Below are positions 1-64,000 of a stretch of 64,000 bases of DNA, piece after piece. Position 1 is the first letter of the stretch. Every line of letters begins with the position of its first letter. The DNA comes from Flavobacteriaceae bacterium (GTDB taxonomy: Bacteria > Bacteroidota > Bacteroidia > Flavobacteriales > Flavobacteriaceae): contig JAQWGQ010000002.1 in NCBI GenBank assembly GCA_029238125.1, positions 1 to 64,000 on the forward strand, read 5' to 3'. The notes below the pieces were generated by a model, which searched no databases, had not been told where the DNA came from, and saw nothing but the letters and a program-made list of their open reading frames with translations. Both the position numbers and the translations under genes were made by a program.

Positions 1-18
1 ACCATCAATTGAAATACA

Positions 19-708
19 ATGGCAAAAATTTCCAAAAAAAGAAAAGAGGCACTATCAAAGATTGATCGTGCGAGCTTGTATTCCTTGGCAGATGCTGCAT
101 CGTTGGTTAAAGAGATAACAACCACCAAGTTTGATGCATCGGTCGACATGGCTGTTCGTTTGGGTGTAGACCCTCGAAAAGCCGACCAAATGGTACGTGG
201 TGTAGTTACTCTTCCTCATGGAACAGGTAAAACAGTTTCGGTTTTGGCTTTGGTGACTCCTGACAAGGAGGCCGAAGCAAAAGAAGCTGGTGCCGATTAT
301 GTGGGGCTAGATGAATATTTGCAGAAAATCAAAGATGGATGGACAGACGTTGATGTCATCGTTACCATGCCAAGCGTTATGGGTAAGCTGGGACCGTTAG
401 GTCGTGTGCTAGGCCCTCGTGGTTTAATGCCAAATCCAAAAACGGGAACCGTTACTATGGATGTTGGCAAGGCCGTTAGCGACGTGAAGGGTGGTAAGAT
501 TGATTTTAAAGTCGACAAAACAGGCATCGTGCATGCCTCCATTGGAAAGGTATCTTTTGATGCTGACAAAATCTTGGGAAATGCCAATGAGCTCTTGCAG
601 ACATTGGTCAAACTCAAGCCGTCAAGCGCAAAAGGGGCATACATTAAGAGTGTATCCATGTCGAGTACAATGAGTCCAAACATCCCTGTGGAATTTAAAA
701 ATGTTTAA
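19..708 (+). CDS. rplA: 50S ribosomal protein L1
   Basis: L1 protein of the large subunit stalk, which binds 23S rRNA and acts in release of deacylated tRNA. The 229-residue length is normal for the family, and the L1 signature [14 protein letters not shown] lies at about residues 132-145. It is the first complete gene of the window, 20 bases ahead of rplJ, in the usual rplK-rplA-rplJ-rplL-rpoB-rpoC order; rplK would lie just upstream, outside the window. In other bacteria L1 represses translation of its own mRNA, but the leader for that lies outside. The ATG is chosen because the product starts with the typical lysine-rich [10 protein letters not shown]. Confidence 0.98.
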
Positions 709-728
709 CGGATAGCGAAATCTATATT

Positions 729-1250
729 ATGACGAAACAAGAGAAAGTACAAGCTATCGAAGACCTAACAGCACAGTTGGCAGAAAATCAAAACATCTAT
801 TTAACGGATGTTTCGGAATTGGATGCGCTAACGACTTCAAACTTGCGTCGAGCATGTTTTAAGGCGGGAGTAAAACTGACTGTTGTTAAGAACACATTGT
901 TGGCGAAAGCCATGGAAGCTTCTGATAAAGATTTTGGGGACCTAACAGGTGTCCTGAAAGGAAACACAGCAATGATGTTTTCTGAATTAGGAAACGGACC
1001 TGCAAAGGTGATCAAAGACTTTCGTAAAAAATCGGATCGTCCGATTTTGAAAGGCGCTTATATCGGAGAAGCTGTTTATTTGGGAGACGACCAAATAGAG
1101 GCACTTGTCAACATTAAGTCTAAGGATGAATTGATTGGGGAAATCATTGCCCTACTTCAATCACCTGCAAAGAATGTGGTTTCCGCACTTCAATCAAGTG
1201 GTGGAGCCCTCGCTGGAATTATAAAAACGCTTTCTGAAAAGGAAGCATAA
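729..1250 (+). CDS. rplJ: 50S ribosomal protein L10
   Basis: L10, the base of the ribosomal stalk, anchors L7/L12 dimers and recruits translation factors. The protein has 173 residues, within the family range. The N-terminal rRNA-binding domain includes the conserved VVKNTL segment near residues 52-57, and the Ala/Ser-rich C-terminal helix that binds L7/L12 follows. It sits between rplA and rplL, with 36 bases to rplL. L10 (with L7/L12) is the classical autoregulator of this operon in other bacteria; no leader element was identified here. Confidence 0.98.
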   Translation: MTKQEKVQAIEDLTAQLAENQNIYLTDVSELDALTTSNLRRACFKAGVKLTVVKNTLLAKAMEASDKDFGDLTGVLKGNTAMMFSELGNGPAKVIKDFRKKSDRPILKGAYIGEAVYLGDDQIEALVNIKSKDELIGEIIALLQSPAKNVVSALQSSGGALAGIIKTLSEKEA

Positions 1251-1286
1251 AATTGTTAACATAACTTTATTATAAATACGTTCAAA

Positions 1287-1664
1287 ATGGCAGATTTAAA
1301 AGATTTTGCAGAACAGTTGGTCAACCTCACGGTAAAAGAAGTGAATGAGTTGGCAGAGATTTTAAAAGAAGAGTATGGCATTGAGCCAGCTGCTGCTGCG
1401 GTTGCAGTTGCTGCAGGCCCTGCTGCAGGCGGTGACGCTGGAGGTGAAGAGAAGTCAGAATTTGACGTAATTCTCAAAGCTGCTGGTGGTTCAAAGCTTG
1501 CTGTCGTGAAATTGGTTAAGGAATTGACTGGTCTTGGCTTAAAAGAAGCTAAAGAATTGGTTGATAACGCACCAAGCCCGATTAAAGAGGGCGTAGCCAA
1601 AGACGAAGCAGAAGGCCTAAAATCTTCTTTAGAAGAAGCTGGAGCAGAGGTAGAGTTAAAATAA
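1287..1664 (+). CDS. rplL: 50S ribosomal protein L7/L12
   Basis: Acidic stalk protein, present as dimers on L10, which stimulates GTP hydrolysis by translation factors. It has 125 residues, with an N-terminal dimerisation helix (1-35), an Ala/Gly/Val-rich flexible hinge (about 36-55) and the C-terminal factor-binding domain containing [21 protein letters not shown] hairpin with a T run lies 21 bases after the stop codon, so the ribosomal-protein part may be transcribed at a higher level than rpoBC, as in other bacteria. Confidence 0.98.
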
Positions 1665-1684
1665 ACCCTACCCAACAAATATCA

Positions 1685-1725
1685 CTAAGGCCACGGATTT
1701 ATCCGTTGGCCTTAGCGTCGTTTTT
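1685..1725 (+). terminator. rplL-rpoB intergenic hairpin, probable partial terminator (attenuator)
   Basis: CTAAGGCCA (1685-1693) pairs with TGGCCTTAG (1707-1715); an inner CGGA/TCCG pair closes a TTTA loop and one T is bulged. A T5 run follows five bases later (1721-1725). rpoB downstream is on the same strand without another strong promoter, so partial read-through is expected. A second small symmetric stretch, TCGTTTT-T-AAAACGA, follows at 1718-1732. Confidence 0.7.
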
Positions 1726-1778
1726 AAAACGATAGCAGCATTGCTGTATTAATTTTTGCATCAAACACATTTTTGTTC

Positions 1779-4700
1779 ATGTCTACAACATCTGAAAGAC
1801 TCAATTTTTCCTCGGCTATCCAAACGCCTGAATACCCTGATTTCCTGGACATACAAATCAAATCTTTTCAAGACTTTTTTCAACTTGAAACCAAATCAAA
1901 CGAGCGCGACAACGAAGGTCTCTTTAACACCTTTAAAGAGAACTTTCCGATTTCAGACACTCGGAATCAGTTTGTCTTAGAGTTTCTCGACTATTTTGTC
2001 GACCCACCAAGATACTCCATCATTGAGTGTATTGAACGTGGTTTGACCTATAGCGTACCTTTAAAAGCACGCTTGAAATTGTATTGTACAGATCCCGAGC
2101 ATGAGGATTTCGAAACGATCGTACAAGATGTGTTTTTAGGAACCATTCCATACATGACCCCAAGTGGTACTTTTGTGATCAATGGTGCCGAGCGGATTGT
2201 GGTTTCACAACTGCACAGGTCTCCAGGTGTTTTCTTTGCCCAGTCATTCCATGCAAATGGAACGAAACTCTACTCGGCTCGAGTAATTCCATTCAAGGGA
2301 TCATGGATTGAATTTGCAACAGACATCAACAGCGTGATGTATGCATATATCGATCGTAAAAAGAAATTGCCTGTTACGACTCTTTTCCGTGCAATCGGTT
2401 TTGAAAGAGATAAAGACATTTTGGAGATTTTTGATCTTGCTGAAGAAATTAAAGTATCAAAAGCTGGTTTGAAAAAGGTATTGGGCAGAAAGTTAGCTGC
2501 TCGCGTTCTCAACACTTGGTTTGAGGATTTTGTAGATGAAGATACTGGTGAGGTTGTTTCGATTGAAAGAAATGAGATTGTTTTAGATCGAGACACAGTT
2601 CTTGAAAAAGAACATATCGATCAAATCGTGGAAGCAAATGCCAAAACAGTTTTGCTACACAAAGAAGACCTTGCATCAGCAGACTATGCAATTATCCACA
2701 ATACCCTTCAAAAAGATCCAACCAACTCTGAAAAAGAAGCAGTCGAGCACATTTACCGCCAGCTGCGTAATGCTGAACCACCTGATGAGGAAACCGCACG
2801 AGGGATTATCGATAAACTATTCTTCTCTGACCAAAGGTATAACCTAGGAGAAGTTGGACGTTATCGAATGAATAAAAAACTAGGTCTTGATATTGAAATG
2901 GACAAACAAGTTTTGACCAAAGATGATATCATCACCATCATTAAGTATTTGATTGAGTTGATCAACTCCAAGTCGGAAATTGATGATATTGACCACTTGT
3001 CAAACCGTCGTGTTCGTACAGTTGGTGAGCAGCTTTCTTCTCAGTTTGGAGTCGGTCTTTCAAGAATGGCACGTACCATCCGTGAACGAATGAATGTTCG
3101 TGACAACGAGGTGTTTACTCCGATTGACTTGATTAATGCGAAGACTTTATCTTCTGTTATCAACTCTTTCTTTGGAACCAATCAACTCTCTCAGTTTATG
3201 GATCAAACCAATCCACTTGCTGAGATTACGCACAAACGACGACTTTCTGCTTTAGGCCCTGGTGGTCTCTCAAGAGAAAGAGCAGGGTTCGAGGTCCGCG
3301 ATGTTCACTACACACATTATGGTCGTATGTGTCCAATCGAAACGCCAGAAGGACCAAATATTGGTTTGATTTCCTCTTTAAGTGTATTTGCGAAATTGAA
3401 TAACCTTGGGTTTATCGAGACGCCATATCGCAAAGTCAACGATGGGGTTGTCGATTTCAGTGAAATGCAATATCTCACCGCTGAGGAAGAGGAAGAAAAG
3501 CTATTTGCACAGGCACACGTGCCTAAAGATAAAGATGGAAAAATCAATGTGGATAAGTTGATCGCACGTTCCGAAGCAGACTATCCGGTCGTTGAGCCAT
3601 CGCAAGTCGATTATATGGATGTTGCGCCAAATCAGATTGCATCGATTTCTGCATCGCTAATTCCATTTTTGGAGCATGATGATGCGAATCGTGCATTGAT
3701 GGGTTCAAACATGATGCGTCAGGCAGTGCCACTACTACGCCCAGAAGTTCCTATCGTAGGAACAGGTCTAGAGCGTCAGGTCGCCAAAGATTCCAGAGTT
3801 TTGATCAATGCTGAAGCAGGCGGTGTGGTAACATACGTTGATGCCAACGTCATCAAAATCAAGTACAATTCTACAGACGAAGATCGTTTGATCAGTTTTG
3901 AGTCTGACGAAAAGGAATATCCTTTGGTGAAGTTTAGAAAAACCAACCAAGGTTCTACCATCAACCTCAAGCCAATTGTCCAAGTTGGAGACCGTGTTGA
4001 AAAAGGTCAGGTTCTTTGTGAGGGCTATGCCACACAAAATGGCGAGCTTGCACTTGGTCGCAATATGAAAGTCGCTTTTATGCCTTGGAAGGGGTATAAC
4101 TTTGAGGACGCAATTGTGATTTCTGAAAAAGTGGTTCGGGATGATATCTTTACATCGATTCACATTGACGAATATTCTTTGGAAGTTCGCGATACCAAAC
4201 TCGGTAAAGAGGAGTTGACCAACGATATTCCAAACGTCAGTGAAGAAGCCACCAAGGATTTGGACGAGAACGGTATGATTCGTGTCGGGGCTGAGGTAAA
4301 CGCAGGTGATATTCTGATTGGAAAAATCACACCAAAAGGAGAATCGGATCCGACACCTGAGGAAAAGCTATTACGCGCCATTTTTGGAGATAAAGCAGGC
4401 GATGTGAAAGATGCATCTTTGAAAGCACCACCATCACTGAATGGTGTGGTTATCGATAAAAAGCTCTTTACCCGTATTGTCAAGGACAAGAGACGCCGAA
4501 CACAAGACAAACAAGAATTGCTTGAGCTCGAGGATGAGTTTGAAATGAGGTTTAAAGAGTTGAAATCACTTCTTGTTGAGAAGTTATTCTCACTTCTTAA
4601 TGGTAAAACTTGTCAAGGTGTTTTCAATGACCTTGGTGAGGAAGTCTTACCAAAGGGGAAGAAGTTTACTTTGAAAATGTTAAACGCAGTTGATGATTAC

Positions 4701-5585
4701 GCTCACTTGGCTAGCGGCACGTGGACTGTAGACAATCATGTCGATGGTCTGGTCAATAATTTGATGCACAATTACAAAATCAAAGAAAACGATTTACAAG
4801 GTGCACTACGACGAGATAAGTTTACCATTTCGGTTGGAGATGAACTTCCAGCAGGGATTTTAAAGCTCGCCAAGGTTTATATCGCCAAGAAGCGTAAGCT
4901 AAAAGTAGGAGATAAGATGGCTGGGCGTCACGGTAACAAAGGGATTGTTGCGCGAATCGTACGTCAGGAAGACATGCCATTCTTAGAAGACGGAACGCCA
5001 GTTGATATCGTACTGAACCCACTTGGAGTACCCTCCCGAATGAATATTGGTCAGATTTATGAAACCGTTTTAGGTTGGGCGGGGCAAAAGCTAGGCAAAA
5101 ACTTTGCGACACCAATTTTTGATGGCGCATCAAGTGACCAAGTAGATGAAATCTCTAAGGAAGCTGGTATTCCTCAGTTTGGCCACACCTATTTATACGA
5201 CGGCGGAACTGGAGAACGCTTTGATCAACCAGCAACTGTTGGTGTGATTTATATGCTCAAACTCGGTCATATGGTGGATGATAAAATGCACTCAAGATCA
5301 ATTGGGCCATATTCATTGATTACACAGCAACCACTTGGTGGTAAAGCTCAGTTCGGTGGACAGCGATTTGGGGAAATGGAAGTTTGGGCACTTGAGGCCT
5401 ACGGTGCTTCTAGTACACTGCAAGAAATACTTACGGTCAAATCAGATGATGTGGTCGGACGTGCCAAAACATACGAAACGATCGTGAAAGGGGAGGCCAT
5501 GCCTAAACCAGGGCTACCAGAATCTTTCAATGTATTGATGCACGAACTCAAGGGTCTTGGACTCGATATACGTTTAGAAGAATAA
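1779..5585 (+). CDS. rpoB: DNA-directed RNA polymerase subunit beta
   Basis: Beta subunit of RNA polymerase, 1268 residues from the ATG at 1779; a TTG two codons earlier is in frame but less likely. The rifampicin-binding cluster 1 lies near residues 466-500. Compared with Escherichia coli it keeps Q513, D516, H526 and S531 equivalents and has Thr for N518 and Ala for S522. The conserved [12 protein letters not shown] segment near residue 1045 contributes to the active centre. The C-terminus ends in the usual region that contacts beta prime. rpoC follows after 20 bases, so both are co-transcribed. No truncation or frameshift was seen. Confidence 0.98.
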
Positions 5586-5605
5586 TTAAATCCGTTTAGA
5601 AAACA

Positions 5606-8600
5606 ATGGCAAGATTTAACGACAATCAGCAACCCATCAGTTTTAACAAAATTTCTATTGGTCTTTCATCACCAGAAACGATTCTTGCAGAATCACGCGG
5701 TGAGGTTTTAAAGCCCGAAACGATTAATTATCGTACACACAAGCCCGAGCGAGACGGTCTGTTTTGTGAGCGTATTTTTGGTCCTGTTAAGGATTTTGAA
5801 TGTGCTTGTGGAAAGTATAAGCGAATTCGTTACAAAGGGATTGTTTGTGACCGTTGTGGTGTAGAGGTTACCGAGAAAAAAGTTCGAAGAGATCGTGTTG
5901 GTCATATTAGTCTAATCGTTCCTGTTGCGCACATTTGGTATTTCCGTTCACTTCCCAATAAGCTTGGTTATCTACTTGGTCTTCCGTCGAAAAAACTCGA
6001 CATGATCATTTATTATGAGCGATATGTCGTCATTCAGCCAGGAGGAGCGACCAATGAAGAAGGGGAGCCAGTCCAAAAAATGGACTTCCTGACAGAAGAG
6101 GAGTATCTCAATATTCTTGAAAAGCTCCCAACAGAAAATCAATATCTTGAGGACTCAGACCCTGAGAAGTTTATCGCCAAGATGGGTGCAGAGTGCCTTA
6201 TTGAATTGTTGAGTCGAATTGACTTGGACGGATTGTCCTACGAGTTGCGTGACAAAGCCAACAATGAAACATCCAAACAAAGAAAAACAGAGGCCTTAAA
6301 ACGTCTTCAAGTTGTCGAATCCCTCCGGGAAGCCAATAAGAACCGCGAAAATCGACCAGAGTGGATGATTATGAAGACCATTCCTGTCATTCCACCAGAG
6401 CTTCGTCCTTTGGTGCCGCTTGATGGTGGTCGTTTCGCCACGTCTGACTTAAACGATCTATATCGAAGAGTCATTATCCGAAACAATCGTCTTAAGCGTT
6501 TGGTCGAGATCAAAGCGCCTGAGGTGATTTTACGAAACGAAAAACGAATGCTGCAAGAGTCTGTGGACTCATTGTTTGACAACACAAGAAAGTCATCTGC
6601 TGTAAAATCAGATGCAAACCGTCCGCTAAAATCTCTTTCGGATTCTCTGAAAGGAAAACAGGGGCGTTTTCGCCAAAACTTACTCGGTAAGCGTGTTGAC
6701 TACTCAGCACGATCTGTAATCGTTGTTGGTCCTGAATTGAAACTCTTCGAGTGTGGGTTGCCTAAAAATATGGCTGCAGAACTCTATAAGCCTTTTGTAA
6801 TTCGAAAACTCATTGAAAGAGGTATCGTCAAAACGGTTAAATCTGCCAAAAAGATTATCGATAAGCGTGAGCCTGTTGTTTGGGATATTTTAGAGAATGT
6901 TATCAAAGGGCACCCCGTTTTATTAAACCGTGCTCCCACACTTCACCGTTTGGGAATCCAAGCATTCCAGCCAAAACTGATCGAAGGAAAAGCGATTCAG
7001 TTACACCCCTTGGCAAGTACGGCATTTAATGCTGACTTTGATGGAGACCAAATGGCCGTTCACTTGCCATTGGGGCCTGAAGCCATTTTAGAGTCTCAGT
7101 TATTGATGCTTGCATCTCACAATATTTTGAATCCAGCTAACGGTTCGCCAATCACGGTACCTTCTCAAGACATGGTTTTGGGTCTGTATTATATGACCAA
7201 AGCTAGAAAGTCAACCAAAGAGCACCCAGTCAAGGGCGAAGGTCTCACTTTCTACAGTGCTGAAGAAGTCAATATTGCTTTCAATGAAAAGATTGTTGAT
7301 CTAAACGCAATCATCAAGGTCCGAGCAAAAGATTTTAATGAGAATGGCGAATTGACAAATCAATTGATTGAAACCACTGTTGGTCGTGTTTTGTTCAACC
7401 AAGTTGTTCCTGAAAAAGCAGGATTTATCAATGAAGTTCTCACAAAGAAATCACTTCGTGATATCATCGGAGATATTTTGAAAGTGACTTCTGTACCAGA
7501 AACCGCTGCGTTTTTGGATGAGATCAAAGAAATGGGTTATTCCTTTGCTTTTAAAGGAGGACTTTCCTTTAGCTTAGGAGATATTATTATTCCTGCTGAT
7601 AAACAAAAATTAATTGACCAGGCCAATGGTCAGGTGGATGGTATAATTACCAATTACAACATGGGTCTCATTACAAATAATGAGCGATATAATCAGGTGA
7701 TTGATGTATGGACATCTGCCAATGCAACGCTTACCGAACTGGCGATGAAGCGAATCAGTGAAGACCAACAGGGCTTCAACTCGGTATTCATGATGCTTGA
7801 TTCTGGTGCGCGAGGTTCTAAAGAGCAAATTCGTCAGTTGACAGGTATGCGTGGTTTGATGGCCAAGCCAAAGAAATCAACTGCTGGAGGTGGTGAGATT
7901 ATTGAAAATCCAATTCTATCCAACTTTAAAGAAGGGCTTTCGATTTTAGAGTACTTTATATCTACGCACGGAGCACGTAAAGGACTTGCAGATACGGCAC
8001 TGAAAACAGCAGATGCTGGTTATCTTACGCGTCGCCTACACGACGTTGCACAAGATGTGATTGTCAATACCGAAGATTGTGGTACCCTTCGCGGAATTAC
8101 CGTGGAGGCATTAAAGAAAAACGAAGAAGTCGTTGAAAAGCTTGGTGACCGTGCGATTGGTCGAGTGGCTTTATTTGATGTGATCAATCCGAAAGATGGC
8201 AAGGTAATTGTCGAAGCTGGTCAAGAGATTTTGGATCAACATGTGAAGATTATTGAGAAATCTCCAATCGACAAGATTGAAGTTCGTTCTCCATTGACAT
8301 GTGAAGCCAAAAAAGGAATTTGCGCCAAGTGCTATGGAAGAAACCTAGCCAACGGTAAAATGGTTCAAATTGGAGAGTCTGTCGGTGTGATTGCCGCACA
8401 ATCCATTGGAGAGCCAGGAACACAGCTAACACTTCGTACCTTCCACGTAGGAGGTATTGCAGGAAACATTTCAGAGGAAAACAAACTCATTGCCAAATTT
8501 GATGGTACGGTTGAGCTTGAAGACCTTAAAGTGGTACCTGGAAAAGATACTGATGGGAATGACGCTCAGGTGGTGATTTCCCGTACAACCGAATATAAAT

Positions 8601-9913
8601 TGGTTGATAGTAAAACGGGTATTACCTTGAGTAATAAAATCATTCCTTATGGTTCATTTATCTCCGTTAAAAACGGTCAGAAAATCAAAAAGGGTGATGA
8701 GATTTGTCGTTGGGATCCCTACAATGGGGTAATTGTTTCCGAATTTGCTGGTAAAATTGGATACGAAAACATCCAACAGGGTGTTACCTTCCAAGTTGAA
8801 ATTGATGAGCAAACTGGTTTCCAAGAGAAAGTAATCACAGAAACTAGAGATAAGAAGCTAATTCCTACTTTATTGATTCAAGATAAAAAAGGAAATACAT
8901 TGCAGTCCTATAACTTGCCTGTTGGGGCACACATCATGGTTGATGATGGCGAGGCGATTGAAGGCGGTAAAATTCTTGTGAAAATCCCACGTAAGTCTGC
9001 CAAGTCTGGTGATATTACGGGTGGTCTTCCAAGAGTCACTGAGTTATTTGAAGCTCGTAACCCATCAAATCCTGCCGTTGTGTCAGAAATTGATGGAGTC
9101 GTTACTTTTGGAAAAATCAAACGTGGTAACCGCGAAATCGTCGTGGAATCTAAAACTGGCGAAATCAAGAAGTACTTGGTCAAGCTTTCCAATCAGATTT
9201 TGGTTCAGGAAAATGACTTTGTCAAAGCTGGTATGCCAATTTCTGACGGTGCGATTACACCAAATGATATTCTCAACATCAAAGGCCCATCTGCAGTACA
9301 GCAGTACCTCGTAAATGAAGTACAAGAAGTATATCGACTGCAAGGGGTAAAAATCAATGACAAGCACTTTGAGGTTGTCGTGCGTCAAATGATGCGTAAA
9401 GTACGAATTGAGGACTCTGGAGATACTACTTTCCTCGAAAATCAGCTCGTACATAAATACGATTTCATAACGGAAAACGATCAGCTGTTTGGTTGTAAGG
9501 TCGTGATTGAGGTCGGGGATTCTGAAAACTTGAAAGCCGGTCAAATCGTTACTGCTCGTCAGTTGCGCGATGAAAATTCTTTGTTGCGTCGTGATGACAA
9601 GGCCCTTGTTGAAGCGCGTGACGCGGTAAACGCAACGGCTACGCCTATTCTTCAAGGAATTACCCGTGCATCTCTTCAGACCAAGTCATTTATTTCTGCG
9701 GCATCATTCCAGGAAACGACAAAAGTATTGAACGAAGCAGCAGTAAGTGGTAAAATCGATACGCTTGAGGGCTTGAAGGAGAACGTAATCGTTGGACATA
9801 AAATCCCAGCGGGTACAGGAAACCGAGCGTTTAATGATATCATCGTTGGTTACACGGACGAATATGAGGAGCTATTAGCCAAAAAGGAGTTTAATTTGAG
9901 TGGAAATGAGTGA
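5606..9913 (+). CDS. rpoC: DNA-directed RNA polymerase subunit beta'
   Basis: Beta prime subunit, 1435 residues, which carries the catalytic magnesium site. The N-terminal zinc ribbon uses Cys66, 68, 81 and 84. The absolutely conserved [12 protein letters not shown] is at residues 475-486, its three Asp residues binding Mg2+. The second zinc site is formed by Cys825, 899, 906 and 909. Length and domain order are those of Bacteroidetes RpoC, with the extra beta-rich insert after the second zinc site (about residues 940-1130). The stop codon overlaps the start of the next small gene, indicating coupling. Confidence 0.98.
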
Positions 9914-10214
9914 TTCTAAGAAGAAAAAGGAAATCAACATTGAGCTTGATCAGGAAACCGCACAGGGGACCTATTCAAACTTAGCAATCATCAATCATTC
10001 TGTATCGGAGTTTGTCGTTGACTTTATTAACATCATGCCCGGTTCTCCAAAGGCCAAGGTGCGTTCACGAATTATCCTGACGCCACAACACACCAAGCGT
10101 TTTGTAGAAGCGCTGAACGACAATGTACAGCGTTTTGAAAATGCACATGGTGAGATCAAGGATTATGAGCAACCACCAATTCCGCTCAATTTTGGACCAC
10201 CTGGTGAGGCGTAA
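9906..10214 (+). CDS. DUF3467 family protein behind rpoC
   Basis: Small charged protein of 102 residues from ATG 9906, overlapping the rpoC stop by 8 bases. A GTG at 9900 is an alternative start and has an AGGAG ten bases upstream. It begins with a Lys/Ser/Asp-rich stretch and then has the DUF3467 core ([19 protein letters not shown], then R-x-I-L-T-P-x-H-x-K-R-F). From memory, this family is widely found next to rpoC in Bacteroidetes; its function is unknown, and the fixed place suggests a role with RNA polymerase (inference). A terminator follows directly. Confidence 0.85.
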
Positions 10215-10222
10215 ATCATTAT

Positions 10223-10252
10223 AAAACCCTGCTTGTTTGAGTGGGGTTTTTT
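10223..10252. terminator. terminator between the rpo operon and prfC
   Basis: AAAACCC (10223-10229) pairs with GGGTTTT (10244-10250) across a 14-base loop and is followed by more T on the plus strand and framed by A on the other. It lies between two convergent genes (DUF3467 plus, prfC minus) and could serve both. The stem is short, so strength is uncertain. Confidence 0.6.
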
Positions 10253-11837
10253 AATACTCCGAAGTTGCGTGAAATCGTAAAGCCGGGTATTTATCCTTTG
10301 TCATTTGAAGAGAAAAAGCGGAGTCAGCTAAAAATACTTGTTGCCCCTGCTTGTCTTTGGCCAAAAACTTGGCTTTGACTCGTGTAAAGTCTAAAAATTC
10401 AGGGTGGGATGTTTCAGGAGTTTCTACCCAACAGGCCTTGTGAACATTCAGGTTTTCATAGCTACATTTTGCGCCATATTCATGCTCAAGTCGATATTGG
10501 ATGACTTCGAACTGAAGTGCCCCAACGGTTCCAATCACTTTACGGCCATTGAGGTCGAGGGTAAAAAGTTGCGCAACCCCTTCGTCCATCAATTGGTCAA
10601 TCCCTTTGGAAAGTTGTTTGGCTTTCATCGGATCGGCATTGTTGATATAGCGAAAATGCTCAGGTGAAAAGCTTGGAATCCCCTTAAAGTGTAAGCTTTC
10701 ACCAGTGGTTAGCGTATCTCCAATTTTGAAGTTTCCCGTATCGTGAAGCCCGACAATATCACCTGGATAGGATGTTGCTACAACTTCTTTGCGATCTGCA
10801 AAAAAGGCATTCGGACTGCTAAACTTGAGTTTTTTGTTGTTGCGAACGTGCAAATAGGGTGTATTTCTTACAAAGGTCCCTGAAACAATTTTGACAAACG
10901 CCAGGCGGTCTCTGTGTTTGGGATCCATATTGGCATGGATTTTAAAAACAAAGCCACTAAAATCTTTCTCATCCGGCTTGACCAATCTCTCATCGCTGTT
11001 TTTGGCGAGTGGGGGTGGTGCAATTTCGATAAAGGCATCCAAAAGCTCTTGTATGCCAAAGTTATTTAAGGCAGAACCGAAGAAAACAGGTTGCTGCTCC
11101 CCATTCAAATAGGCCTTGGAGTCGAAGGACGGGTAAACTTCCGTGACCAACTCAATGTCTTCTCTCAACTGACTGGCTGCTTGTTCGCCGATATGATCGG
11201 ACAAACTCGGATCATTGATTTTGTCAAAATCGATACTGTCTGAAATATGGGTTTTGCTGCCCTCGTTAAAAAGACGTAAGCGCTTTTCCCACAAATTGTA
11301 TATACCTTGAAAGTCATAACCCATTCCAATGGGAAAACTCAAGGGAACCACTTGGAAGCCGAGTTTTTGCTCGACCTCGTCCAACAATTCAAAAGCATCT
11401 TTTCCCTCACGATCGAGCTTATTGATAAAGACGAGAATCGGGATGTTTCGCATCCGACATACCTCAACGAGTTTTTCCGTCTGTTCTTCCACCCCTTTGG
11501 CAACATCAATAACAACAATGACACTGTCAACAGCTGTTAGTGTCCGAAACGTATCCTCCGCAAAATCCTTGTGTCCAGGGGTGTCTAGGATATTGATTTT
11601 TTTGTCTTTATAATGAAATGCTAAAACAGAGGTCGCTACAGAAATACCGCGTTGCCGTTCGATCTCCATAAAGTCGCTTGTCGCTGTTTTTTTGATCTTA
11701 TTGGATTTCACAGCACCTGCTTCTTGAATCGCCCCACCAAAGAGTAAGAGTTTTTCGGTCAAGGTTGTTTTTCCTGCATCTGGGTGAGAGATGATCCCAA
11801 AAGTTCGACGGCGTGCAATTTCTGCTTCAAAATTCAT
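10251..11837 (-). CDS. prfC: peptide chain release factor 3
   Basis: GTPase that removes RF1/RF2 from the ribosome after termination, acting in the cytoplasm. It has 528 residues, the normal family length. The G1 loop HPDAGKTT is at residues 18-25, the G3 loop DTPGH and the G4 motif NKLD follow, and the C-terminal RF3 domain ends the protein. It is distinguished from EF-G by length and by the RF3-type N-terminus (EIARRRTFGIISHPD). It is transcribed alone, divergent from idi; TATTTTTG lies immediately ahead of the ATG (see promoter entry). Confidence 0.95.
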   Translation of the reverse strand: MNFEAEIARRRTFGIISHPDAGKTTLTEKLLLFGGAIQEAGAVKSNKIKKTATSDFMEIERQRGISVATSVLAFHYKDKKINILDTPGHKDFAEDTFRTLTAVDSVIVVIDVAKGVEEQTEKLVEVCRMRNIPILVFINKLDREGKDAFELLDEVEQKLGFQVVPLSFPIGMGYDFQGIYNLWEKRLRLFNEGSKTHISDSIDFDKINDPSLSDHIGEQAASQLREDIELVTEVYPSFDSKAYLNGEQQPVFFGSALNNFGIQELLDAFIEIAPPPLAKNSDERLVKPDEKDFSGFVFKIHANMDPKHRDRLAFVKIVSGTFVRNTPYLHVRNNKKLKFSSPNAFFADRKEVVATSYPGDIVGLHDTGNFKIGDTLTTGESLHFKGIPSFSPEHFRYINNADPMKAKQLSKGIDQLMDEGVAQLFTLDLNGRKVIGTVGALQFEVIQYRLEHEYGAKCSYENLNVHKACWVETPETSHPEFLDFTRVKAKFLAKDKQGQQVFLADSAFSLQMTKDKYPALRFHATSEY

Positions 11838-11842
11838 GATGA

Positions 11843-11850
11843 CAAAAATA
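11843..11850 (-). promoter_or_regulatory. TAnnTTTG element in front of prfC
   Basis: The minus strand reads TATTTTTG, with only five bases between its final G and the prfC ATG. It matches the Bacteroidetes -7 consensus, but no TTG was found about 20 bases upstream. If used, the transcript would start at or next to the start codon. Confidence 0.35.
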
Positions 11851-11935
11851 CCACGTTTCTTGCGAATTAGAAGTAATTTTGTGATGTTAGCTTTAGCTCA
11901 ATGTTTGTTATACTTTTTGTTTAACTTTAACTCCG

Positions 11936-12463
11936 ATGGAAGAACAAGTGATACTTGTAGATGAGAAAGACAATCCCATTGGGTTGATGCCAAAGTTAGA
12001 GGCGCATCAAAAAGCGCTTCTTCACCGTGCATTTTCTGTGTTTATCCTTAACACAAAAGGAGAATTGATGCTTCAGCAACGTGCCAAACACAAGTACCAT
12101 TCCCCAGGGCTATGGACAAACACCTGTTGTAGTCATCAGCGCGATGGGGAGACCAATATACAAGCTGGAAAGAGGCGTTTGCAAGAAGAAATGGGGTTTT
12201 CCACCGAATTAAAAGAGGTGACTTCGTTTATCTATAAAGCGCCATTCGACAATGGGCTTACCGAACACGAATTCGATCATGTGCTTTTGGGTCATTTCGA
12301 GGACGAACCTGTGATCAATACAGATGAGGTTTCGTCTTGGAAATGGATGTCCCTTGAGGAGGTAAAAAATGACATTAACCAAAACCCAGGACGCTATACC
12401 GTTTGGTTTGTCATTATCTTTGCCAAGTTTTATAAAGATTTAAATCCAGACCAATGGCTGTAA
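11936..12463 (+). CDS. idi: isopentenyl-diphosphate delta-isomerase, type 1
   Basis: Converts isopentenyl diphosphate to dimethylallyl diphosphate for isoprenoid synthesis. It has 175 residues with a Nudix-type fold. The catalytic Cys is in TNTCCSH (residues 61-67), and the acidic TEHEFDH (109-115) supplies the catalytic and metal-binding Glu. The Nudix-like helix ...RRLQEEMGF is at 80-88. The first gene of a three-gene run, it overlaps the next gene by 10 bases. The type 1 enzyme is metal- rather than flavin-dependent. Confidence 0.95.
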   Translation: MEEQVILVDEKDNPIGLMPKLEAHQKALLHRAFSVFILNTKGELMLQQRAKHKYHSPGLWTNTCCSHQRDGETNIQAGKRRLQEEMGFSTELKEVTSFIYKAPFDNGLTEHEFDHVLLGHFEDEPVINTDEVSSWKWMSLEEVKNDINQNPGRYTVWFVIIFAKFYKDLNPDQWL

Positions 12464-12861
12464 CTGTAAGCCGCAAGGCGCATTTCAACGCTGCACACCG
12501 CTTGTATCGACCTGATTGGGCCGACGAAAAAAATGAGGAGATTTTTGGCAAGTGTAACAACCCACTTTATCATGGGCACAATTATGAGTTGATTGTGCAT
12601 GTCACTGGCGAAATCGATCCGTCAACGGGCTATGTGATGGATATGAAAGTTTTGAAAGACCTGATCAAAGCCGAGGTTGAGGATGCTTTTGACCATAAAA
12701 ACCTCAACGAGCAAGTGCCAGAATTTACAAACCTCAATCCCACTGCTGAAAATATTGCGGTTGTGATATGGGACAAATTACGTCCACATATTTCAGCTGA
12801 TCAGCAATTGGAAGTTACACTCTATGAAACGCCGAGAAATTATGTTCACTACAAGGGCTAG
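12454..12861 (+). CDS. 6-pyruvoyl-tetrahydropterin synthase / 6-carboxytetrahydropterin synthase family protein
   Basis: Zinc enzyme of 135 residues acting on 7,8-dihydroneopterin triphosphate, in tetrahydropterin or queuosine (QueD) synthesis. Zinc ligands are His15, His40 and His42 (HGHNY), and the candidate catalytic Cys34 lies in GKCNNP. The GKCNN...HGHNY arrangement is closer to animal-type pyruvoyl-tetrahydropterin synthase than to Escherichia coli QueD, so which product it makes is open. No other queuosine genes (queC, queE) are adjacent. It overlaps idi by 10 bases and is 2 bases from manA. Confidence 0.85.
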   Translation: MAVTVSRKAHFNAAHRLYRPDWADEKNEEIFGKCNNPLYHGHNYELIVHVTGEIDPSTGYVMDMKVLKDLIKAEVEDAFDHKNLNEQVPEFTNLNPTAENIAVVIWDKLRPHISADQQLEVTLYETPRNYVHYKG

Positions 12862-12863
12862 GC

Positions 12864-13829
12864 ATGCTGTATCCACTGTTCTTTAAGCCAATCTCCAAAG
12901 AAAGACTTTGGGGTGGTCGGAAGTTGACGGACTTTCTCAACAAACCCTTTCATGGGAATGAAATTGGAGAAAGCTGGGAATTGTCTGCGGTCTCTGGTGA
13001 TGAATCAGTCGTCTCAGATGGCCATCTGCAAGGGAAACAGCTCAATGAGCTTATTGAGATTTACAAAGCCGACCTCGTGGGGAAGTCTGTTTATGAACGT
13101 TTTGGTAATGATTTTCCAGTTCTGATTAAATTCATAGACGCCCAAAAAGACTTATCGGTTCAGTTACACCCCCATGATCATTTGGCAAAAGAGCGCCATA
13201 ACTCCTTTGGCAAAAATGAAATGTGGTACATTATGGATGCTGACCCAGGAGCTCAACTCATCGTGGGTTTTTCCAAAGACACCGATCAAAACGAATATCA
13301 ACAGTATCTTCAAAACGGTCAGATTGAAGACTTACTTCATTATGAAACCGTGAAAAGAGGAGATACGTTTTTTATTCGAACCGGAACCGTACATGCGATT
13401 GGAGCTGGGATTTTACTCGCCGAAATTCAACAAACCTCTGATATTACCTATCGTATTTTTGATTGGAATCGAACAGACAAAGACTGTAACACAAGAGAGT
13501 TACATACCGAACTGGCCTTGGATGCAATTGATTTTGTAAAGCGGAATGATCATAAAGTTGCATACACAGCAGAATCCAATCAAAGGAACCCTATGGTTGG
13601 GTCCCCTTATTTCACGACGGAGATCATTGCGGTAAAGGGAGAGATGCATGTTTTAACCGACCAGTTAGACTCTTTTGTCGTTTTGATGGCAGTACAAGGT
13701 GATAATCAAATATCGGTAGATGGCAAAACCTACGACTTAGCTTTCGGTTCAACCCTTTTACTACCGGCCTGCCTGACAGGATTTAGCATCCATGCGAATC
13801 AATCCGAAATCCTGATGGTTACCATATAA
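12864..13829 (+). CDS. manA: mannose-6-phosphate isomerase, class I
   Basis: Interconverts mannose 6-phosphate and fructose 6-phosphate, supplying mannose units for glycans. It has 321 residues, the short Bacillus-like form. The zinc ligands expected from the family are visible: Gln100 and His102 in QLHPHD, Glu119 in the KNEMWY segment, and His177 in TGTVHAIG. It is the last gene of the idi-PTPS-manA run, with two bases between neighbours, and is convergent with the lipoprotein gene that follows after 12 bases. Confidence 0.92.
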   Translation: MLYPLFFKPISKERLWGGRKLTDFLNKPFHGNEIGESWELSAVSGDESVVSDGHLQGKQLNELIEIYKADLVGKSVYERFGNDFPVLIKFIDAQKDLSVQLHPHDHLAKERHNSFGKNEMWYIMDADPGAQLIVGFSKDTDQNEYQQYLQNGQIEDLLHYETVKRGDTFFIRTGTVHAIGAGILLAEIQQTSDITYRIFDWNRTDKDCNTRELHTELALDAIDFVKRNDHKVAYTAESNQRNPMVGSPYFTTEIIAVKGEMHVLTDQLDSFVVLMAVQGDNQISVDGKTYDLAFGSTLLLPACLTGFSIHANQSEILMVTI

Positions 13830-13841
13830 AACGATCTCAGC

Positions 13842-14540
13842 TCAGTTCTCGAGATCCGATAAATACTTCTTCAACAAAGTTCCATAGCGAGAATTTGCGA
13901 CATCGTCGGGCATTGAAGATGCAATGGTATCCAGTAAACTTTTTGAAACCGTTGAGAGCTCGGTCAAAGCCAAATAAGGCGCGACAACGCTGTTGGCATT
14001 ATTGACTGCAAAGTTGACTGTAAATAGCATTTTTCTTTTGGATAGACTGGCAGTTTGCTGTTCGACTAAGGCCAGACTATCGGTGTTTTCACTCAATTGA
14101 GCTTGAAGATAAGCAGCTATGAGATCGAGTTCCTCGTTGTTAAATTGACGGATAACTTTAAGATAAGCATTGTAGATTTCTTGCGTTGGTGAGCCAGAGA
14201 CCTTGGCTTTTGTCACATAATCATCCAAAGTGGTTTGGATTGAAATCTCTCCAGCTTGGCCGAAAAAGGGAATTCGATTGTCAATATCATCTGTTTGATT
14301 TCGATCCAGAAGAATGTAAAACAACTCAGGGTGATCCAGATCGGCTTGTAAGACAACACCTTCTTCACGACCTAGGAATATCGAGTCGACTGCTACCAAA
14401 CCACTGTCTTGGACGCGTTCGAGATAGAGTGTTCCTTTTTTGAGGTCTTTGACTTCGACTATGACTTGCATGTCCTTTTTTGGGGCGGAACAACTTCCCA
14501 ACAGGGCGATTAAAAATAGCTTGGTAATTGTATGTTTCAT
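13842..14540 (-). CDS. DUF4369-type lipoprotein
   Basis: Predicted lipoprotein of 232 residues with a lipobox LGSC ending at Cys17. The body has the DUF4369 pattern (GTLYLERVQDSGLVAVDSIFL, strands near 35-60), the domain that precedes the thioredoxin part of many Bacteroidetes TlpA-like proteins; here no thioredoxin domain or CxxC motif follows. It is probably held in the periplasm or outer membrane (inference). It lies 19 bases after alkB on the same strand and may be the last gene of the kch-alkB group. Its function is not known. Confidence 0.75.
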   Translation of the reverse strand: MKHTITKLFLIALLGSCSAPKKDMQVIVEVKDLKKGTLYLERVQDSGLVAVDSIFLGREEGVVLQADLDHPELFYILLDRNQTDDIDNRIPFFGQAGEISIQTTLDDYVTKAKVSGSPTQEIYNAYLKVIRQFNNEELDLIAAYLQAQLSENTDSLALVEQQTASLSKRKMLFTVNFAVNNANSVVAPYLALTELSTVSKSLLDTIASSMPDDVANSRYGTLLKKYLSDLEN

Positions 14541-14559
14541 CTCTACAAATATGCAGGAA

Positions 14560-15165
14560 TTAGTTTGAATGAAAAACCTTTCTAAAGGTCAAATTTATAC
14601 GAGGGTCAACTTTTTTTGCAGTTTTTGCAACTTGATGCTTCCAAAAGTGTTGTGTCGCTCCCCCCATGAGCAACAAACTTCCATGTTCGAGCAATAACTT
14701 ATATCGTTGTTTGGGATCATGGTTATGTCGAAGATGAAAAAACCGAGGTGCTCCCAAACTCACCGAAGCGATTATTGGGTTTTTGCCGAGTTCAGGTTCG
14801 TTGTCTGCGTGCCAACCATTGCTGTCTTTGCCGTCGCGATACAAGTTGAGCAAGACGGTAGTAAAGGAAGCATCACACAATTGATAGATTCTGTTTTCAA
14901 TGCGTTCCAAAGTTTCCGTCATCGGTTGGGGTGTCATCACGATTCCCGAATAGCTATACGAGTCCAAGGTATGTGCATGTAGCGACGTGAGTCGTGGTTG
15001 GGGGTGGGTTTTTCCAAATACCGTAATGGGGTCTTGTCGCCATGGGATTTGGTGAAACAGTTCTTCAAAATATGGATTGGCCATAGCAGCAGGCAAAAAA
15101 TCTGGGATATACCGGATTTCTGCATCTGGCAGTTGTTGTAAAGCAGTTTGTCCAATGATGGTCAC
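14560..15165 (-). CDS. alkB: AlkB-like 2-oxoglutarate/Fe(II) dioxygenase
   Basis: Probable DNA/RNA alkylation repair enzyme, which oxidatively removes methyl groups from bases. It has 201 residues. The metal triad is His119 and Asp121 (GWHADNE) and His177 (QHFWKH), and Arg189/Arg195 in the R-x-N-x-T-F-R motif would bind 2-oxoglutarate and substrate. The start is GTG (15165); no in-frame upstream ATG is available because the channel gene ends three bases before. The tight spacing suggests co-transcription with the channel gene. Confidence 0.88.
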   Translation of the reverse strand: MTIIGQTALQQLPDAEIRYIPDFLPAAMANPYFEELFHQIPWRQDPITVFGKTHPQPRLTSLHAHTLDSYSYSGIVMTPQPMTETLERIENRIYQLCDASFTTVLLNLYRDGKDSNGWHADNEPELGKNPIIASVSLGAPRFFHLRHNHDPKQRYKLLLEHGSLLLMGGATQHFWKHQVAKTAKKVDPRINLTFRKVFHSN

Positions 15166-15168
15166 TAT

Positions 15169-15474
15169 CTACATTGTGTCTGGTTGTTTTTTAAAGTGCA
15201 GCATGAGGGAATTAAAAAATCCGAGGATTAAGGCAACTCCAATCATAATATAGACCAAGGTAAAAATTTTTCCCAAATCGGTTTGAGGAGAAAAATCACC
15301 ATAGCCGATCGTGGTTAAGGTAATGACTGAAAAATAAAGGGAATCGAGCCATGACCAATTTTCGACAAAATGGTAGATAACGGTACCGAGCCCAATAAAA
15401 AAGTTAGTGGTGATCAGTAAACTTCGGTAAGACTTGTCTTTCAAAAAAGAAACAATACTCGTGAGAATAAACAT
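15169..15474 (-). CDS. small two-helix potassium channel
   Basis: Ion channel of 101 residues with two membrane helices (about residues 17-34 and 68-90) around a pore loop whose selectivity filter TTIGYGD is at 54-60, typical of K+ channels. It has no cytoplasmic RCK/TrkA domain, so it is a minimal KcsA-like unit expected to form tetramers. It is the first gene of a minus-strand run with alkB (3-base gap). An inverted repeat (15483-15506) precedes it. Confidence 0.88.
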   Translation of the reverse strand: MFILTSIVSFLKDKSYRSLLITTNFFIGLGTVIYHFVENWSWLDSLYFSVITLTTIGYGDFSPQTDLGKIFTLVYIMIGVALILGFFNSLMLHFKKQPDTM

Positions 15475-15482
15475 AAGAACAG

Positions 15483-15506
15483 AATTAGGATGAATATGTC
15501 CTAATT
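15483..15506. repeat. inverted repeat ahead of the K+ channel gene
   Basis: AATTAGGA (15483-15490) and TCCTAATT (15499-15506) are perfect 8-base arms around an 8-base loop, 8 bases upstream of the channel ATG on the minus strand. It could be an operator or an mRNA hairpin; no regulator is known for it. Confidence 0.5.
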
Positions 15507-15507
15507 T

Positions 15508-15544
15508 AAAAAAAAATCCCTTAACGCTGGAGAGGTTAAGGGAT
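15508..15544 (-). terminator. rho-independent terminator of htpG
   Basis: On the minus strand, ATCCCTTAAC and GTTAAGGGAT form a perfect 10-base stem with a 9-base loop (15516-15544), followed by an uninterrupted T9 run (15508-15516). It lies 21 bases after the htpG stop codon. Confidence 0.9.
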
Positions 15545-15565
15545 ATAATTGGTTGGAGGTGCCGT

Positions 15566-17443
15566 TTATTTAATCAGCTCAAAGCTTCGATTGACAAAGG
15601 AAGTGAGTTCTTCACCTTTTAACAGATTTTGGCTTAGTCTTGCGAGATCGACAGATTGCTTAATCAGTCGGTCTTGCTTCTTCTTGGTTTTTGTTTCTAA
15701 AATCTGACTCACTAAGGGGTGATTTACATTGACAATTAGATTGTACATTTCAGGCATATTTCCTCCAAACATACCGCTGCCACCTGTTTGCTGCATCTCT
15801 TTCATTCGGCGCATAAACTCTGGTTGGGTGATCATAAATGGCATCGCTTGACTATCCATTGGTTCCAGTTGGACAGTATAGGTCGTTTGTGGCACCACGT
15901 CTTCAACGAGGGATTTGAGCTTGTTTTGGTTTTCCTCACTCAACTTAGATGGGGTTGTGTCTTCTTTTACAATGAGTTTGTCGACTTGGTCGGCATCAAC
16001 TCTTGCAAAGCTGATATTCTCTTCGCTTGTCTCTAGTTTTTGTAAAAGGTGGCCGACAATCGGAGAGTCGAGTAGTAAAACCGTATACCCCTTGGATTTG
16101 GCAGCTTCAATATAGGCATGTTGTTCATCGTCATTGGACGCATAGAGTTGAACGAGCTTCCCATCCTTGTCAGTTTGTAAATCTTTGGTTTTTTCCTTGA
16201 GCTCTTCAAAAGTCAAATATTCCCCTGATGTGGTTGGGTAGAGTGCAAAATCTTTCGCCTTTTCGAAAAACTTGTCTTCTGAGAGCATTCCATATTCGAT
16301 CACAACCTTGATATCATTCCATTTGTCTTGGAAAGATTCACGGTCTTTTTTAAAGAGAGACTTGAGTTTATCTGCGACTTTTCGAGTGATGTAATTGCTA
16401 ATTTTTTTGACATTACCATCTGCTTGTAAATAGCTTCTCGAAACGTTGAGTGGGATATCGGGCGAATCGATAACACCGCGAAGCATGGTTAGAAACTCAG
16501 GAACAATTCCTTCGACGTTGTCGGTAACAAACACTTGGTTTTGATAAAGCTGAATCCGATCCTTTTGCACATTGAGATCCTGCGTAATTTTTGGAAAATA
16601 TAGAATCCCTGTGAGATGAAATGGATAATCAACATTGAGATGAATCTGAAATAAGGGCTCTTCAAACTGCATCGGATAGAGTTCTCGATAAAAACTGTTG
16701 TAGTCTTCATCTTTGAGATCTGTCGGTTTATTAATCCATGCGGGAGATGGGTTGTTGATGATGTCATCAACGACTTCCTTGATTTCCTTGGCATCTTCTC
16801 CTTCGCCCTCTGTTTTGGTGATTTCTTTGGTGCCCAATTTGATTGGAATGGGCATAAATTTGTTGTATTTCGTGAGCAAGGAGCGAATTTTCGATTCTTC
16901 TAAAAATTCTTTTGAGTCCTTATCGATGTGTAAAATGATCTCTGTTCCTCGATCAGTTTTAGCGTGTTTTTCCAAAGTAAACTCTGGCGATCCATCACAA
17001 GTCCAATGTGCCGCTGGCTCATCCTTATAGGACTTGGTAATGATTTCAACTTTTTTGGCGACCATAAAGGCAGAGTAGAACCCGAGACCAAAATGACCGA
17101 TAATCCCACTATCTTTCGCACTGTCTTTATATTGTTCCAAAAATTCTTCGGCACCCGAAAAGGCAACTTCGTTGATATACTTATTGACTTCATCGGCAGT
17201 CATCCCGACTCCCTGATCTATAATATGAACTTTTTTTGCCTTTTTGTCAACTTTAACTTCAATTTGCGGATTGCCATAAGCAACTTTTGCCTCCCCGATT
17301 TGTGTGAGATGTTTGAGTTTTAGCGTTGCGTCTGTCGCATTGGAAATCAATTCCCGTAAAAAGATTTCATGGTCACTATATAGAAATTTCTTGATTAGCG
17401 GGAAGATGTTTTCAACAGCAACATTGATTTTTCCAGTACTCAT
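15566..17443 (-). CDS. htpG: molecular chaperone HtpG (Hsp90)
   Basis: ATP-dependent cytosolic chaperone, 625 residues, the usual bacterial length. GHKL ATP-site motifs are present: ELISNATDA (31-39, with the ATP-binding Asn and catalytic Glu), DQGVGM (76-81) and GHFGLGFYSAF (near 115-125). Middle and C-terminal dimerisation domains follow. It is a single gene with its own terminator downstream. No clear TAnnTTTG element was found in the upstream gap, so a heat-shock type promoter of another form is possible. Confidence 0.97.
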   Translation of the reverse strand: MSTGKINVAVENIFPLIKKFLYSDHEIFLRELISNATDATLKLKHLTQIGEAKVAYGNPQIEVKVDKKAKKVHIIDQGVGMTADEVNKYINEVAFSGAEEFLEQYKDSAKDSGIIGHFGLGFYSAFMVAKKVEIITKSYKDEPAAHWTCDGSPEFTLEKHAKTDRGTEIILHIDKDSKEFLEESKIRSLLTKYNKFMPIPIKLGTKEITKTEGEGEDAKEIKEVVDDIINNPSPAWINKPTDLKDEDYNSFYRELYPMQFEEPLFQIHLNVDYPFHLTGILYFPKITQDLNVQKDRIQLYQNQVFVTDNVEGIVPEFLTMLRGVIDSPDIPLNVSRSYLQADGNVKKISNYITRKVADKLKSLFKKDRESFQDKWNDIKVVIEYGMLSEDKFFEKAKDFALYPTTSGEYLTFEELKEKTKDLQTDKDGKLVQLYASNDDEQHAYIEAAKSKGYTVLLLDSPIVGHLLQKLETSEENISFARVDADQVDKLIVKEDTTPSKLSEENQNKLKSLVEDVVPQTTYTVQLEPMDSQAMPFMITQPEFMRRMKEMQQTGGSGMFGGNMPEMYNLIVNVNHPLVSQILETKTKKKQDRLIKQSVDLARLSQNLLKGEELTSFVNRSFELIK

Positions 17444-17532
17444 ATAAGTTTGATTTTAATAACCCATTACAAAAAAAATACCATATTTTTCTCTCTGACA
17501 AGATGACACTTTTATAAATTTTGTTTAAAATA

Positions 17533-17564
17533 TTTGGAAAAAGATTAAACACAATATATATTTG
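17533..17564 (+). promoter_or_regulatory. Bacteroidetes promoter ahead of the fabH leader
   Basis: TTTG (17533-17536), 20 bases, then TATATTTG (17557-17564) match both halves of the Bacteroidetes sigma consensus (TTTG/TAnnTTTG). Transcription would start near 17570, about 160 bases ahead of the fabH-like gene, giving a leader with two hairpins. Confidence 0.75.
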
Positions 17565-17570
17565 TACGAG

Positions 17571-17705
17571 AAAAGGGTGTTATTCAACTCTCAAAAAGGG
17601 AATAATTGCTATGAAAAATGAATGACACCTTTTCAATGTATTCTTGGTTTGTTTGTTTTTTTGGTTAAAATGTTTAAGGTGTGCACTTGCACACCTTTTA
17701 CTTTT
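17571..17705 (+). ncRNA. candidate small RNA or regulatory leader upstream of fabH
   Basis: From the predicted start, AAAAGGGTGTTATTC (17571-17585) can pair with GAATGACACCTTTT (17620-17633) with one bulge and one G-T wobble. A second hairpin, AAGGTGTGCA/TGCACACCTT (17676-17697), is followed by TTACTTTT and looks like an intrinsic terminator 34 bases before the fabH ATG. The strings AAGGTGT and ACACCTTTT occur in both hairpins, so the 5' arm could pair with either partner. Either a free RNA of roughly 130 bases or a switching leader would fit. No known RNA family was recognised and no ORF of note lies inside (only a 4-codon MKNE). Confidence 0.45.
17676..17705 (+). terminator. terminator-like palindrome before fabH
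   Basis: Perfect 10-base arms AAGGTGTGCA and TGCACACCTT around CT (effective loop ACTT) are followed by TTACTTTT. It resembles a rho-independent terminator, but a protein-binding palindrome is also possible. Confidence 0.55.
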
Positions 17706-17730
17706 CTATTCAATTCCTTACTTTTAGCAA

Positions 17731-18750
17731 ATGAATAAACAATACACTTCAAAAATTATCGGACTGGGTAAATACGTTCCAGAGAATCGGGTTACCAATG
17801 ATGATTTATCAAAGGTCATGGATACAAGTCATGATTGGATTGTAGAACGAACAGGAATCGAAGAGCGCCGATTTATTCCAAAGGATTCTGCTGAAGGTAC
17901 TGCTTCCATGGGGGTTCAAGCTGCCGAACAAGCTATTGAACGTGCGGGAATTCAAAGAGATGATATCGACTTAATTGTCTTTGCGACTCTGAGTCCAGAC
18001 TACTATTTCCCTGGTTCAGGAGTGTTGGTGCAAGATTTGATGGGAATTGGCACCTGCCCTGCACTTGACGTTCGAAATCAGTGTTCGGGTTTTATCTATG
18101 CATTGTCTGTTGCAGATCAATATATCCGAACTGGGATGTATAAAAATATACTTGTTATCGGATCGGAACACCACTCGGGAGGTCTCGATCTCAGCACGCG
18201 AGGGCGTACAGTCTCTGTTATTTTTGGAGATGGAGCTGGTGCAGCAGTCTTGAGTAGACATGACAATCTGGACGAGGGCGTCCAATCCACTCACCTTCAT
18301 TCGGAAGGGAAACACGCCAAAGAACTTTCTTTAATTGGTCCAAACACCAAAAAATGGGTACATGAAGTGTTTGAAAACTATGACCCGGATGATATGGATT
18401 ATCATCCCTACATGAACGGGCAATTGGTTTTTAAGAATGCAGTAGTTCGATTTTCAGAAGTGATTCTTGAAGCGCTTGCCAAAAACAATTTAGAACCCAG
18501 TGATATCGATATGTTGATTCCGCATCAAGCGAATTTGCGTATTGCTCAGTTTGTCCAAAAAAAGTTTGGTCTTCGAGATGATCAGGTTTACAACAACATC
18601 ATGCGCTATGGAAACACCACAGCTGCATCCATTCCGATTGCACTCTGTGAGGCGTGGGAAGAGGGTCGAATCAAAACTGGCGATCATGTGATGCTCGCTG
18701 CTTTTGGAAGTGGATTTACTTGGGGAAGTTCTCTGATCAAATGGGTCTAG
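17731..18750 (+). CDS. fabH: 3-oxoacyl-ACP synthase III (FabH-like)
   Basis: Condensing enzyme of the KAS III family, which joins an acyl-CoA to malonyl-ACP. It has 339 residues, with the catalytic triad Cys118 (NQCSG), His265 (HQANLRI) and Asn295 (GNTTAASIP). The gene is alone, not next to plsX, rpmF or other fab genes, so it may be the primary FabH or one of the paralogs common in Flavobacteria that use special starter units. Upstream is the longest gap of the window with a promoter and two hairpins. Its end overlaps the convergent symporter gene by 14 bases. Confidence 0.85.
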   Translation: MNKQYTSKIIGLGKYVPENRVTNDDLSKVMDTSHDWIVERTGIEERRFIPKDSAEGTASMGVQAAEQAIERAGIQRDDIDLIVFATLSPDYYFPGSGVLVQDLMGIGTCPALDVRNQCSGFIYALSVADQYIRTGMYKNILVIGSEHHSGGLDLSTRGRTVSVIFGDGAGAAVLSRHDNLDEGVQSTHLHSEGKHAKELSLIGPNTKKWVHEVFENYDPDDMDYHPYMNGQLVFKNAVVRFSEVILEALAKNNLEPSDIDMLIPHQANLRIAQFVQKKFGLRDDQVYNNIMRYGNTTAASIPIALCEAWEEGRIKTGDHVMLAAFGSGFTWGSSLIKWV

Positions 18751-20185
18751 CCCCTTTGGTACGGATCAAGAGCAAACTAAAAAAACACAAGGCCCCGTTG
18801 AGCGCAAGAATGAAAAAGCCAAAGTCAAAACCATAGGACTGCATAGCCCATTGACTAATCCAGTAGCCCACGATTGGCGTACTTACCGCGATCCATGGTA
18901 CCCAGCGATCTCGAAGCTGAACGCTCGTCAATACGCCCAAAGCATATAAACCCAGTAAGGGACCATAGGTATAGCCAGCAAACACAAACAATTTTGCAAT
19001 CACACTTTTATCAGTAATCAGATAATTAAAAGAGAGAATAACCAAGATCAGAACCACAGAAACCATCAAATGAACTCGCTTGCGGGTGTATTCTTGCTGA
19101 TCGGTTTGAAGTCGTTTCTCGATGTCGAGCAAATCGATGCTGATACTTGTTGTCAGGGATGTCAGTGCGCTATCTGCACTGCTGTAAGCAGCGGCAATAA
19201 GACCCAATAGGAAAGCGACCGAAAGCCCAAGACCTAGTTGGGACTGGGTAGCTACGATTGGAAAGAGCTCATCGCCTTGCGCATCAATGCCATTGGCAAT
19301 CGCATAGGCAGTCAGCAAAGCACCCAATAGCAGAAACACAAAATTGACTATAGTCAACACTATCGTAAACCAAAACATGTTTTTTTGTGCATCACGAAGA
19401 CTTCGACAAGCAAGGTTTTTTTGCATCATATCCTGATCAAGTCCTGTCATTACAATTGCAATTAAAGCCCCAGACACAAATTGTTTCCAAAAAAAATAAG
19501 GGCTTTTATAGTCATCGAAGTAAAAGATTTGCGCATTGTCTTGTTGCCCGAGCCATCCAAACAGACTGTCAATTTCCAGAGAGACCGTGATATAATACAC
19601 AGACAGAACGAGGGCGATCAGCATGAAAAGGGTTTGCAACACATCTGTCCAGATGATGGTTTTGATCCCCGAATTATGGGTGTAGAGCCAAATCAGGCAT
19701 ATCGTGGCAATGACTGTCACCCAAAAAGGAACGCCCATTTGATCAAAAATAACCCATTGCAACACACTGGCAACGAGATATAGACGAAAGCTTGCGCCTA
19801 CGATTCGAGATAACACAAAAAAGGAAGCTCCAGTTTTGTAGGTCCGTACGCCAAAGCGAGTGGATAGGTAGGTATAGATGGACGTGAGTTTGTATTTGTA
19901 GTACAGAGGAAGAAGGACAGCACCAATGACAAAATAGCCAACAATATAGCCCAACACCATCTGGAAGTAACTAAATTGAGAGACCTCAACCCAGCCAGGA
20001 ACGGAAATAAAGGTAACGCCCGATAGCGAAGCCCCTATCATGCCAAAAGCCACCAGATACCAAGGGGCAGAACGGTTGGCGATAAAAAATGTTTGGTTGT
20101 CTTCTTTCCCCCTTGTAAGTCTCGAAATCCCCATCAACACCACAAAATAGCCCAAAAGAATAAGGAGGAGGAGGTAGCTGCTCAT
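18737..20185 (-). CDS. sodium:solute symporter (SSS family)
   Basis: Integral membrane transporter of 482 residues from ATG 20185; an in-frame ATG at 20212 would add nine residues. About 13 hydrophobic segments are visible, with the family features near the N-terminus ([24 protein letters not shown]) that include residues of the sodium/substrate path in helix 1. The substrate cannot be told from sequence; solute classes in the family include sugars, amino acids, sialic acid and vitamins. It is divergent from recR, and the two promoter regions overlap the 5' end of this gene. Confidence 0.88.
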
Positions 20186-20203
20186 ATGCCAAAGATAATT
20201 GGA

Positions 20204-20233
20204 TTGCTTCATACTTTCAAATGATTAACTTTG
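20204..20233 (+). promoter_or_regulatory. recR promoter with very short leader
   Basis: TTG (20204-20206), 19 bases, then TAACTTTG (20226-20233) fit the Bacteroidetes promoter consensus. The recR ATG at 20239 follows after five bases, so the mRNA would start at or next to its start codon. Confidence 0.6.
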
Positions 20234-20238
20234 CCACG

Positions 20239-20850
20239 ATGGAATACGCATCTAAATTTGTGCAGCAAGCCGTTGAAGAAATTGCACACCTGCCTGGAAT
20301 CGGACGGAGAACAGCAATGAGACTGGTCTTGCACTTACTGCGCCAACCAGAAGAGGTGAGTCTGGATTTGTCAGAAGCAATCAGACTTCTTCGCACAGAA
20401 ATACAATACTGTCAATCTTGCCACAATGTATCTGACCTGCCCAATTGTAGTATCTGTGCTAACCCTAAAAGGGATCGACAGTTGGTCTGTGTAGTTGAAG
20501 ATGTACGAGATGTGATTGCCATTGAAAGTACCGCTCAATTTACAGGACTTTACCATGTCTTGGGGGGGAAAATTTCTCCTCTTGATGGAATTGGCCCACA
20601 GGAATTACAAATTGGCAGCTTGGTTGAAAAAGTAAAATCAGGAGCAATAAAAGAGGTTATTTTGGCGTTAAGTACTACAGTAGAGGGTGACACCACGAAC
20701 TATTTTATTTACAAGCAACTCAGCTCATATGATGTGCAGATGTCCGTACTTGCTCGCGGTGTTTCAGTTGGAGATGAACTCGAATATACAGATGAAATCT
20801 CTCTTGGAAGAAGCATAGTTAAACGAATCCCATTTGATGGAACAATCTAA
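20239..20850 (+). CDS. recR: recombination protein RecR
   Basis: Part of the RecFOR pathway that loads RecA on gapped DNA. It has 203 residues from ATG 20239; an in-frame ATG at 20221 is less likely because it lies within the promoter. A helix-hairpin-helix ([12 protein letters not shown], 18-29) is followed by a zinc finger with Cys58, Cys61, Cys70 and Cys73, then a Toprim domain ([14 protein letters not shown]). It is first in a compact plus-strand cluster and overlaps the glycosyltransferase gene by 14 bases. Confidence 0.95.
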
Positions 20851-22039
20851 AACGATCGACCTATCTGTTATCATTGTCAGCTACAATGTGGAGCACTTTT
20901 TGCACTTGTGTTTGGAAAGTGTATATGCTGCCACAAAAAATATTCGTGCGGAAGTTATTGTAATCGACAATTCATCTGCTGATAAAAGTGTGGATATGGT
21001 GCGAAAACAATTTCCATCAACTCGTGTGATTGCCAACGTTGATAATCTCGGCTTTGGAAAGGCAAACAACCAAGCTGCAAAATTGGCCAAAGGGAGATAC
21101 CTATGTATTTTAAATCCCGATACTGTCGTTTCACATAATACGTTTGAACAGTTTATTGAGCTACATCAATCAAACCCCAATTTTGGGATTTCTGGACCTC
21201 AACTCACCGATGGAACAGGGCAATTTTTGCGAGAATCCAAGCGTGGTCTTCCCACAATTCAGGCGGCTGTATCCAAGTCTTTGGGGCTTTTCAAACTGTC
21301 GCCCCGTTTGTTTGGGCAGTATTACAACCTACGTCTTCCGCAAAACCAATGTGGAAATACCGACGTTCTGGTAGGTGCCTTCATGTTTCTGCGAAAACAC
21401 CTTTACAATCAACTAGCGGGCTTTGATGAAAATTTTTTTATGTACGGGGAAGACATCGACATCTCTCACCGCAGCTTAAAATTAGGGTTGACCAATTTTT
21501 ATCTATCCGAGGCGAAAGTCATTCACTTTAAAGGGGAGAGTACACCTAAAAACAAAGCATATGAAAAACGATTTTTCAATGCGATGTCCTATTACTACAA
21601 CAAAAACTTTTCTCACAACTGGCTATTGAACTCTGTATTTATGTTGGGGTCTCTTGGGTTTAGCAAATTCAAAAGAATCATTTCATCCAGACGGGATGAA
21701 ACCAAATCAGTCCTTGTAAACGATTGGATCCTCTTATCCACCAATCCCGCGCTCTTCAAATCCATACAAACCAATATATTTCCCAGTATAAAGCAATGCC
21801 AGAGTCTTCTTGAGGTTTTACAAGTAGAGACCAATGGGTTAACTGGAATAGTGTTTGACATTCGATCCATACAATGGAACGAAGTGATTAGCTTTATGCA
21901 ACTTCACCAGACGCGATACATCTACAAGTTTATCTCTGCCGATAACAAACGAATTATCGGAAGTAGTGATGTGCTTTCTAGGGGCTCTGGAGCAATCATC
22001 AAAAAATCCAAAAATAAATCGGAAGTAAGCATCGTTTAA
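20837..22039 (+). CDS. glycosyltransferase family 2 with extra C-terminal segment
   Basis: Probable sugar transferase of the inverting GT-A type, 400 residues from ATG 20837 (TTG 20834 is the codon before). The N-terminal nucleotide-sugar domain begins [20 protein letters not shown] near residue 96 is the DxD-like metal site, and the acceptor-side [12 protein letters not shown] is at about 198-210, as in rhamnosyltransferase-like GT2 enzymes. From about residue 300 a further segment of about 100 residues follows that I do not recognise. It probably acts at the inner membrane face on glycans (inference). Confidence 0.85.
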
Positions 22040-22044
22040 ATTCG

Positions 22045-22052
22045 TAATTTTG
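22045..22052 (+). promoter_or_regulatory. TAnnTTTG element before the E2 gene
   Basis: TAATTTTG ends four bases before the ATG of the acyltransferase gene, directly after the stop of the glycosyltransferase gene. No TTG is present 19-21 bases upstream, so it is a weak candidate. Confidence 0.3.
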
Positions 22053-22056
22053 CGGC

Positions 22057-23343
22057 ATGGCTGAGTACAAATTGTTACTACCTGCCATGGGTGAAAGTGT
22101 CGACGAGGCAACCGTTACCCAATGGCTTAAAAACGAAGGTGATATCGTCGAAGCTGATGATGCCGTTCTCGAAATTGCTACTGATAAAGTTGACTCCGAA
22201 GTACCTTCCGAAACCTCTGGTAAACTCCTCAAAAAACTAGTCGATGAAAATCAGGTGGTTCGTGTCGGAGAGCCCCTTGCCATCATCGAAACAGAAGAAG
22301 AACTTCCAGAAGTTAAAGAGTTTGAAGAAAGCCCAACTGAAATCCCTGAATCCACCGAGGTCAAAGCAGACTTTTTGGAAAGCAAAGCAAAAGAAATACT
22401 CGCACCGCCAACTCCGACAGTGCAGACCACAAGCGGAGACACTTATTTTTCTCCATTAGTCAAGAGCATTGCCAAAAAGGAGGGTTTATCGGAAGCAGAG
22501 CTGCAACAAATCCCTGGTACTGGCAAAAATGGGCGCGTTACCAAAAAAGATATATTGCAATTTCTGCAGTCTCGTAGTTCGCAACCCAATGCCAACCCGG
22601 AACCAGCTCAAATCACTACAACTCCCGAACCAGAAATTGGTGAAACTAGAGCGTTGTCTCGTATGGAGCAACTGATTGCGGACCACATGCATAAAAGTTT
22701 GCAAACTTCGGCACACGTACAGTCGTTTATCGAAGTCGATGTCACCGAATTGTGGGATTGGCGAGAGGGGGTCAAACAATCCTTTTTTCAGAGAGAGGGA
22801 GAAAAAATCACATTCACTCCGATTTTTATGATGCTTACAGCCCAAGTGTTACGTGATTTCCCCTTGCTCAACTCTTCTTTAGAAGGCAATCAAATTATTC
22901 ATAAACGCAATATCAATCTTGGGATGGCGACTGCATTGTCAGACGGAAATCTGATTGTTCCTGTCGTTAAAAACGCGGATCAGTTGAGCTTGGTTGGCTT
23001 TACCAAAAGGGTCAATGACTTGGCCAAGCGCGCTCGTGAAGGAACGCTTCTGCCAGATGATGTTCAGGGCGGCACCTATACGGTTACCAATGTTGGAATG
23101 TTTGACAGCTTGATGGGAACGCCGATTATCAATCAGCCCCAACTGGGAATCCTTGCCTTGGGAGCGATTCGTAAAGTACCGGCAGTGGTCGAAACGGAAA
23201 AAGGCGATTTTATTGGGATACGCCGCAAAATGATCCTTTCCCACAGCTATGACCACCGCATCATCAACGGTGCAATGGGAGGTTTGTTTATCAAAGCGTT
23301 AAAACAACGAATTGAGAATTGGGATAGCTCACAACAACTATAA
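22057..23343 (+). CDS. dihydrolipoyllysine acyltransferase (E2) of a 2-oxo acid dehydrogenase complex
   Basis: Core subunit of a 2-oxo acid dehydrogenase complex, 428 residues, probably the branched-chain/pyruvate-like type. One lipoyl domain carries the modified Lys44 (TDKVDSE). A Pro/Glu/Thr-rich linker leads to the E1/E3-binding domain (about 131-170), and a second linker leads to the catalytic domain. The catalytic signature near 396-409 reads SYDHRIINGAMGG: His400 is kept, but the usual Asp of DHRxxDG is Asn404. E1 and E3 genes are not adjacent. The next gene starts one base after the stop codon. Confidence 0.9.
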   Translation: MAEYKLLLPAMGESVDEATVTQWLKNEGDIVEADDAVLEIATDKVDSEVPSETSGKLLKKLVDENQVVRVGEPLAIIETEEELPEVKEFEESPTEIPESTEVKADFLESKAKEILAPPTPTVQTTSGDTYFSPLVKSIAKKEGLSEAELQQIPGTGKNGRVTKKDILQFLQSRSSQPNANPEPAQITTTPEPEIGETRALSRMEQLIADHMHKSLQTSAHVQSFIEVDVTELWDWREGVKQSFFQREGEKITFTPIFMMLTAQVLRDFPLLNSSLEGNQIIHKRNINLGMATALSDGNLIVPVVKNADQLSLVGFTKRVNDLAKRAREGTLLPDDVQGGTYTVTNVGMFDSLMGTPIINQPQLGILALGAIRKVPAVVETEKGDFIGIRRKMILSHSYDHRIINGAMGGLFIKALKQRIENWDSSQQL

Positions 23344-23344
23344 T

Positions 23345-24115
23345 ATGCAGTTACAATTAAAACGACCAATTTGTTTTTTTGACCTAGAGACCACAGGGGT
23401 AAATATCGCGAAAGATCGGATTGTTGAAATTTCGATTTTAAAGGCCTTCCCAGATGGTTCTGAACCAGAAAATACTTGGCTGGTCAATCCAGGCATGCCC
23501 ATTCCAGCAGAAGCGACAGCCGTACATGGCATCACCAATGAAAAGGTAGCGAATGCCCCAGTTTTTAAAGAAATCGCTGCCGAAATCTACACATGGTTTA
23601 AGGGGTCAGATTTGGCTGGTTATAATTCCGATCGATTTGATATCCCTTTACTGGCAGAGGAGATGTTGCGTGCGGAAATCGATGTCGATTTTAAAAAACA
23701 CAAAACGGTAGACGTGCAAACCATTTTTCATAAAATGGAACAACGTACATTGACAGCTGCTTATCGCTTTTATTGCGACAAAGACCTTGATAATGCACAC
23801 AGTGCAAGTGCGGACACAAAAGCCACTTTTGAGGTGCTCAAATCCCAAATCGAACGCTATGCCGATTTGGAAAACGATGTGGACATGCTAAGCCAGTTTA
23901 CCACACGTCATAACAGTGTGGATTTCGCCGGATATATCCGAATCAATAAAGAAAACGAACCCATATTTGGATTTGGAAAGCACAAGGGTAAGACCGTCGT
24001 TGAGGTTTTGGAAAAAGAACCGGGCTACTTTGGATGGCTTTTAGACGCAGATTTTCCACTCTACACCAAAAAGGTGCTGACTGCCATTCGACTTAACACC
24101 CTAAATCAGTCCTGA
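23345..24115 (+). CDS. DEDDh 3'-5' exonuclease (DnaQ-like) with C-terminal DUF3820-like domain
   Basis: Exonuclease of 256 residues from the ATG at 23345. Exo I has Asp13 and Glu15 (FFDLETTG), Exo II is in GYNSDRFDIPLL, and Exo III has the His and Asp of HSASADTKAT. The last 50 residues (FGFGKHKGKTVVEVL ... YFGWLLDADFP) match the small domain often called DUF3820, found at the end of such exonucleases in Bacteroidetes. The role may be proofreading or DNA/RNA trimming; it is not the main polymerase epsilon by context. The stop TGA overlaps the next ATG by one base. Confidence 0.87.
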   Translation: MQLQLKRPICFFDLETTGVNIAKDRIVEISILKAFPDGSEPENTWLVNPGMPIPAEATAVHGITNEKVANAPVFKEIAAEIYTWFKGSDLAGYNSDRFDIPLLAEEMLRAEIDVDFKKHKTVDVQTIFHKMEQRTLTAAYRFYCDKDLDNAHSASADTKATFEVLKSQIERYADLENDVDMLSQFTTRHNSVDFAGYIRINKENEPIFGFGKHKGKTVVEVLEKEPGYFGWLLDADFPLYTKKVLTAIRLNTLNQS

Positions 24116-24726
24116 TGAAACTCATTTGTGTCGGGCGTAATTACGCAAAGCATATTGAAGAACTCCAAAACGATCGCCCTGATGCACCTATCATTTTTAT
24201 GAAGCCCGACTCGTGTTTGGGGCAAAAGGGTCAACCGTTTTTTATTCCAGATTTCTCCAACGAAATTCACCATGAGGTGGAGGTTCTTGTCAAGATCAAC
24301 CGCATTGGCAAGCATATACAACCCAAATTTGCACACAAATATTACGACGAAATTGGACTGGGATTGGACTTTACTGCTCGAGACCTACAGCGCGAACTCA
24401 AAGCCAAAGGGTTGCCTTGGGAAAAGGCCAAGTCTTTTGATGGCGCTGCCTATATTGGTCAATGGTTTGACAAGTCCCAATTTTTGAATATCAACGACCT
24501 TCAATTCCAGTTGACAAAAAATGGTGTGGTCGTTCAGAACGATACCACTGCCAATATGATGTGGGGTATTGATGATATTATCAGTCATGTATCACGTTAT
24601 TTTACTCTCAAAATTGGTGACATCTTGTTTACTGGCACCCCATCTGGGGTAGGTCTTGTACAAAGAGGCGATGAACTGACAGGGCAGTTGGCGGGCCAAC
24701 ACGCATTTACGCTTAATGTCAAATAA
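24115..24726 (+). CDS. fumarylacetoacetate hydrolase (FAH) family protein
   Basis: Metal-dependent C-C hydrolase or decarboxylase, probably an acylpyruvase or oxaloacetate decarboxylase of the FAHD1/YcgM type. It has 203 residues. Family marks are the start LICVGRNYAKHIEEL, the metal-binding HHEVEVLVKI, GLDFTARDLQ, KSFDGAA and the C-terminal GDILFTGTPSGVG. Substrate cannot be decided from sequence. It overlaps the exonuclease gene and cinA by one base each, so all three are probably translated from one mRNA. Confidence 0.88.
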   Translation: MKLICVGRNYAKHIEELQNDRPDAPIIFMKPDSCLGQKGQPFFIPDFSNEIHHEVEVLVKINRIGKHIQPKFAHKYYDEIGLGLDFTARDLQRELKAKGLPWEKAKSFDGAAYIGQWFDKSQFLNINDLQFQLTKNGVVVQNDTTANMMWGIDDIISHVSRYFTLKIGDILFTGTPSGVGLVQRGDELTGQLAGQHAFTLNVK

Positions 24727-25967
24727 TGCAAGCAGAAATCATTACCATTGGAGACGAGATTTTGATCGGTCAGATTGTGGATTCAAACTCCGCTTTTCTT
24801 GCCAAATCACTCAATACCATCGGTATTGAAGTTTCTCAGATCACGTCGGTACCCGACACCAAGTATGCCATTACCAATGCCATGGAAGCAGCGCAGCAGC
24901 GTGTTTCCCTTGTTTTGCTCACTGGTGGTTTGGGACCGACCAAAGACGATATTACAAAAACTACTTTTTGCCATTTTTTCGACGATGAATTGGTACACAA
25001 TCCGGATGTATTGGCGCATATCGAAAAACTCTTTGCGCAATATGTCAATGTACCGATCAATGACCTGAACCGTGCCCAAGCGATGGTGCCTTCCAAAGCA
25101 GTTTTGTTAGAGAATCGGTTTGGTACGGCTGTTGGAATGTGGATGAAAAAAAAGACAACGGTGTTTGTTGCTTTGCCGGGAGTGCCTTATGAAATGAAAA
25201 GCATTATGGGCGAGCAGCTAATTCCAAAGCTCAAAAGCCATTTTAAGCGACCTGTTCTGATCCACAAAACGATGATGACCTACGGATGGGGTGAAAGTCG
25301 TATTGCGGAAGTCATCCACGACTGGGAAGCAGCACTACCCACACATATCAAGCTCGCGTACTTGCCAAATTTAGGGCGTGTGCGATTGCGACTCACGGCG
25401 CGTGGCGACGATGAGGATCAACTAAAAAAGGAAGTCGATCACTACTTTGATCGTCTTCGTCCATTGATTGGAGAGATTATCACGGGCTTTGAATCTGACC
25501 GCCCGATTGAAGCACAAATCGGGGATTTGTTGATTGAAAAACAATCTTCCATTGCAGTAGCAGAAAGTTGCACAGGGGGACGTGTTGCGGCATTGCTCTC
25601 TTCGATTCCAGGGGCTTCGGCCTATTTTTATGGGGGAGTAGTCTCTTACAAAACAGAGATTAAGCAAGATGTATTGGGAGTATCTGACGATTTGATCAAA
25701 ATGCATACTGTGGTGAGCGAGGAGGTCGCTTTAGCGATGGCCAAAGGGGTTCGTGAGCGAATGAAAAGCACCTATGCCATCGCAACAACTGGCAATGCCG
25801 GACCAACCAAAGGCGACTCCGATGCAGAGGTGGGAACCGTGGTGATTGCCCTTGTCGGACCCGATTTTGAACGTGTTGAACGCTTTGCTTTTGGCAAAAA
25901 CAGAGAAAAGACCGTCCAGAAAACCGTTAATAAGGCCTTGGAGCTCGCGAGAAAAATGCTGGGTTAA
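24726..25967 (+). CDS. cinA: CinA family protein (competence/damage-inducible, NMN deamidase domain)
   Basis: Two-domain protein of 413 residues. The N-terminal half is the molybdopterin-binding-like domain (IITIGDEILIGQIVDSNS; GGLGPTKDD). The C-terminal half is the PncC nicotinamide-mononucleotide amidohydrolase domain with AESCTGG at 279-285 and a conserved Ser/Gly-rich loop (SIPGASAYFYGG). It probably recycles NMN from DNA ligase activity. It is the last gene of the recR cluster; 74 bases separate it from rpmB. Confidence 0.93.
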   Translation: MQAEIITIGDEILIGQIVDSNSAFLAKSLNTIGIEVSQITSVPDTKYAITNAMEAAQQRVSLVLLTGGLGPTKDDITKTTFCHFFDDELVHNPDVLAHIEKLFAQYVNVPINDLNRAQAMVPSKAVLLENRFGTAVGMWMKKKTTVFVALPGVPYEMKSIMGEQLIPKLKSHFKRPVLIHKTMMTYGWGESRIAEVIHDWEAALPTHIKLAYLPNLGRVRLRLTARGDDEDQLKKEVDHYFDRLRPLIGEIITGFESDRPIEAQIGDLLIEKQSSIAVAESCTGGRVAALLSSIPGASAYFYGGVVSYKTEIKQDVLGVSDDLIKMHTVVSEEVALAMAKGVRERMKSTYAIATTGNAGPTKGDSDAEVGTVVIALVGPDFERVERFAFGKNREKTVQKTVNKALELARKMLG

Positions 25968-25980
25968 TGGATAAAAAACA

Positions 25981-26012
25981 TTTGCCAGTACGTTAAAAAT
26001 ATTGTTTATTTG
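25981..26012 (+). promoter_or_regulatory. rpmB promoter
   Basis: TTTG (25981-25984), 20 bases, then TTTATTTG (26005-26012), one mismatch to TAnnTTTG. The predicted start near 26018 gives a leader of about 24 bases before the rpmB ATG. Confidence 0.65.
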
Positions 26013-26041
26013 CACTCCGATTACAAAAATCAATTTTTGCA

Positions 26042-26275
26042 ATGCCAAAAGTTTGTCAAATTACCGGTAAAAAAGCGTTGGTTGGAAACAATGTTTCCCA
26101 CGCTATGAACAAAACAAAGAGACGTTTTGAAGTGAACTTGATTAAAAAACGCTTCTACTTGACAGATCAAGAGAAGTGGATCACTCTCAAACTTTCAACG
26201 TCTGCTTTAAAAACCATCAATAAAAAAGGACTCGCGGCCGTGCTCAAAGAAGCAAAAGCCCAAGGCGTCCTCTAA
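26042..26275 (+). CDS. rpmB: 50S ribosomal protein L28
   Basis: Large-subunit protein of 77 residues. The start [21 protein letters not shown] matches the L28 signature, followed by basic residues and the C-terminal beta/helix segment. It lacks a zinc CxxC pair. It is first in the rpmB-rpmG-DUF4295 operon behind a good promoter, 10 bases before rpmG. Confidence 0.97.
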
Positions 26276-26285
26276 ATACATTGTC

Positions 26286-26468
26286 ATGGCTAGAAAAGGA
26301 AACAGAGTTCAAGTGATTTTAGAATGTACAGAACACAAAGCTTCGGGCCTTGCGGGTACTTCTCGTTATGTCACAACCAAAAATAAAAAGAATACGCCTG
26401 ATCGTATTGAATTGAAAAAATTCAATCCGATTTTGAAAAAAATGACTGTTCACAAAGAAATTAAGTAA
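26286..26468 (+). CDS. rpmG: 50S ribosomal protein L33
   Basis: Large-subunit protein of 60 residues with the L33 core [12 protein letters not shown]...[21 protein letters not shown]. Only one Cys (Cys14) is present, so this is the zinc-free form. It is separated from the downstream mini-gene by two bases. Confidence 0.97.
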
Positions 26469-26470
26469 TC

Positions 26471-26623
26471 ATGGCAAAGAAAACCGTTGCAACTTTACAG
26501 ACATCATCAAAGCGTTTGACCAAAGCCATTAAAATGGTTAAAAGAGATAAATCTGGAGCGTACACTTTTGTAGAATCCACGATGCTTCCTGAGCAAGTGA
26601 ATGAATGGCTTGCCAAAAAATAA
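26471..26623 (+). CDS. DUF4295 mini-protein, probable ribosomal protein bL38
   Basis: A 50-residue basic protein, MAKKTVATLQ...EWLAKK, read directly from the sequence between rpmG (2-base gap) and a terminator. The family DUF4295 is confined to Bacteroidetes and regularly follows rpmB-rpmG. From memory, the Flavobacterium johnsoniae ribosome structure showed a new protein named bL38; the composition and operon position fit this gene, but the assignment is inference. Confidence 0.85.
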   Translation: MAKKTVATLQTSSKRLTKAIKMVKRDKSGAYTFVESTMLPEQVNEWLAKK

Positions 26624-26643
26624 AAACCATAATAAACAATAAC

Positions 26644-26670
26644 AAAAGCCACGATTCGTGGCTTTTTTTA
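26644..26670 (+). terminator. terminator of the rpmB-rpmG-DUF4295 operon
   Basis: AAAAGCCACG and CGTGGCTTTT (10-base perfect stem, ATT loop) are followed by further T. It lies 20 bases after the DUF4295 stop and 26 bases before ftsY. Confidence 0.9.
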
Positions 26671-26695
26671 TTTATTACATTTACAAAAAAGAAGA

Positions 26696-27616
26696 ATGGG
26701 GATTTTTAACCGGTTTTTTTCCAAAGAAAAATTAGACAAAGGACTCGAACCGACCAAGCAATCACTTATCGATAAAATTGGCAAAGCAGTCGCTGGAAAA
26801 AGTACGGTTGATGCCAGTGTGTTGGATCAGTTGGAAGAGGTATTGATCAGTGCGGACATCGGTGTTGATACCACCCTTAAAATCATAGACCTTCTCGAAA
26901 AACGTGTGGCCAAGGACAAGTACATGAACTCCAAAGAACTTCATTTGATCCTTCGAGACGAAATCACCACTTTGTTGGATTTACATAAAGAAAGCACTAC
27001 AGAGGCCAAACCCCGAGTAACTTTGGTTGTAGGGGTCAATGGCGTTGGCAAAACAACCACCATTGGAAAGCTCGCTCACCTTTATCACGTAGCTGGTCAG
27101 CAAGTCCTTCTTGGAGCAGCGGACACCTTCCGCGCCGCAGCAGTCGATCAACTGACCATGTGGTCAGAACGAGTGGGAGTGCCGATTGTCAAACAACAGA
27201 TGGGCAGTGACCCGGCTTCTGTGGCCTATGATGCGGTTGCGTCTGGACTCTCCCAAGGGGTCGATCATGTCATTATCGATACCGCAGGAAGATTACACAA
27301 CAAGGTCAATTTGATGAATGAATTGGCAAAAATCAAAAGAGTAGTTCAAAAATCAATTCCCGATGCTCCCCATGAAGTGTTATTGGTGCTTGATGGTTCT
27401 ACTGGGCAAAACGCATTCGAGCAAGCGCGCCAGTTTTCACAAGCTACCGAAATCACTGCTTTGGCCATCACCAAGCTTGATGGCACTGCCAAAGGGGGAG
27501 TGGTGTTGGGGATTTGCGATCAAATGCAAGTGCCTGTCAAATATATCGGGGTTGGAGAAGGGATGGAAGACTTGCAAGAATTTCGTCCCAAAGAATTTGT
27601 AGATTCCTTGTTTTAA
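26696..27616 (+). CDS. ftsY: signal recognition particle receptor FtsY
   Basis: SRP receptor GTPase that docks ribosome/SRP complexes at the membrane. It has 306 residues, the short form without the acidic A domain. The N domain covers about 20-95; G1 GVNGVGKT is at 113-120, G3 DTAGR and G4 TKLDGTAKGG follow. It is preceded by a terminator, so a separate promoter is expected, and is followed by rimO after nine bases. Confidence 0.97.
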   Translation: MGIFNRFFSKEKLDKGLEPTKQSLIDKIGKAVAGKSTVDASVLDQLEEVLISADIGVDTTLKIIDLLEKRVAKDKYMNSKELHLILRDEITTLLDLHKESTTEAKPRVTLVVGVNGVGKTTTIGKLAHLYHVAGQQVLLGAADTFRAAAVDQLTMWSERVGVPIVKQQMGSDPASVAYDAVASGLSQGVDHVIIDTAGRLHNKVNLMNELAKIKRVVQKSIPDAPHEVLLVLDGSTGQNAFEQARQFSQATEITALAITKLDGTAKGGVVLGICDQMQVPVKYIGVGEGMEDLQEFRPKEFVDSLF

Positions 27617-27625
27617 CGGTTTAAT

Positions 27626-28948
27626 ATGCGAACAAAATCCCTCAAAAAAAATACCATCAATGTCGTCACCTTGGGCTGTTCCAAGAACATTTATGACTCC
27701 GAGGTTTTGATGGGACAACTTCAGGCCAACGATAAACAAGTTGTCCATGAAAAAGAAGGCAATATCGTGGTGGTCAACACCTGTGGGTTTATCGATAACG
27801 CCAAGGAAGAATCTGTGCAAACCATTCTCAACTTTGCCAAGAAAAAAGAAGCCGGAACCATCGACAAGCTCTTTGTGACGGGCTGTTTGAGCGAACGTTA
27901 CAAAGACGATTTGGAACAGGAAATTCCCGAAGTCGATCAGTTTTTTGGGACCACAGACCTGCCTATCTTACTCAAGGCTTTGGGCGCAAACTACAAGCAT
28001 GAACTCATCGGAGAACGCCTGACCACAACGCCCAAGCACTATGCCTATCTCAAAATTTCGGAGGGTTGTGACCGTCCTTGCTCGTTTTGTGCCATTCCGT
28101 TGATGAGAGGTAAACACCGATCGACTCCCATGGAAACGCTTGTGCATGAAGCGAAAAAGCTCGCAGCCGACGGCGTAAAAGAACTGATTTTAATCGCCCA
28201 AGACCTGACTTATTACGGGCTTGACCTGTATAAAAAAAGACGATTGGCCGACTTGTTGCGCCAACTCGTTACCGTGGACGGTATCGAATGGATTCGCTTG
28301 CACTATGCCTTTCCGACGGGCTTTCCCCTCGACGTCCTCGACGTGATTCGGGACGAACCCAAAGTCTGTCAGTATATTGACATGCCTTTACAGCATATTT
28401 CTGACAATATTTTAAAATCTATGCGCCGCGGAACCACCTTTGCAAAAACCAATGCCTTGCTCAACACATGTAAAGAACGTGTGCCGAATATGGCTATTCG
28501 CACCACCCTGATTGTGGGCTATCCCGGCGAAACACAAGAAGATTTTGACATGCTCAAAAAATGGGTTGCCGATACCCGATTTGACCGATTGGGCTGCTTT
28601 ACCTATAGTCATGAGGAAAATACCCATGCCCACCAACTTGTTGATGATGTATCCCCTGAAGTTAAGCAGCAACGTGCCAATGAAATCATGGCCATCCAAT
28701 CCCAAATCTCATGGGAGAACAATCAGCAGATGATTGGGAAAAAACTTCGCTGTTTGATCGACCGTAAGGAAGGGAACTACTATATTGGACGTTCGGAGTA
28801 CGACTCGCCAGATGTTGACAACGAAATACGAATCGACGCCAAAACACACTATTTGCGTTTGGGCGATTTTGTAGATGTTACGATTGAACAAGCCGAAGAC
28901 TTTGATCTCTTTGCCAGCCCAACAGAGCCAAGTGCATTTAAACTCTAA
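27626..28948 (+). CDS. rimO: ribosomal protein S12 methylthiotransferase RimO
   Basis: Radical SAM enzyme that adds a methylthio group to an aspartate of ribosomal protein S12. It has 440 residues. The N-terminal UPF0004 domain binds a second cluster through Cys in TLGCSKN, NTCGF and TGCLSERY; the radical SAM cluster uses Cys148, Cys152 and Cys155; a C-terminal TRAM domain ends the protein. It is told apart from MiaB by the GCSKN start and the CDRPCSFCAIP motif. It is co-directional with ftsY and nine bases away. Confidence 0.95.
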   Translation: MRTKSLKKNTINVVTLGCSKNIYDSEVLMGQLQANDKQVVHEKEGNIVVVNTCGFIDNAKEESVQTILNFAKKKEAGTIDKLFVTGCLSERYKDDLEQEIPEVDQFFGTTDLPILLKALGANYKHELIGERLTTTPKHYAYLKISEGCDRPCSFCAIPLMRGKHRSTPMETLVHEAKKLAADGVKELILIAQDLTYYGLDLYKKRRLADLLRQLVTVDGIEWIRLHYAFPTGFPLDVLDVIRDEPKVCQYIDMPLQHISDNILKSMRRGTTFAKTNALLNTCKERVPNMAIRTTLIVGYPGETQEDFDMLKKWVADTRFDRLGCFTYSHEENTHAHQLVDDVSPEVKQQRANEIMAIQSQISWENNQQMIGKKLRCLIDRKEGNYYIGRSEYDSPDVDNEIRIDAKTHYLRLGDFVDVTIEQAEDFDLFASPTEPSAFKL

Positions 28949-28960
28949 TGGAAAACAGTT

Positions 28961-29017
28961 ATTAGTGAATCGTGATTTGTTAATCGTGAGAGTTAACCAC
29001 TAACCACTACCCCCCCC
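28961..29017. repeat. short degenerate intergenic repeats between rimO and bshC
   Basis: AATCGTGA occurs twice (28968-28975, 28982-28989), TAACCAC twice in tandem (28994-29007), TTAGTG is present in inverted sense to CACTAA, and a run of eight C follows (29010-29017). No gene is seen in this stretch. It resembles simple-sequence spacer DNA of Flavobacteria. Confidence 0.5.
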
Positions 29018-29055
29018 TTGTGAGCTCCTAGTCATCTGTGTTGTATCTTTACGGC

Positions 29056-30651
29056 ATGCAAATTCATCGGATTCCGCATGCAACCACGCAACGCTTGCCT
29101 GATTTGGCAAGGCGTGTGGTTTCTGCCGACCCTGCCTTAGCGGGTTTTTATCGTCCGTTTGCCAATCGCCCCGACCCGGCGCATGTCCAACAGCAGAAAA
29201 AGCGATTTACCGCCCAACAGAGACAAACCCTCAATGAGATGCTCACCGCCCAATACCATCACATCAAGGATGCTCCCACCAGTCAAATCGATAGCTTGCT
29301 ATTGCCCAATTGTTTTACAATAACCACAGGGCATCAGCTCAATTTGTTTACTGGGCCGCTTTTCTTCCTGTATAAAATCATCGACGTAATTCAGATTGCA
29401 AATCAATGGAACGCACTTCAAGACGGGAATACCTATGTGCCGGTATATTGGATGGCCTCGGAAGATCACGATTTTGAAGAAATCAATCACTTTTCAGTCA
29501 ATGGACAGAGCATTCACTGGTCAAAGGAGCAGCAAGGCCCAGTGGGGCGTTTGTCAACCGAGGGCTTGGATCAGGTTTTGGAGGTTTGGAAACAGCATTT
29601 GGGAGATCGTCCACATTCTGAGGAGCTTCAAGACCTCTTTGCGGAAAGCTATGTCGCCCATTCCAATTTAGCAGATGCAACTCGTTTTTTGGTTCATCAG
29701 CTTTTTGGACGCTACGGATTGGTCATTGTTGATGGTGATGACGCTCGACTTAAGCAAGAATTTATTCCGTATCTCCAACGAGAATGCGAGGAACAACTCA
29801 CCCAAAAGGGGAGTGAATTGACCGTGAAAAAGTTAAATGATGCTTTGCAAACTAAGATTAAGGCACAGGTCAATCCCAGAGACATCAACCTGTTTTATAT
29901 GGGAGATTCAGGACGGCAACGCATCGAAAAAACCGCAATTGGCTATCGAGTTGTCGATACAGAGATTTCATTTTCCAAACAGGAATTGATCGAAGAAATC
30001 AAATCCTACCCCGAGCGATTTTCACCCAATGCCCTGTTTCGACCGATCTATCAAGAACTTGTGTTGCCTAATTTGGTGACTGTTGGGGGCGGTTCGGAGG
30101 TGGCCTATTGGTTGCAACTTAGCGAGGTATTCTCAACTTTTGATTTGCCCTTACCCATGCTCAAACTGCGATCTTCGGTTTTATTGATTAGCGACAAGCA
30201 GCTACAGAAGCTCAACAAACTCGACGTTTCGATTGCGGATTTGTTTTTACCAACCAATGAATTGATCAACCATCGGGTTCGTCAAATCAGCAATATCAAT
30301 ATCGATTTGGGGGAATTTAAAGCGCATTTGGATCAGCAGTTTGGTGCACTTTACGCACTCGCCAAACAAACTGATGCTTCATTTTTGGGAGCAGTAGAAG
30401 CACAGGAAAAAAAGCAAAAAAAGGGAATTGACCGACTCGAAAAAAGACTGCTCAAAGCCCAACGAATAAAGTTGGTGGATCATGTCAATCGCCTGACTGA
30501 ACTGCAACAACATCTATTCCCGATGGGAGATTTGCAAGAGCGCAGGGTCAATTTTGCAGAGTTTGTTTTGTTTTACGGTTATGATTTCATTCCCTTTTTG
30601 ATAAAGCGTATCGACCCAAATGAAAAAGATTTTATGTGCTTTTCGCTGTAA
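29056..30651 (+). CDS. bshC: bacillithiol biosynthesis cysteine-adding enzyme BshC
   Basis: Last enzyme of bacillithiol synthesis, which adds Cys to glucosaminyl malate. It has 531 residues from ATG 29056; an in-frame GTG lies at 29038. Family segments are seen: TITTGHQLNLFTGPLFFLYKI near 100 and YWMASEDHDFEEINHF near 135-150, and a coiled coil (KKQKKGIDRLEKRLLKAQ) is near 450-470. bshA and bshB are not in the window. It suggests the cell uses bacillithiol in place of glutathione. Confidence 0.92.
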   Translation: MQIHRIPHATTQRLPDLARRVVSADPALAGFYRPFANRPDPAHVQQQKKRFTAQQRQTLNEMLTAQYHHIKDAPTSQIDSLLLPNCFTITTGHQLNLFTGPLFFLYKIIDVIQIANQWNALQDGNTYVPVYWMASEDHDFEEINHFSVNGQSIHWSKEQQGPVGRLSTEGLDQVLEVWKQHLGDRPHSEELQDLFAESYVAHSNLADATRFLVHQLFGRYGLVIVDGDDARLKQEFIPYLQRECEEQLTQKGSELTVKKLNDALQTKIKAQVNPRDINLFYMGDSGRQRIEKTAIGYRVVDTEISFSKQELIEEIKSYPERFSPNALFRPIYQELVLPNLVTVGGGSEVAYWLQLSEVFSTFDLPLPMLKLRSSVLLISDKQLQKLNKLDVSIADLFLPTNELINHRVRQISNINIDLGEFKAHLDQQFGALYALAKQTDASFLGAVEAQEKKQKKGIDRLEKRLLKAQRIKLVDHVNRLTELQQHLFPMGDLQERRVNFAEFVLFYGYDFIPFLIKRIDPNEKDFMCFSL

Positions 30652-30691
30652 AAAAAGCAAGGGATATAGAAAAAGTACGAGGTAGAAATCG

Positions 30692-30699
30692 TATTTTTG
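30692..30699 (+). promoter_or_regulatory. TAnnTTTG element before guaA
   Basis: TATTTTTG ends three bases before the guaA ATG (30703). There is no TTG at the matching distance upstream, so it may be chance in T-rich DNA or part of the short-leader pattern described in the findings. Confidence 0.3.
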
Positions 30700-30702
30700 A
30701 CC

Positions 30703-32229
30703 ATGCAAAACAAGGTTTTAATCCTAGACTTTGGATCACAATACACCCAGCTGATTGCTCGACGCGTACGCGAATTGAACATCTATTGTGAAATTCACCC
30801 ATTTAACAACCTTCCAAAACAGATCGACACTTTTAAAGCCGTAATCCTATCGGGCTCGCCCTTTTCAGTCCGTGGAGATGACGCACCCCATCCCGATTTA
30901 GCAGAAATCCGAGGGAAAAAACCCTTGCTTGGGGTATGCTATGGCGCCCAATACCTGGCGCACTTCGAAGGCGGCAAGGTTTCACCTTCTAGCACACGAG
31001 AATACGGACGTGCCAAACTGACAACGATCAACGATGACTCCCTATTTGCGGGTATTTCTCTAGGGACACAAGTGTGGATGAGCCATAGTGATACGATTCA
31101 AACCCTGCCCACAGGCGGAGTTTGTTTGGCCAGTACTGATGATGTACACAATGCTGCCTATCGGATTGAAGGCGAAACAACTTATGCCATTCAGTTTCAC
31201 CCCGAAGTCTATCACACCACCGACGGTAAGCAGTTGTTGGAAAACTTTTTGGTTTCCATTGCTGGAGTTGTTCAAGATTGGACACCCAGTTCATTTGCCG
31301 AGATGACCATCACAGCATTGCAAAATCAAATTGGAAAGGATCGTGTCGTTTTGGGTCTTTCTGGCGGGGTCGATTCGACGGTAGCAGCCATGCTATTACA
31401 CAAAGCCATTGGGTCTCAGCTTCATTGTATTTTTGTCAATAACGGGCTGTTGCGAAAAAATGAATTTAACGATGTGCTTCAGCAATATGAGGGCTTGGGT
31501 CTCAACGTGAAAGGCGTCGATGCCACCGATCGTTTTTTGACGGACTTGGCTGGCGTCTCCGATCCAGAAGAAAAACGAAAACGCATCGGAAAGGTGTTTA
31601 TCGATGTTTTTGATGATGAGGCCACTGCCTTAACCAACATTACTTGGTTGGCACAGGGAACGATTTATCCAGATGTGATTGAATCTGTTTCCGTCAATGG
31701 GCCATCCGCAACGATCAAATCCCACCACAATGTTGGGGGATTACCGAGCTATATGAAACTCAAAGTGGTCGAACCCCTTCGTATGTTATTTAAAGATGAA
31801 GTGAGACGAGTTGGTAAAACCCTGGGCTTGTCTGCCAACTTGCTCGGACGTCATCCCTTTCCAGGGCCGGGCTTGGCAATTCGGATTTTGGGGGATATCA
31901 CAGCCGAAAAAGTACAGATGCTGCAAGAAGTCGATGCGATATTTATCGATGGACTAAAAGAAGAAGGGCTATACGACCAAGTGTGGCAAGCTGGTGCGAT
32001 ACTGCTACCTGTGCAAAGCGTAGGGGTTATGGGAGACGAAAGAACCTATGAAAAATGCGTTGCGCTACGGGCTGTGGAGTCTACCGATGGAATGACAGCA
32101 GATTGGGTGAATTTGCCCTATCCCTTTTTGCAAAATATATCCAACAAAATCATCAATCGAGTCAAAGGAATTAATCGAGTAGTTTATGATATCAGTTCTA
32201 AACCGCCTGCCACGATTGAGTGGGAGTAG
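30703..32229 (+). CDS. guaA: GMP synthase (glutamine-hydrolysing)
   Basis: Converts XMP to GMP using glutamine and ATP. It has 508 residues from ATG 30703; a TTG two codons upstream is in frame but less likely. The class I amidotransferase domain has nucleophile Cys79 (GVCYGAQ) and the His-Pro-Glu of FHPEVYH near 166. The ATP pyrophosphatase loop SGGVDS is near 220-225, and the C-terminal dimerisation domain ends in TIEWE. The next gene begins inside its last 44 bases in another frame. Confidence 0.97.
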
Positions 32230-33967
32230 GCGTGTGCTTTTCTTCTTTGGGTTTGTGTTTGGGTTGCTCACCGCAAACCTGCAAGCTCAGGACCCCAATG
32301 AAGACTATCGCACACACTTTTTGATCCATAAAGTCCGCAAAGGGGACACCAGCTTTAGCTTGACAAAACGATATGAAATCAGTGCGCAACAGTTGTTGTA
32401 TTACAATCCCAAACTCAAAGATGGTTTGAAGCGGAAAATGAAGCTCAAGATTCCGCGTTATAAAGAGATTCTACCCCCACCAAAACCAGAACCCCAAGCC
32501 AATTCGCACATAGTCAAAAAAGGGGAAACGCCTTGGCGTGTGGCTTATCAATATGGAATTACCCTCGAAGAACTCAAAGCGGCAAATCCAGACATGGATG
32601 CAGTCATATCAATTGACCAAGTGCTTGTGATTCCAGAAGCGTCAGTCGAAACCAACTCATTTGACCCCAATTACAACTACTATACGGTAAAACCCAAAGA
32701 GGGCTATTATCGCTTAGAAGTCAAGTTTGGCGTGAGTGAGCAAGAGCTGATTGCGCTTAATCCCGAGTTGTCTGAAAAGGGCTTGTTGGCTGGAATGATC
32801 TTGCGCTTACCCAAACGCAGCTCTCCGACCTATACTACAGAAGACAACTTGATCGTTGAAAAGGTCAATCTGCGCGATAGTTTGTTTCGACAGACGGAGT
32901 TAAAAGTAGCCTTGCTGGCACCATTTCGCTTACCCACAGTTCCGCTTGACTCGGTTGCACAAACGAATCAAATTTTACAAACACGAAATTTGCAAACCAT
33001 ATCCCTTGACTTTTATGCAGGTGTGCGCTTGGCCATGGAAGACCTTGTCGAAATTGGCCTGTCAATCGATTTCACAGTGTTTGATACGGAAAACAGTAAT
33101 TTTCGGATCAACCAACTCTTGGACGTCCATGATTTTTCTTCCTATGATTTTGTTGTTGGACCCTTTGTGCCACGACACTTTAATACCGTCTCTGAAAAAT
33201 TGGAAAACCGCAAGTTTCCCTTGGTTTCTCCGCTCACGACCAAACCGTTGGCCATGGGCAAAAACGTAGTGCATAGCTCAACGGATCGCAAATTGCTTAG
33301 AGAACGCATGCATCGTTATATCGACTCTCTCGACCATTCGGCAGAAAATCCCTGTGTGGTGATCGTGGCAGATGACGAAAATCTGGCGGCTCAAAATCGA
33401 TTAAAAAAACAATTTCCATTGGCAGAAATTGTAAACCCCGATCCAGAATTCAATTTTGTCAAACCCGAACTCATCGACTCGCTGACCTCGAATTTGGAGC
33501 AAAATTGGGTTTTTCTGGAAACCAAAAAAACCAACCTGATTATCAGCATTATTTCGATGTTAAATGCCCAACAAGATGAGAACCGAAAAACAAAACTCAT
33601 GACCTTGGATCGCTCGTCGGCATACGACGATGAAAACATCGACCAATCTCATCTGGGAAACCTTTCGTTTACCTACGCAGAAACATTTGATGTCAATCCC
33701 ATTGCATTGACCAGCTTGTACGAACGCTTTGAGTCTGCCTATGGTACGGTACCGACTCGCGAAGCCATTCGTGGTTATGAGTTGATGACCGACTTGTCAC
33801 TCCGAGCTGCCATACGGGAAAAATTGATCGATGGCTTTGAACTTGGGGAAACCCAATATTTACAGAATAAATTCCTGTTTCAAGAGCAAGCCAAAGGGTT
33901 TCGAAACACTGCGGTGTATTTGCTCCAACACAAGGGATATGAAACCATAGAGTTAACTGATGAATAA
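32186..33967 (+). CDS. LysM-repeat protein with periplasmic-binding-like domain
   Basis: Exported protein of 593 residues. A signal peptide is visible (basic RLSGSRR, hydrophobic core near 17-32, cut near QAQ). Three LysM-like repeats follow (about 48-95, 110-150 and 165-210), each with HxVx[13 protein letters not shown]-type starts, and probably bind peptidoglycan. From about residue 240 the protein resembles a type 1 periplasmic-binding fold ([11 protein letters not shown] ... YDFVVGPF ... FPLVSPLTT), related to the Leu/Ile/Val-binding group. The start overlaps guaA by 44 bases; a GTG at 32234 would lose the basic n-region, so ATG is preferred. Ligand and role are unknown. Confidence 0.8.
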
Positions 33968-34024
33968 TCCGATGAATTTGTCATGGTCGTTTTGTACTTT
34001 TGTTCACGAATTGGAAAAAAATAG

Positions 34025-35650
<1,626 letters not shown>

Positions 35651-35656
35651 CCCAAG

Positions 35657-37447
35657 ATGGAAGAAAAAAGAATAGACCCCTTACAAATTATCGGTTTCTT
35701 TTTGCTTTTCCTCGTTCTGATTTGGATGATGTATGACCAGTCGGAAATGATGGAGCAAAATGCGCAGTTGGAGACCGATGCCACAACCGTCCAATCCCAA
35801 GTGGATGATGTTCCACAGCCCACCGTTTCGGTTGCAGACAATGCTCCCGTTGTGATGGAGTCCATACCCGAACAAGTCACAACACTACAAAATGAGTTGT
35901 TGCGATTGTCGGTAACCTCAAAAGGGGGATTTATCCAAGAAGCTGAACTCAAACAACACACCAACCACCTCAGCGAGCAGGTCTTTGTTGTCAAAGACGG
36001 AAACACAGATTTCAATTTGCGGATTGAAGCCAACGGATCATTGATCAATACCCGAGACTTGGACTTTTTACCCATTCTCGATGGGAACCAACTCACGATG
36101 CGTTCTCAAGTCGCAGGAGGAACACTTGACTATATTTATACCCTCTCCAAAGAACGAGAAGACAGTCAGGCATATCGTTTTCAATTTGGGATACGCTCAA
36201 GTGGTTTGAACGTTCAGCCCGAAACCGATTTATACTGGGGCCTCGATGGGTTTCGCCATGCATTGAGTGCCGATTATGAAAACCGATACACCCAGTTGAC
36301 CTATCAGTATGAAGGCGATAAAGTACAGGCCTTGTCCGCGATGGGTGAAGATGACGATAAAGACAAAGAGGTGTCCTGGATTTCGTACCGACAGCATTTC
36401 TTTAGCATGATTCTCATTCCAACCACCCAGTTTGAGTCGATTGATGTGGTTTCATCTTCTTTGATGAACCCCGATAATAGCGACGATTCGGTGTTTTTAA
36501 AACGATTTGAAACCACAACAGCCATCGCTTCTCAAAATGGGGCTTTAAACACATCATTTGACTGGTTTATCGGCCCTACAGATTATGAGATTTTAAAAAC
36601 CTATGATGAGAATCTATCCGAATCTATCTCTTTTGGTTGGGGGATTATTGGCTGGATGAATCGCTTTATATTTTTCCCATTGTTTGGGTTGTTGAGTGGG
36701 TTCTTGCCTTATGGAATTGCCATCATCGTGATGACAATCATCGTCCGACTGGCTTTATCGCCAGTGACATATAAATCTTATTTGTCTCAGGCAAAAATGA
36801 AAGTATTGCGCCCCGAAATCAATGCGCTTAATGACAAATATGGAAACGATCGTGCGAAAAAGCAACAAGAAACGATGAAGCTATACTCTAAAGCAGGGGC
36901 AAACCCCATGGCTGGCTGTGTGCCGAGTTTGTTGCAGTTGCCCGTTTTCTTGGGATTATTTTACTTTTTTCCAGTTGCCTTTTCCCTACGTGGAAAATCC
37001 TTTTTGTGGGCTGAGGATTTGTCGTCCTATGATGCCATTTTAGACCTTCCCTTTTCCATTCCATTTTATGGAGATCATGTGAGCCTGTTCCCTCTTTTGG
37101 CATCAATCGCCATTTTTGTGTATTCAAAAATGACCATGGGTCAACAAATGCAACCGTCACAACCCGGTATGCCAAATATGAAGTTCATGGTTTACCTTAT
37201 GCCAGTGATGATGTTGTTTTTCTTTAACAATTACGCTTCAGGATTGAGTTTGTATTATCTCATTTCAAACGTGATTACCATTGGGATTATGCTAGTGATA
37301 AAGAACTATATCATTGACGATGAGAAAATCTTTATGCGTATTGAGGAGAATAAAAAGAAACCCAAAAAGCAAAGTCGATTCCAAAGAAAAATGGAAGAGA
37401 TGATGGAACAGGCCGAACAGCAAAAACGCTCTGGTCGCCGTCGCTAG
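35657..37447 (+). CDS. yidC: membrane protein insertase YidC
   Basis: Inserts and folds membrane proteins together with or without SecYEG. It has 596 residues. An N-terminal membrane helix (about 10-26) is followed by the large periplasmic beta domain (about 60-320), then the conserved five-helix insertase core (from about 335) with the hydrophilic-groove Arg in VMTIIVRLALSPVTYKS, and a Lys/Arg-rich tail that probably touches the ribosome. It is 27 bases before mnmA; the pyrG-yidC-mnmA order suggests co-transcription. Confidence 0.96.
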   Translation: MEEKRIDPLQIIGFFLLFLVLIWMMYDQSEMMEQNAQLETDATTVQSQVDDVPQPTVSVADNAPVVMESIPEQVTTLQNELLRLSVTSKGGFIQEAELKQHTNHLSEQVFVVKDGNTDFNLRIEANGSLINTRDLDFLPILDGNQLTMRSQVAGGTLDYIYTLSKEREDSQAYRFQFGIRSSGLNVQPETDLYWGLDGFRHALSADYENRYTQLTYQYEGDKVQALSAMGEDDDKDKEVSWISYRQHFFSMILIPTTQFESIDVVSSSLMNPDNSDDSVFLKRFETTTAIASQNGALNTSFDWFIGPTDYEILKTYDENLSESISFGWGIIGWMNRFIFFPLFGLLSGFLPYGIAIIVMTIIVRLALSPVTYKSYLSQAKMKVLRPEINALNDKYGNDRAKKQQETMKLYSKAGANPMAGCVPSLLQLPVFLGLFYFFPVAFSLRGKSFLWAEDLSSYDAILDLPFSIPFYGDHVSLFPLLASIAIFVYSKMTMGQQMQPSQPGMPNMKFMVYLMPVMMLFFFNNYASGLSLYYLISNVITIGIMLVIKNYIIDDEKIFMRIEENKKKPKKQSRFQRKMEEMMEQAEQQKRSGRRR

Positions 37448-37459
37448 ACCGCTTTTGGT

Positions 37460-37467
37460 TACCTTTG
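37460..37467 (+). promoter_or_regulatory. TAnnTTTG element before mnmA
   Basis: TACCTTTG ends seven bases before the mnmA ATG in the short yidC-mnmA gap. No TTG stands about 20 bases upstream. Weak candidate. Confidence 0.3.
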
Positions 37468-37474
37468 CTTTGCG

Positions 37475-38650
37475 ATGAAATCCGATTCAAAACGTGTGGT
37501 TGTTGGACTCTCCGGTGGAGTCGATTCGAGTGTGACAGCTTTTCTGTTGCAACAGCAGGGCTATGAGGTGATCGGTTTGTTTATGAAAAACTGGCACGAC
37601 GACAGCGTCACCATTTCCAAAGAGTGCCCTTGGCTCGAGGACAGTTACGATGCGATGCTCGTCGCTGAAAAACTTGGAATTCCCTTTCAAACGGTGGACT
37701 TAAGTGCGGAATACAAACAACGCATCGTGGATTATATGTTTGGGGAGTATGAGCGTGGGCGTACACCCAATCCAGATATCTTGTGTAACCGTGAAATCAA
37801 ATTTGACGTGTTTCTCAAAATCGCATTGGAATTGGGAGCTGATTTTGTGGCTACGGGCCACTATTGCCGAAAAGGACAAGTAGAAATCGAAGGAGCAACT
37901 CACTACCGCTTGTTGGCAGGGGTGGACAAGAACAAAGACCAATCTTATTTTTTGTGTCAGCTCAATCAAGAGCAATTGGCCAAAACCCTATTTCCAATTG
38001 GTGAGTTGACCAAGCCAGAGGTGCGGAAGATCGCCAAAGAACAAGGGTTAGTCACTGCGGAAAAGCGGGACTCACAGGGTTTGTGCTTTGTGGGGAAGGT
38101 GAGCTTGCCAGAATTTTTACAGCAACAACTCGCCATCAAAACAGGTTGTATTGTTCAGATTTCCGATTCCCATCCGATGTATCAAATCAAGCGAGAAGAA
38201 CCCCCCCTAGGGCTTGCTGCCAAATACAGTTACTCGGCTGCAGATGGGGTAGAGGTTGGCACCCATGATGGAGCGCATTTTTTTACCGTAGGTCAACGTA
38301 AGGGGTTGGCTGTTGGGGGCACCAAAGAACCACTGTTTGTGTTGGCTACTGATGTAGAACAAAATATCATTTATGTTGGCGAGGGAAAGTCTCACCCCGG
38401 ACTGCTACGCTCTGCCTTGTGGATTGCGCAAGCGGACATGCATTGGGTACGTCCAGATCTTGTATCCCATGAGCCCATACAGGTATGGGCGCGTATCCGC
38501 TACCGCCAACCATTGACAAAAGCAACGCTACATCCAACATCAACAGGACTGTATGTGGTCTTTGACCAACCCCAGACTGCCATTGCCGCTGGGCAATTTG
38601 CCGCTTGGTATCTCAAAGATGAGTTGATTGGGTCGGGGGTGATTGGCTAA
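37475..38650 (+). CDS. mnmA: tRNA-specific 2-thiouridylase MnmA
   Basis: Thiolates U34 of tRNAs for Lys, Glu and Gln. It has 391 residues. The PP-loop SGGVDSS is at 13-19, the catalytic pair is Cys104 ([11 protein letters not shown]) and Cys205 (DSQGLCFVG), and KDQSYFL at 155-161 is a tRNA-binding signature. The C-terminal beta-barrel is complete. It ends one base before the convergent gene for a small secreted protein. Confidence 0.95.
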
Positions 38651-38651
38651 A

Positions 38652-39203
38652 TCAGAACCGCAATCCTGCCCCGAAATGCATCCCGACATCAAAGGTGTAT
38701 AGTTTGGAGTTCACAATATCCTGATAGATGCCAGCTTGCAGCACAATACCCCATTGATAACTCGGTACAAATATTACTCCTTGGGAGGAGCCAAATCCAA
38801 AAACAAAACGCTCATTCCTTTGATTGAACAAATCAACAAGAATTTCGTTTCCTAAAATTGCATCTACTTCGATGTTGAGTAACCACTGTGGTGCAATGGG
38901 TTTGTATCCTGAAAGCCCCAAAGTTCCTTGTGTTTTGGTGACGCTTTGGTATGGTGATTCAAGGAAGGTATCTTCTTGAATCTCTTTGGTTTGAAAACCA
39001 AAACTCAATGGGATAAGCCAGTCATTCCACCAATAGTTGGTGTTTTTTAGGTAGGAAAATTGTAGCCCTGAGGTATGTGTTCCTTCCATTTTTGAAACCG
39101 ATATGATATTGTTCCAGTTTTGGGTCTTTGAGTCAGAGTTGTATTGGGCAGGAACCATCCAACAACTCAAAAGAATAAGGATGGTAAGATGGGGTGTTTT
39201 CAT
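38652..39203 (-). CDS. small secreted protein of unknown function
   Basis: I do not recognise this gene. The product has 183 residues from the ATG at 39203, which places a signal peptide at the very start (MKTPHLTILILLSCWMVPAQ; cut after AQ); a longer reading from 39242 would bury it. The mature part is rich in aromatic residues and alternating polar/hydrophobic stretches (FSYLKNTNYWWNDWLIPLSFGF; GIVLQAGIY) and ends in a phenylalanine (GAGLRF). This pattern suits a small outer-membrane beta-barrel of about eight strands (inference). Single gene, convergent with mnmA. Confidence 0.65.
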   Translation of the reverse strand: MKTPHLTILILLSCWMVPAQYNSDSKTQNWNNIISVSKMEGTHTSGLQFSYLKNTNYWWNDWLIPLSFGFQTKEIQEDTFLESPYQSVTKTQGTLGLSGYKPIAPQWLLNIEVDAILGNEILVDLFNQRNERFVFGFGSSQGVIFVPSYQWGIVLQAGIYQDIVNSKLYTFDVGMHFGAGLRF

Positions 39204-39317
39204 CGTACTGATTTTTGCATAACGTAACAAAGTGTTCAACAAATCCCTAAAATTTGTCGCGAACTGTCAATAAACCAACGTGAACTGTTGTTTTTTGCAG
39301 GGTTACGTGAAAAAAAG

Positions 39318-39345
39318 AAAAAAATCGAGTAAGATAATTCTTACT
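39318..39345 (-). terminator. probable terminator of lysA
   Basis: On the minus strand, immediately over the lysA stop codon, AGTAAG and CTTACT pair across a 6-base loop and are followed after three bases by a run of seven T. The stem is AT-rich and short. The remaining gap up to the secreted-protein gene shows no further feature. Confidence 0.5.
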
Positions 39346-40564
39346 ATACCTTCACCGCAGCCAAATCAAGGACAACTTGGTTGTGAAGTAAATCATCAAA
39401 CTGTTCTGCTTTTCGAATCAATTTGGCTTCGCCTTGATGCCAGAAAATTTCCGCAGGACGGAAGCGTGAGTTGTAGTTGCTCGACATGGAAAAGCAGTAA
39501 GCTCCCGCATTGTGGAAACACAACAAATCGCCTTCTGAAATCTCATTGATTCTTCTGTTGTTGGCAAAGGTGTCCGTTTCGCAGATATAGCCCACTACAG
39601 AATAAAATCGTTCCCGTCCATCTGGATTGGAGATGTTTTCAATATGGTGTTGTGAGCCGTATAGCATGGGTCGGATGAGGTGGTTGAACCCACTATTGAC
39701 TTGCGCAAATACCGTTGAGGTGGTTTGCTTGACCACATTGACTTGGGTAAGGAAATATCCCGCTTCGCTCACCAAAAATTTCCCGGGCTCAAACGCCAGT
39801 GTTAGTTCTTTACCGTAGTCCTTGCAAAACGATTGAAACCGCTCTCCGAGTTTTTGTCCCAGTTCTTCGATATTGGTTTCAATATCGTTGGGATGATAGG
39901 GAACCTTAAATCCACTCCCAAAGTCCAAAAATTCGAGATCATAAAAAGACTTTGCGGTGGTAAACAAGATTTCAGCTGCATGTAAAAACACATCGATATC
40001 AAGAATATCACTACCAGTGTGCATATGAATCCCATTGATGCGCATGTCTGTATTTTCGACAATCCGAACAATGTGTGGCAGTTGATGGATGCTAATCCCA
40101 AACTTGGAGTCGATATGCCCAACAGAGATATTGGCATTGCCACCTGCCATCACATGGGGATTGATACGAATACAAACGGGTACATCAGGGTGTTTGCTCC
40201 CAAATTGTTCGAGTAGAGAGAGGTTATCGATATTGATTTGCACTCCGAGTGCTGCCGCTTCCTCGATTTCTTCAAGAGAAACCCCGTTGGGCGTAAAGAT
40301 GATCATATGGGCTGGAACCCCTGCATACAGACCAAGCTCGACCTCCTGAATCGATACAGTGTCCAATCCAGCACCCAAGCTGTGCATATAGCTAAGGATA
40401 TTTACATTGGATAAGGCCTTTACAGCATAGTTGATTCGCAATTGCGGAACATTTTGAAATGCCTGTGTCAATCGCTTGTATTGGTGCTCCATTTTCTCTG
40501 CGTCATAGACGTAAACGGGACTTCCAAATTGATTTGCTATCGATGTCAATACGATATTTTCCAT
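39344..40564 (-). CDS. lysA: diaminopimelate decarboxylase
   Basis: Last step of lysine synthesis, decarboxylating meso-diaminopimelate with PLP. It has 406 residues of the group IV decarboxylase fold. PLP Lys49 is in NYAVKALSN, HMHTGSDI near 180 and the glycine-rich FGSGFK bind phosphate, and the active-site Cys is in GYICETDTF. It has a well-placed promoter and shares the upstream gap with the divergent sucC. dapD, earlier in the same pathway, lies at 50 kb. Confidence 0.94.
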   Translation of the reverse strand: MENIVLTSIANQFGSPVYVYDAEKMEHQYKRLTQAFQNVPQLRINYAVKALSNVNILSYMHSLGAGLDTVSIQEVELGLYAGVPAHMIIFTPNGVSLEEIEEAAALGVQINIDNLSLLEQFGSKHPDVPVCIRINPHVMAGGNANISVGHIDSKFGISIHQLPHIVRIVENTDMRINGIHMHTGSDILDIDVFLHAAEILFTTAKSFYDLEFLDFGSGFKVPYHPNDIETNIEELGQKLGERFQSFCKDYGKELTLAFEPGKFLVSEAGYFLTQVNVVKQTTSTVFAQVNSGFNHLIRPMLYGSQHHIENISNPDGRERFYSVVGYICETDTFANNRRINEISEGDLLCFHNAGAYCFSMSSNYNSRFRPAEIFWHQGEAKLIRKAEQFDDLLHNQVVLDLAAVKV

Positions 40565-40580
40565 CGGGATGAATTTGGTG

Positions 40581-40611
40581 CAAATCTAACTTTGTTCTTT
40601 CTGATATCAAA
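40581..40611 (-). promoter_or_regulatory. lysA promoter
   Basis: On the minus strand TTTTG (ending at 40608), 19 bases, then TAGATTTG (40588-40581), full matches to the Bacteroidetes promoter halves. The predicted start is about 10 bases before the lysA ATG. Confidence 0.7.
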
Positions 40612-40683
40612 ACCATTTTTGAGAATGATATAAAAATACAACAAAATGTTATAAATACAACAAAACAAAATAATAATTCTCTG

Positions 40684-40712
40684 TTGTGATCGGCACTTGT
40701 TTTCTATTTTTG
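40684..40712 (+). promoter_or_regulatory. sucC promoter
   Basis: TTG (40684-40686), 18 bases, then TATTTTTG (40705-40712), a full -7 match with a slightly short spacer. The start of transcription would lie near 40718, about 12 bases before the sucC ATG. Confidence 0.6.
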
Positions 40713-40730
40713 TAGCAAACAAACAGCAAA

Positions 40731-41924
40731 ATGAACGTACATGAGTACCAGGCCAAAGAGATTTTATCTTCATTTGGGGTTCGAATACAGAGGGGAAAAG
40801 TTGCCCAAAACACAAAAGACGCAGTAACGGCAGCCCAGGCCTTGTCTGAAGAGACAGGCACATCTTGGTTTGTGATTAAAGCCCAGATTCATGCAGGGGG
40901 CCGTGGCAAAGGCGGCGGTGTAAAACTCGCCAAAGGTATCGATAAGGTTGAGGAAGTAGCCAGCAGTATACTGGGAATGGATTTGGTCACTCCGCAAACC
41001 CCTCCAGAGGGCAAGCGTGTCCATCAAGTTTTGATTGCCGAGGATGTCTATTACCCGGGTGATTCCGAACCAGAGGAATATTATATGTCCGTTTTGTTGA
41101 ATCGCTCTACGGGTCGCAACATGATAATGTATTCGACTGAGGGTGGAGTGGACATTGAGACCGTTGCCGAGGAAACCCCACATTTGATATTTACGGAAGA
41201 CATTGACCCTGCAGTTGGCTTGATGCCTTTCCAGGCACGTCGCGTAGCGTTTAATTTGGGTCTTTCGGGCAATGGGTTTAAAGAAATGGTACGTTTTGTA
41301 ACCGCACTTTACACGGCCTATGTACAGTCTGATTCATCTCTTTTTGAGATTAACCCCGTATTAAAAACATCAGATGATAAAATTTTGGCGGTTGATGCCA
41401 AAGTATCTTTAGATGACAATGCGCTATTCCGTCACAAAGATTATCAAGCACTTCGCGATTTGCGAGAGGAGAATCCCGTTGAAGTTGAGGCCAAAGAAGT
41501 TGGACTCAATTATGTGGCTCTTGATGGTAATGTAGGTTGTATGGTCAACGGTGCTGGTCTGGCCATGGCGACCATGGACTTGATCAAGCAGGCGGGTGGA
41601 GAACCAGCAAATTTTCTCGATGTAGGTGGCACGGCTGACGCCGCACGAGTCGAAACGGCTTTCCGATTGATTCTCAAGGACCCGAATGTAAAGGCGATTT
41701 TGGTCAATATCTTTGGGGGGATCGTTCGTTGCGATCGTGTAGCGCAGGGGATTGTTGATGCTTACAAAAACATGGGAGATGCCATTCAAGTACCAATTAT
41801 TGTTCGTTTGCAAGGAACTAATGCAGATGTTGCCAAAGCGCTGATTGACAACTCAGGCCTTGAGGTGCAAAGCGCAGTACTGTTCCAAGAGGCAGCCGAC
41901 AAGGTGCAAGAGGTTCTTCGATAG
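40731..41924 (+). CDS. sucC: succinate-CoA ligase, ADP-forming, subunit beta
   Basis: Beta subunit of succinyl-CoA synthetase in the citric acid cycle. It has 397 residues, with an ATP-grasp domain (IHAGGRGKGGGVKLA near 52) and the C-terminal CoA-ligase domain (DVGGTAD near 300; NIFGGIVRCD near 322). The alpha-subunit gene sucD is not adjacent; the gene stands alone between lysA and hsp20, divergent from lysA. Confidence 0.96.
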   Translation: MNVHEYQAKEILSSFGVRIQRGKVAQNTKDAVTAAQALSEETGTSWFVIKAQIHAGGRGKGGGVKLAKGIDKVEEVASSILGMDLVTPQTPPEGKRVHQVLIAEDVYYPGDSEPEEYYMSVLLNRSTGRNMIMYSTEGGVDIETVAEETPHLIFTEDIDPAVGLMPFQARRVAFNLGLSGNGFKEMVRFVTALYTAYVQSDSSLFEINPVLKTSDDKILAVDAKVSLDDNALFRHKDYQALRDLREENPVEVEAKEVGLNYVALDGNVGCMVNGAGLAMATMDLIKQAGGEPANFLDVGGTADAARVETAFRLILKDPNVKAILVNIFGGIVRCDRVAQGIVDAYKNMGDAIQVPIIVRLQGTNADVAKALIDNSGLEVQSAVLFQEAADKVQEVLR

Positions 41925-41934
41925 ACAGACATTT

Positions 41935-41971
41935 TGTCATTAAAATACAATTTATAAATGCCATTATGACA
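41935..41971. repeat. inverted repeat TGTCAT...ATGACA upstream of hsp20
   Basis: TGTCAT (41935-41940) and ATGACA (41966-41971) are separated by 25 AT-rich bases, 59 bases before the hsp20 ATG. It may be an operator for the stress gene or chance. Confidence 0.3.
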
Positions 41972-42030
41972 TGAATATTCATTTGGTTCACAATTTGATT
42001 AGTGGTTGTTGAACTTAAAAAATTAAAGTA

Positions 42031-42456
42031 ATGAATATTATACGTAAAACATCCCCTTGGTTTCCTTCCTTATTTGACGAGTTTTTCACACGTGATTTTG
42101 GGATTGACTTGGCACCGAGAACACATCAAACCCCTGCAGTAAATATCACAGAAAAAGAGAATGCTTTTGATTTGGTACTCGTTGCGCCAGGTAAGGAGAA
42201 AAAAGACTTTGATGTGGAGTTGGAAGAAGATACCTTAACCATTTCAACCACTGATGAAAATAAAATAGAGAATGACCATACGCAGTTTACGCGTAGAGAG
42301 TTTGACTATGCATCTTTTACACGCAGTTTTCGGATTCCTGAAACAATTGACACAAAAAACATCAAAGCCAATTACAAAAACGGCTTACTTTCCATCGTTC
42401 TACCCAAACGAAAAGAAGCGATTCCAGAACCCAAAAAGCAAATCGAAATTCGCTAA
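42031..42456 (+). CDS. small heat shock protein, Hsp20 family
   Basis: ATP-independent chaperone of 141 residues that holds unfolded proteins as large oligomers. The alpha-crystallin domain covers about 33-125 (VNITEKENAFDLVLVAPGKEKKDF and the family's A-x-x-x-n-G-L sequence, here ANYKNGLLSIVLP), and the C-terminal tail has the partner-binding I-x-I-like KQIEIR. A single-gene unit with a strong terminator; 106 bases upstream hold an inverted repeat but no clear promoter. Confidence 0.95.
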   Translation: MNIIRKTSPWFPSLFDEFFTRDFGIDLAPRTHQTPAVNITEKENAFDLVLVAPGKEKKDFDVELEEDTLTISTTDENKIENDHTQFTRREFDYASFTRSFRIPETIDTKNIKANYKNGLLSIVLPKRKEAIPEPKKQIEIR

Positions 42457-42459
42457 ATC

Positions 42460-42486
42460 AAAACCAGCCCACGGGCTGGTTTTTTT
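42460..42486. terminator. bidirectional terminator between hsp20 and the bactofilin gene
   Basis: AAAACCAGCC and GGCTGGTTTT (10-base stem, CACG loop) are followed by T on the plus strand; on the minus strand TTTTGATTT follows. It lies between convergent genes and touches the stop codon of the bactofilin gene. Confidence 0.9.
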
Positions 42487-43066
42487 ATTTTACGAGTTGT
42501 GATTTTTTCTCAGATGAAGTTGAATTTTCTCCATTTGTGAGGATTTGTTTGACCTTTGGTTTTACGACCTTCTTTTGTTGCGTAAACTCATGACTAATCA
42601 AATCATCAGGATTCGTTTTGCGAGCAAATACATATTCATAGAAGGTTTCTCTTATCGTTGTTAGTAGAACATCTTTAGATAGTCCAACTTCAGTTGTCAC
42701 ATCGTTTAAAAGGCCTCGGACTTTTTCAAGTATGCCTTTTTTGGGAATTTGCACGATGAAATTAGAATTGGTTTCTGTTAAACTTGTAAAGGCAGAGGCA
42801 TAAATTTTACCTTCGACAGATGACCCTTCATTCATGGTTACCCGTCCCGTACAAAACACATTTCCCTTTACTCTTCCGAAAAGCATCAAGTTCTCACAAA
42901 TAATATCTCCAGTAACTGCTGACGCCTTGTCAACAATCACCTTGTTTTTTGTCAGTATTGTGCCATGAAAGGCACATTCTAGCCGAATTGATTTGATATA
43001 ACCCTCAACATAACTGTCTTTGGGGATAAGAATAGGAGCTTTACTGTTTTTGCTATTGTTGTTCAT
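42485..43066 (-). CDS. bactofilin-like polymer-forming protein
   Basis: Protein of 193 residues from ATG 43066 (an in-frame upstream codon at 43105 is unlikely). Its centre (about 15-95) shows short repeats of beta strands typical of bactofilins (YVEGYIKS, AFHGTILTKNKVIV, AVTGDIICENLMLFGRVKGNVFCTGRVTM, SVEGKIYA), cytoskeletal proteins that polymerise on the inner membrane. A region of about 100 residues rich in charge follows, with no known domain. Usually bactofilin genes adjoin peptidase or flagellar genes; here it stands between hsp20 and uvrB. Confidence 0.75.
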   Translation of the reverse strand: MNNNSKNSKAPILIPKDSYVEGYIKSIRLECAFHGTILTKNKVIVDKASAVTGDIICENLMLFGRVKGNVFCTGRVTMNEGSSVEGKIYASAFTSLTETNSNFIVQIPKKGILEKVRGLLNDVTTEVGLSKDVLLTTIRETFYEYVFARKTNPDDLISHEFTQQKKVVKPKVKQILTNGENSTSSEKKSQLVK

Positions 43067-43146
43067 AATTATAAGATTTGGTAAAAAGCAATCAAATATA
43101 TACATTTTTTTGTTGATTGTTATTTCAACAAAAAAATCTAGCTATT

Positions 43147-45135
43147 CTATATTTTATTTTTCAGATGGTCTTGATAGCTTTTCATTCGATCTCGAAGTCG
43201 TGCGGCTTCAACAAAATCAAGCTCTTTTGCAGCGGTTTCCATGGCTTTTCGAGTCTCGCGGATGAGCTTTTGAATCCGATCTGCGGTCAGATATTCCATG
43301 TCTGGCTCTGCAGCGTGCTGGATTTCTTCTGGTTTTTCAGCTTGATAGCCAAAGACTTGATCAACGGCTTTATTTAGTGGCGTAGGTGTGATGCCATGTT
43401 TTTCGTTAAAAGCGAGTTGTTTTTCCCGACGATAGTTGGTCTCATCCATTGTTTTTTGCATGCTCTTGGTAATGGTATCCGCATACATAATGGCTTTTCC
43501 ATTCAAATGTCTGGCAGCTCGGCCTACGGTTTGGGTGAGTGAGCGTGCAGATCGTAGAAACCCTTCTTTATCTGCATCAATTATCGCAACTAAGGAGACT
43601 TCTGGCAAGTCTAATCCCTCACGAAGTAAATTGACTCCGATAAGAACATCAAACAATCCGCGGCGTAAGTCTTGCATGATTTCGACGCGTTCCAACGTAT
43701 CAATATCACTGTGGATATAACGACATCGAATCGAAATCCGCGATAGGTATTTGGTGAGTTCTTCCGCCATGCGCTTGGTCAGTGTTGTGACCAAAACTCG
43801 CTCATCTGCCTCAGCCCGAATTTGGATTTCTTCGACCAAATCATCAATTTGGTTTTGACTAGGCCTGACTTCAATGATCGGGTCAAGTAGCCCTGTTGGA
43901 CGAATGATCTGTTCGACATACACTCCCTCTGTTTGTTCCAATTCATAGTCAGCGGGCGTTGCGCTCACATAAATCACCTGGTTTTGAAGGGTTTCAAACT
44001 CTTCATACTTCAAAGGGCGGTTGTCCATAGCGGCAGGGAGTCGAAAGCCATATTCTACCAGATTTTCTTTTCGACTTCGATCTCCGCCATACATGGCATG
44101 CACCTGCGAAAGGGTCACATGGCTTTCGTCAACGACCATCAAATAATCATCTGGAAAGTAATCCAACAAACAAAACGGACGTGTTCCGGGAGCGCGGCCA
44201 TCGATATATCGAGAATAATTTTCGATACCCGAGCAATAGCCCAATTCCCGAATCATCTCCAAGTCAAAGTTGGTTCGCTCCTCTAATCTCGTGGCTTCCA
44301 AATGCTTTCCGATTTCTTTAAAATACCCTACTTGTGCGACCAAATCATCTTGAATTTGATGAATGGCATTTTGCAATACGTCGGGTGAAGTCACAAACAT
44401 ATTCGCAGGATAAATTGTGAGTTTATCAAACTTTTCTTTGATGCTATTGTTGATTGGATCAAAGCATTCAATCGCTTCAATTTCATCGCCAAAAAAATGA
44501 ATTTTAAATGCATGATCGGCATAACTCGGAAAAATATCTACAATATCTCCCTTGACGCGAAAGGTTCCATGCAAAAAATCGGCAGTCGTTCGGGCATAAA
44601 GACTTTGCACGAGCCGATGTAAAAATGCAGTTCTCGCAATGACTTGTCCCACTTCAACCCCGATGACGTTTTTTCGAAATTCAATCGGATTGCCAATTCC
44701 ATATAAGCAAGAAACAGATGCAACGACCAATACATCCCGTCGACCAGAAAGGAGAGAAGAAGTCGTGCTCAGTCTGAGCTTTTCGATTTCTTCATTGATC
44801 GACAAGTCCTTTTCGATATAGGTTCCTGTTGTTGGAATATAGGCCTCTGGCTGATAATAGTCGTAGTAGGACACAAAATACTCAACTGCATTTTCTGGAA
44901 AAAACTGCTTAAACTCCGCATACAACTGCGCAGCGAGAGTTTTGTTGTGCGCTAGAACCAAGGTGGGGCGTTGCACCTTTTCGATCACATTGGCAACCGT
45001 AAAAGTCTTTCCTGAACCAGTAACTCCCAACAAAGTTTGAAATCGATCACGACTTTCCAATCCCTCCACGAGCTGTCGAATGGCCTCTGGTTGATCCCCC
45101 GTTGGCTTAAAATCAGAAACAATGTGAAACTTCAT
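43147..45135 (-). CDS. uvrB: excinuclease ABC subunit B
   Basis: DNA-damage verification helicase of nucleotide excision repair. It has 662 residues from ATG 45135; residues read from 45165 do not fit the family. Walker A GVTGSGKT is at 37-44, the beta-hairpin with YFVSYYDYYQPEAYIP is near 87-102, VDESHVTLSQ is the Walker B area, and a C-terminal UVR coiled coil binds UvrC. A promoter overlaps the start (see entry). The gene is divergent from the unknown kinase-like gene. Confidence 0.97.
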   Translation of the reverse strand: MKFHIVSDFKPTGDQPEAIRQLVEGLESRDRFQTLLGVTGSGKTFTVANVIEKVQRPTLVLAHNKTLAAQLYAEFKQFFPENAVEYFVSYYDYYQPEAYIPTTGTYIEKDLSINEEIEKLRLSTTSSLLSGRRDVLVVASVSCLYGIGNPIEFRKNVIGVEVGQVIARTAFLHRLVQSLYARTTADFLHGTFRVKGDIVDIFPSYADHAFKIHFFGDEIEAIECFDPINNSIKEKFDKLTIYPANMFVTSPDVLQNAIHQIQDDLVAQVGYFKEIGKHLEATRLEERTNFDLEMIRELGYCSGIENYSRYIDGRAPGTRPFCLLDYFPDDYLMVVDESHVTLSQVHAMYGGDRSRKENLVEYGFRLPAAMDNRPLKYEEFETLQNQVIYVSATPADYELEQTEGVYVEQIIRPTGLLDPIIEVRPSQNQIDDLVEEIQIRAEADERVLVTTLTKRMAEELTKYLSRISIRCRYIHSDIDTLERVEIMQDLRRGLFDVLIGVNLLREGLDLPEVSLVAIIDADKEGFLRSARSLTQTVGRAARHLNGKAIMYADTITKSMQKTMDETNYRREKQLAFNEKHGITPTPLNKAVDQVFGYQAEKPEEIQHAAEPDMEYLTADRIQKLIRETRKAMETAAKELDFVEAARLRDRMKSYQDHLKNKI

Positions 45136-45141
45136 AGCAAA

Positions 45142-45172
45142 CAAAAATACCACAAATTCAAGCACTGCTCAA
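45142..45172 (-). promoter_or_regulatory. uvrB promoter with very short leader
   Basis: On the minus strand ATTG (TTG 45172-45170), 20 bases, then TATTTTTG (45149-45142). Only six bases separate it from the ATG at 45135, so the transcript probably starts at or just before the start codon. No LexA-like box was noticed. Confidence 0.6.
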
Positions 45173-45203
45173 TTCATATTGTTTTAGATTGCGCAAAAGC
45201 CAT

Positions 45204-45211
45204 TACTTTTG
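45204..45211 (+). promoter_or_regulatory. TAnnTTTG element before the kinase-like gene
   Basis: TACTTTTG ends four bases before the ATG at 45216; a TTG at 45179-45181 stands 22 bases upstream, slightly beyond the usual spacing. Together with the uvrB promoter it fills the 80-base divergent gap. Confidence 0.45.
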
Positions 45212-45215
45212 TGAA

Positions 45216-46283
45216 ATGGCGAATAATGACAAATTGATCACAACCAAAAAGCCGAGCTATCGGATTAGTCCGTTTTTGGGCGATTACCTCACACATTATA
45301 ACCGAACGGTCACTTTCCCAATCTTCTACCAAGACTTGATGCGTTTTTCTGGTTCTGTCGCTGTGATGGACAAAAACGATGACGATTCCCTATGGGTTCG
45401 TGTTTTTTACAATGATAATGAACGCGATGAAATCGAAGACAACCTAAAGCGCATCTATACCCTTTTGCTCTCCGATGGAAGCACTGACGTATTGCGATTT
45501 TTAAATGTGGATACCGTTGATTATTGCACTTTTGGAAATTCGAAACCATTTCGAATTAAGATTCGAAACATTTTGAACGATAACTTCACCTACTTCTACG
45601 TGAAAAAGGCAGATGCTTCTCGCGCCTATGGTTTGGAGTTTGAGCATATGCTTTCGCCATATAATCTCAATTTTTTGGTTTGTAAAGACACTTTGGTGGA
45701 AGAACATATCGCAGGGATTCCAGGCGATGAATTTATCAAGGACTACCTACCCAAATGTTCACAAAGCGAGAAGAGTCAAATTGCCAAACAGTTTGTGAAG
45801 TTCAACGAACGATGCATGATTCGTTTGTTAGGCGACATGCGTTCCTATAACTATGTGATTGTCCCCACTCACGATTTTGATCAGGTCGTTTATAAAATCC
45901 GTGCAATCGATTTTGACCAGCAGTCTTATGAAGCCAAGTTAAAAGTCTATCGTCCACAATTTTTTAAGGAAAACTTCCCAATGGTCGAATTGGTTCGTGC
46001 ACATCTGGATAAACATGCGGTCAATCAATACAAAATTGAAGAACGAGCCATTATCGCTAAGCGCATACTCAGCTCCGAAAGTCGCCTTACCCAATTAATG
46101 AAGTGCATGCTAAAAGATGAACTCTCAACACCTGAGAATGTCCAACAGTTAAAGTCTGAAATCTATGAGTATATTCCAGATAAAAACTTTAAAAACAGTT
46201 TTAATATGGGCGGAATTGTACGTGCTGCTTTTGAATTTGTAAAGCGAAACTATGAAAACCACGAAATGCTCAGAGAAAACTAG
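45216..46283 (+). CDS. uncharacterised protein with protein-kinase-like motifs
   Basis: I do not recognise this family. The protein has 355 residues from ATG 45216 and no signal peptide or membrane helix. Ordered motifs resemble a kinase fold: YVKK at 128-131 (ATP-binding Lys), EFEH at 141-144 (helix C Glu), EE at 162-163 (hinge), GDMRSYNY at 206-213 (catalytic loop, Asp207 and Asn212) and AIDFDQ at 230-235 (metal site). The N-terminal 110 residues are of another type, and the C-terminal part is helical. The gene overlaps the convergent pRiA4-like gene by four bases. A role as atypical kinase or phosphotransferase is inference from these motifs. Confidence 0.6.
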   Translation: MANNDKLITTKKPSYRISPFLGDYLTHYNRTVTFPIFYQDLMRFSGSVAVMDKNDDDSLWVRVFYNDNERDEIEDNLKRIYTLLLSDGSTDVLRFLNVDTVDYCTFGNSKPFRIKIRNILNDNFTYFYVKKADASRAYGLEFEHMLSPYNLNFLVCKDTLVEEHIAGIPGDEFIKDYLPKCSQSEKSQIAKQFVKFNERCMIRLLGDMRSYNYVIVPTHDFDQVVYKIRAIDFDQQSYEAKLKVYRPQFFKENFPMVELVRAHLDKHAVNQYKIEERAIIAKRILSSESRLTQLMKCMLKDELSTPENVQQLKSEIYEYIPDKNFKNSFNMGGIVRAAFEFVKRNYENHEMLREN

Positions 46284-46771
46284 TACCACTCATCATCTGG
46301 ATAGCCATTATCCTCCCAACTTTCATTATCCAATTCAGACGATTCTTCACCAGCTTTTTCATATTGTTTGGGTGGTGCCTCATCGGGGACAATTCCATGG
46401 CTAAATACAAGGTGCGGGTAACTCACGCCAGAGATAGATTCTGCTTCTTCAACACAGGTTACAAAAAAGGTCCACATGTTTAAAAAGTCATAGATATAGA
46501 GTGCTGTTTTCTGCTCTTCTGTAAAAATATCGTGAAGGGCGGTTTGCTCCATCAATCGAGATGGCTCTTCAAACATATCCGTTAGTGCAATGGCTTCTCC
46601 CTGATTCCACTCGTCATCGGTGACATAAAAGGTGGCCATTTCATGACCATTCAAACCAAAAGACTGAATAATGGCATTGTGTAAGTCTTCAAAAGTAGTG
46701 CTACTCTCAAGTTCCAAGTCTCTGAAAATATCTTCTTCTGCGTCTAAAACAATTCTAAATCTATAGATCAT
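46280..46771 (-). CDS. plasmid pRiA4b ORF-3-like family protein
   Basis: Cytoplasmic acidic protein of 163 residues. The family features are IYRFRIVLDAEEDIFRDLEL at the start, FEDLHNAIIQSFG, the FYVTDDEW segment and the C-terminal YIYDFLNMWTFFV and PHLVFSHG. The family is widespread in bacteria and of unknown function. The tail is very acidic (SSELDNESWEDNGYPDDEWY). It is the last gene of the dapD-tsaC-cca-ctaA run, overlapping ctaA by 11 bases. Confidence 0.8.
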   Translation of the reverse strand: MIYRFRIVLDAEEDIFRDLELESSTTFEDLHNAIIQSFGLNGHEMATFYVTDDEWNQGEAIALTDMFEEPSRLMEQTALHDIFTEEQKTALYIYDFLNMWTFFVTCVEEAESISGVSYPHLVFSHGIVPDEAPPKQYEKAGEESSELDNESWEDNGYPDDEWY

Positions 46772-47783
46772 ATGGTTTAATTTTTATACGAAATAACCAG
46801 TACAATTGTGCACTGAACAACAGGGTTGCAATGAGTAAATGAAGGGGTTGTGTTCCCCAAGGAAAATCAACATAGTACATCAAAATGCCAAGTGCGATTT
46901 CTGCAAGGATACACCCAATGATAAATTGAATATATTTTTGTGCCAAGCCCTCTTTTTTTACCTGTTTATAAATCCAAATAGTCAGCACCACAACAACGAG
47001 CGACAAAGAACGGTGTACGTAAAAAGAGATTTCAGGCCGGTCGAGCCACAGCTGCGGAGCATTAGATCCTGCTTGTTTGATTTGGTAATCGATAAACTGG
47101 CGTACGTCAACCCCGAGCCCAAATTGTATAAGCGTCAAAGCAAAGGACCCGACAATCAGCATCAGTAAGGGTTTAGATGGCTGCTGAATTTGTTTCCCAT
47201 GACTTTTTGAACGCACAAAAAGCAATACGCTGACGATCAGTAGCGCCATGATCATATGTAGGGAGATTTTGTTTGGAAGCAAGTTCGAGTCAACGACGGT
47301 TTTCCCCAACCACGCTTGTACACCCATTCCAACCACTGCAAAAAACGAAAAGAGGGATAGTAAGGGCTGCTTTCGAATCCACCAAAGACTGCGAATAAAC
47401 AAACCGAGTACAATCAACCCAGAAATCGCGCCAAGCAAACGATTGATAAATTCAACCCAAGTATGTGTCGCGTCAAAAGTTGTGTAATCGTGTTTGGTAT
47501 ATGCCTCCCAATTTTGCAAGTCGATAACTTCACCACTTTCGAAAGTTTGGGTTGCCACCTGCAAGGTGTTATCCAGAATAATCACATTTCCCTTTTCATA
47601 GTTTCTGCTAGGTTGCCAGTCGAGTTGACTGCGTTCAGTAGGGGGGATGAGGTAGCCAAAACATTTTGGCCAGTCTGGACAGCCCATACCACTACCTGTC
47701 ATTCGCACCACTGCGCCTGCAAGGATGACTAAATAAACGGACAATAATGCCCATGTTGACCAGGAAAATACTGGTTTATTCAT
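46761..47783 (-). CDS. ctaA: heme A synthase (CtaA/COX15)
   Basis: Membrane enzyme that oxidises heme O to heme A for cytochrome oxidase. It has 340 residues with eight predicted helices. The start carries the substrate-binding GSGMGCPDWPKCFG sequence, and the conserved His are in HTWVEFINRLLG and the YVHRSLS segment, as in the alphaproteobacterial/mitochondrial type. It overlaps cca by eight bases and the pRiA4-like gene by 11. Confidence 0.93.
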   Translation of the reverse strand: MNKPVFSWSTWALLSVYLVILAGAVVRMTGSGMGCPDWPKCFGYLIPPTERSQLDWQPSRNYEKGNVIILDNTLQVATQTFESGEVIDLQNWEAYTKHDYTTFDATHTWVEFINRLLGAISGLIVLGLFIRSLWWIRKQPLLSLFSFFAVVGMGVQAWLGKTVVDSNLLPNKISLHMIMALLIVSVLLFVRSKSHGKQIQQPSKPLLMLIVGSFALTLIQFGLGVDVRQFIDYQIKQAGSNAPQLWLDRPEISFYVHRSLSLVVVVLTIWIYKQVKKEGLAQKYIQFIIGCILAEIALGILMYYVDFPWGTQPLHLLIATLLFSAQLYWLFRIKIKPYDL

Positions 47784-49218
47784 TTGTGTTTTGTGTTGGT
47801 TTTAAGCCGAGCTCTTTTGCCTTTTTCAACATCATTGCATGAGCAGCTTGATATTCATTTGGAATTTCACCATCGAGTATGGCCTCTTTGATATATTCTT
47901 TAATCAATCCAATTTCACGACAAGGACCAACCCCAAAAGTTTTCATAATTTCATCTCCATTAACAGGGGGTTGAAAATTTCGAATTCGATCTTTTTCTTC
48001 GACGTCTATAATTTTTTGACGTACAATTTTAAAGTTGTTGTGATAGGTTTCAAACCGTCGCGGATTTTTGGTCGTAATATCGGCCTCGCACAATATCAAT
48101 AAATCATCGATCAGTTCTCCAGCATCAAAGACCAAGCGCCGCACAGCTGCATCAGTCACAATTTCTTCCGAAATCACAATGGGGCGAGAGCTCATAAAGA
48201 CGAGTTTTTGTACGTATTTCATCTTTTCATTAAGGGGCATTTTGAGTCGCTTAAAGAGCTTATATACCATCTTGGCGCCAACAAATTCGTGACCGTGGAA
48301 AGTCCAACCTACTTTATGATTAAACTTTTTTGTGGGTGCTTTTCCAATATCATGAAGTAAAGCAGCCCATCGCAACCACAGGTTGTTGGTGGTTTGGCAA
48401 ATGTTGTCAACTACTTCAAAAGTGTGATAAAAGTTGTCTTTATGCCGTTGACCCTCTACTTCTTCAATTCCTTTTAATGAGCAGAGTTCAGGAAAGATGT
48501 GTTGGAGTAAGTCGAGTTTATCCAAAAGTAAAAATCCCTTAGAAGGTTTTTGCGTTAATAAAATTTTATGAATTTCCTCAACGATCCGCTCCTGTGATAG
48601 GATTTTAATACGTTCAGCCATTATTCGGATGGACTTCATTGTTGAGGGGTCAATTGTAAAATTGAGTTGTGCAGCAAAACGAACAGCTCGAAGCATACGA
48701 AGTGGATCGTCAGAGAACGTTTGTGCAGCGGTCAATGGGGTTTTTAAAATCTTTCCGTCTATATCTTCAAGTCCACCAAATGGGTCAATCAATGTTCCAA
48801 ACTCCTTTGGATTTAGGGCAAACGCCAAGGCATTGACAGTAAAGTCTCTCCGTTTTTGATCATCTTCCAAGCTGCCGGTTTCCACGACTGGATTTCGACT
48901 GTTTTTTTGATAGCTCTCTTTTCGAGCACCCACAAACTCAAGCTCATAAGAACCAACACGCACCATCGCTGTTCCATAGTTTTTATAAATGCTTACTTTT
49001 CCGCTATTGGGAAATTGGTCAGCAACCGCTTTGGCCAATTCGATGCCGCTGCCTTCACAAACGATGTCGATATCCTTGGATTGGTTGCGTTGCAACAAGG
49101 CATCTCGAACACAACCCCCTATGGCAAAAGCACGGGTTTCCATTTGTTCAGCGATTTCCCCAATGGTAGTGAACATTGGGTCTGAAAATGCTTGTTGCAA
49201 AGTTGTGTTTGTTGTCAA
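47776..49218 (-). CDS. cca: CCA tRNA nucleotidyltransferase / poly(A) polymerase family protein with HD domain
   Basis: Adds or repairs the CCA end of tRNAs. It has 480 residues. The nucleotidyltransferase core has AIGGCVRDALL (32-42) and DIDIV (49-53), followed by the RNA-binding segments and an HD phosphohydrolase domain (RWAALLHDIGK near 284-294). The start is TTG at 49218: its four bases overlap the tsaC stop (TTGA), and the N-terminal LQQAFSDPMFTTIGEIA fits the usual pre-core sequence of Bacteroidetes homologs; the first ATG would be at 49176. Confidence 0.9.
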   Translation of the reverse strand: MTTNTTLQQAFSDPMFTTIGEIAEQMETRAFAIGGCVRDALLQRNQSKDIDIVCEGSGIELAKAVADQFPNSGKVSIYKNYGTAMVRVGSYELEFVGARKESYQKNSRNPVVETGSLEDDQKRRDFTVNALAFALNPKEFGTLIDPFGGLEDIDGKILKTPLTAAQTFSDDPLRMLRAVRFAAQLNFTIDPSTMKSIRIMAERIKILSQERIVEEIHKILLTQKPSKGFLLLDKLDLLQHIFPELCSLKGIEEVEGQRHKDNFYHTFEVVDNICQTTNNLWLRWAALLHDIGKAPTKKFNHKVGWTFHGHEFVGAKMVYKLFKRLKMPLNEKMKYVQKLVFMSSRPIVISEEIVTDAAVRRLVFDAGELIDDLLILCEADITTKNPRRFETYHNNFKIVRQKIIDVEEKDRIRNFQPPVNGDEIMKTFGVGPCREIGLIKEYIKEAILDGEIPNEYQAAHAMMLKKAKELGLKPTQNTNE

Positions 49219-49769
49219 GGGCGTATTGTTTTAGTTTTCCCGTCAATTGTCAACTGTATAATCCTTGAGGGCTTGACTGGATAAGTATCTGATTTCAAAG
49301 GTACAACATAGTCAACTTGCTCCAAAATACGACGATCTATCTGGCTTTCATTTTCGGGGATGGGCTCACCACTGATGTTGGCCGAGGTAGCAATGATGGG
49401 TTTACCAAATGATTTGACCAGATCCAGTGCAAATCCGCTTTTCGGAATTCGAAAAGCCATCGACCCATCTTCCGCCGTGGCAATAGGGGCAATCCCTTTT
49501 GCCTTGGGATATACAATGGTAGTGGGCGAACGATTTCCTTTTAATATCTCGTGCACCGACTGTGGAATGGACTCGACATAAGTTGCCAGCATCTCCATAT
49601 CTGCAACCAAAGCGATCAGAGATTTATTTTGCGGTCTGTTTTTGATTAAAAAAACCGTGTTAACGGCATCTTGATTTGTCGCATCACAACCAAGTCCTAA
49701 AACCGTATCAGAGGGAAACAAAACGACCCCCGATCGACCCAATGCGTCCAAACTGTTTTGAAGTACCAT
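49215..49769 (-). CDS. tsaC: L-threonylcarbamoyladenylate synthase (Sua5/YrdC/YwlC)
   Basis: Makes threonylcarbamoyl-AMP for the t6A modification of tRNAs that read ANN codons. It has 184 residues, the short form without the C-terminal Sua5 domain. The YrdC signature is seen in VLFPSDTVLGLGCDATN and in KNRPQNKSLIALV; SANISGEP ends the core. It overlaps cca by four bases; both act on tRNA. It follows dapD after 30 bases. Confidence 0.93.
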   Translation of the reverse strand: MVLQNSLDALGRSGVVLFPSDTVLGLGCDATNQDAVNTVFLIKNRPQNKSLIALVADMEMLATYVESIPQSVHEILKGNRSPTTIVYPKAKGIAPIATAEDGSMAFRIPKSGFALDLVKSFGKPIIATSANISGEPIPENESQIDRRILEQVDYVVPLKSDTYPVKPSRIIQLTIDGKTKTIRP

Positions 49770-49799
49770 AAAACTGTTTAGGTGATCAAATTCGTGTGC

Positions 49800-50615
49800 T
49801 TAAGCAGATACATCATAGGTTCGCAAGGCATCGTTAAGCGAAGTCTTTTTGTCTGTACTTTCTTTCCGTTTTCCAATAATCAGCGCGCATGGCACTTGGA
49901 AATCTCCTGCAGAAAACGATTTGGTGTAACTCCCAGGGATAACAACGGAGCGCGCTGGCACAATACCTTTGGACTCGATGGGCTGATCACCTGTAACGTC
50001 GATAATTTTGGTCGATGCAGTGAGTACCACATTTGCACCGAGAACAGCTTCTGTTTCTACTCGAATGCCTTCAACTACGATGCAACGAGAGCCGATAAAA
50101 GCATTGTCCTCAATAATGACGGGTGCAGCTTGAAGAGGTTCCAATACCCCACCTATACCTACACCACCACTTAAATGGACGTTTTTGCCGATTTGTGCAC
50201 AGCTTCCAACCGTTGCCCAAGTGTCAACCATGGTGCCCTTGTCGACATAGGCCCCGATATTGACGTAACTCGGCATCAGGATCGTGCCCGGTGAGATGTA
50301 TGCGCCATGGCGAGCGACTGCATGGGGAACAACTCGAATTCCTTTTTCTTTATATCCTGTTTTTAATGGGATTTTGTCATGAAATTCCAATGGCCCCGCT
50401 TGCAAGGTTTCCATACCTTGAATGGGGAAGTACAATACGACCGCTTTTTTTACCCACTCGTTGACTTGCCAGCCGTCAGATGTTGGTTCGGCAACGCGGA
50501 GTTCCCCTTTATCGAGTTGACCGATCACCGAGCGAATCACTTCTTGTACGTTTTTATCGGCTAATAATGCACGGTCTTCCCATGCTTTCTCAATGGTATT
50601 TTGAAATTGACTCAT
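49800..50615 (-). CDS. dapD: 2,3,4,5-tetrahydropyridine-2,6-dicarboxylate N-succinyltransferase
   Basis: Succinyltransferase of the lysine/meso-diaminopimelate pathway. It has 271 residues. The left-handed beta-helix domain is seen as hexapeptide repeats near 100-190 (IGAYVDKGTMVDTWATVGSCAQIGKNVHLSGGVGIGG), and the N-terminal helical domain and C-terminal tail are complete. With lysA (40 kb) it shows the succinylase branch. It is first in a minus-strand run with tsaC, cca, ctaA. TATCTTTG lies 16 bases before the ATG, without a -33 partner. Confidence 0.95.
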   Translation of the reverse strand: MSQFQNTIEKAWEDRALLADKNVQEVIRSVIGQLDKGELRVAEPTSDGWQVNEWVKKAVVLYFPIQGMETLQAGPLEFHDKIPLKTGYKEKGIRVVPHAVARHGAYISPGTILMPSYVNIGAYVDKGTMVDTWATVGSCAQIGKNVHLSGGVGIGGVLEPLQAAPVIIEDNAFIGSRCIVVEGIRVETEAVLGANVVLTASTKIIDVTGDQPIESKGIVPARSVVIPGSYTKSFSAGDFQVPCALIIGKRKESTDKKTSLNDALRTYDVSA

Positions 50616-50690
50616 CTTGCAATTTTTTTTTCAAAGATAACTTCATTTTATCAAAAAAAAGAGCAGTTCATAAAATCGATACAATAAGTG

Positions 50691-50698
50691 TATTTTTG
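50691..50698 (+). promoter_or_regulatory. TAnnTTTG element before ruvX
   Basis: TATTTTTG ends five bases before the ruvX ATG (50704). At the matching upstream distance there is only TTC (50667-50669). Candidate for a very short or absent leader. Confidence 0.4.
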
Positions 50699-50703
50699 CA
50701 TCA

Positions 50704-51129
50704 ATGGGCCGATTATTAGCGATAGATTACGGGGGAAAACGATGTGGCATTGCAGTCACCGATTTGGATCAGGTGTTTGCCTTTGGCCACGATACGGTTT
50801 TGACTTCTGATTTGTTGGATTATCTCAAAGATTACACACAAAAAGAGAATGTAGAAGGGATTGTAGTTGGCATGCCCAAACGTCTTCATAATGAACCCTC
50901 ATCAATTGCCGATGAGATTCATCAATTTATAGCAGCTTGTAAGTCACAGTTTCCAACTCTTCAATTCTATACCTATGATGAGCGGTTTACTTCAAAAATT
51001 GCATCGCATGAGATTGCAAGAGCAAGCTCTAAAAAACAAATTCGACAAGACAAAATGCTCATTGATCAAGTCAGTGCAACCCTATTACTGCAGTCTTTCT
51101 TGTCACATCAACAAACCAAGACATCATGA
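50704..51129 (+). CDS. ruvX: Holliday junction resolvase-like protein RuvX (YqgF)
   Basis: RNase H-fold nuclease of 141 residues, linked to 16S rRNA 5' processing and, by name, to junction resolution. Motifs are LLAIDYGGKRCGIAVTD (Asp8 region) and YDERFTSK near 95, and the C-terminal KMLIDQVSATLLLQSFL. It overlaps def by four bases (ATGA), being first of the ruvX-def-mazG run. Confidence 0.92.
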   Translation: MGRLLAIDYGGKRCGIAVTDLDQVFAFGHDTVLTSDLLDYLKDYTQKENVEGIVVGMPKRLHNEPSSIADEIHQFIAACKSQFPTLQFYTYDERFTSKIASHEIARASSKKQIRQDKMLIDQVSATLLLQSFLSHQQTKTS

Positions 51130-51719
51130 CCCTTCCGATATACGCTTATGGGCATCCAATTCTTCGTCAAAAAACAGAGGAAATTGATACGAATTATCCA
51201 GATTTAAAATCTTTGGTTGACAAAATGTGGGAAACGATGTACAATGCGAATGGGGTGGGTTTGGCAGCTCCGCAAATTGGTCTTGCTCTGCGATTGTTTG
51301 TGGTCGATGCGAGTCCGTTTGCCGCTGATCCTGAACTTTCAGAAGAAGAACAACAACAAATCAAACAGTTCAAGCATGTTTTTATCAATCCCTCAATAAA
51401 GGTCTTTCAAGGAGATCAGGTCGACTTTAATGAGGGTTGCTTGAGTATTCCCGACATACGCGGTGAGGTGACTCGTGAAGATGGGATTTTGATTTCATAT
51501 TATGATCTTGACTTCAAATATCATGAGTTGGAGCTGACGGGGTTAGCGTCTCGTGTAGTCCAGCATGAATATGATCATATTGAAGGAAAACTCTTTACGG
51601 ATAAACTCAGTCCATTTAAGCGAAAAATTTTAAAATCAAAGCTCCTTCAAATTGAAAAGGGAAACATCACAGTTGATTACCCCATGGAGTTTCCCTCCAA
51701 GCAAAAAAACAAATTGTAA
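51126..51719 (+). CDS. def: peptide deformylase
   Basis: Removes the formyl group from the start methionine of new proteins. It has 197 residues. All three motifs are present: GVGLAAPQ (43-50), EGCLS with metal ligand Cys105, and HEYDH (147-151; His147, Glu148, His151). It overlaps ruvX by four bases and shares one base with mazG, so it is translationally coupled with both. Confidence 0.97.
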   Translation: MTLPIYAYGHPILRQKTEEIDTNYPDLKSLVDKMWETMYNANGVGLAAPQIGLALRLFVVDASPFAADPELSEEEQQQIKQFKHVFINPSIKVFQGDQVDFNEGCLSIPDIRGEVTREDGILISYYDLDFKYHELELTGLASRVVQHEYDHIEGKLFTDKLSPFKRKILKSKLLQIEKGNITVDYPMEFPSKQKNKL

Positions 51720-52495
51720 TGGCAGATCGAAAGAAACAATTAAAAGCCATTGATCGTCTGCTTACCATAATGGATGATCTTCGAGAACAGTGTCCTTGGG
51801 ACCGCAAACAAACCTTTGAGAGTTTACGTCATTTGACGATTGAGGAGACCTATGAATTGAGCGAATCTATATTGAAAGGCAGCCCTGAGGACATCAAGTC
51901 CGAACTGGGTGATTTGCTTCTTCACATTGTATTTTATGCAAAAATTGGTAGTGAGCAGTCTTCATTTGATATTGCCGATGTTGCAAACCGTATTTGTGAT
52001 AAACTGATTCAGCGCCACCCGCATGTCTATGGGGATGTTGAAGTGGCAGATGAAAAAGAAGTAAAGCAAAACTGGGAACAGCTTAAACTCAAGCACGATC
52101 GCAAGGGGGTCCTCGATGGTGTTCCCGATTCGCTACCTCCTTTGGTAAAGGCATATCGAATGCAAGAGAAAGCCGCTGGTGTGGGTTTTGATTGGGATCA
52201 CACGGCAGGTGTCATGCAAAAAATTGAAGAGGAATTACAAGAGTTTTATGACGAAGTCGATCGAAACGACAAAGCATCTGCAGAAGCCGAGTTTGGGGAC
52301 TTGCTGTTTTCTTTGGTAAATTATGCTCGTTTTATCGGAATCAACCCAGACGATGCCTTATCGAGGACGAATCAAAAGTTTCGCAATCGATTTGTAGGCA
52401 TGGAGAAAAAAATCTCAGACCGTCAAATCAAGATGAACCAACTCAAACTTGATGATTGGGAAAAATTGTGGCAAGAGGTAAAATCAGAGAAGTAG
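51719..52495 (+). CDS. mazG: nucleoside triphosphate pyrophosphohydrolase MazG
   Basis: Hydrolyses NTPs to NMPs and clears unusual nucleotides. It has 258 residues with two MazG domains: the first has CPWDRKQTFESLRHLTIEE followed by the ELSE helix and GDLLLH, the second has EELQEFYDEV and EFGDLLFSLVN (about 175-205). It is last in the ruvX-def-mazG run and ends one base before the convergent DUF349 gene. Confidence 0.95.
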   Translation: MADRKKQLKAIDRLLTIMDDLREQCPWDRKQTFESLRHLTIEETYELSESILKGSPEDIKSELGDLLLHIVFYAKIGSEQSSFDIADVANRICDKLIQRHPHVYGDVEVADEKEVKQNWEQLKLKHDRKGVLDGVPDSLPPLVKAYRMQEKAAGVGFDWDHTAGVMQKIEEELQEFYDEVDRNDKASAEAEFGDLLFSLVNYARFIGINPDDALSRTNQKFRNRFVGMEKKISDRQIKMNQLKLDDWEKLWQEVKSEK

Positions 52496-52496
52496 A

Positions 52497-54401
52497 TTAC
52501 ATTCTTTTAAAAGCGTCTAGCTTTTGTTGTAAACCATCAATGATTTTCTTTTGTTTTTCAAGGTCCTTCATTACCTTATTCACCAACGGGTTTTCTGATG
52601 AACTTTTAGAGAAAAACTCCATATTCGTTTCGAGTTGAATGTACTCTTGTTTGGCTTTGTTTAAGCGTTGTTTGATTTGTGACCTTTCCTTTTGAATAAG
52701 CTCAGTGCGGTCACCCATCAACTTGAGTTTGAGCTGATACTTAAATGCAGCAATGGATTCTTTATCCTCCCCGAGTTGTTTGAGTGCATTTTCTATGGTC
52801 GCAACAAACTCGCTGTTAATCTGATTTGTTCTCTTACCTACAGATCCAATTTTGGTCCACTCCTCAATTAACTGATCGATACTGGCGCGATCAAGATCTT
52901 CATCTGATTGGAGTTTTTTTAGCAACTTATTTTTTTCCTCAAATGCTTGTTGTTCTCCTTCCGATAATTTGTTTTTTTGATCATCGAGAAGAGCAAAATA
53001 ATCATTACATGCTTTGCGAAATAGCTTCCATGCTTTATCGTTTTGTTTTCGAGAAACAGGACCCATTTCTTTCCACTTTTTTTGCAGTGCGATCACTTTG
53101 GGCGTTGTCGCTGCAAAATCCTCTGTTTGTAAAAAGGCCTCGGCTTCTTTTACCAATTCCATTCGCTGTTTAAAATTCTCGCTGTAGTCTCTTTTGAGTG
53201 ATTTGTAAAATGCATTTCGTTTTCTACCAAAAAGCCGCATTACGCCCTTAAACATCGCCCAAATTTCCGCATTATCACTTCGACTCACATGACCACATTC
53301 AAAAAATGAAGTTCGTAAACTCTCCATATCTTGGATCATCTTTTGCATCTCATTGTGGGTTTTGATCTCAACCTTAGCAAGTTGCTCTATTTGTGAGATG
53401 ATTAATTTCTTTTTTTCGTAGTTGGCTTTATAAATCTCCGCTTGATTTTTTTGAAAAAACTGACGTTTTTCATGGACGACTTTTGTTGCTTCGCTAAAGC
53501 GCTCCCAAAGTGTTTCTCCGTGCTCTTTGGCGATTGGCCCCAACTCATCCTTCCAACGTTTGTGGAGTTCTTGTAGGTTTCTAAAGGCCTTCTGGATATT
53601 GTCCATTTTGCCTAGGGCTTCGGCCTGCTCGATAATTTTTAATTTTTCTTCGTAATTATATTTAAAATCAAGCTCTCTAAATTCTCGATTCAGATGGAGA
53701 AAGTCATAAAATATACCGACGTGATGGTGGTAGGTTTTCCAAATGTTATTTGCGTCTGCTCTGGGTACATGCCCCGATTCTCTCCACCGGGCTTGCAAGT
53801 CTTTAAACTGTTTGTAGGTATCTGAAATGGGTTGATCAATCCCGATTAGTCCTTTGAGTTCCTCGATTAGGTTTTTTCGAATGACCAAATTGTTTTGAAA
53901 CGACTTTTCGAGTTCTTGATAATAGCTTGCTTTCTCAGACTTATATCTACGAATCAAATCATCATAAGTTGTTTTCTCTGGGATTTTAGCATCAAAATCC
54001 TTGAGTTCTCCTCCAGCATTGATAAAAACTTCTTTTTTATTCTCAAAAATCTGGCTGAGTTTTGTTTCGATTTGTTTGGAGAGTGTCTCAACCTCACGCT
54101 TATGAAGTTGTACTCTTCCAGAAGATACTTTTTTATCAAGCGCTTTCAGGAGTTGCTCTAGATTGAGATCGTCATAGCTTTCCTCTTCGTTTTTAAACGC
54201 AGAAGGATCTTCTTCATCAAGATTAGATTCTTCTGAAGTCGTATTTTCACCCTGTTGATCTTCTGTATTTTCTATTTCTCCTTCATCAGTTGATGGCTCA
54301 GCTTGGGTCATCTCTTGCTTAGGTTGGGCTTCAGTATCAGGGATTTTTTCGTCCACTTTATCTTCATTTGCATCTTGCAAATTGGCATCATTATCTAGCA
54401 T
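52497..54401 (-). CDS. DUF349 repeat protein
   Basis: Cytoplasmic protein of 634 residues from ATG 54401; a GTG at 54425 is an alternative. The first 100 residues are acidic and low-complexity (Glu/Asp/Gln). From about 200 to 560, five DUF349 repeats are seen, each with a pattern such as RWRESGHVPRADANNIW or KWKEMGPVSRKQNDKAWKLFR; the fifth is degenerate. The rest is coiled coil. Function is unknown. It is the last gene of the relA-to-aroE run. Confidence 0.8.
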   Translation of the reverse strand: MLDNDANLQDANEDKVDEKIPDTEAQPKQEMTQAEPSTDEGEIENTEDQQGENTTSEESNLDEEDPSAFKNEEESYDDLNLEQLLKALDKKVSSGRVQLHKREVETLSKQIETKLSQIFENKKEVFINAGGELKDFDAKIPEKTTYDDLIRRYKSEKASYYQELEKSFQNNLVIRKNLIEELKGLIGIDQPISDTYKQFKDLQARWRESGHVPRADANNIWKTYHHHVGIFYDFLHLNREFRELDFKYNYEEKLKIIEQAEALGKMDNIQKAFRNLQELHKRWKDELGPIAKEHGETLWERFSEATKVVHEKRQFFQKNQAEIYKANYEKKKLIISQIEQLAKVEIKTHNEMQKMIQDMESLRTSFFECGHVSRSDNAEIWAMFKGVMRLFGRKRNAFYKSLKRDYSENFKQRMELVKEAEAFLQTEDFAATTPKVIALQKKWKEMGPVSRKQNDKAWKLFRKACNDYFALLDDQKNKLSEGEQQAFEEKNKLLKKLQSDEDLDRASIDQLIEEWTKIGSVGKRTNQINSEFVATIENALKQLGEDKESIAAFKYQLKLKLMGDRTELIQKERSQIKQRLNKAKQEYIQLETNMEFFSKSSSENPLVNKVMKDLEKQKKIIDGLQQKLDAFKRM

Positions 54402-54459
54402 GTCTTGGTTAACTTTGACATTCACAAGATAGTAAAACTTTGTGAGTTTAATTTTTGGG

Positions 54460-55200
54460 TTAATCCATCCATAAAGACCATGAGGCCTCTGCTTGCTCTA
54501 CGAGCATTTGATAGCCATTCAGGACTATAGCACCTTTGTCTTTACCCATTTGCATAAAAGCGGTGACTTCAGGGTTGTAAATCAGATCGTACAACAAATG
54601 TTCAGCGTTGATTTGCTTATAATCAATTGGGGGATAGGCATCTGTATTTGGATGGGTGCCAAGTGGAGTACAGTTGATAAGTAAGGTGTGTTCTTTATAA
54701 TCTTTGGCTGTAAGTTGGTGATATGCCTTTCTGTCTTGTCCTTCACTTCGAGACACTTTGAGCACTTGTATTTTCAGTTGTTCTAAAACATAACAAACTG
54801 CTTTTGAAGCCCCACCAGTTCCCAAAACGAGTGCTTTATTGTGGTGCGGTTTGAGGTGATTCAGAAGGGTGTTTTGAAAGCCGATATGGTCTGTATTGTA
54901 CCCTAAGCGTTTGTCGTTTTTAAATACGATAGTGTTGACGGCGCCAATCGCTTTTGCAACTGAATCAAGCTCGTCTAGAAAAGGAATGACTTCCTGTTTG
55001 TATGGAATGGTCACATTCATACCAGAGATATCTTTCCGGTTGAGAAGACTTTTGAAGGTTGATAGATTTTCAAGATCAAAGTTAACGTACTTATGTTGGA
55101 GATTTTCAGCTGTAAACTTATTAGAGAAGTAATCTCTCGAAAAAGAGTAGCCGATATCCTTTCCTAATAATCCAAAAAGTTTATTGTCGCTTTCGATCAT
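54460..55200 (-). CDS. aroE: shikimate dehydrogenase
   Basis: Reduces 3-dehydroshikimate to shikimate in aromatic amino acid synthesis. It has 246 residues, a compact form. Substrate-binding FSRDYF (20-25), catalytic Lys68 (NVTIPYKQ), Asp104 (YNTDHIG) and the nucleotide loop GTGGAS (127-132) are present. It overlaps the DUF368 gene upstream by 20 bases, so it is probably expressed with the envelope genes. Confidence 0.94.
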   Translation of the reverse strand: MIESDNKLFGLLGKDIGYSFSRDYFSNKFTAENLQHKYVNFDLENLSTFKSLLNRKDISGMNVTIPYKQEVIPFLDELDSVAKAIGAVNTIVFKNDKRLGYNTDHIGFQNTLLNHLKPHHNKALVLGTGGASKAVCYVLEQLKIQVLKVSRSEGQDRKAYHQLTAKDYKEHTLLINCTPLGTHPNTDAYPPIDYKQINAEHLLYDLIYNPEVTAFMQMGKDKGAIVLNGYQMLVEQAEASWSLWMD

Positions 55201-56146
55201 AGACGTCTAAAATAATAACAATGAATAGGCCAACGCCAATCCAAAATAGAGAAAAATATTGATTGGACCCACTGCTTTCCACGGTATTGTTTATCAAGGT
55301 GTTGTTGGTCAGCAGGCGAAAATCAGACCAAGGCCAAAGGATTGATAAGGAGCCAACGATAAACCCAATGATTAAAGCATTTAGTTTGCGTTCAAAACGC
55401 ATAATGATATAATGAAGTAGGTTGGAAATGCTGACCAATCCAACAACCGAACCGCCAACAAAGACAACCAAAATGGTTAGCAACTCACTGTATTCTTGGA
55501 ATAGCGTTGCGTATGCAGAAGGAACTTGAAGCAGTTGAATGCTAAATTCCCAAACCGCATTGACAGCATCAACCAGTAGTAGGGCATAGTTACCAAGAAG
55601 AATCAGTAAAAAAGAGCCAGAAAGTCCTGGAAGTGTCATGCCGATGATACTGATTAGACCACAGAAAAAGACAAACCATAGGTTTCTGTTTTCTGGAGCC
55701 GGCTCTAAAAATGTTAAGGATAAGCCGACTGCAAGTCCAAGCAAACTGTAGAAGGCGTATTTCAAATTCCATTTTCCAAAGTCTCTCATCAATACAATGG
55801 CAGACATGACAACCATGCCAAAAAACAAACCTTTTACGTGTTGCTCATAGTGTAATAATGCGTTATCAAGCACTCTAGAAACGGTGAAATAGCTCAGTAA
55901 CACCCCCAGAGCGATCAACAACAAAAACAAGGCATTGGTGTATTGGTAAAAGCTATTAAATCGACCCGTTAACAGCATGTAAAATGCTTTAAAATTCAAT
56001 CGCTTGAGCGAGTATAAAAATTCTTGATAGAAGCCAGTAACGACAGCAACAATTCCTCCAGACACCCCCGGCACTTTATTGGCAATCCCCATCGCCAGCC
56101 CTTTGATAACTAGCAAAATATGATCGTATAACCCTCTTTGATTCAT
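55181..56146 (-). CDS. DUF368 membrane protein, second copy
   Basis: Integral membrane protein of 321 residues from ATG 56146, whose ATG overlaps the preceding TGA (ATGA). About eight to nine helices are seen. The two DUF368 half-motifs are KVPGVSGG near 24-31 and TLPGLSGSFLLILLGNY in the middle. From memory, members of this family (PopT) move undecaprenyl phosphate back across the membrane. It differs clearly in sequence from its neighbour copy and overlaps aroE by 20 bases. Confidence 0.85.
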   Translation of the reverse strand: MNQRGLYDHILLVIKGLAMGIANKVPGVSGGIVAVVTGFYQEFLYSLKRLNFKAFYMLLTGRFNSFYQYTNALFLLLIALGVLLSYFTVSRVLDNALLHYEQHVKGLFFGMVVMSAIVLMRDFGKWNLKYAFYSLLGLAVGLSLTFLEPAPENRNLWFVFFCGLISIIGMTLPGLSGSFLLILLGNYALLLVDAVNAVWEFSIQLLQVPSAYATLFQEYSELLTILVVFVGGSVVGLVSISNLLHYIIMRFERKLNALIIGFIVGSLSILWPWSDFRLLTNNTLINNTVESSGSNQYFSLFWIGVGLFIVIILDVYDRKRQ

Positions 56147-57057
56147 CGCTTTTGGGATTGACTCATTTTGTGAAAAGCGTAGATAACGAAACTCCCGATT
56201 AGTATAAATCCAATGCCAATCCACAGTTCGGAATTACTGCGTTCAAAGATGGGTAAAACAGCGATTTGGTCACGAGTTTCGTCGGTTATGTATTGCTTCC
56301 AAGGCCAGACCTTGTAGAGAGAACCAAACATAAATCCAGACATGGTAGCAAGTAAGGGGTCTCTGTGATTGAGATAGAGTTTTCCTACCCAGTGCGCAAA
56401 CAGCTTAAGTCCAATGATCGCTCCCATTCCAAATGCAATAAGATTTAAAAATCCTTGCGTGCGAAAAGAGCGAACGAGCTCAACAGTTTCAAGCGCAGTT
56501 TCATAGGAACCAAGAAGAACCAAAATAAATGCTCCCGAAATGCCTGGGAGTATCATGGCCATGATCATCAACATTCCGCACAGAAACAGGTAGGGTAGGG
56601 CTTCGGTTGCCTCTGCAGGCGACAAAAAGCTAATTATAAATGAAATCAGTCCTCCAATAATCAAACCAACAATTGTGATTGGAGACCATTGTTTGACGTC
56701 CTTGCAGATCAAGACTGAACTCGCAAAAATCAGTCCAAAGAAAAAGGACCAAAGTGCAAGGGCGTGATTTTCTAGAAAAAAGCCAATGACAGAACTTAAA
56801 AACAAAATGCTTGTGGCAATACCTAGGAAAAGGGGTAAGAGAAACGGGCCATTTATTTTTTGCCACGATGTCTTTCGATTTGCACCAAACAATGCCAAAA
56901 TTTCTTTTGCATTCACATGATTTATAGAGGTGATTAAGTCTTCGTAGATATTTGTAATTAGCGCAATCGTACCACCAGAAACCCCGGGAACAAGATCTGC
57001 GATTCCCATTGCAATCCCTTTCAGATATATGCCAAATGTTGATTTATTGGATTTCAT
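56143..57057 (-). CDS. DUF368 membrane protein, first copy
   Basis: Integral membrane protein of 304 residues with about eight helices and the motifs LVPGVSGG (near 22-29) and LPGISGAFILVLLGSYE (near 167-183), the internal repeat typical of DUF368, a family shown to recycle undecaprenyl phosphate. It is followed in the same run by a second DUF368 gene with a 4-base overlap, which is strong evidence for joint translation. It is 32 bases after the TPR gene. Confidence 0.87.
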   Translation of the reverse strand: MKSNKSTFGIYLKGIAMGIADLVPGVSGGTIALITNIYEDLITSINHVNAKEILALFGANRKTSWQKINGPFLLPLFLGIATSILFLSSVIGFFLENHALALWSFFFGLIFASSVLICKDVKQWSPITIVGLIIGGLISFIISFLSPAEATEALPYLFLCGMLMIMAMILPGISGAFILVLLGSYETALETVELVRSFRTQGFLNLIAFGMGAIIGLKLFAHWVGKLYLNHRDPLLATMSGFMFGSLYKVWPWKQYITDETRDQIAVLPIFERSNSELWIGIGFILIGSFVIYAFHKMSQSQKR

Positions 57058-57089
57058 CGTCGAGGCGAAAATACGAAATAAGAAGGTGT

Positions 57090-58478
57090 TTAGACCTTTA
57101 AAGAGAGACTTTGCTTGACAAATGAGGAACTTCTAAACTCAGGAAAGGTTTCGTAAAAGTGTTTGAGTTGTTTGGCATCCGACATATAGGCGTTCTTAAG
57201 GTAAAACCTTGCCTCAAGTGACTGTGAGGAAAGCAAGTAAATCCCTCCGAGACGGAAGTTGATCACACTGCTTTCAGGATGAAATTCAAGTCCGTGTTGC
57301 AAAACCTCCAAAGCTCTTGGATAATCATGCATTTCTTTGAGAACATCTGCCCATTTTACCCATGTATCAACCTCATAATTACCTAGATTGACACACTCTG
57401 TAAAGCCCAAATCTGCTTCTTCAAGAAAGCCCAGAGCAAAGTTGATTTCTGCATACCTTTTCCACGTTGCCACATTGACATTGTCAATCTGTATGGATTT
57501 TTTGGCGTAGTAGAGGGCTTTTTCGAAGTCTTTGTTTTTGCAATGCACATCGATCAAAGCAATCCATGCTTTTTCATATAAGGGGTCTTCATTTAAAGTC
57601 TTTTTGAAATACTGTATCGCGAGTTTGGTATTGCCCAATTCGATATGACACTGTCCGATATGTAGTAGTGCAAATGCGGTCGGCTCATCGATTGACAAGG
57701 TCGTTTCATAGGCGAGGATAGCTTCGTTATAACGCTTCATTTTTTGAAGTGTTTTTCCTATCTCAAAATAGGCACCGATAAATTCGTTATCGCAAATGAC
57801 TGCAAAGTCATAGGATGACAGGGCTTGTTTGAGCATTTCCTTACTCGCATATTGGCGACCCAATTGATGCCATGCGATTTCGCAAAAGGGATCGATCTCT
57901 AAAAATTCGTTGAGGAATTCAATCGCACCATCGGGATTTTCTAGTGATTCAAAACAATAAATCGCATTGTATAAAGCGTGAGTGTCTTTGGGGTCTTCGT
58001 TGAGACACTTGATAAAGTGCTCTTTTGCCATAATATAACTATCTAAGAAGAGATATTCCATCGCCAACAAACTGTGAAATTCAGCTTGACTTTCGCAGTA
58101 TTCTAGACCTTTGGTCAAGAACGATATTGCTTCCTGATGCCTTTTGGTTTTTGAAAGAATAACGGCCTTATGAATATAAACATATTCGTTATAGGGCTCC
58201 ATTTCCCCAAGTTTATCAATCACTTCTTCAGCTTCTTTGTACTGATTATTCAGTAGCATTAGTTCGACATGAAGAAGTTTTAATCCGCTATATCCAGGGT
58301 GCTGGTTTTCTCCGATTTCAAGGGCCTTGTACGCCAAACGAAGACTCCCTGAATCGATATAATATTGGATTATTTCTTCAAATTCAGTGGCGTCGAAAAA
58401 ATTCACCCGGTTTGATTGTAACATCAACTCAAAACGAGCGAGTGGGGATTTGTGGTCTTTATTAGAATTTTTATTCAT
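57090..58478 (-). CDS. TPR repeat protein
   Basis: Protein of 462 residues from ATG 58478 (TTG at 58481 is the codon before), made almost wholly of tetratricopeptide repeats. At least ten 34-residue units are seen, for example HALYNAIYCFESLENPDGAI and AFALLHIGQCHIELGNTKLA. No signal peptide or membrane helix. It is probably a scaffold for protein contacts. Upstream 81 bases separate it from the aminotransferase gene; no clear signal is seen there. Confidence 0.85.
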   Translation of the reverse strand: MNKNSNKDHKSPLARFELMLQSNRVNFFDATEFEEIIQYYIDSGSLRLAYKALEIGENQHPGYSGLKLLHVELMLLNNQYKEAEEVIDKLGEMEPYNEYVYIHKAVILSKTKRHQEAISFLTKGLEYCESQAEFHSLLAMEYLFLDSYIMAKEHFIKCLNEDPKDTHALYNAIYCFESLENPDGAIEFLNEFLEIDPFCEIAWHQLGRQYASKEMLKQALSSYDFAVICDNEFIGAYFEIGKTLQKMKRYNEAILAYETTLSIDEPTAFALLHIGQCHIELGNTKLAIQYFKKTLNEDPLYEKAWIALIDVHCKNKDFEKALYYAKKSIQIDNVNVATWKRYAEINFALGFLEEADLGFTECVNLGNYEVDTWVKWADVLKEMHDYPRALEVLQHGLEFHPESSVINFRLGGIYLLSSQSLEARFYLKNAYMSDAKQLKHFYETFPEFRSSSFVKQSLSLKV

Positions 58479-58562
58479 CAAATGACTTACATTCTCACTA
58501 TAAAGTTAACCCCTAGGTGGGTAAGAATGAAATAAACAGATTTATTGTTTTTAACAATTTAA

Positions 58563-59753
58563 TCAACAGATTTCATCAAGTATATTTACGATGATATCAC
58601 ATCCTTTTTTGAGCTCTTTTTTTGAGATTGTTAACGGAGGTGTAACTCGAACTGCTCTTTTTTCAAACAGTAAAAAAAACAATAGTAACCCTCGTTCAAG
58701 AGCAATTTTAACCAACTGTTGTGCAAGTTCTGGAGTTGGAAGGATCAGGGCTAACATCAGTCCTTTTCCGCGGATTTCTTTTATTGCTTGATGTTGGAGT
58801 TGTTCTCGAATATATTGTTCTTTTTCGAGAGTTTCTGACATCAAATTGCTTTGTAAAAGGGTTCTTAAAGTAGCGTGACATGCCGCTGCAATGACTGGAT
58901 GTCCTCCAAATGTTGTGATATGCCCCAATATGGGTTTGTCTTGCAATAGATTCATCAGTTCTTTAGAAGCACAGAAGGCTCCAACTGGGAATCCACCTCC
59001 AAGCCCTTTTCCAGTCACAAATATATCGGGAATCATATCATAGTGCTCAAAGGCAAATAATTTCCCTGTCCGACCCATTCCAGGTTGAATTTCGTCCAAT
59101 ATCAATAAAGTCCCGACTTTGTCACATCGTTCTCGAACGGCTTTCATATAGTCATTGGTCGGAACGATAAACCCTGCACCCCCTTGTATGGTTTCCAATA
59201 TCACTGCTGCAGTTTGTTCATTGATTTGCTCTAAATCCCCAATATTATTAAACTGGATATAAGACGTGCCAGGGATCAGGGGTCGATAGGCTCTTTTTCG
59301 TTCTTCATAGCCCATAACGCTCATCGCGCCTTGCGTATTTCCATGGTAAGCATTTTTGGCAGATATAATTCGCTGCCTGCCAGTTGCTCTTTTTGCGAGT
59401 TTGAGTGCCCCTTCAATTCCTTCAGCCCCTGAATTCGTCAGGTATGTGCACGATAATTTTTCTGGCAAATGATCTGCCAATAACTTTACCAGTTGAACAG
59501 GTTCATCTTGCACAAACTCACCATACACCATAACGTGGAGGTATTTCCTCATCTGTCGGCGAACGGCTCGAATCACTTTGGGATGAGAATGACCCAAGGT
59601 GCAAGCAGAGACGCCTGCGACAAAATCAAGATATTTTTTATTGTCCTTATCGATGATATAACTTCCGCGTGCTTTTTTGATTTCAAGACCAATGGGTTGT
59701 GCTGTTGTTTGTGCCTGATGGGCAAAGAAAATATCTCGGATTGTACGTCTCAT
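58563..59753 (-). CDS. class III aminotransferase (ornithine/acetylornithine type)
   Basis: PLP-dependent aminotransferase of 396 residues. PLP-binding Asp220 (ILDEIQPGMGRTG) and Lys249 (VTGKGLGGGFP) are present, as are SGAEGIEGALKLAK and the active-site YHGNTQGA. Substrate is not decided; the protein is not in an arginine cluster. It overlaps the OstA-like gene by four bases. In other Flavobacteria a similar gene stands in this place (from memory). Confidence 0.87.
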   Translation of the reverse strand: MRRTIRDIFFAHQAQTTAQPIGLEIKKARGSYIIDKDNKKYLDFVAGVSACTLGHSHPKVIRAVRRQMRKYLHVMVYGEFVQDEPVQLVKLLADHLPEKLSCTYLTNSGAEGIEGALKLAKRATGRQRIISAKNAYHGNTQGAMSVMGYEERKRAYRPLIPGTSYIQFNNIGDLEQINEQTAAVILETIQGGAGFIVPTNDYMKAVRERCDKVGTLLILDEIQPGMGRTGKLFAFEHYDMIPDIFVTGKGLGGGFPVGAFCASKELMNLLQDKPILGHITTFGGHPVIAAACHATLRTLLQSNLMSETLEKEQYIREQLQHQAIKEIRGKGLMLALILPTPELAQQLVKIALERGLLLFFLLFEKRAVRVTPPLTISKKELKKGCDIIVNILDEIC

Positions 59754-61405
59754 TTCATTTGTAGTTTTATGCGAGACACTATTTCTTCCGTATCTGTTTT
59801 ATGGGAAACAGAATCATTTTTCACTGTATTCATGATGAGATCAGCTTTCGATCGTCTCATTTCATCTCCACGCCAATAAAAACCAGGTAGTTGCTGCTGA
59901 TCTAATGGTAGTTCCTGAATTGGGTAAACCGCCCCTTCTGGCTTGTTCAAAAACATAATGGACTGAATTTGATTGTCAGCCATACGCAATTGCATTGCAC
60001 TACAAATTGCCTTATCAATACCAATGAGGTCTTGGGTGGTATCGTCGTAAAGGTAATATACCATTTCTGCGTTTTTGACGATGTCAATGGTTTGGAGCTC
60101 ATTGTTTTCAAAGTTGCCGAGTAAGTTGATTCCTTTCATTTGGTTAAACTGACTGGGGTTGAGAGAATCTTGCTCAGCGACAATTGCATTGTTGAAAATT
60201 TTTAGCGAGTCTATGGCGTTAGAGATTGAATCCGTCAATAGGTGAATGAGATCTCCACTCATTTGCGTTTTTGCTGACCACAATACTGGATTCCTTTTTG
60301 TCATATCACGAGCAGACAAAAGCTCTGATTCTCGATCGCTAATCGGGTGACGCAAGAGTTGGATAATACCAGACTTTTGATTGATATGTATCGAATCGGA
60401 AACACCACTGAGGTTGGTTTTAAAAATGCGAACCCCATAATATCCGGTGAGTATTCTTTCCTCAGCAGGTCCAGTAGCCAATAGGGTGTCAGCATGGATA
60501 TAGAGCGAGTCTTTGTCTACCAATTTTATTGCGATGGGGTTTTGGGTTACAATGGCAGAATCCCGTTCTTTATAAATTTCGCCGTATTGCCCTCGAATCA
60601 CATTATCTCCAATGGTGTCTGTGATTTGCACATTCTGACTTGCGGCAGCATATTGAATTCGATCATCAAAATAAATGCTATCCCCTTCGATATTCCTGAA
60701 GTTATAGTCGATTGACGCTCGGTCTTGGAAATACCCTTTTTTGAGATTCGAGTCAAAAAAACCTCTATTGCATTTTACGTCATAGGATTCACCATGTATG
60801 GTGGTCGCCCCATAAAAATAAGCGTGTCGTAGCTCGGTGTAGTAATCCATACGTTCCGAGTGGATCGTAAAGGACGGATCTGTAACATGGACATTTGTGA
60901 TGAATTCATATTTATTGTCGTCAGCAACATAGGTGCCAGATTGACTGCGAATCACTGTCTCCTCACTTGTGATTTCTCCAGCGGTATTATAGAACGCTTC
61001 TTGTTTTTTTCGGTCAAAATACAAAGAGTCTGTACGCAAAGTCGATTCTTGATTTTGGAGACGCACTTTACGCTTGGCAACTGCAAATTTTGTTGTCCCA
61101 CTATATTCGATGTATTCACTGTTTAACTTTAAGCTGTCCCCCTGTTTGACAACCACATTTCCCTCGGCTTCAAAGAAATTTCGAGTTTCGTAAAAGTAGG
61201 CAATATCTGACCAGATGTCCATTCCATCATGGTGGAGATGTACGCGAATGTCTTGGTTCGATTTTAAGATTTTAGCACCCGGAAAGCGTTTTTCATTGAC
61301 TTCAAAAGAAGCGGCTTGGCGAATACCGATTTTTTTCGACTCCTGCCCATAGGTCATGGCAAGCGTCAAAAGCAAAAATAGTATACAATGTGGGTGTTTT
61401 GACAA
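59750..61405 (-). CDS. OstA/LptA-like exported protein
   Basis: Exported protein of 551 residues with a signal peptide (ILFLLLTLAMTYGQ) and an OstA-like beta-jellyroll region. Repeats such as AEGNVVVKQGDSLKLNSEYIEY and GATTIHGESYDVKCNRGFFDSN fit LptA/LptD N-terminal type folds that carry lipopolysaccharide across the periplasm. The start is TTG (61405); the ATG of AMTYGQ would cut the signal peptide. A second frame upstream also reads a basic start, see findings. It overlaps the aminotransferase gene by four bases. Confidence 0.82.
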   Translation of the reverse strand: MSKHPHCILFLLLTLAMTYGQESKKIGIRQAASFEVNEKRFPGAKILKSNQDIRVHLHHDGMDIWSDIAYFYETRNFFEAEGNVVVKQGDSLKLNSEYIEYSGTTKFAVAKRKVRLQNQESTLRTDSLYFDRKKQEAFYNTAGEITSEETVIRSQSGTYVADDNKYEFITNVHVTDPSFTIHSERMDYYTELRHAYFYGATTIHGESYDVKCNRGFFDSNLKKGYFQDRASIDYNFRNIEGDSIYFDDRIQYAAASQNVQITDTIGDNVIRGQYGEIYKERDSAIVTQNPIAIKLVDKDSLYIHADTLLATGPAEERILTGYYGVRIFKTNLSGVSDSIHINQKSGIIQLLRHPISDRESELLSARDMTKRNPVLWSAKTQMSGDLIHLLTDSISNAIDSLKIFNNAIVAEQDSLNPSQFNQMKGINLLGNFENNELQTIDIVKNAEMVYYLYDDTTQDLIGIDKAICSAMQLRMADNQIQSIMFLNKPEGAVYPIQELPLDQQQLPGFYWRGDEMRRSKADLIMNTVKNDSVSHKTDTEEIVSRIKLQMK

Positions 61406-61434
61406 TGTTTAATCGATTGAGCATGTATGCAAAT

Positions 61435-62709
61435 CTATCGAAAAATCGTTTGTTTACGATCGGGTCCGACAGAGACAAGACGCACAGGTGTTTCTAGAAA
61501 ATTTTCAATGAAAGTTACGTATTCTTTCAGTTGAGATGGCAGTTCATTATAGGAAGTACAATTTGTAATGTCCTCTGTCCATCCTGCCATTTCGATATAT
61601 TTCGGATTGATGAACTCTTCATCAAGCGAAAAGGGCAGATGACTGATTAATTCTCCGCGGTATTCGTATTGCGTACAAATCTTTAGTGTGTCGATTCCTG
61701 ATAGAACATCTCCTTTCATCATCATGAGTTGGGTAACTCCATTGATTTGTACCGTATATTTAAGTGCAACCAAGTCAAGCCACCCACAGCGTCTTGGGCG
61801 TCCAGTGGTTGCTCCAAATTCGTGACCGACTTTGGCAATTTTTTCTCCGACTTCATCAAACAATTCAGTGGGGAACGGCCCACTACCGACTCGAGTCGTA
61901 TAGGCCTTAAAAATGCCAAACACATCTTTGATTTTGTTTGGTGCAACACCTAAGCCTGTACAAGCCCCAGCCGCAGTGGTATTTGAGGAAGTGACAAAAG
62001 GGTAGGTTCCAAAATCAATATCTAATAACGATCCCTGTGCCCCTTCACCGAGAATCTTTTTTTGATCTGATTGCGCATCAGCTAATACAGATTCGCTATC
62101 TACAAATCGGAGCTTATCAACGATAAAATCAACGGCAGCAAAAAAATCAGATTCTAGCGCATGAAGGTCATAGGTCAAATCAACTTGATAGAATGAAATG
62201 AGTTCCTCATGCTTATTAGCGAGTTCTCGGTATTTTGATTTCCAATCGGGAAATTCCAAGTCACCAATGCGAATTCCATTTCGACCAGTTTTGTCCATAT
62301 AGGTTGGTCCGATTCCTTTAAGAGTTGATCCAATTTTTTTGTTTCCCTTCGCTTTTTCAGAGGCAGCATCAAGAAGTCGATGGGTTGGTAGAATAAGATG
62401 TGCTTTGCGAGAAATGAGTAAAGATTTGCTATAATCGATTTCAAATTTATCAAGATTTTCGAGCTCTTGCTGAAAAATTACAGGGTCGATAACAACACCG
62501 TTTCCAACTAAGTTTTGTGCGTTTGGGTGGAAAATCCCCGATGGAATGGTGTGCAAAACGTGCTTAATCCCATCAAATTTTAATGTATGCCCTGCATTTG
62601 GCCCCCCTTGAAAACGGGCAATGATGTCATAATTTTTGGTCAGTACATCGACAATTTTCCCTTTTCCTTCATCTCCCCATTGTAGGCCAAGGAGTAAATC
62701 TAATCCCAT
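61435..62709 (-). CDS. purA: adenylosuccinate synthase
   Basis: First committed step from IMP to AMP, using GTP and aspartate. It has 424 residues. The catalytic Asp13 is in QWGDEGKGKIVD (10-21) and His41 in GPNAGHTLK; the substrate loop RVGSGPFPTE and the GTP-binding KGDVLSG motif are present. It follows fur after two bases, so it is co-transcribed with it. Confidence 0.97.
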   Translation of the reverse strand: MGLDLLLGLQWGDEGKGKIVDVLTKNYDIIARFQGGPNAGHTLKFDGIKHVLHTIPSGIFHPNAQNLVGNGVVIDPVIFQQELENLDKFEIDYSKSLLISRKAHLILPTHRLLDAASEKAKGNKKIGSTLKGIGPTYMDKTGRNGIRIGDLEFPDWKSKYRELANKHEELISFYQVDLTYDLHALESDFFAAVDFIVDKLRFVDSESVLADAQSDQKKILGEGAQGSLLDIDFGTYPFVTSSNTTAAGACTGLGVAPNKIKDVFGIFKAYTTRVGSGPFPTELFDEVGEKIAKVGHEFGATTGRPRRCGWLDLVALKYTVQINGVTQLMMMKGDVLSGIDTLKICTQYEYRGELISHLPFSLDEEFINPKYIEMAGWTEDITNCTSYNELPSQLKEYVTFIENFLETPVRLVSVGPDRKQTIFR

Positions 62710-62711
62710 AT

Positions 62712-63152
62712 TTAATTCTTGCTGTTGTTTTTAGTTGCATAGAAATACAGAGAATGATTGTGAATGTCAACATCAAAAACTTCTTCTATACTTTTCTTTA
62801 TCATTTGAATTCTAGGATCACAAAACTCTTTTACTTCTCCAGTATCTGTAAAAATGATATGATCGTGCTGATTGTCGAAATACGACTTTTCGTATTGTGC
62901 GTGTTGCGGACCAAATTGATGCTTGCGGACAAGCCCACAATCGAGGAGTAGTTCGATGGTGTTGTACAAAGTCGCTCGACTCACTCGGTATTTCTTCTCT
63001 TTCATTTTCAAATACAGAGACTCGATATCAAAATGATCATCACTTTGATAAATTTCTTCGAGGATGGCGAAGCGCTCGGGTGTTTTTCGATGGCTGTTTT
63101 TGTCTAAAAAGGCAATAAAAACGTCCCGTACAATTTCTTGATTTTTATCCAT
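62712..63152 (-). CDS. Fur family transcriptional regulator
   Basis: Metal- or peroxide-responding repressor of 146 residues. The winged helix has the recognition helix [14 protein letters not shown] (56-69); the dimerisation domain has HDH (96-98) and the metal-site residues around. The structural zinc CxxC of classical Fur is absent: the matching positions are Phe101 and Thr104, and no CxxC pair is found at the C-terminus. Located between relA/spoT (28 bases) and purA (2 bases). TAAATTTG nine bases before the ATG is a possible -7 element. Confidence 0.88.
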
Positions 63153-63180
63153 GATTCATCGCAAATTTACGTAGGTTTTT

Positions 63181-64000
63181 TTACTCTCGTATAACTTTAT
63201 CAACTCCATTTATATTTTGAAGCTGCTTTATCACCTTTTTAAGAAGAGCAGTGTTTTTGACTTTCAACAAAATATTTCCTTCAAATGTACCATCAAGGGA
63301 GTCAAAAGACATTCGAATGATGTTCACATTGTTTGTATTTGAAATGACTTGTGTAACCTTGTTTACAAGCCCCAAATCGTCCAGTCCAGTGAGCTGTAGC
63401 TTAGCGGTAAATTCATTCTGAGAAGAGTCAATCCATTTGGCATTGACAATCCGATAGGCATAGTTTGAGCGCAAGGTTAGGGCGTTTGGACATTCGTTTT
63501 TATGAACTTTAACCCCATCACTTATTGTGACAAACCCAAATACGTCATCACCAGCGATTGGATTACAACATGGACTGAGTTGATATTCGAGCTGTTCCTC
63601 GGTTTTTCCAAAAACGAGTTGATCGTATTTGTCGGTGATTTTGTCCTGTTCGATATGAGTATGAGTCGGATCTGTTTGGGCTTTTCTTTTAAAAAAGTTT
63701 AGGAATCGATTGTTGCGATCGGCACTAAATTTTTTAAGCTTTACATTGTCAATGGTGCCAATCCCAACGCGATAATATAAGTCTAGTGTTGTTTTGAGTT
63801 TGAAAAATGTAAGGAGTTTATCAATCGTTTTATCGTTAAAACCGATTTTGAGTTGTTTGAGCTTTCTTCTCAAAATTTCTTTTCCTTCCTGAGCGATTTG
63901 CTTTTTATCCTCTCTCAAAAAGGAGCGAATTCGGGAACGTGCTCGGGATGTGATGACATAGTCCAACCAGCTGGGGTTTGGAAATGATTTTTCAGAAGTA
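63181..64000 (-). CDS. bifunctional (p)ppGpp synthetase/hydrolase family (RelA/SpoT), C-terminal part
   Basis: 3' end of a long gene that runs out of the window; the frame stays open to base 64000. It codes for about 273 residues: the segment after the TGS domain (NPSWLDYVITSRARSRI), a helical part, the zinc-finger-like RIS/CC domain with CCNPIAGDDVFGFV and the ACT domain at the end (TAKLQLTGLDDLGLVNKVTQVI). Catalytic domains cannot be seen here. It is the first known gene of the minus run fur-purA and beyond. Confidence 0.93.
   Translation of the reverse strand, partial: TSEKSFPNPSWLDYVITSRARSRIRSFLREDKKQIAQEGKEILRRKLKQLKIGFNDKTIDKLLTFFKLKTTLDLYYRVGIGTIDNVKLKKFSADRNNRFLNFFKRKAQTDPTHTHIEQDKITDKYDQLVFGKTEEQLEYQLSPCCNPIAGDDVFGFVTISDGVKVHKNECPNALTLRSNYAYRIVNAKWIDSSQNEFTAKLQLTGLDDLGLVNKVTQVISNTNNVNIIRMSFDSLDGTFEGNILLKVKNTALLKKVIKQLQNINGVDKVIRE

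Follow-up and report, generated by a model that had tools for sequence, protein, structure and literature searches.

The window analysed here is a 64,000-nucleotide stretch of a Flavobacteriaceae draft genome (contig JAQWGQ010000002.1, positions 1 to 64,000). In it, htpG (HSP90; 15566-17443, minus strand) and a fabH-like gene for 3-oxoacyl-ACP synthase III (17731-18750, plus strand; Pfam ACP_syn_III/ACP_syn_III_C) are separated by a gap of 287 nt (17444-17730). An earlier note on this DNA called this the longest gap of the window, which holds, as the sole longer stretch free of long open reading frames (25968-26695) turns out to be occupied by small genes similar to those of ribosomal proteins L28 and L33. 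The contents of the gap were also as described there, with a 15-bp stem and an intrinsic terminator behind a genuine promoter. The promoter, recognised from its sequence, is of the Bacteroidota housekeeping type (17533-17564, plus strand) and has TTTG at 17533-17536, a 20-nt spacer and the -7 box TATATTTG at 17557-17564, just as the note had it; TATNTTTR is found at similar spacing in nearly all homologues. By the Flavobacterium psychrophilum convention, which places the -7 box at -12 to -5 (PMC9723704), the transcript would start near A17569. On the minus strand, the htpG promoter contains TGG-N10-GT (complement of 17467-17483), which fits a sigma-54 promoter; in F. psychrophilum, htpG depends on sigma-54 (PMC9723704). 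Upstream of this sigma-54-like promoter, TGACA-N3-TGACA (17496-17508) is strictly conserved and is possibly an activator site.

The predicted transcript of ~135 nt (17569-17706, plus strand) has the architecture of a family of homologues, namely a hairpin with loop GGAA-ATTGCTATGAAA, followed by a U/G-rich linker and a terminator. In stem 1, the 5' arm GAAAAGGGTGTTATTC (17570-17585) pairs and covaries with the 3' arm GAATGACACCTTTTC (17620-17634), the same two arms that were proposed earlier. The apical-loop sequence GGGAATAATTGCTATGAAA (17598-17616) is near invariant in the genus, and its part TTGCTATGAAA is kept in matches of covariance model R2 in other genera; an ATG within the loop begins a short in-frame micro-ORF (MKNE* in this species). 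Loop variants GGCTATGAAA and TTGCTATGAGA also occur (L219, L235). The single-stranded, U/G-rich linker TTCTTGGTTTGTTTGTTTTTTTGGTTAAAATGTTT (17641-17675) is near invariant in the genus as well and has the family form TTTGTTTATTTATTGGTTAGGTTGTTT. The palindrome at 17676-17697 with its T-rich tail TTACTTTT was borne out as an intrinsic terminator (AAGGTGTGCA-CT-TGCACACCTT with tail, 17676-17706) that shows compensatory changes family-wide; the statement that AAGGTGT occurs in both hairpins was inexact, since the first hairpin has AAGGGTGT. The 136-nt predicted transcript folds at -36.8 kcal/mol versus -22.6 ± 3.4 kcal/mol for shuffled sequences (z = -4.2, 0 of 200), stem 1 by itself reaches z = -5.0 against shuffles, and the locus is matched by covariance models R2 and R3 with E = 4.7e-26 and 3.5e-18. 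The RNA is bounded by its own promoter and intrinsic terminator, as is expected of an independent trans-encoded small RNA.

Eleven related genomes carry the element at the same position with 77-91% identity. In the genus alignment hardly any change is seen in the apical loop (GGGAATNATTGCTATGAAA), linker or terminator, and stem 1 has double changes at 7 of its 15 pairs (16 double-change cells versus 6.2 in shuffled alignments, 0 of 500). Conservation falls directly behind TTTTACTTTT, ~25 bases before fabH, which fits the expectation for an RNA ending there. In the family alignment compensatory changes were found in all pairs of both helices, including all nine pairs of the terminator (99.4% paired). 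Because this alignment was fitted to the structure, an independent partner-swap test was used: over 114 loci, a homologue's own stem 1 arms paired strongly in 74%, as against 25-26% with swapped partners. Both hairpins, on whose conservation in close relatives the earlier note had made its proposal depend, are therefore conserved.

The genus covariance model finds the RNA in many other genera, and a second covariance model finds it in 80 of 299 sampled genomes of the family (E ≤ 1e-4). In a sample of 247 genomes from the class, the top-scoring match outside the family reached 45 bits, and the outside-family matches inspected were ordinary mRNA 3' ends. As the R3 matches inspected outside the family proved to be such 3' ends, counts were limited to E ≤ 1e-4; three of 66 rows of model R3 were false (L133:1770, L191:608, L191:856). 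A DNA pattern search of GTDB with the loop and linker motifs gave at least 119 loci, and all names shown among the listed matches were Flavobacteriaceae genera (Maribacter, Muricauda, Aequorivita, Cellulophaga, Eudoraea, Croceivirga and others) or an unclassified Bacteroidota MAG. The constancy of loop and linker among the 119 listed loci is not informative, since these were chosen by the two motifs; the structural-model (R2) matches in other genera show both loop and linker. The RNA, common to many Flavobacteriaceae, is absent from Rfam 15: no family scored above its gathering threshold at the locus, in agreement with the earlier statement that no known RNA family was recognised, and the weak below-threshold matches to rox2 and BTnc060 were dismissed as chance. 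At one locus, a Flavo-1 RNA (RF01705; L063:271-346) lies ~1.2 kb from a homologue of this small RNA.

Overlooked in the earlier note was a perfect inverted repeat, TGTTTAA-N16-TTAAACA (17522-17551, plus strand), which encloses part of the promoter, overlaps the -33 region and is a predicted operator of a CarH/LitR-type MerR regulator. The repeat was found within two mismatches upstream of 116 of the 119 listed homologues (60 exact), over a background of 0.4-0.7% in controls, the value at random places being 0.4%. In the draft genome of the window there are four perfect copies and no single-mismatch ones; the four precede or adjoin this RNA, an SRPBCC-SDR-photolyase operon, msrA-folE, and a TrpF-like/DUF2834-like pair, in the last case lying between the pair and a divergent short ORF (G000:C11:7351). 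The names SRPBCC, photolyase, TrpF and DUF2834 come from reading the sequences, not from profile matches. In 40 relatives ~75 operator copies were counted versus 3 for the reversed pattern; a separate exact-pattern search in relatives was too strict to catch variants. These copies precede crtI adjoining the MerR gene, folE, tetR, an ECF sigma gene, photolyase neighbours and the RNA, as well as SRPBCC, fasciclin and TspO genes. The RNA shares its predicted operator with crt, photolyase and folE genes, as a member of a CarH/LitR-type regulon would, and the genes linked to this predicted operator are the set expected of a light response. Genes for fasciclin-domain-like lipoproteins were recurrently seen behind the light-type operator in several genera (L245, L247, L234, L259, L267).

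A fitting regulator is encoded in the draft genome of the window. Its MerR gene adjoins a phytoene synthase gene and a hydroxylase-like gene (G000:C31), and the protein has MerR_1 and B12-binding_2 domains; the MerR protein of a relative (G020) matches CarH in the PDB (5c8d, 3e-12). Both proteins contain Wx9EH and ExHxxG, the motifs said to define CarH homologues (review, PMC8156234), and in this agree with CarH/LitR-type regulators. The full motif ExHxxG-x41-SxV/T-x22-27-GG is matched in part, with S one residue early and GG absent, and because its second half is degenerate, B12 dependence is probable rather than certain. The half-sites contain TAAACA, in agreement with TnnACA, the core of the consensus nAnnTnnACAn for CarH half-sites. 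The MerR protein was present in 71 of 71 genomes with the RNA at E ≤ 1e-5, compared with 149 of 228 others, a co-occurrence whose p-value is only indicative as the genomes are related and not independent. The RNA is optional, as 149 of the 220 genomes encoding the MerR protein lack a confident match to it. The repeat could also be bound by a different regulator. Control by the TetR protein encoded next to many homologues was considered and set aside, there being no TetR match in the draft genome of the window, yet the repeat is kept; at 82% completeness of this draft genome the absence of TetR is not proven.

The genes around the RNA change. htpG is its divergent neighbour at 90 of the 119 listed loci. 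The next gene 3' of the RNA is tetR, followed by an ABC1/AarF-type kinase gene, at 61 of the 119 and fabH at 34; at 20 of the listed loci the RNA lies behind tetR-aarF instead. A same-strand gene follows at 95 of the 119, where there may be read-through into it, and an opposite-strand gene at 20 (18 of these encoding an S9 peptidase). tetR (TetR_C_23) itself belongs to the operator regulon, and in one genome (G024; L258, G024:C10) tetR and the small RNA flank aarF ~2 kb apart, each with its own perfect operator. There is no tie to one downstream gene, which again is the behaviour of an independent trans-encoded small RNA; fabH is the next gene 3' of it here and not a fixed partner. The changing neighbours mark the RNA as an independent unit, travelling within a single neighbourhood, rather than a fabH leader.

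Two readings would keep the RNA a leader. The earlier note's main idea was a ligand-switched riboswitch with mutually exclusive hairpins before fabH, built on the resemblance of the 5' arm to one side of the terminator. This overlap is peculiar to one species and forms no alternative pairing: the ensemble probability in the window is 0.0002 for 5' arm-terminator pairing, whereas stem 1 reaches 0.98 and the terminator 0.997, and over 114 homologues a fit between 5' arm and terminator region was seen in 19% of cases, the same 19% as with the partner from a random relative. A conserved mutually exclusive pairing, the mark of a riboswitch or switching leader, was looked for in these 114 homologues and none was found, nor was there an Rfam riboswitch match. 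With the competing pairing missing from the ensemble and no better than chance across relatives, we reject the switching leader as extremely improbable; the suggested fabH leader with a fatty-acid or CoA ligand is not supported, as no pairing competes and the downstream gene varies and is on the opposite strand at 20 of the 119 listed loci. An attenuated leader, with the repeat-controlled promoter serving tetR or fabH downstream and the terminator setting how much transcription continues into that gene, is in line with the same-strand gene at 95 of the listed loci, mostly a tetR that is elsewhere itself a member of the operator regulon, and with the distance from linker motif to fabH of only 58-61 nt in this genus. 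Nevertheless it is unlikely, given the opposite-strand genes, the separate repeats of RNA and tetR in G024, the placement of the same RNA before unrelated genes, and the lack of an antiterminator, the 5' arm fitting the terminator no better than swapped partners do. What the earlier note had offered as its second option, namely a free small RNA some 130 bases long, is the one that stood, on the grounds of own promoter, covarying stem, intrinsic terminator and changing neighbours. We conclude that the interval quite probably encodes a stand-alone small RNA of ~135 nt that is derepressed by light through a CarH-type regulator and probably acts in trans.

The stand-alone RNA would work as follows. 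The housekeeping-type promoter would drive its synthesis and the intrinsic terminator would end it. In the dark, a CarH/LitR-type MerR repressor, encoded beside carotenoid genes, would most likely sit on the repeat across the -33 region, as suggested by the position of the repeat and the known behaviour of CarH (PMC8156234). Light would release the repressor, and the RNA would then be made alongside the products of photolyase, folate-cofactor, methionine-sulfoxide-repair and carotenoid genes. It is predicted to act in trans via two conserved, exposed segments, the loop GGAA-ATTGCTATGAAA and the linker TTGGTTTGTTT..TTGGTTAAG, which would either pair with mRNAs or bind a protein; of these, mRNA pairing would be the default expectation for such small RNAs.

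The two segments also allow other functions. The U/G-rich linker might titrate an RNA-binding protein, e.g. of the RRM type, rather than pair with mRNAs. It is the most constant part of the RNA, and similar U/G stretches before the terminators of ordinary mRNAs in many Bacteroidota suggest a shared binder, although their being so widespread points to a plain 3'-end element that is no sponge; we regard the sponge as possible but doubtful. Such linker-like U/G-rich stretches (TTGGTTA, GTTTGTTTG) were seen 5-15 nt before the terminator hairpin at many Bacteroidota mRNA 3' ends (L302-L312, e.g. L305, L306, L309). The loop, A-rich with a conserved ATGAAA, might instead be a ribosome start site, making the RNA a short mRNA or dual-function RNA for a peptide of two to five codons (MK*, MKK*, MKNE*). 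An in-frame stop within six codons is present in 47 of 97 distinct sequences versus 17 in frame 3, a count over related sequences; the codons and the place of the stop differ among sequences, roughly half lack an early stop, and coding conservation is absent. The ATG is kept and the frame is not, so a leader peptide was rejected, and the wider reading of a translated RNA is quite improbable. A further, speculative extension of the light-derepressed small RNA, which we consider rather unlikely, is that its loop mimics a translation start (AUUGCUAUGAAAAAG): a B12 photoreceptor would then control a family-wide small RNA, and light would reprogram translation via a start-site-like decoy or dual-function RNA, not transcription alone.

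In the sunlit ocean, Flavobacteriaceae rank among the main degraders of polymers, and descriptions of their small RNAs are few. A conserved small RNA under a light/B12 operator would, if true, tie sunlight to post-transcriptional control in this family, and TGTTTAA-N16-TTAAACA provides a concrete, computable operator for reading the light regulon in genomes of the family. The RNA resembles Rfp18 and other Rfp small RNAs of F. psychrophilum (PMC9723704) in being structured, conserved and, by prediction, independently transcribed; compared by description only, Rfp18 pairs through its third stem-loop and tunes proteases, whereas the RNA here has two hairpins. Like Flavo-1 RNA (RF01705) it forms a structured flavobacterial small RNA family, although it does not match the RF01705 model. 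The regulatory arrangement resembles that of the CarH/LitR (MerR-B12) regulons of Myxococcus and Thermus, with a MerR and B12-binding protein containing Wx9EH and ExHxxG beside carotenoid genes, an operator overlapping the promoter, and photolyase, folE and crt genes behind the operator. Unlike the 11-bp direct repeats of Thermus CarH, the half-sites of the operator here are inverted and widely spaced, and unlike the CarH/LitR regulons in the literature searched, the predicted regulon includes a small RNA; no relevant paper came up in a literature search for small RNAs that are controlled by CarH/LitR or found in marine flavobacteria. PcrZ of Rhodobacter and PsrR1 of cyanobacteria are light- or photo-oxidative-stress small RNAs of other phyla, and the RNA here would join them as a light-response small RNA under a different regulator.
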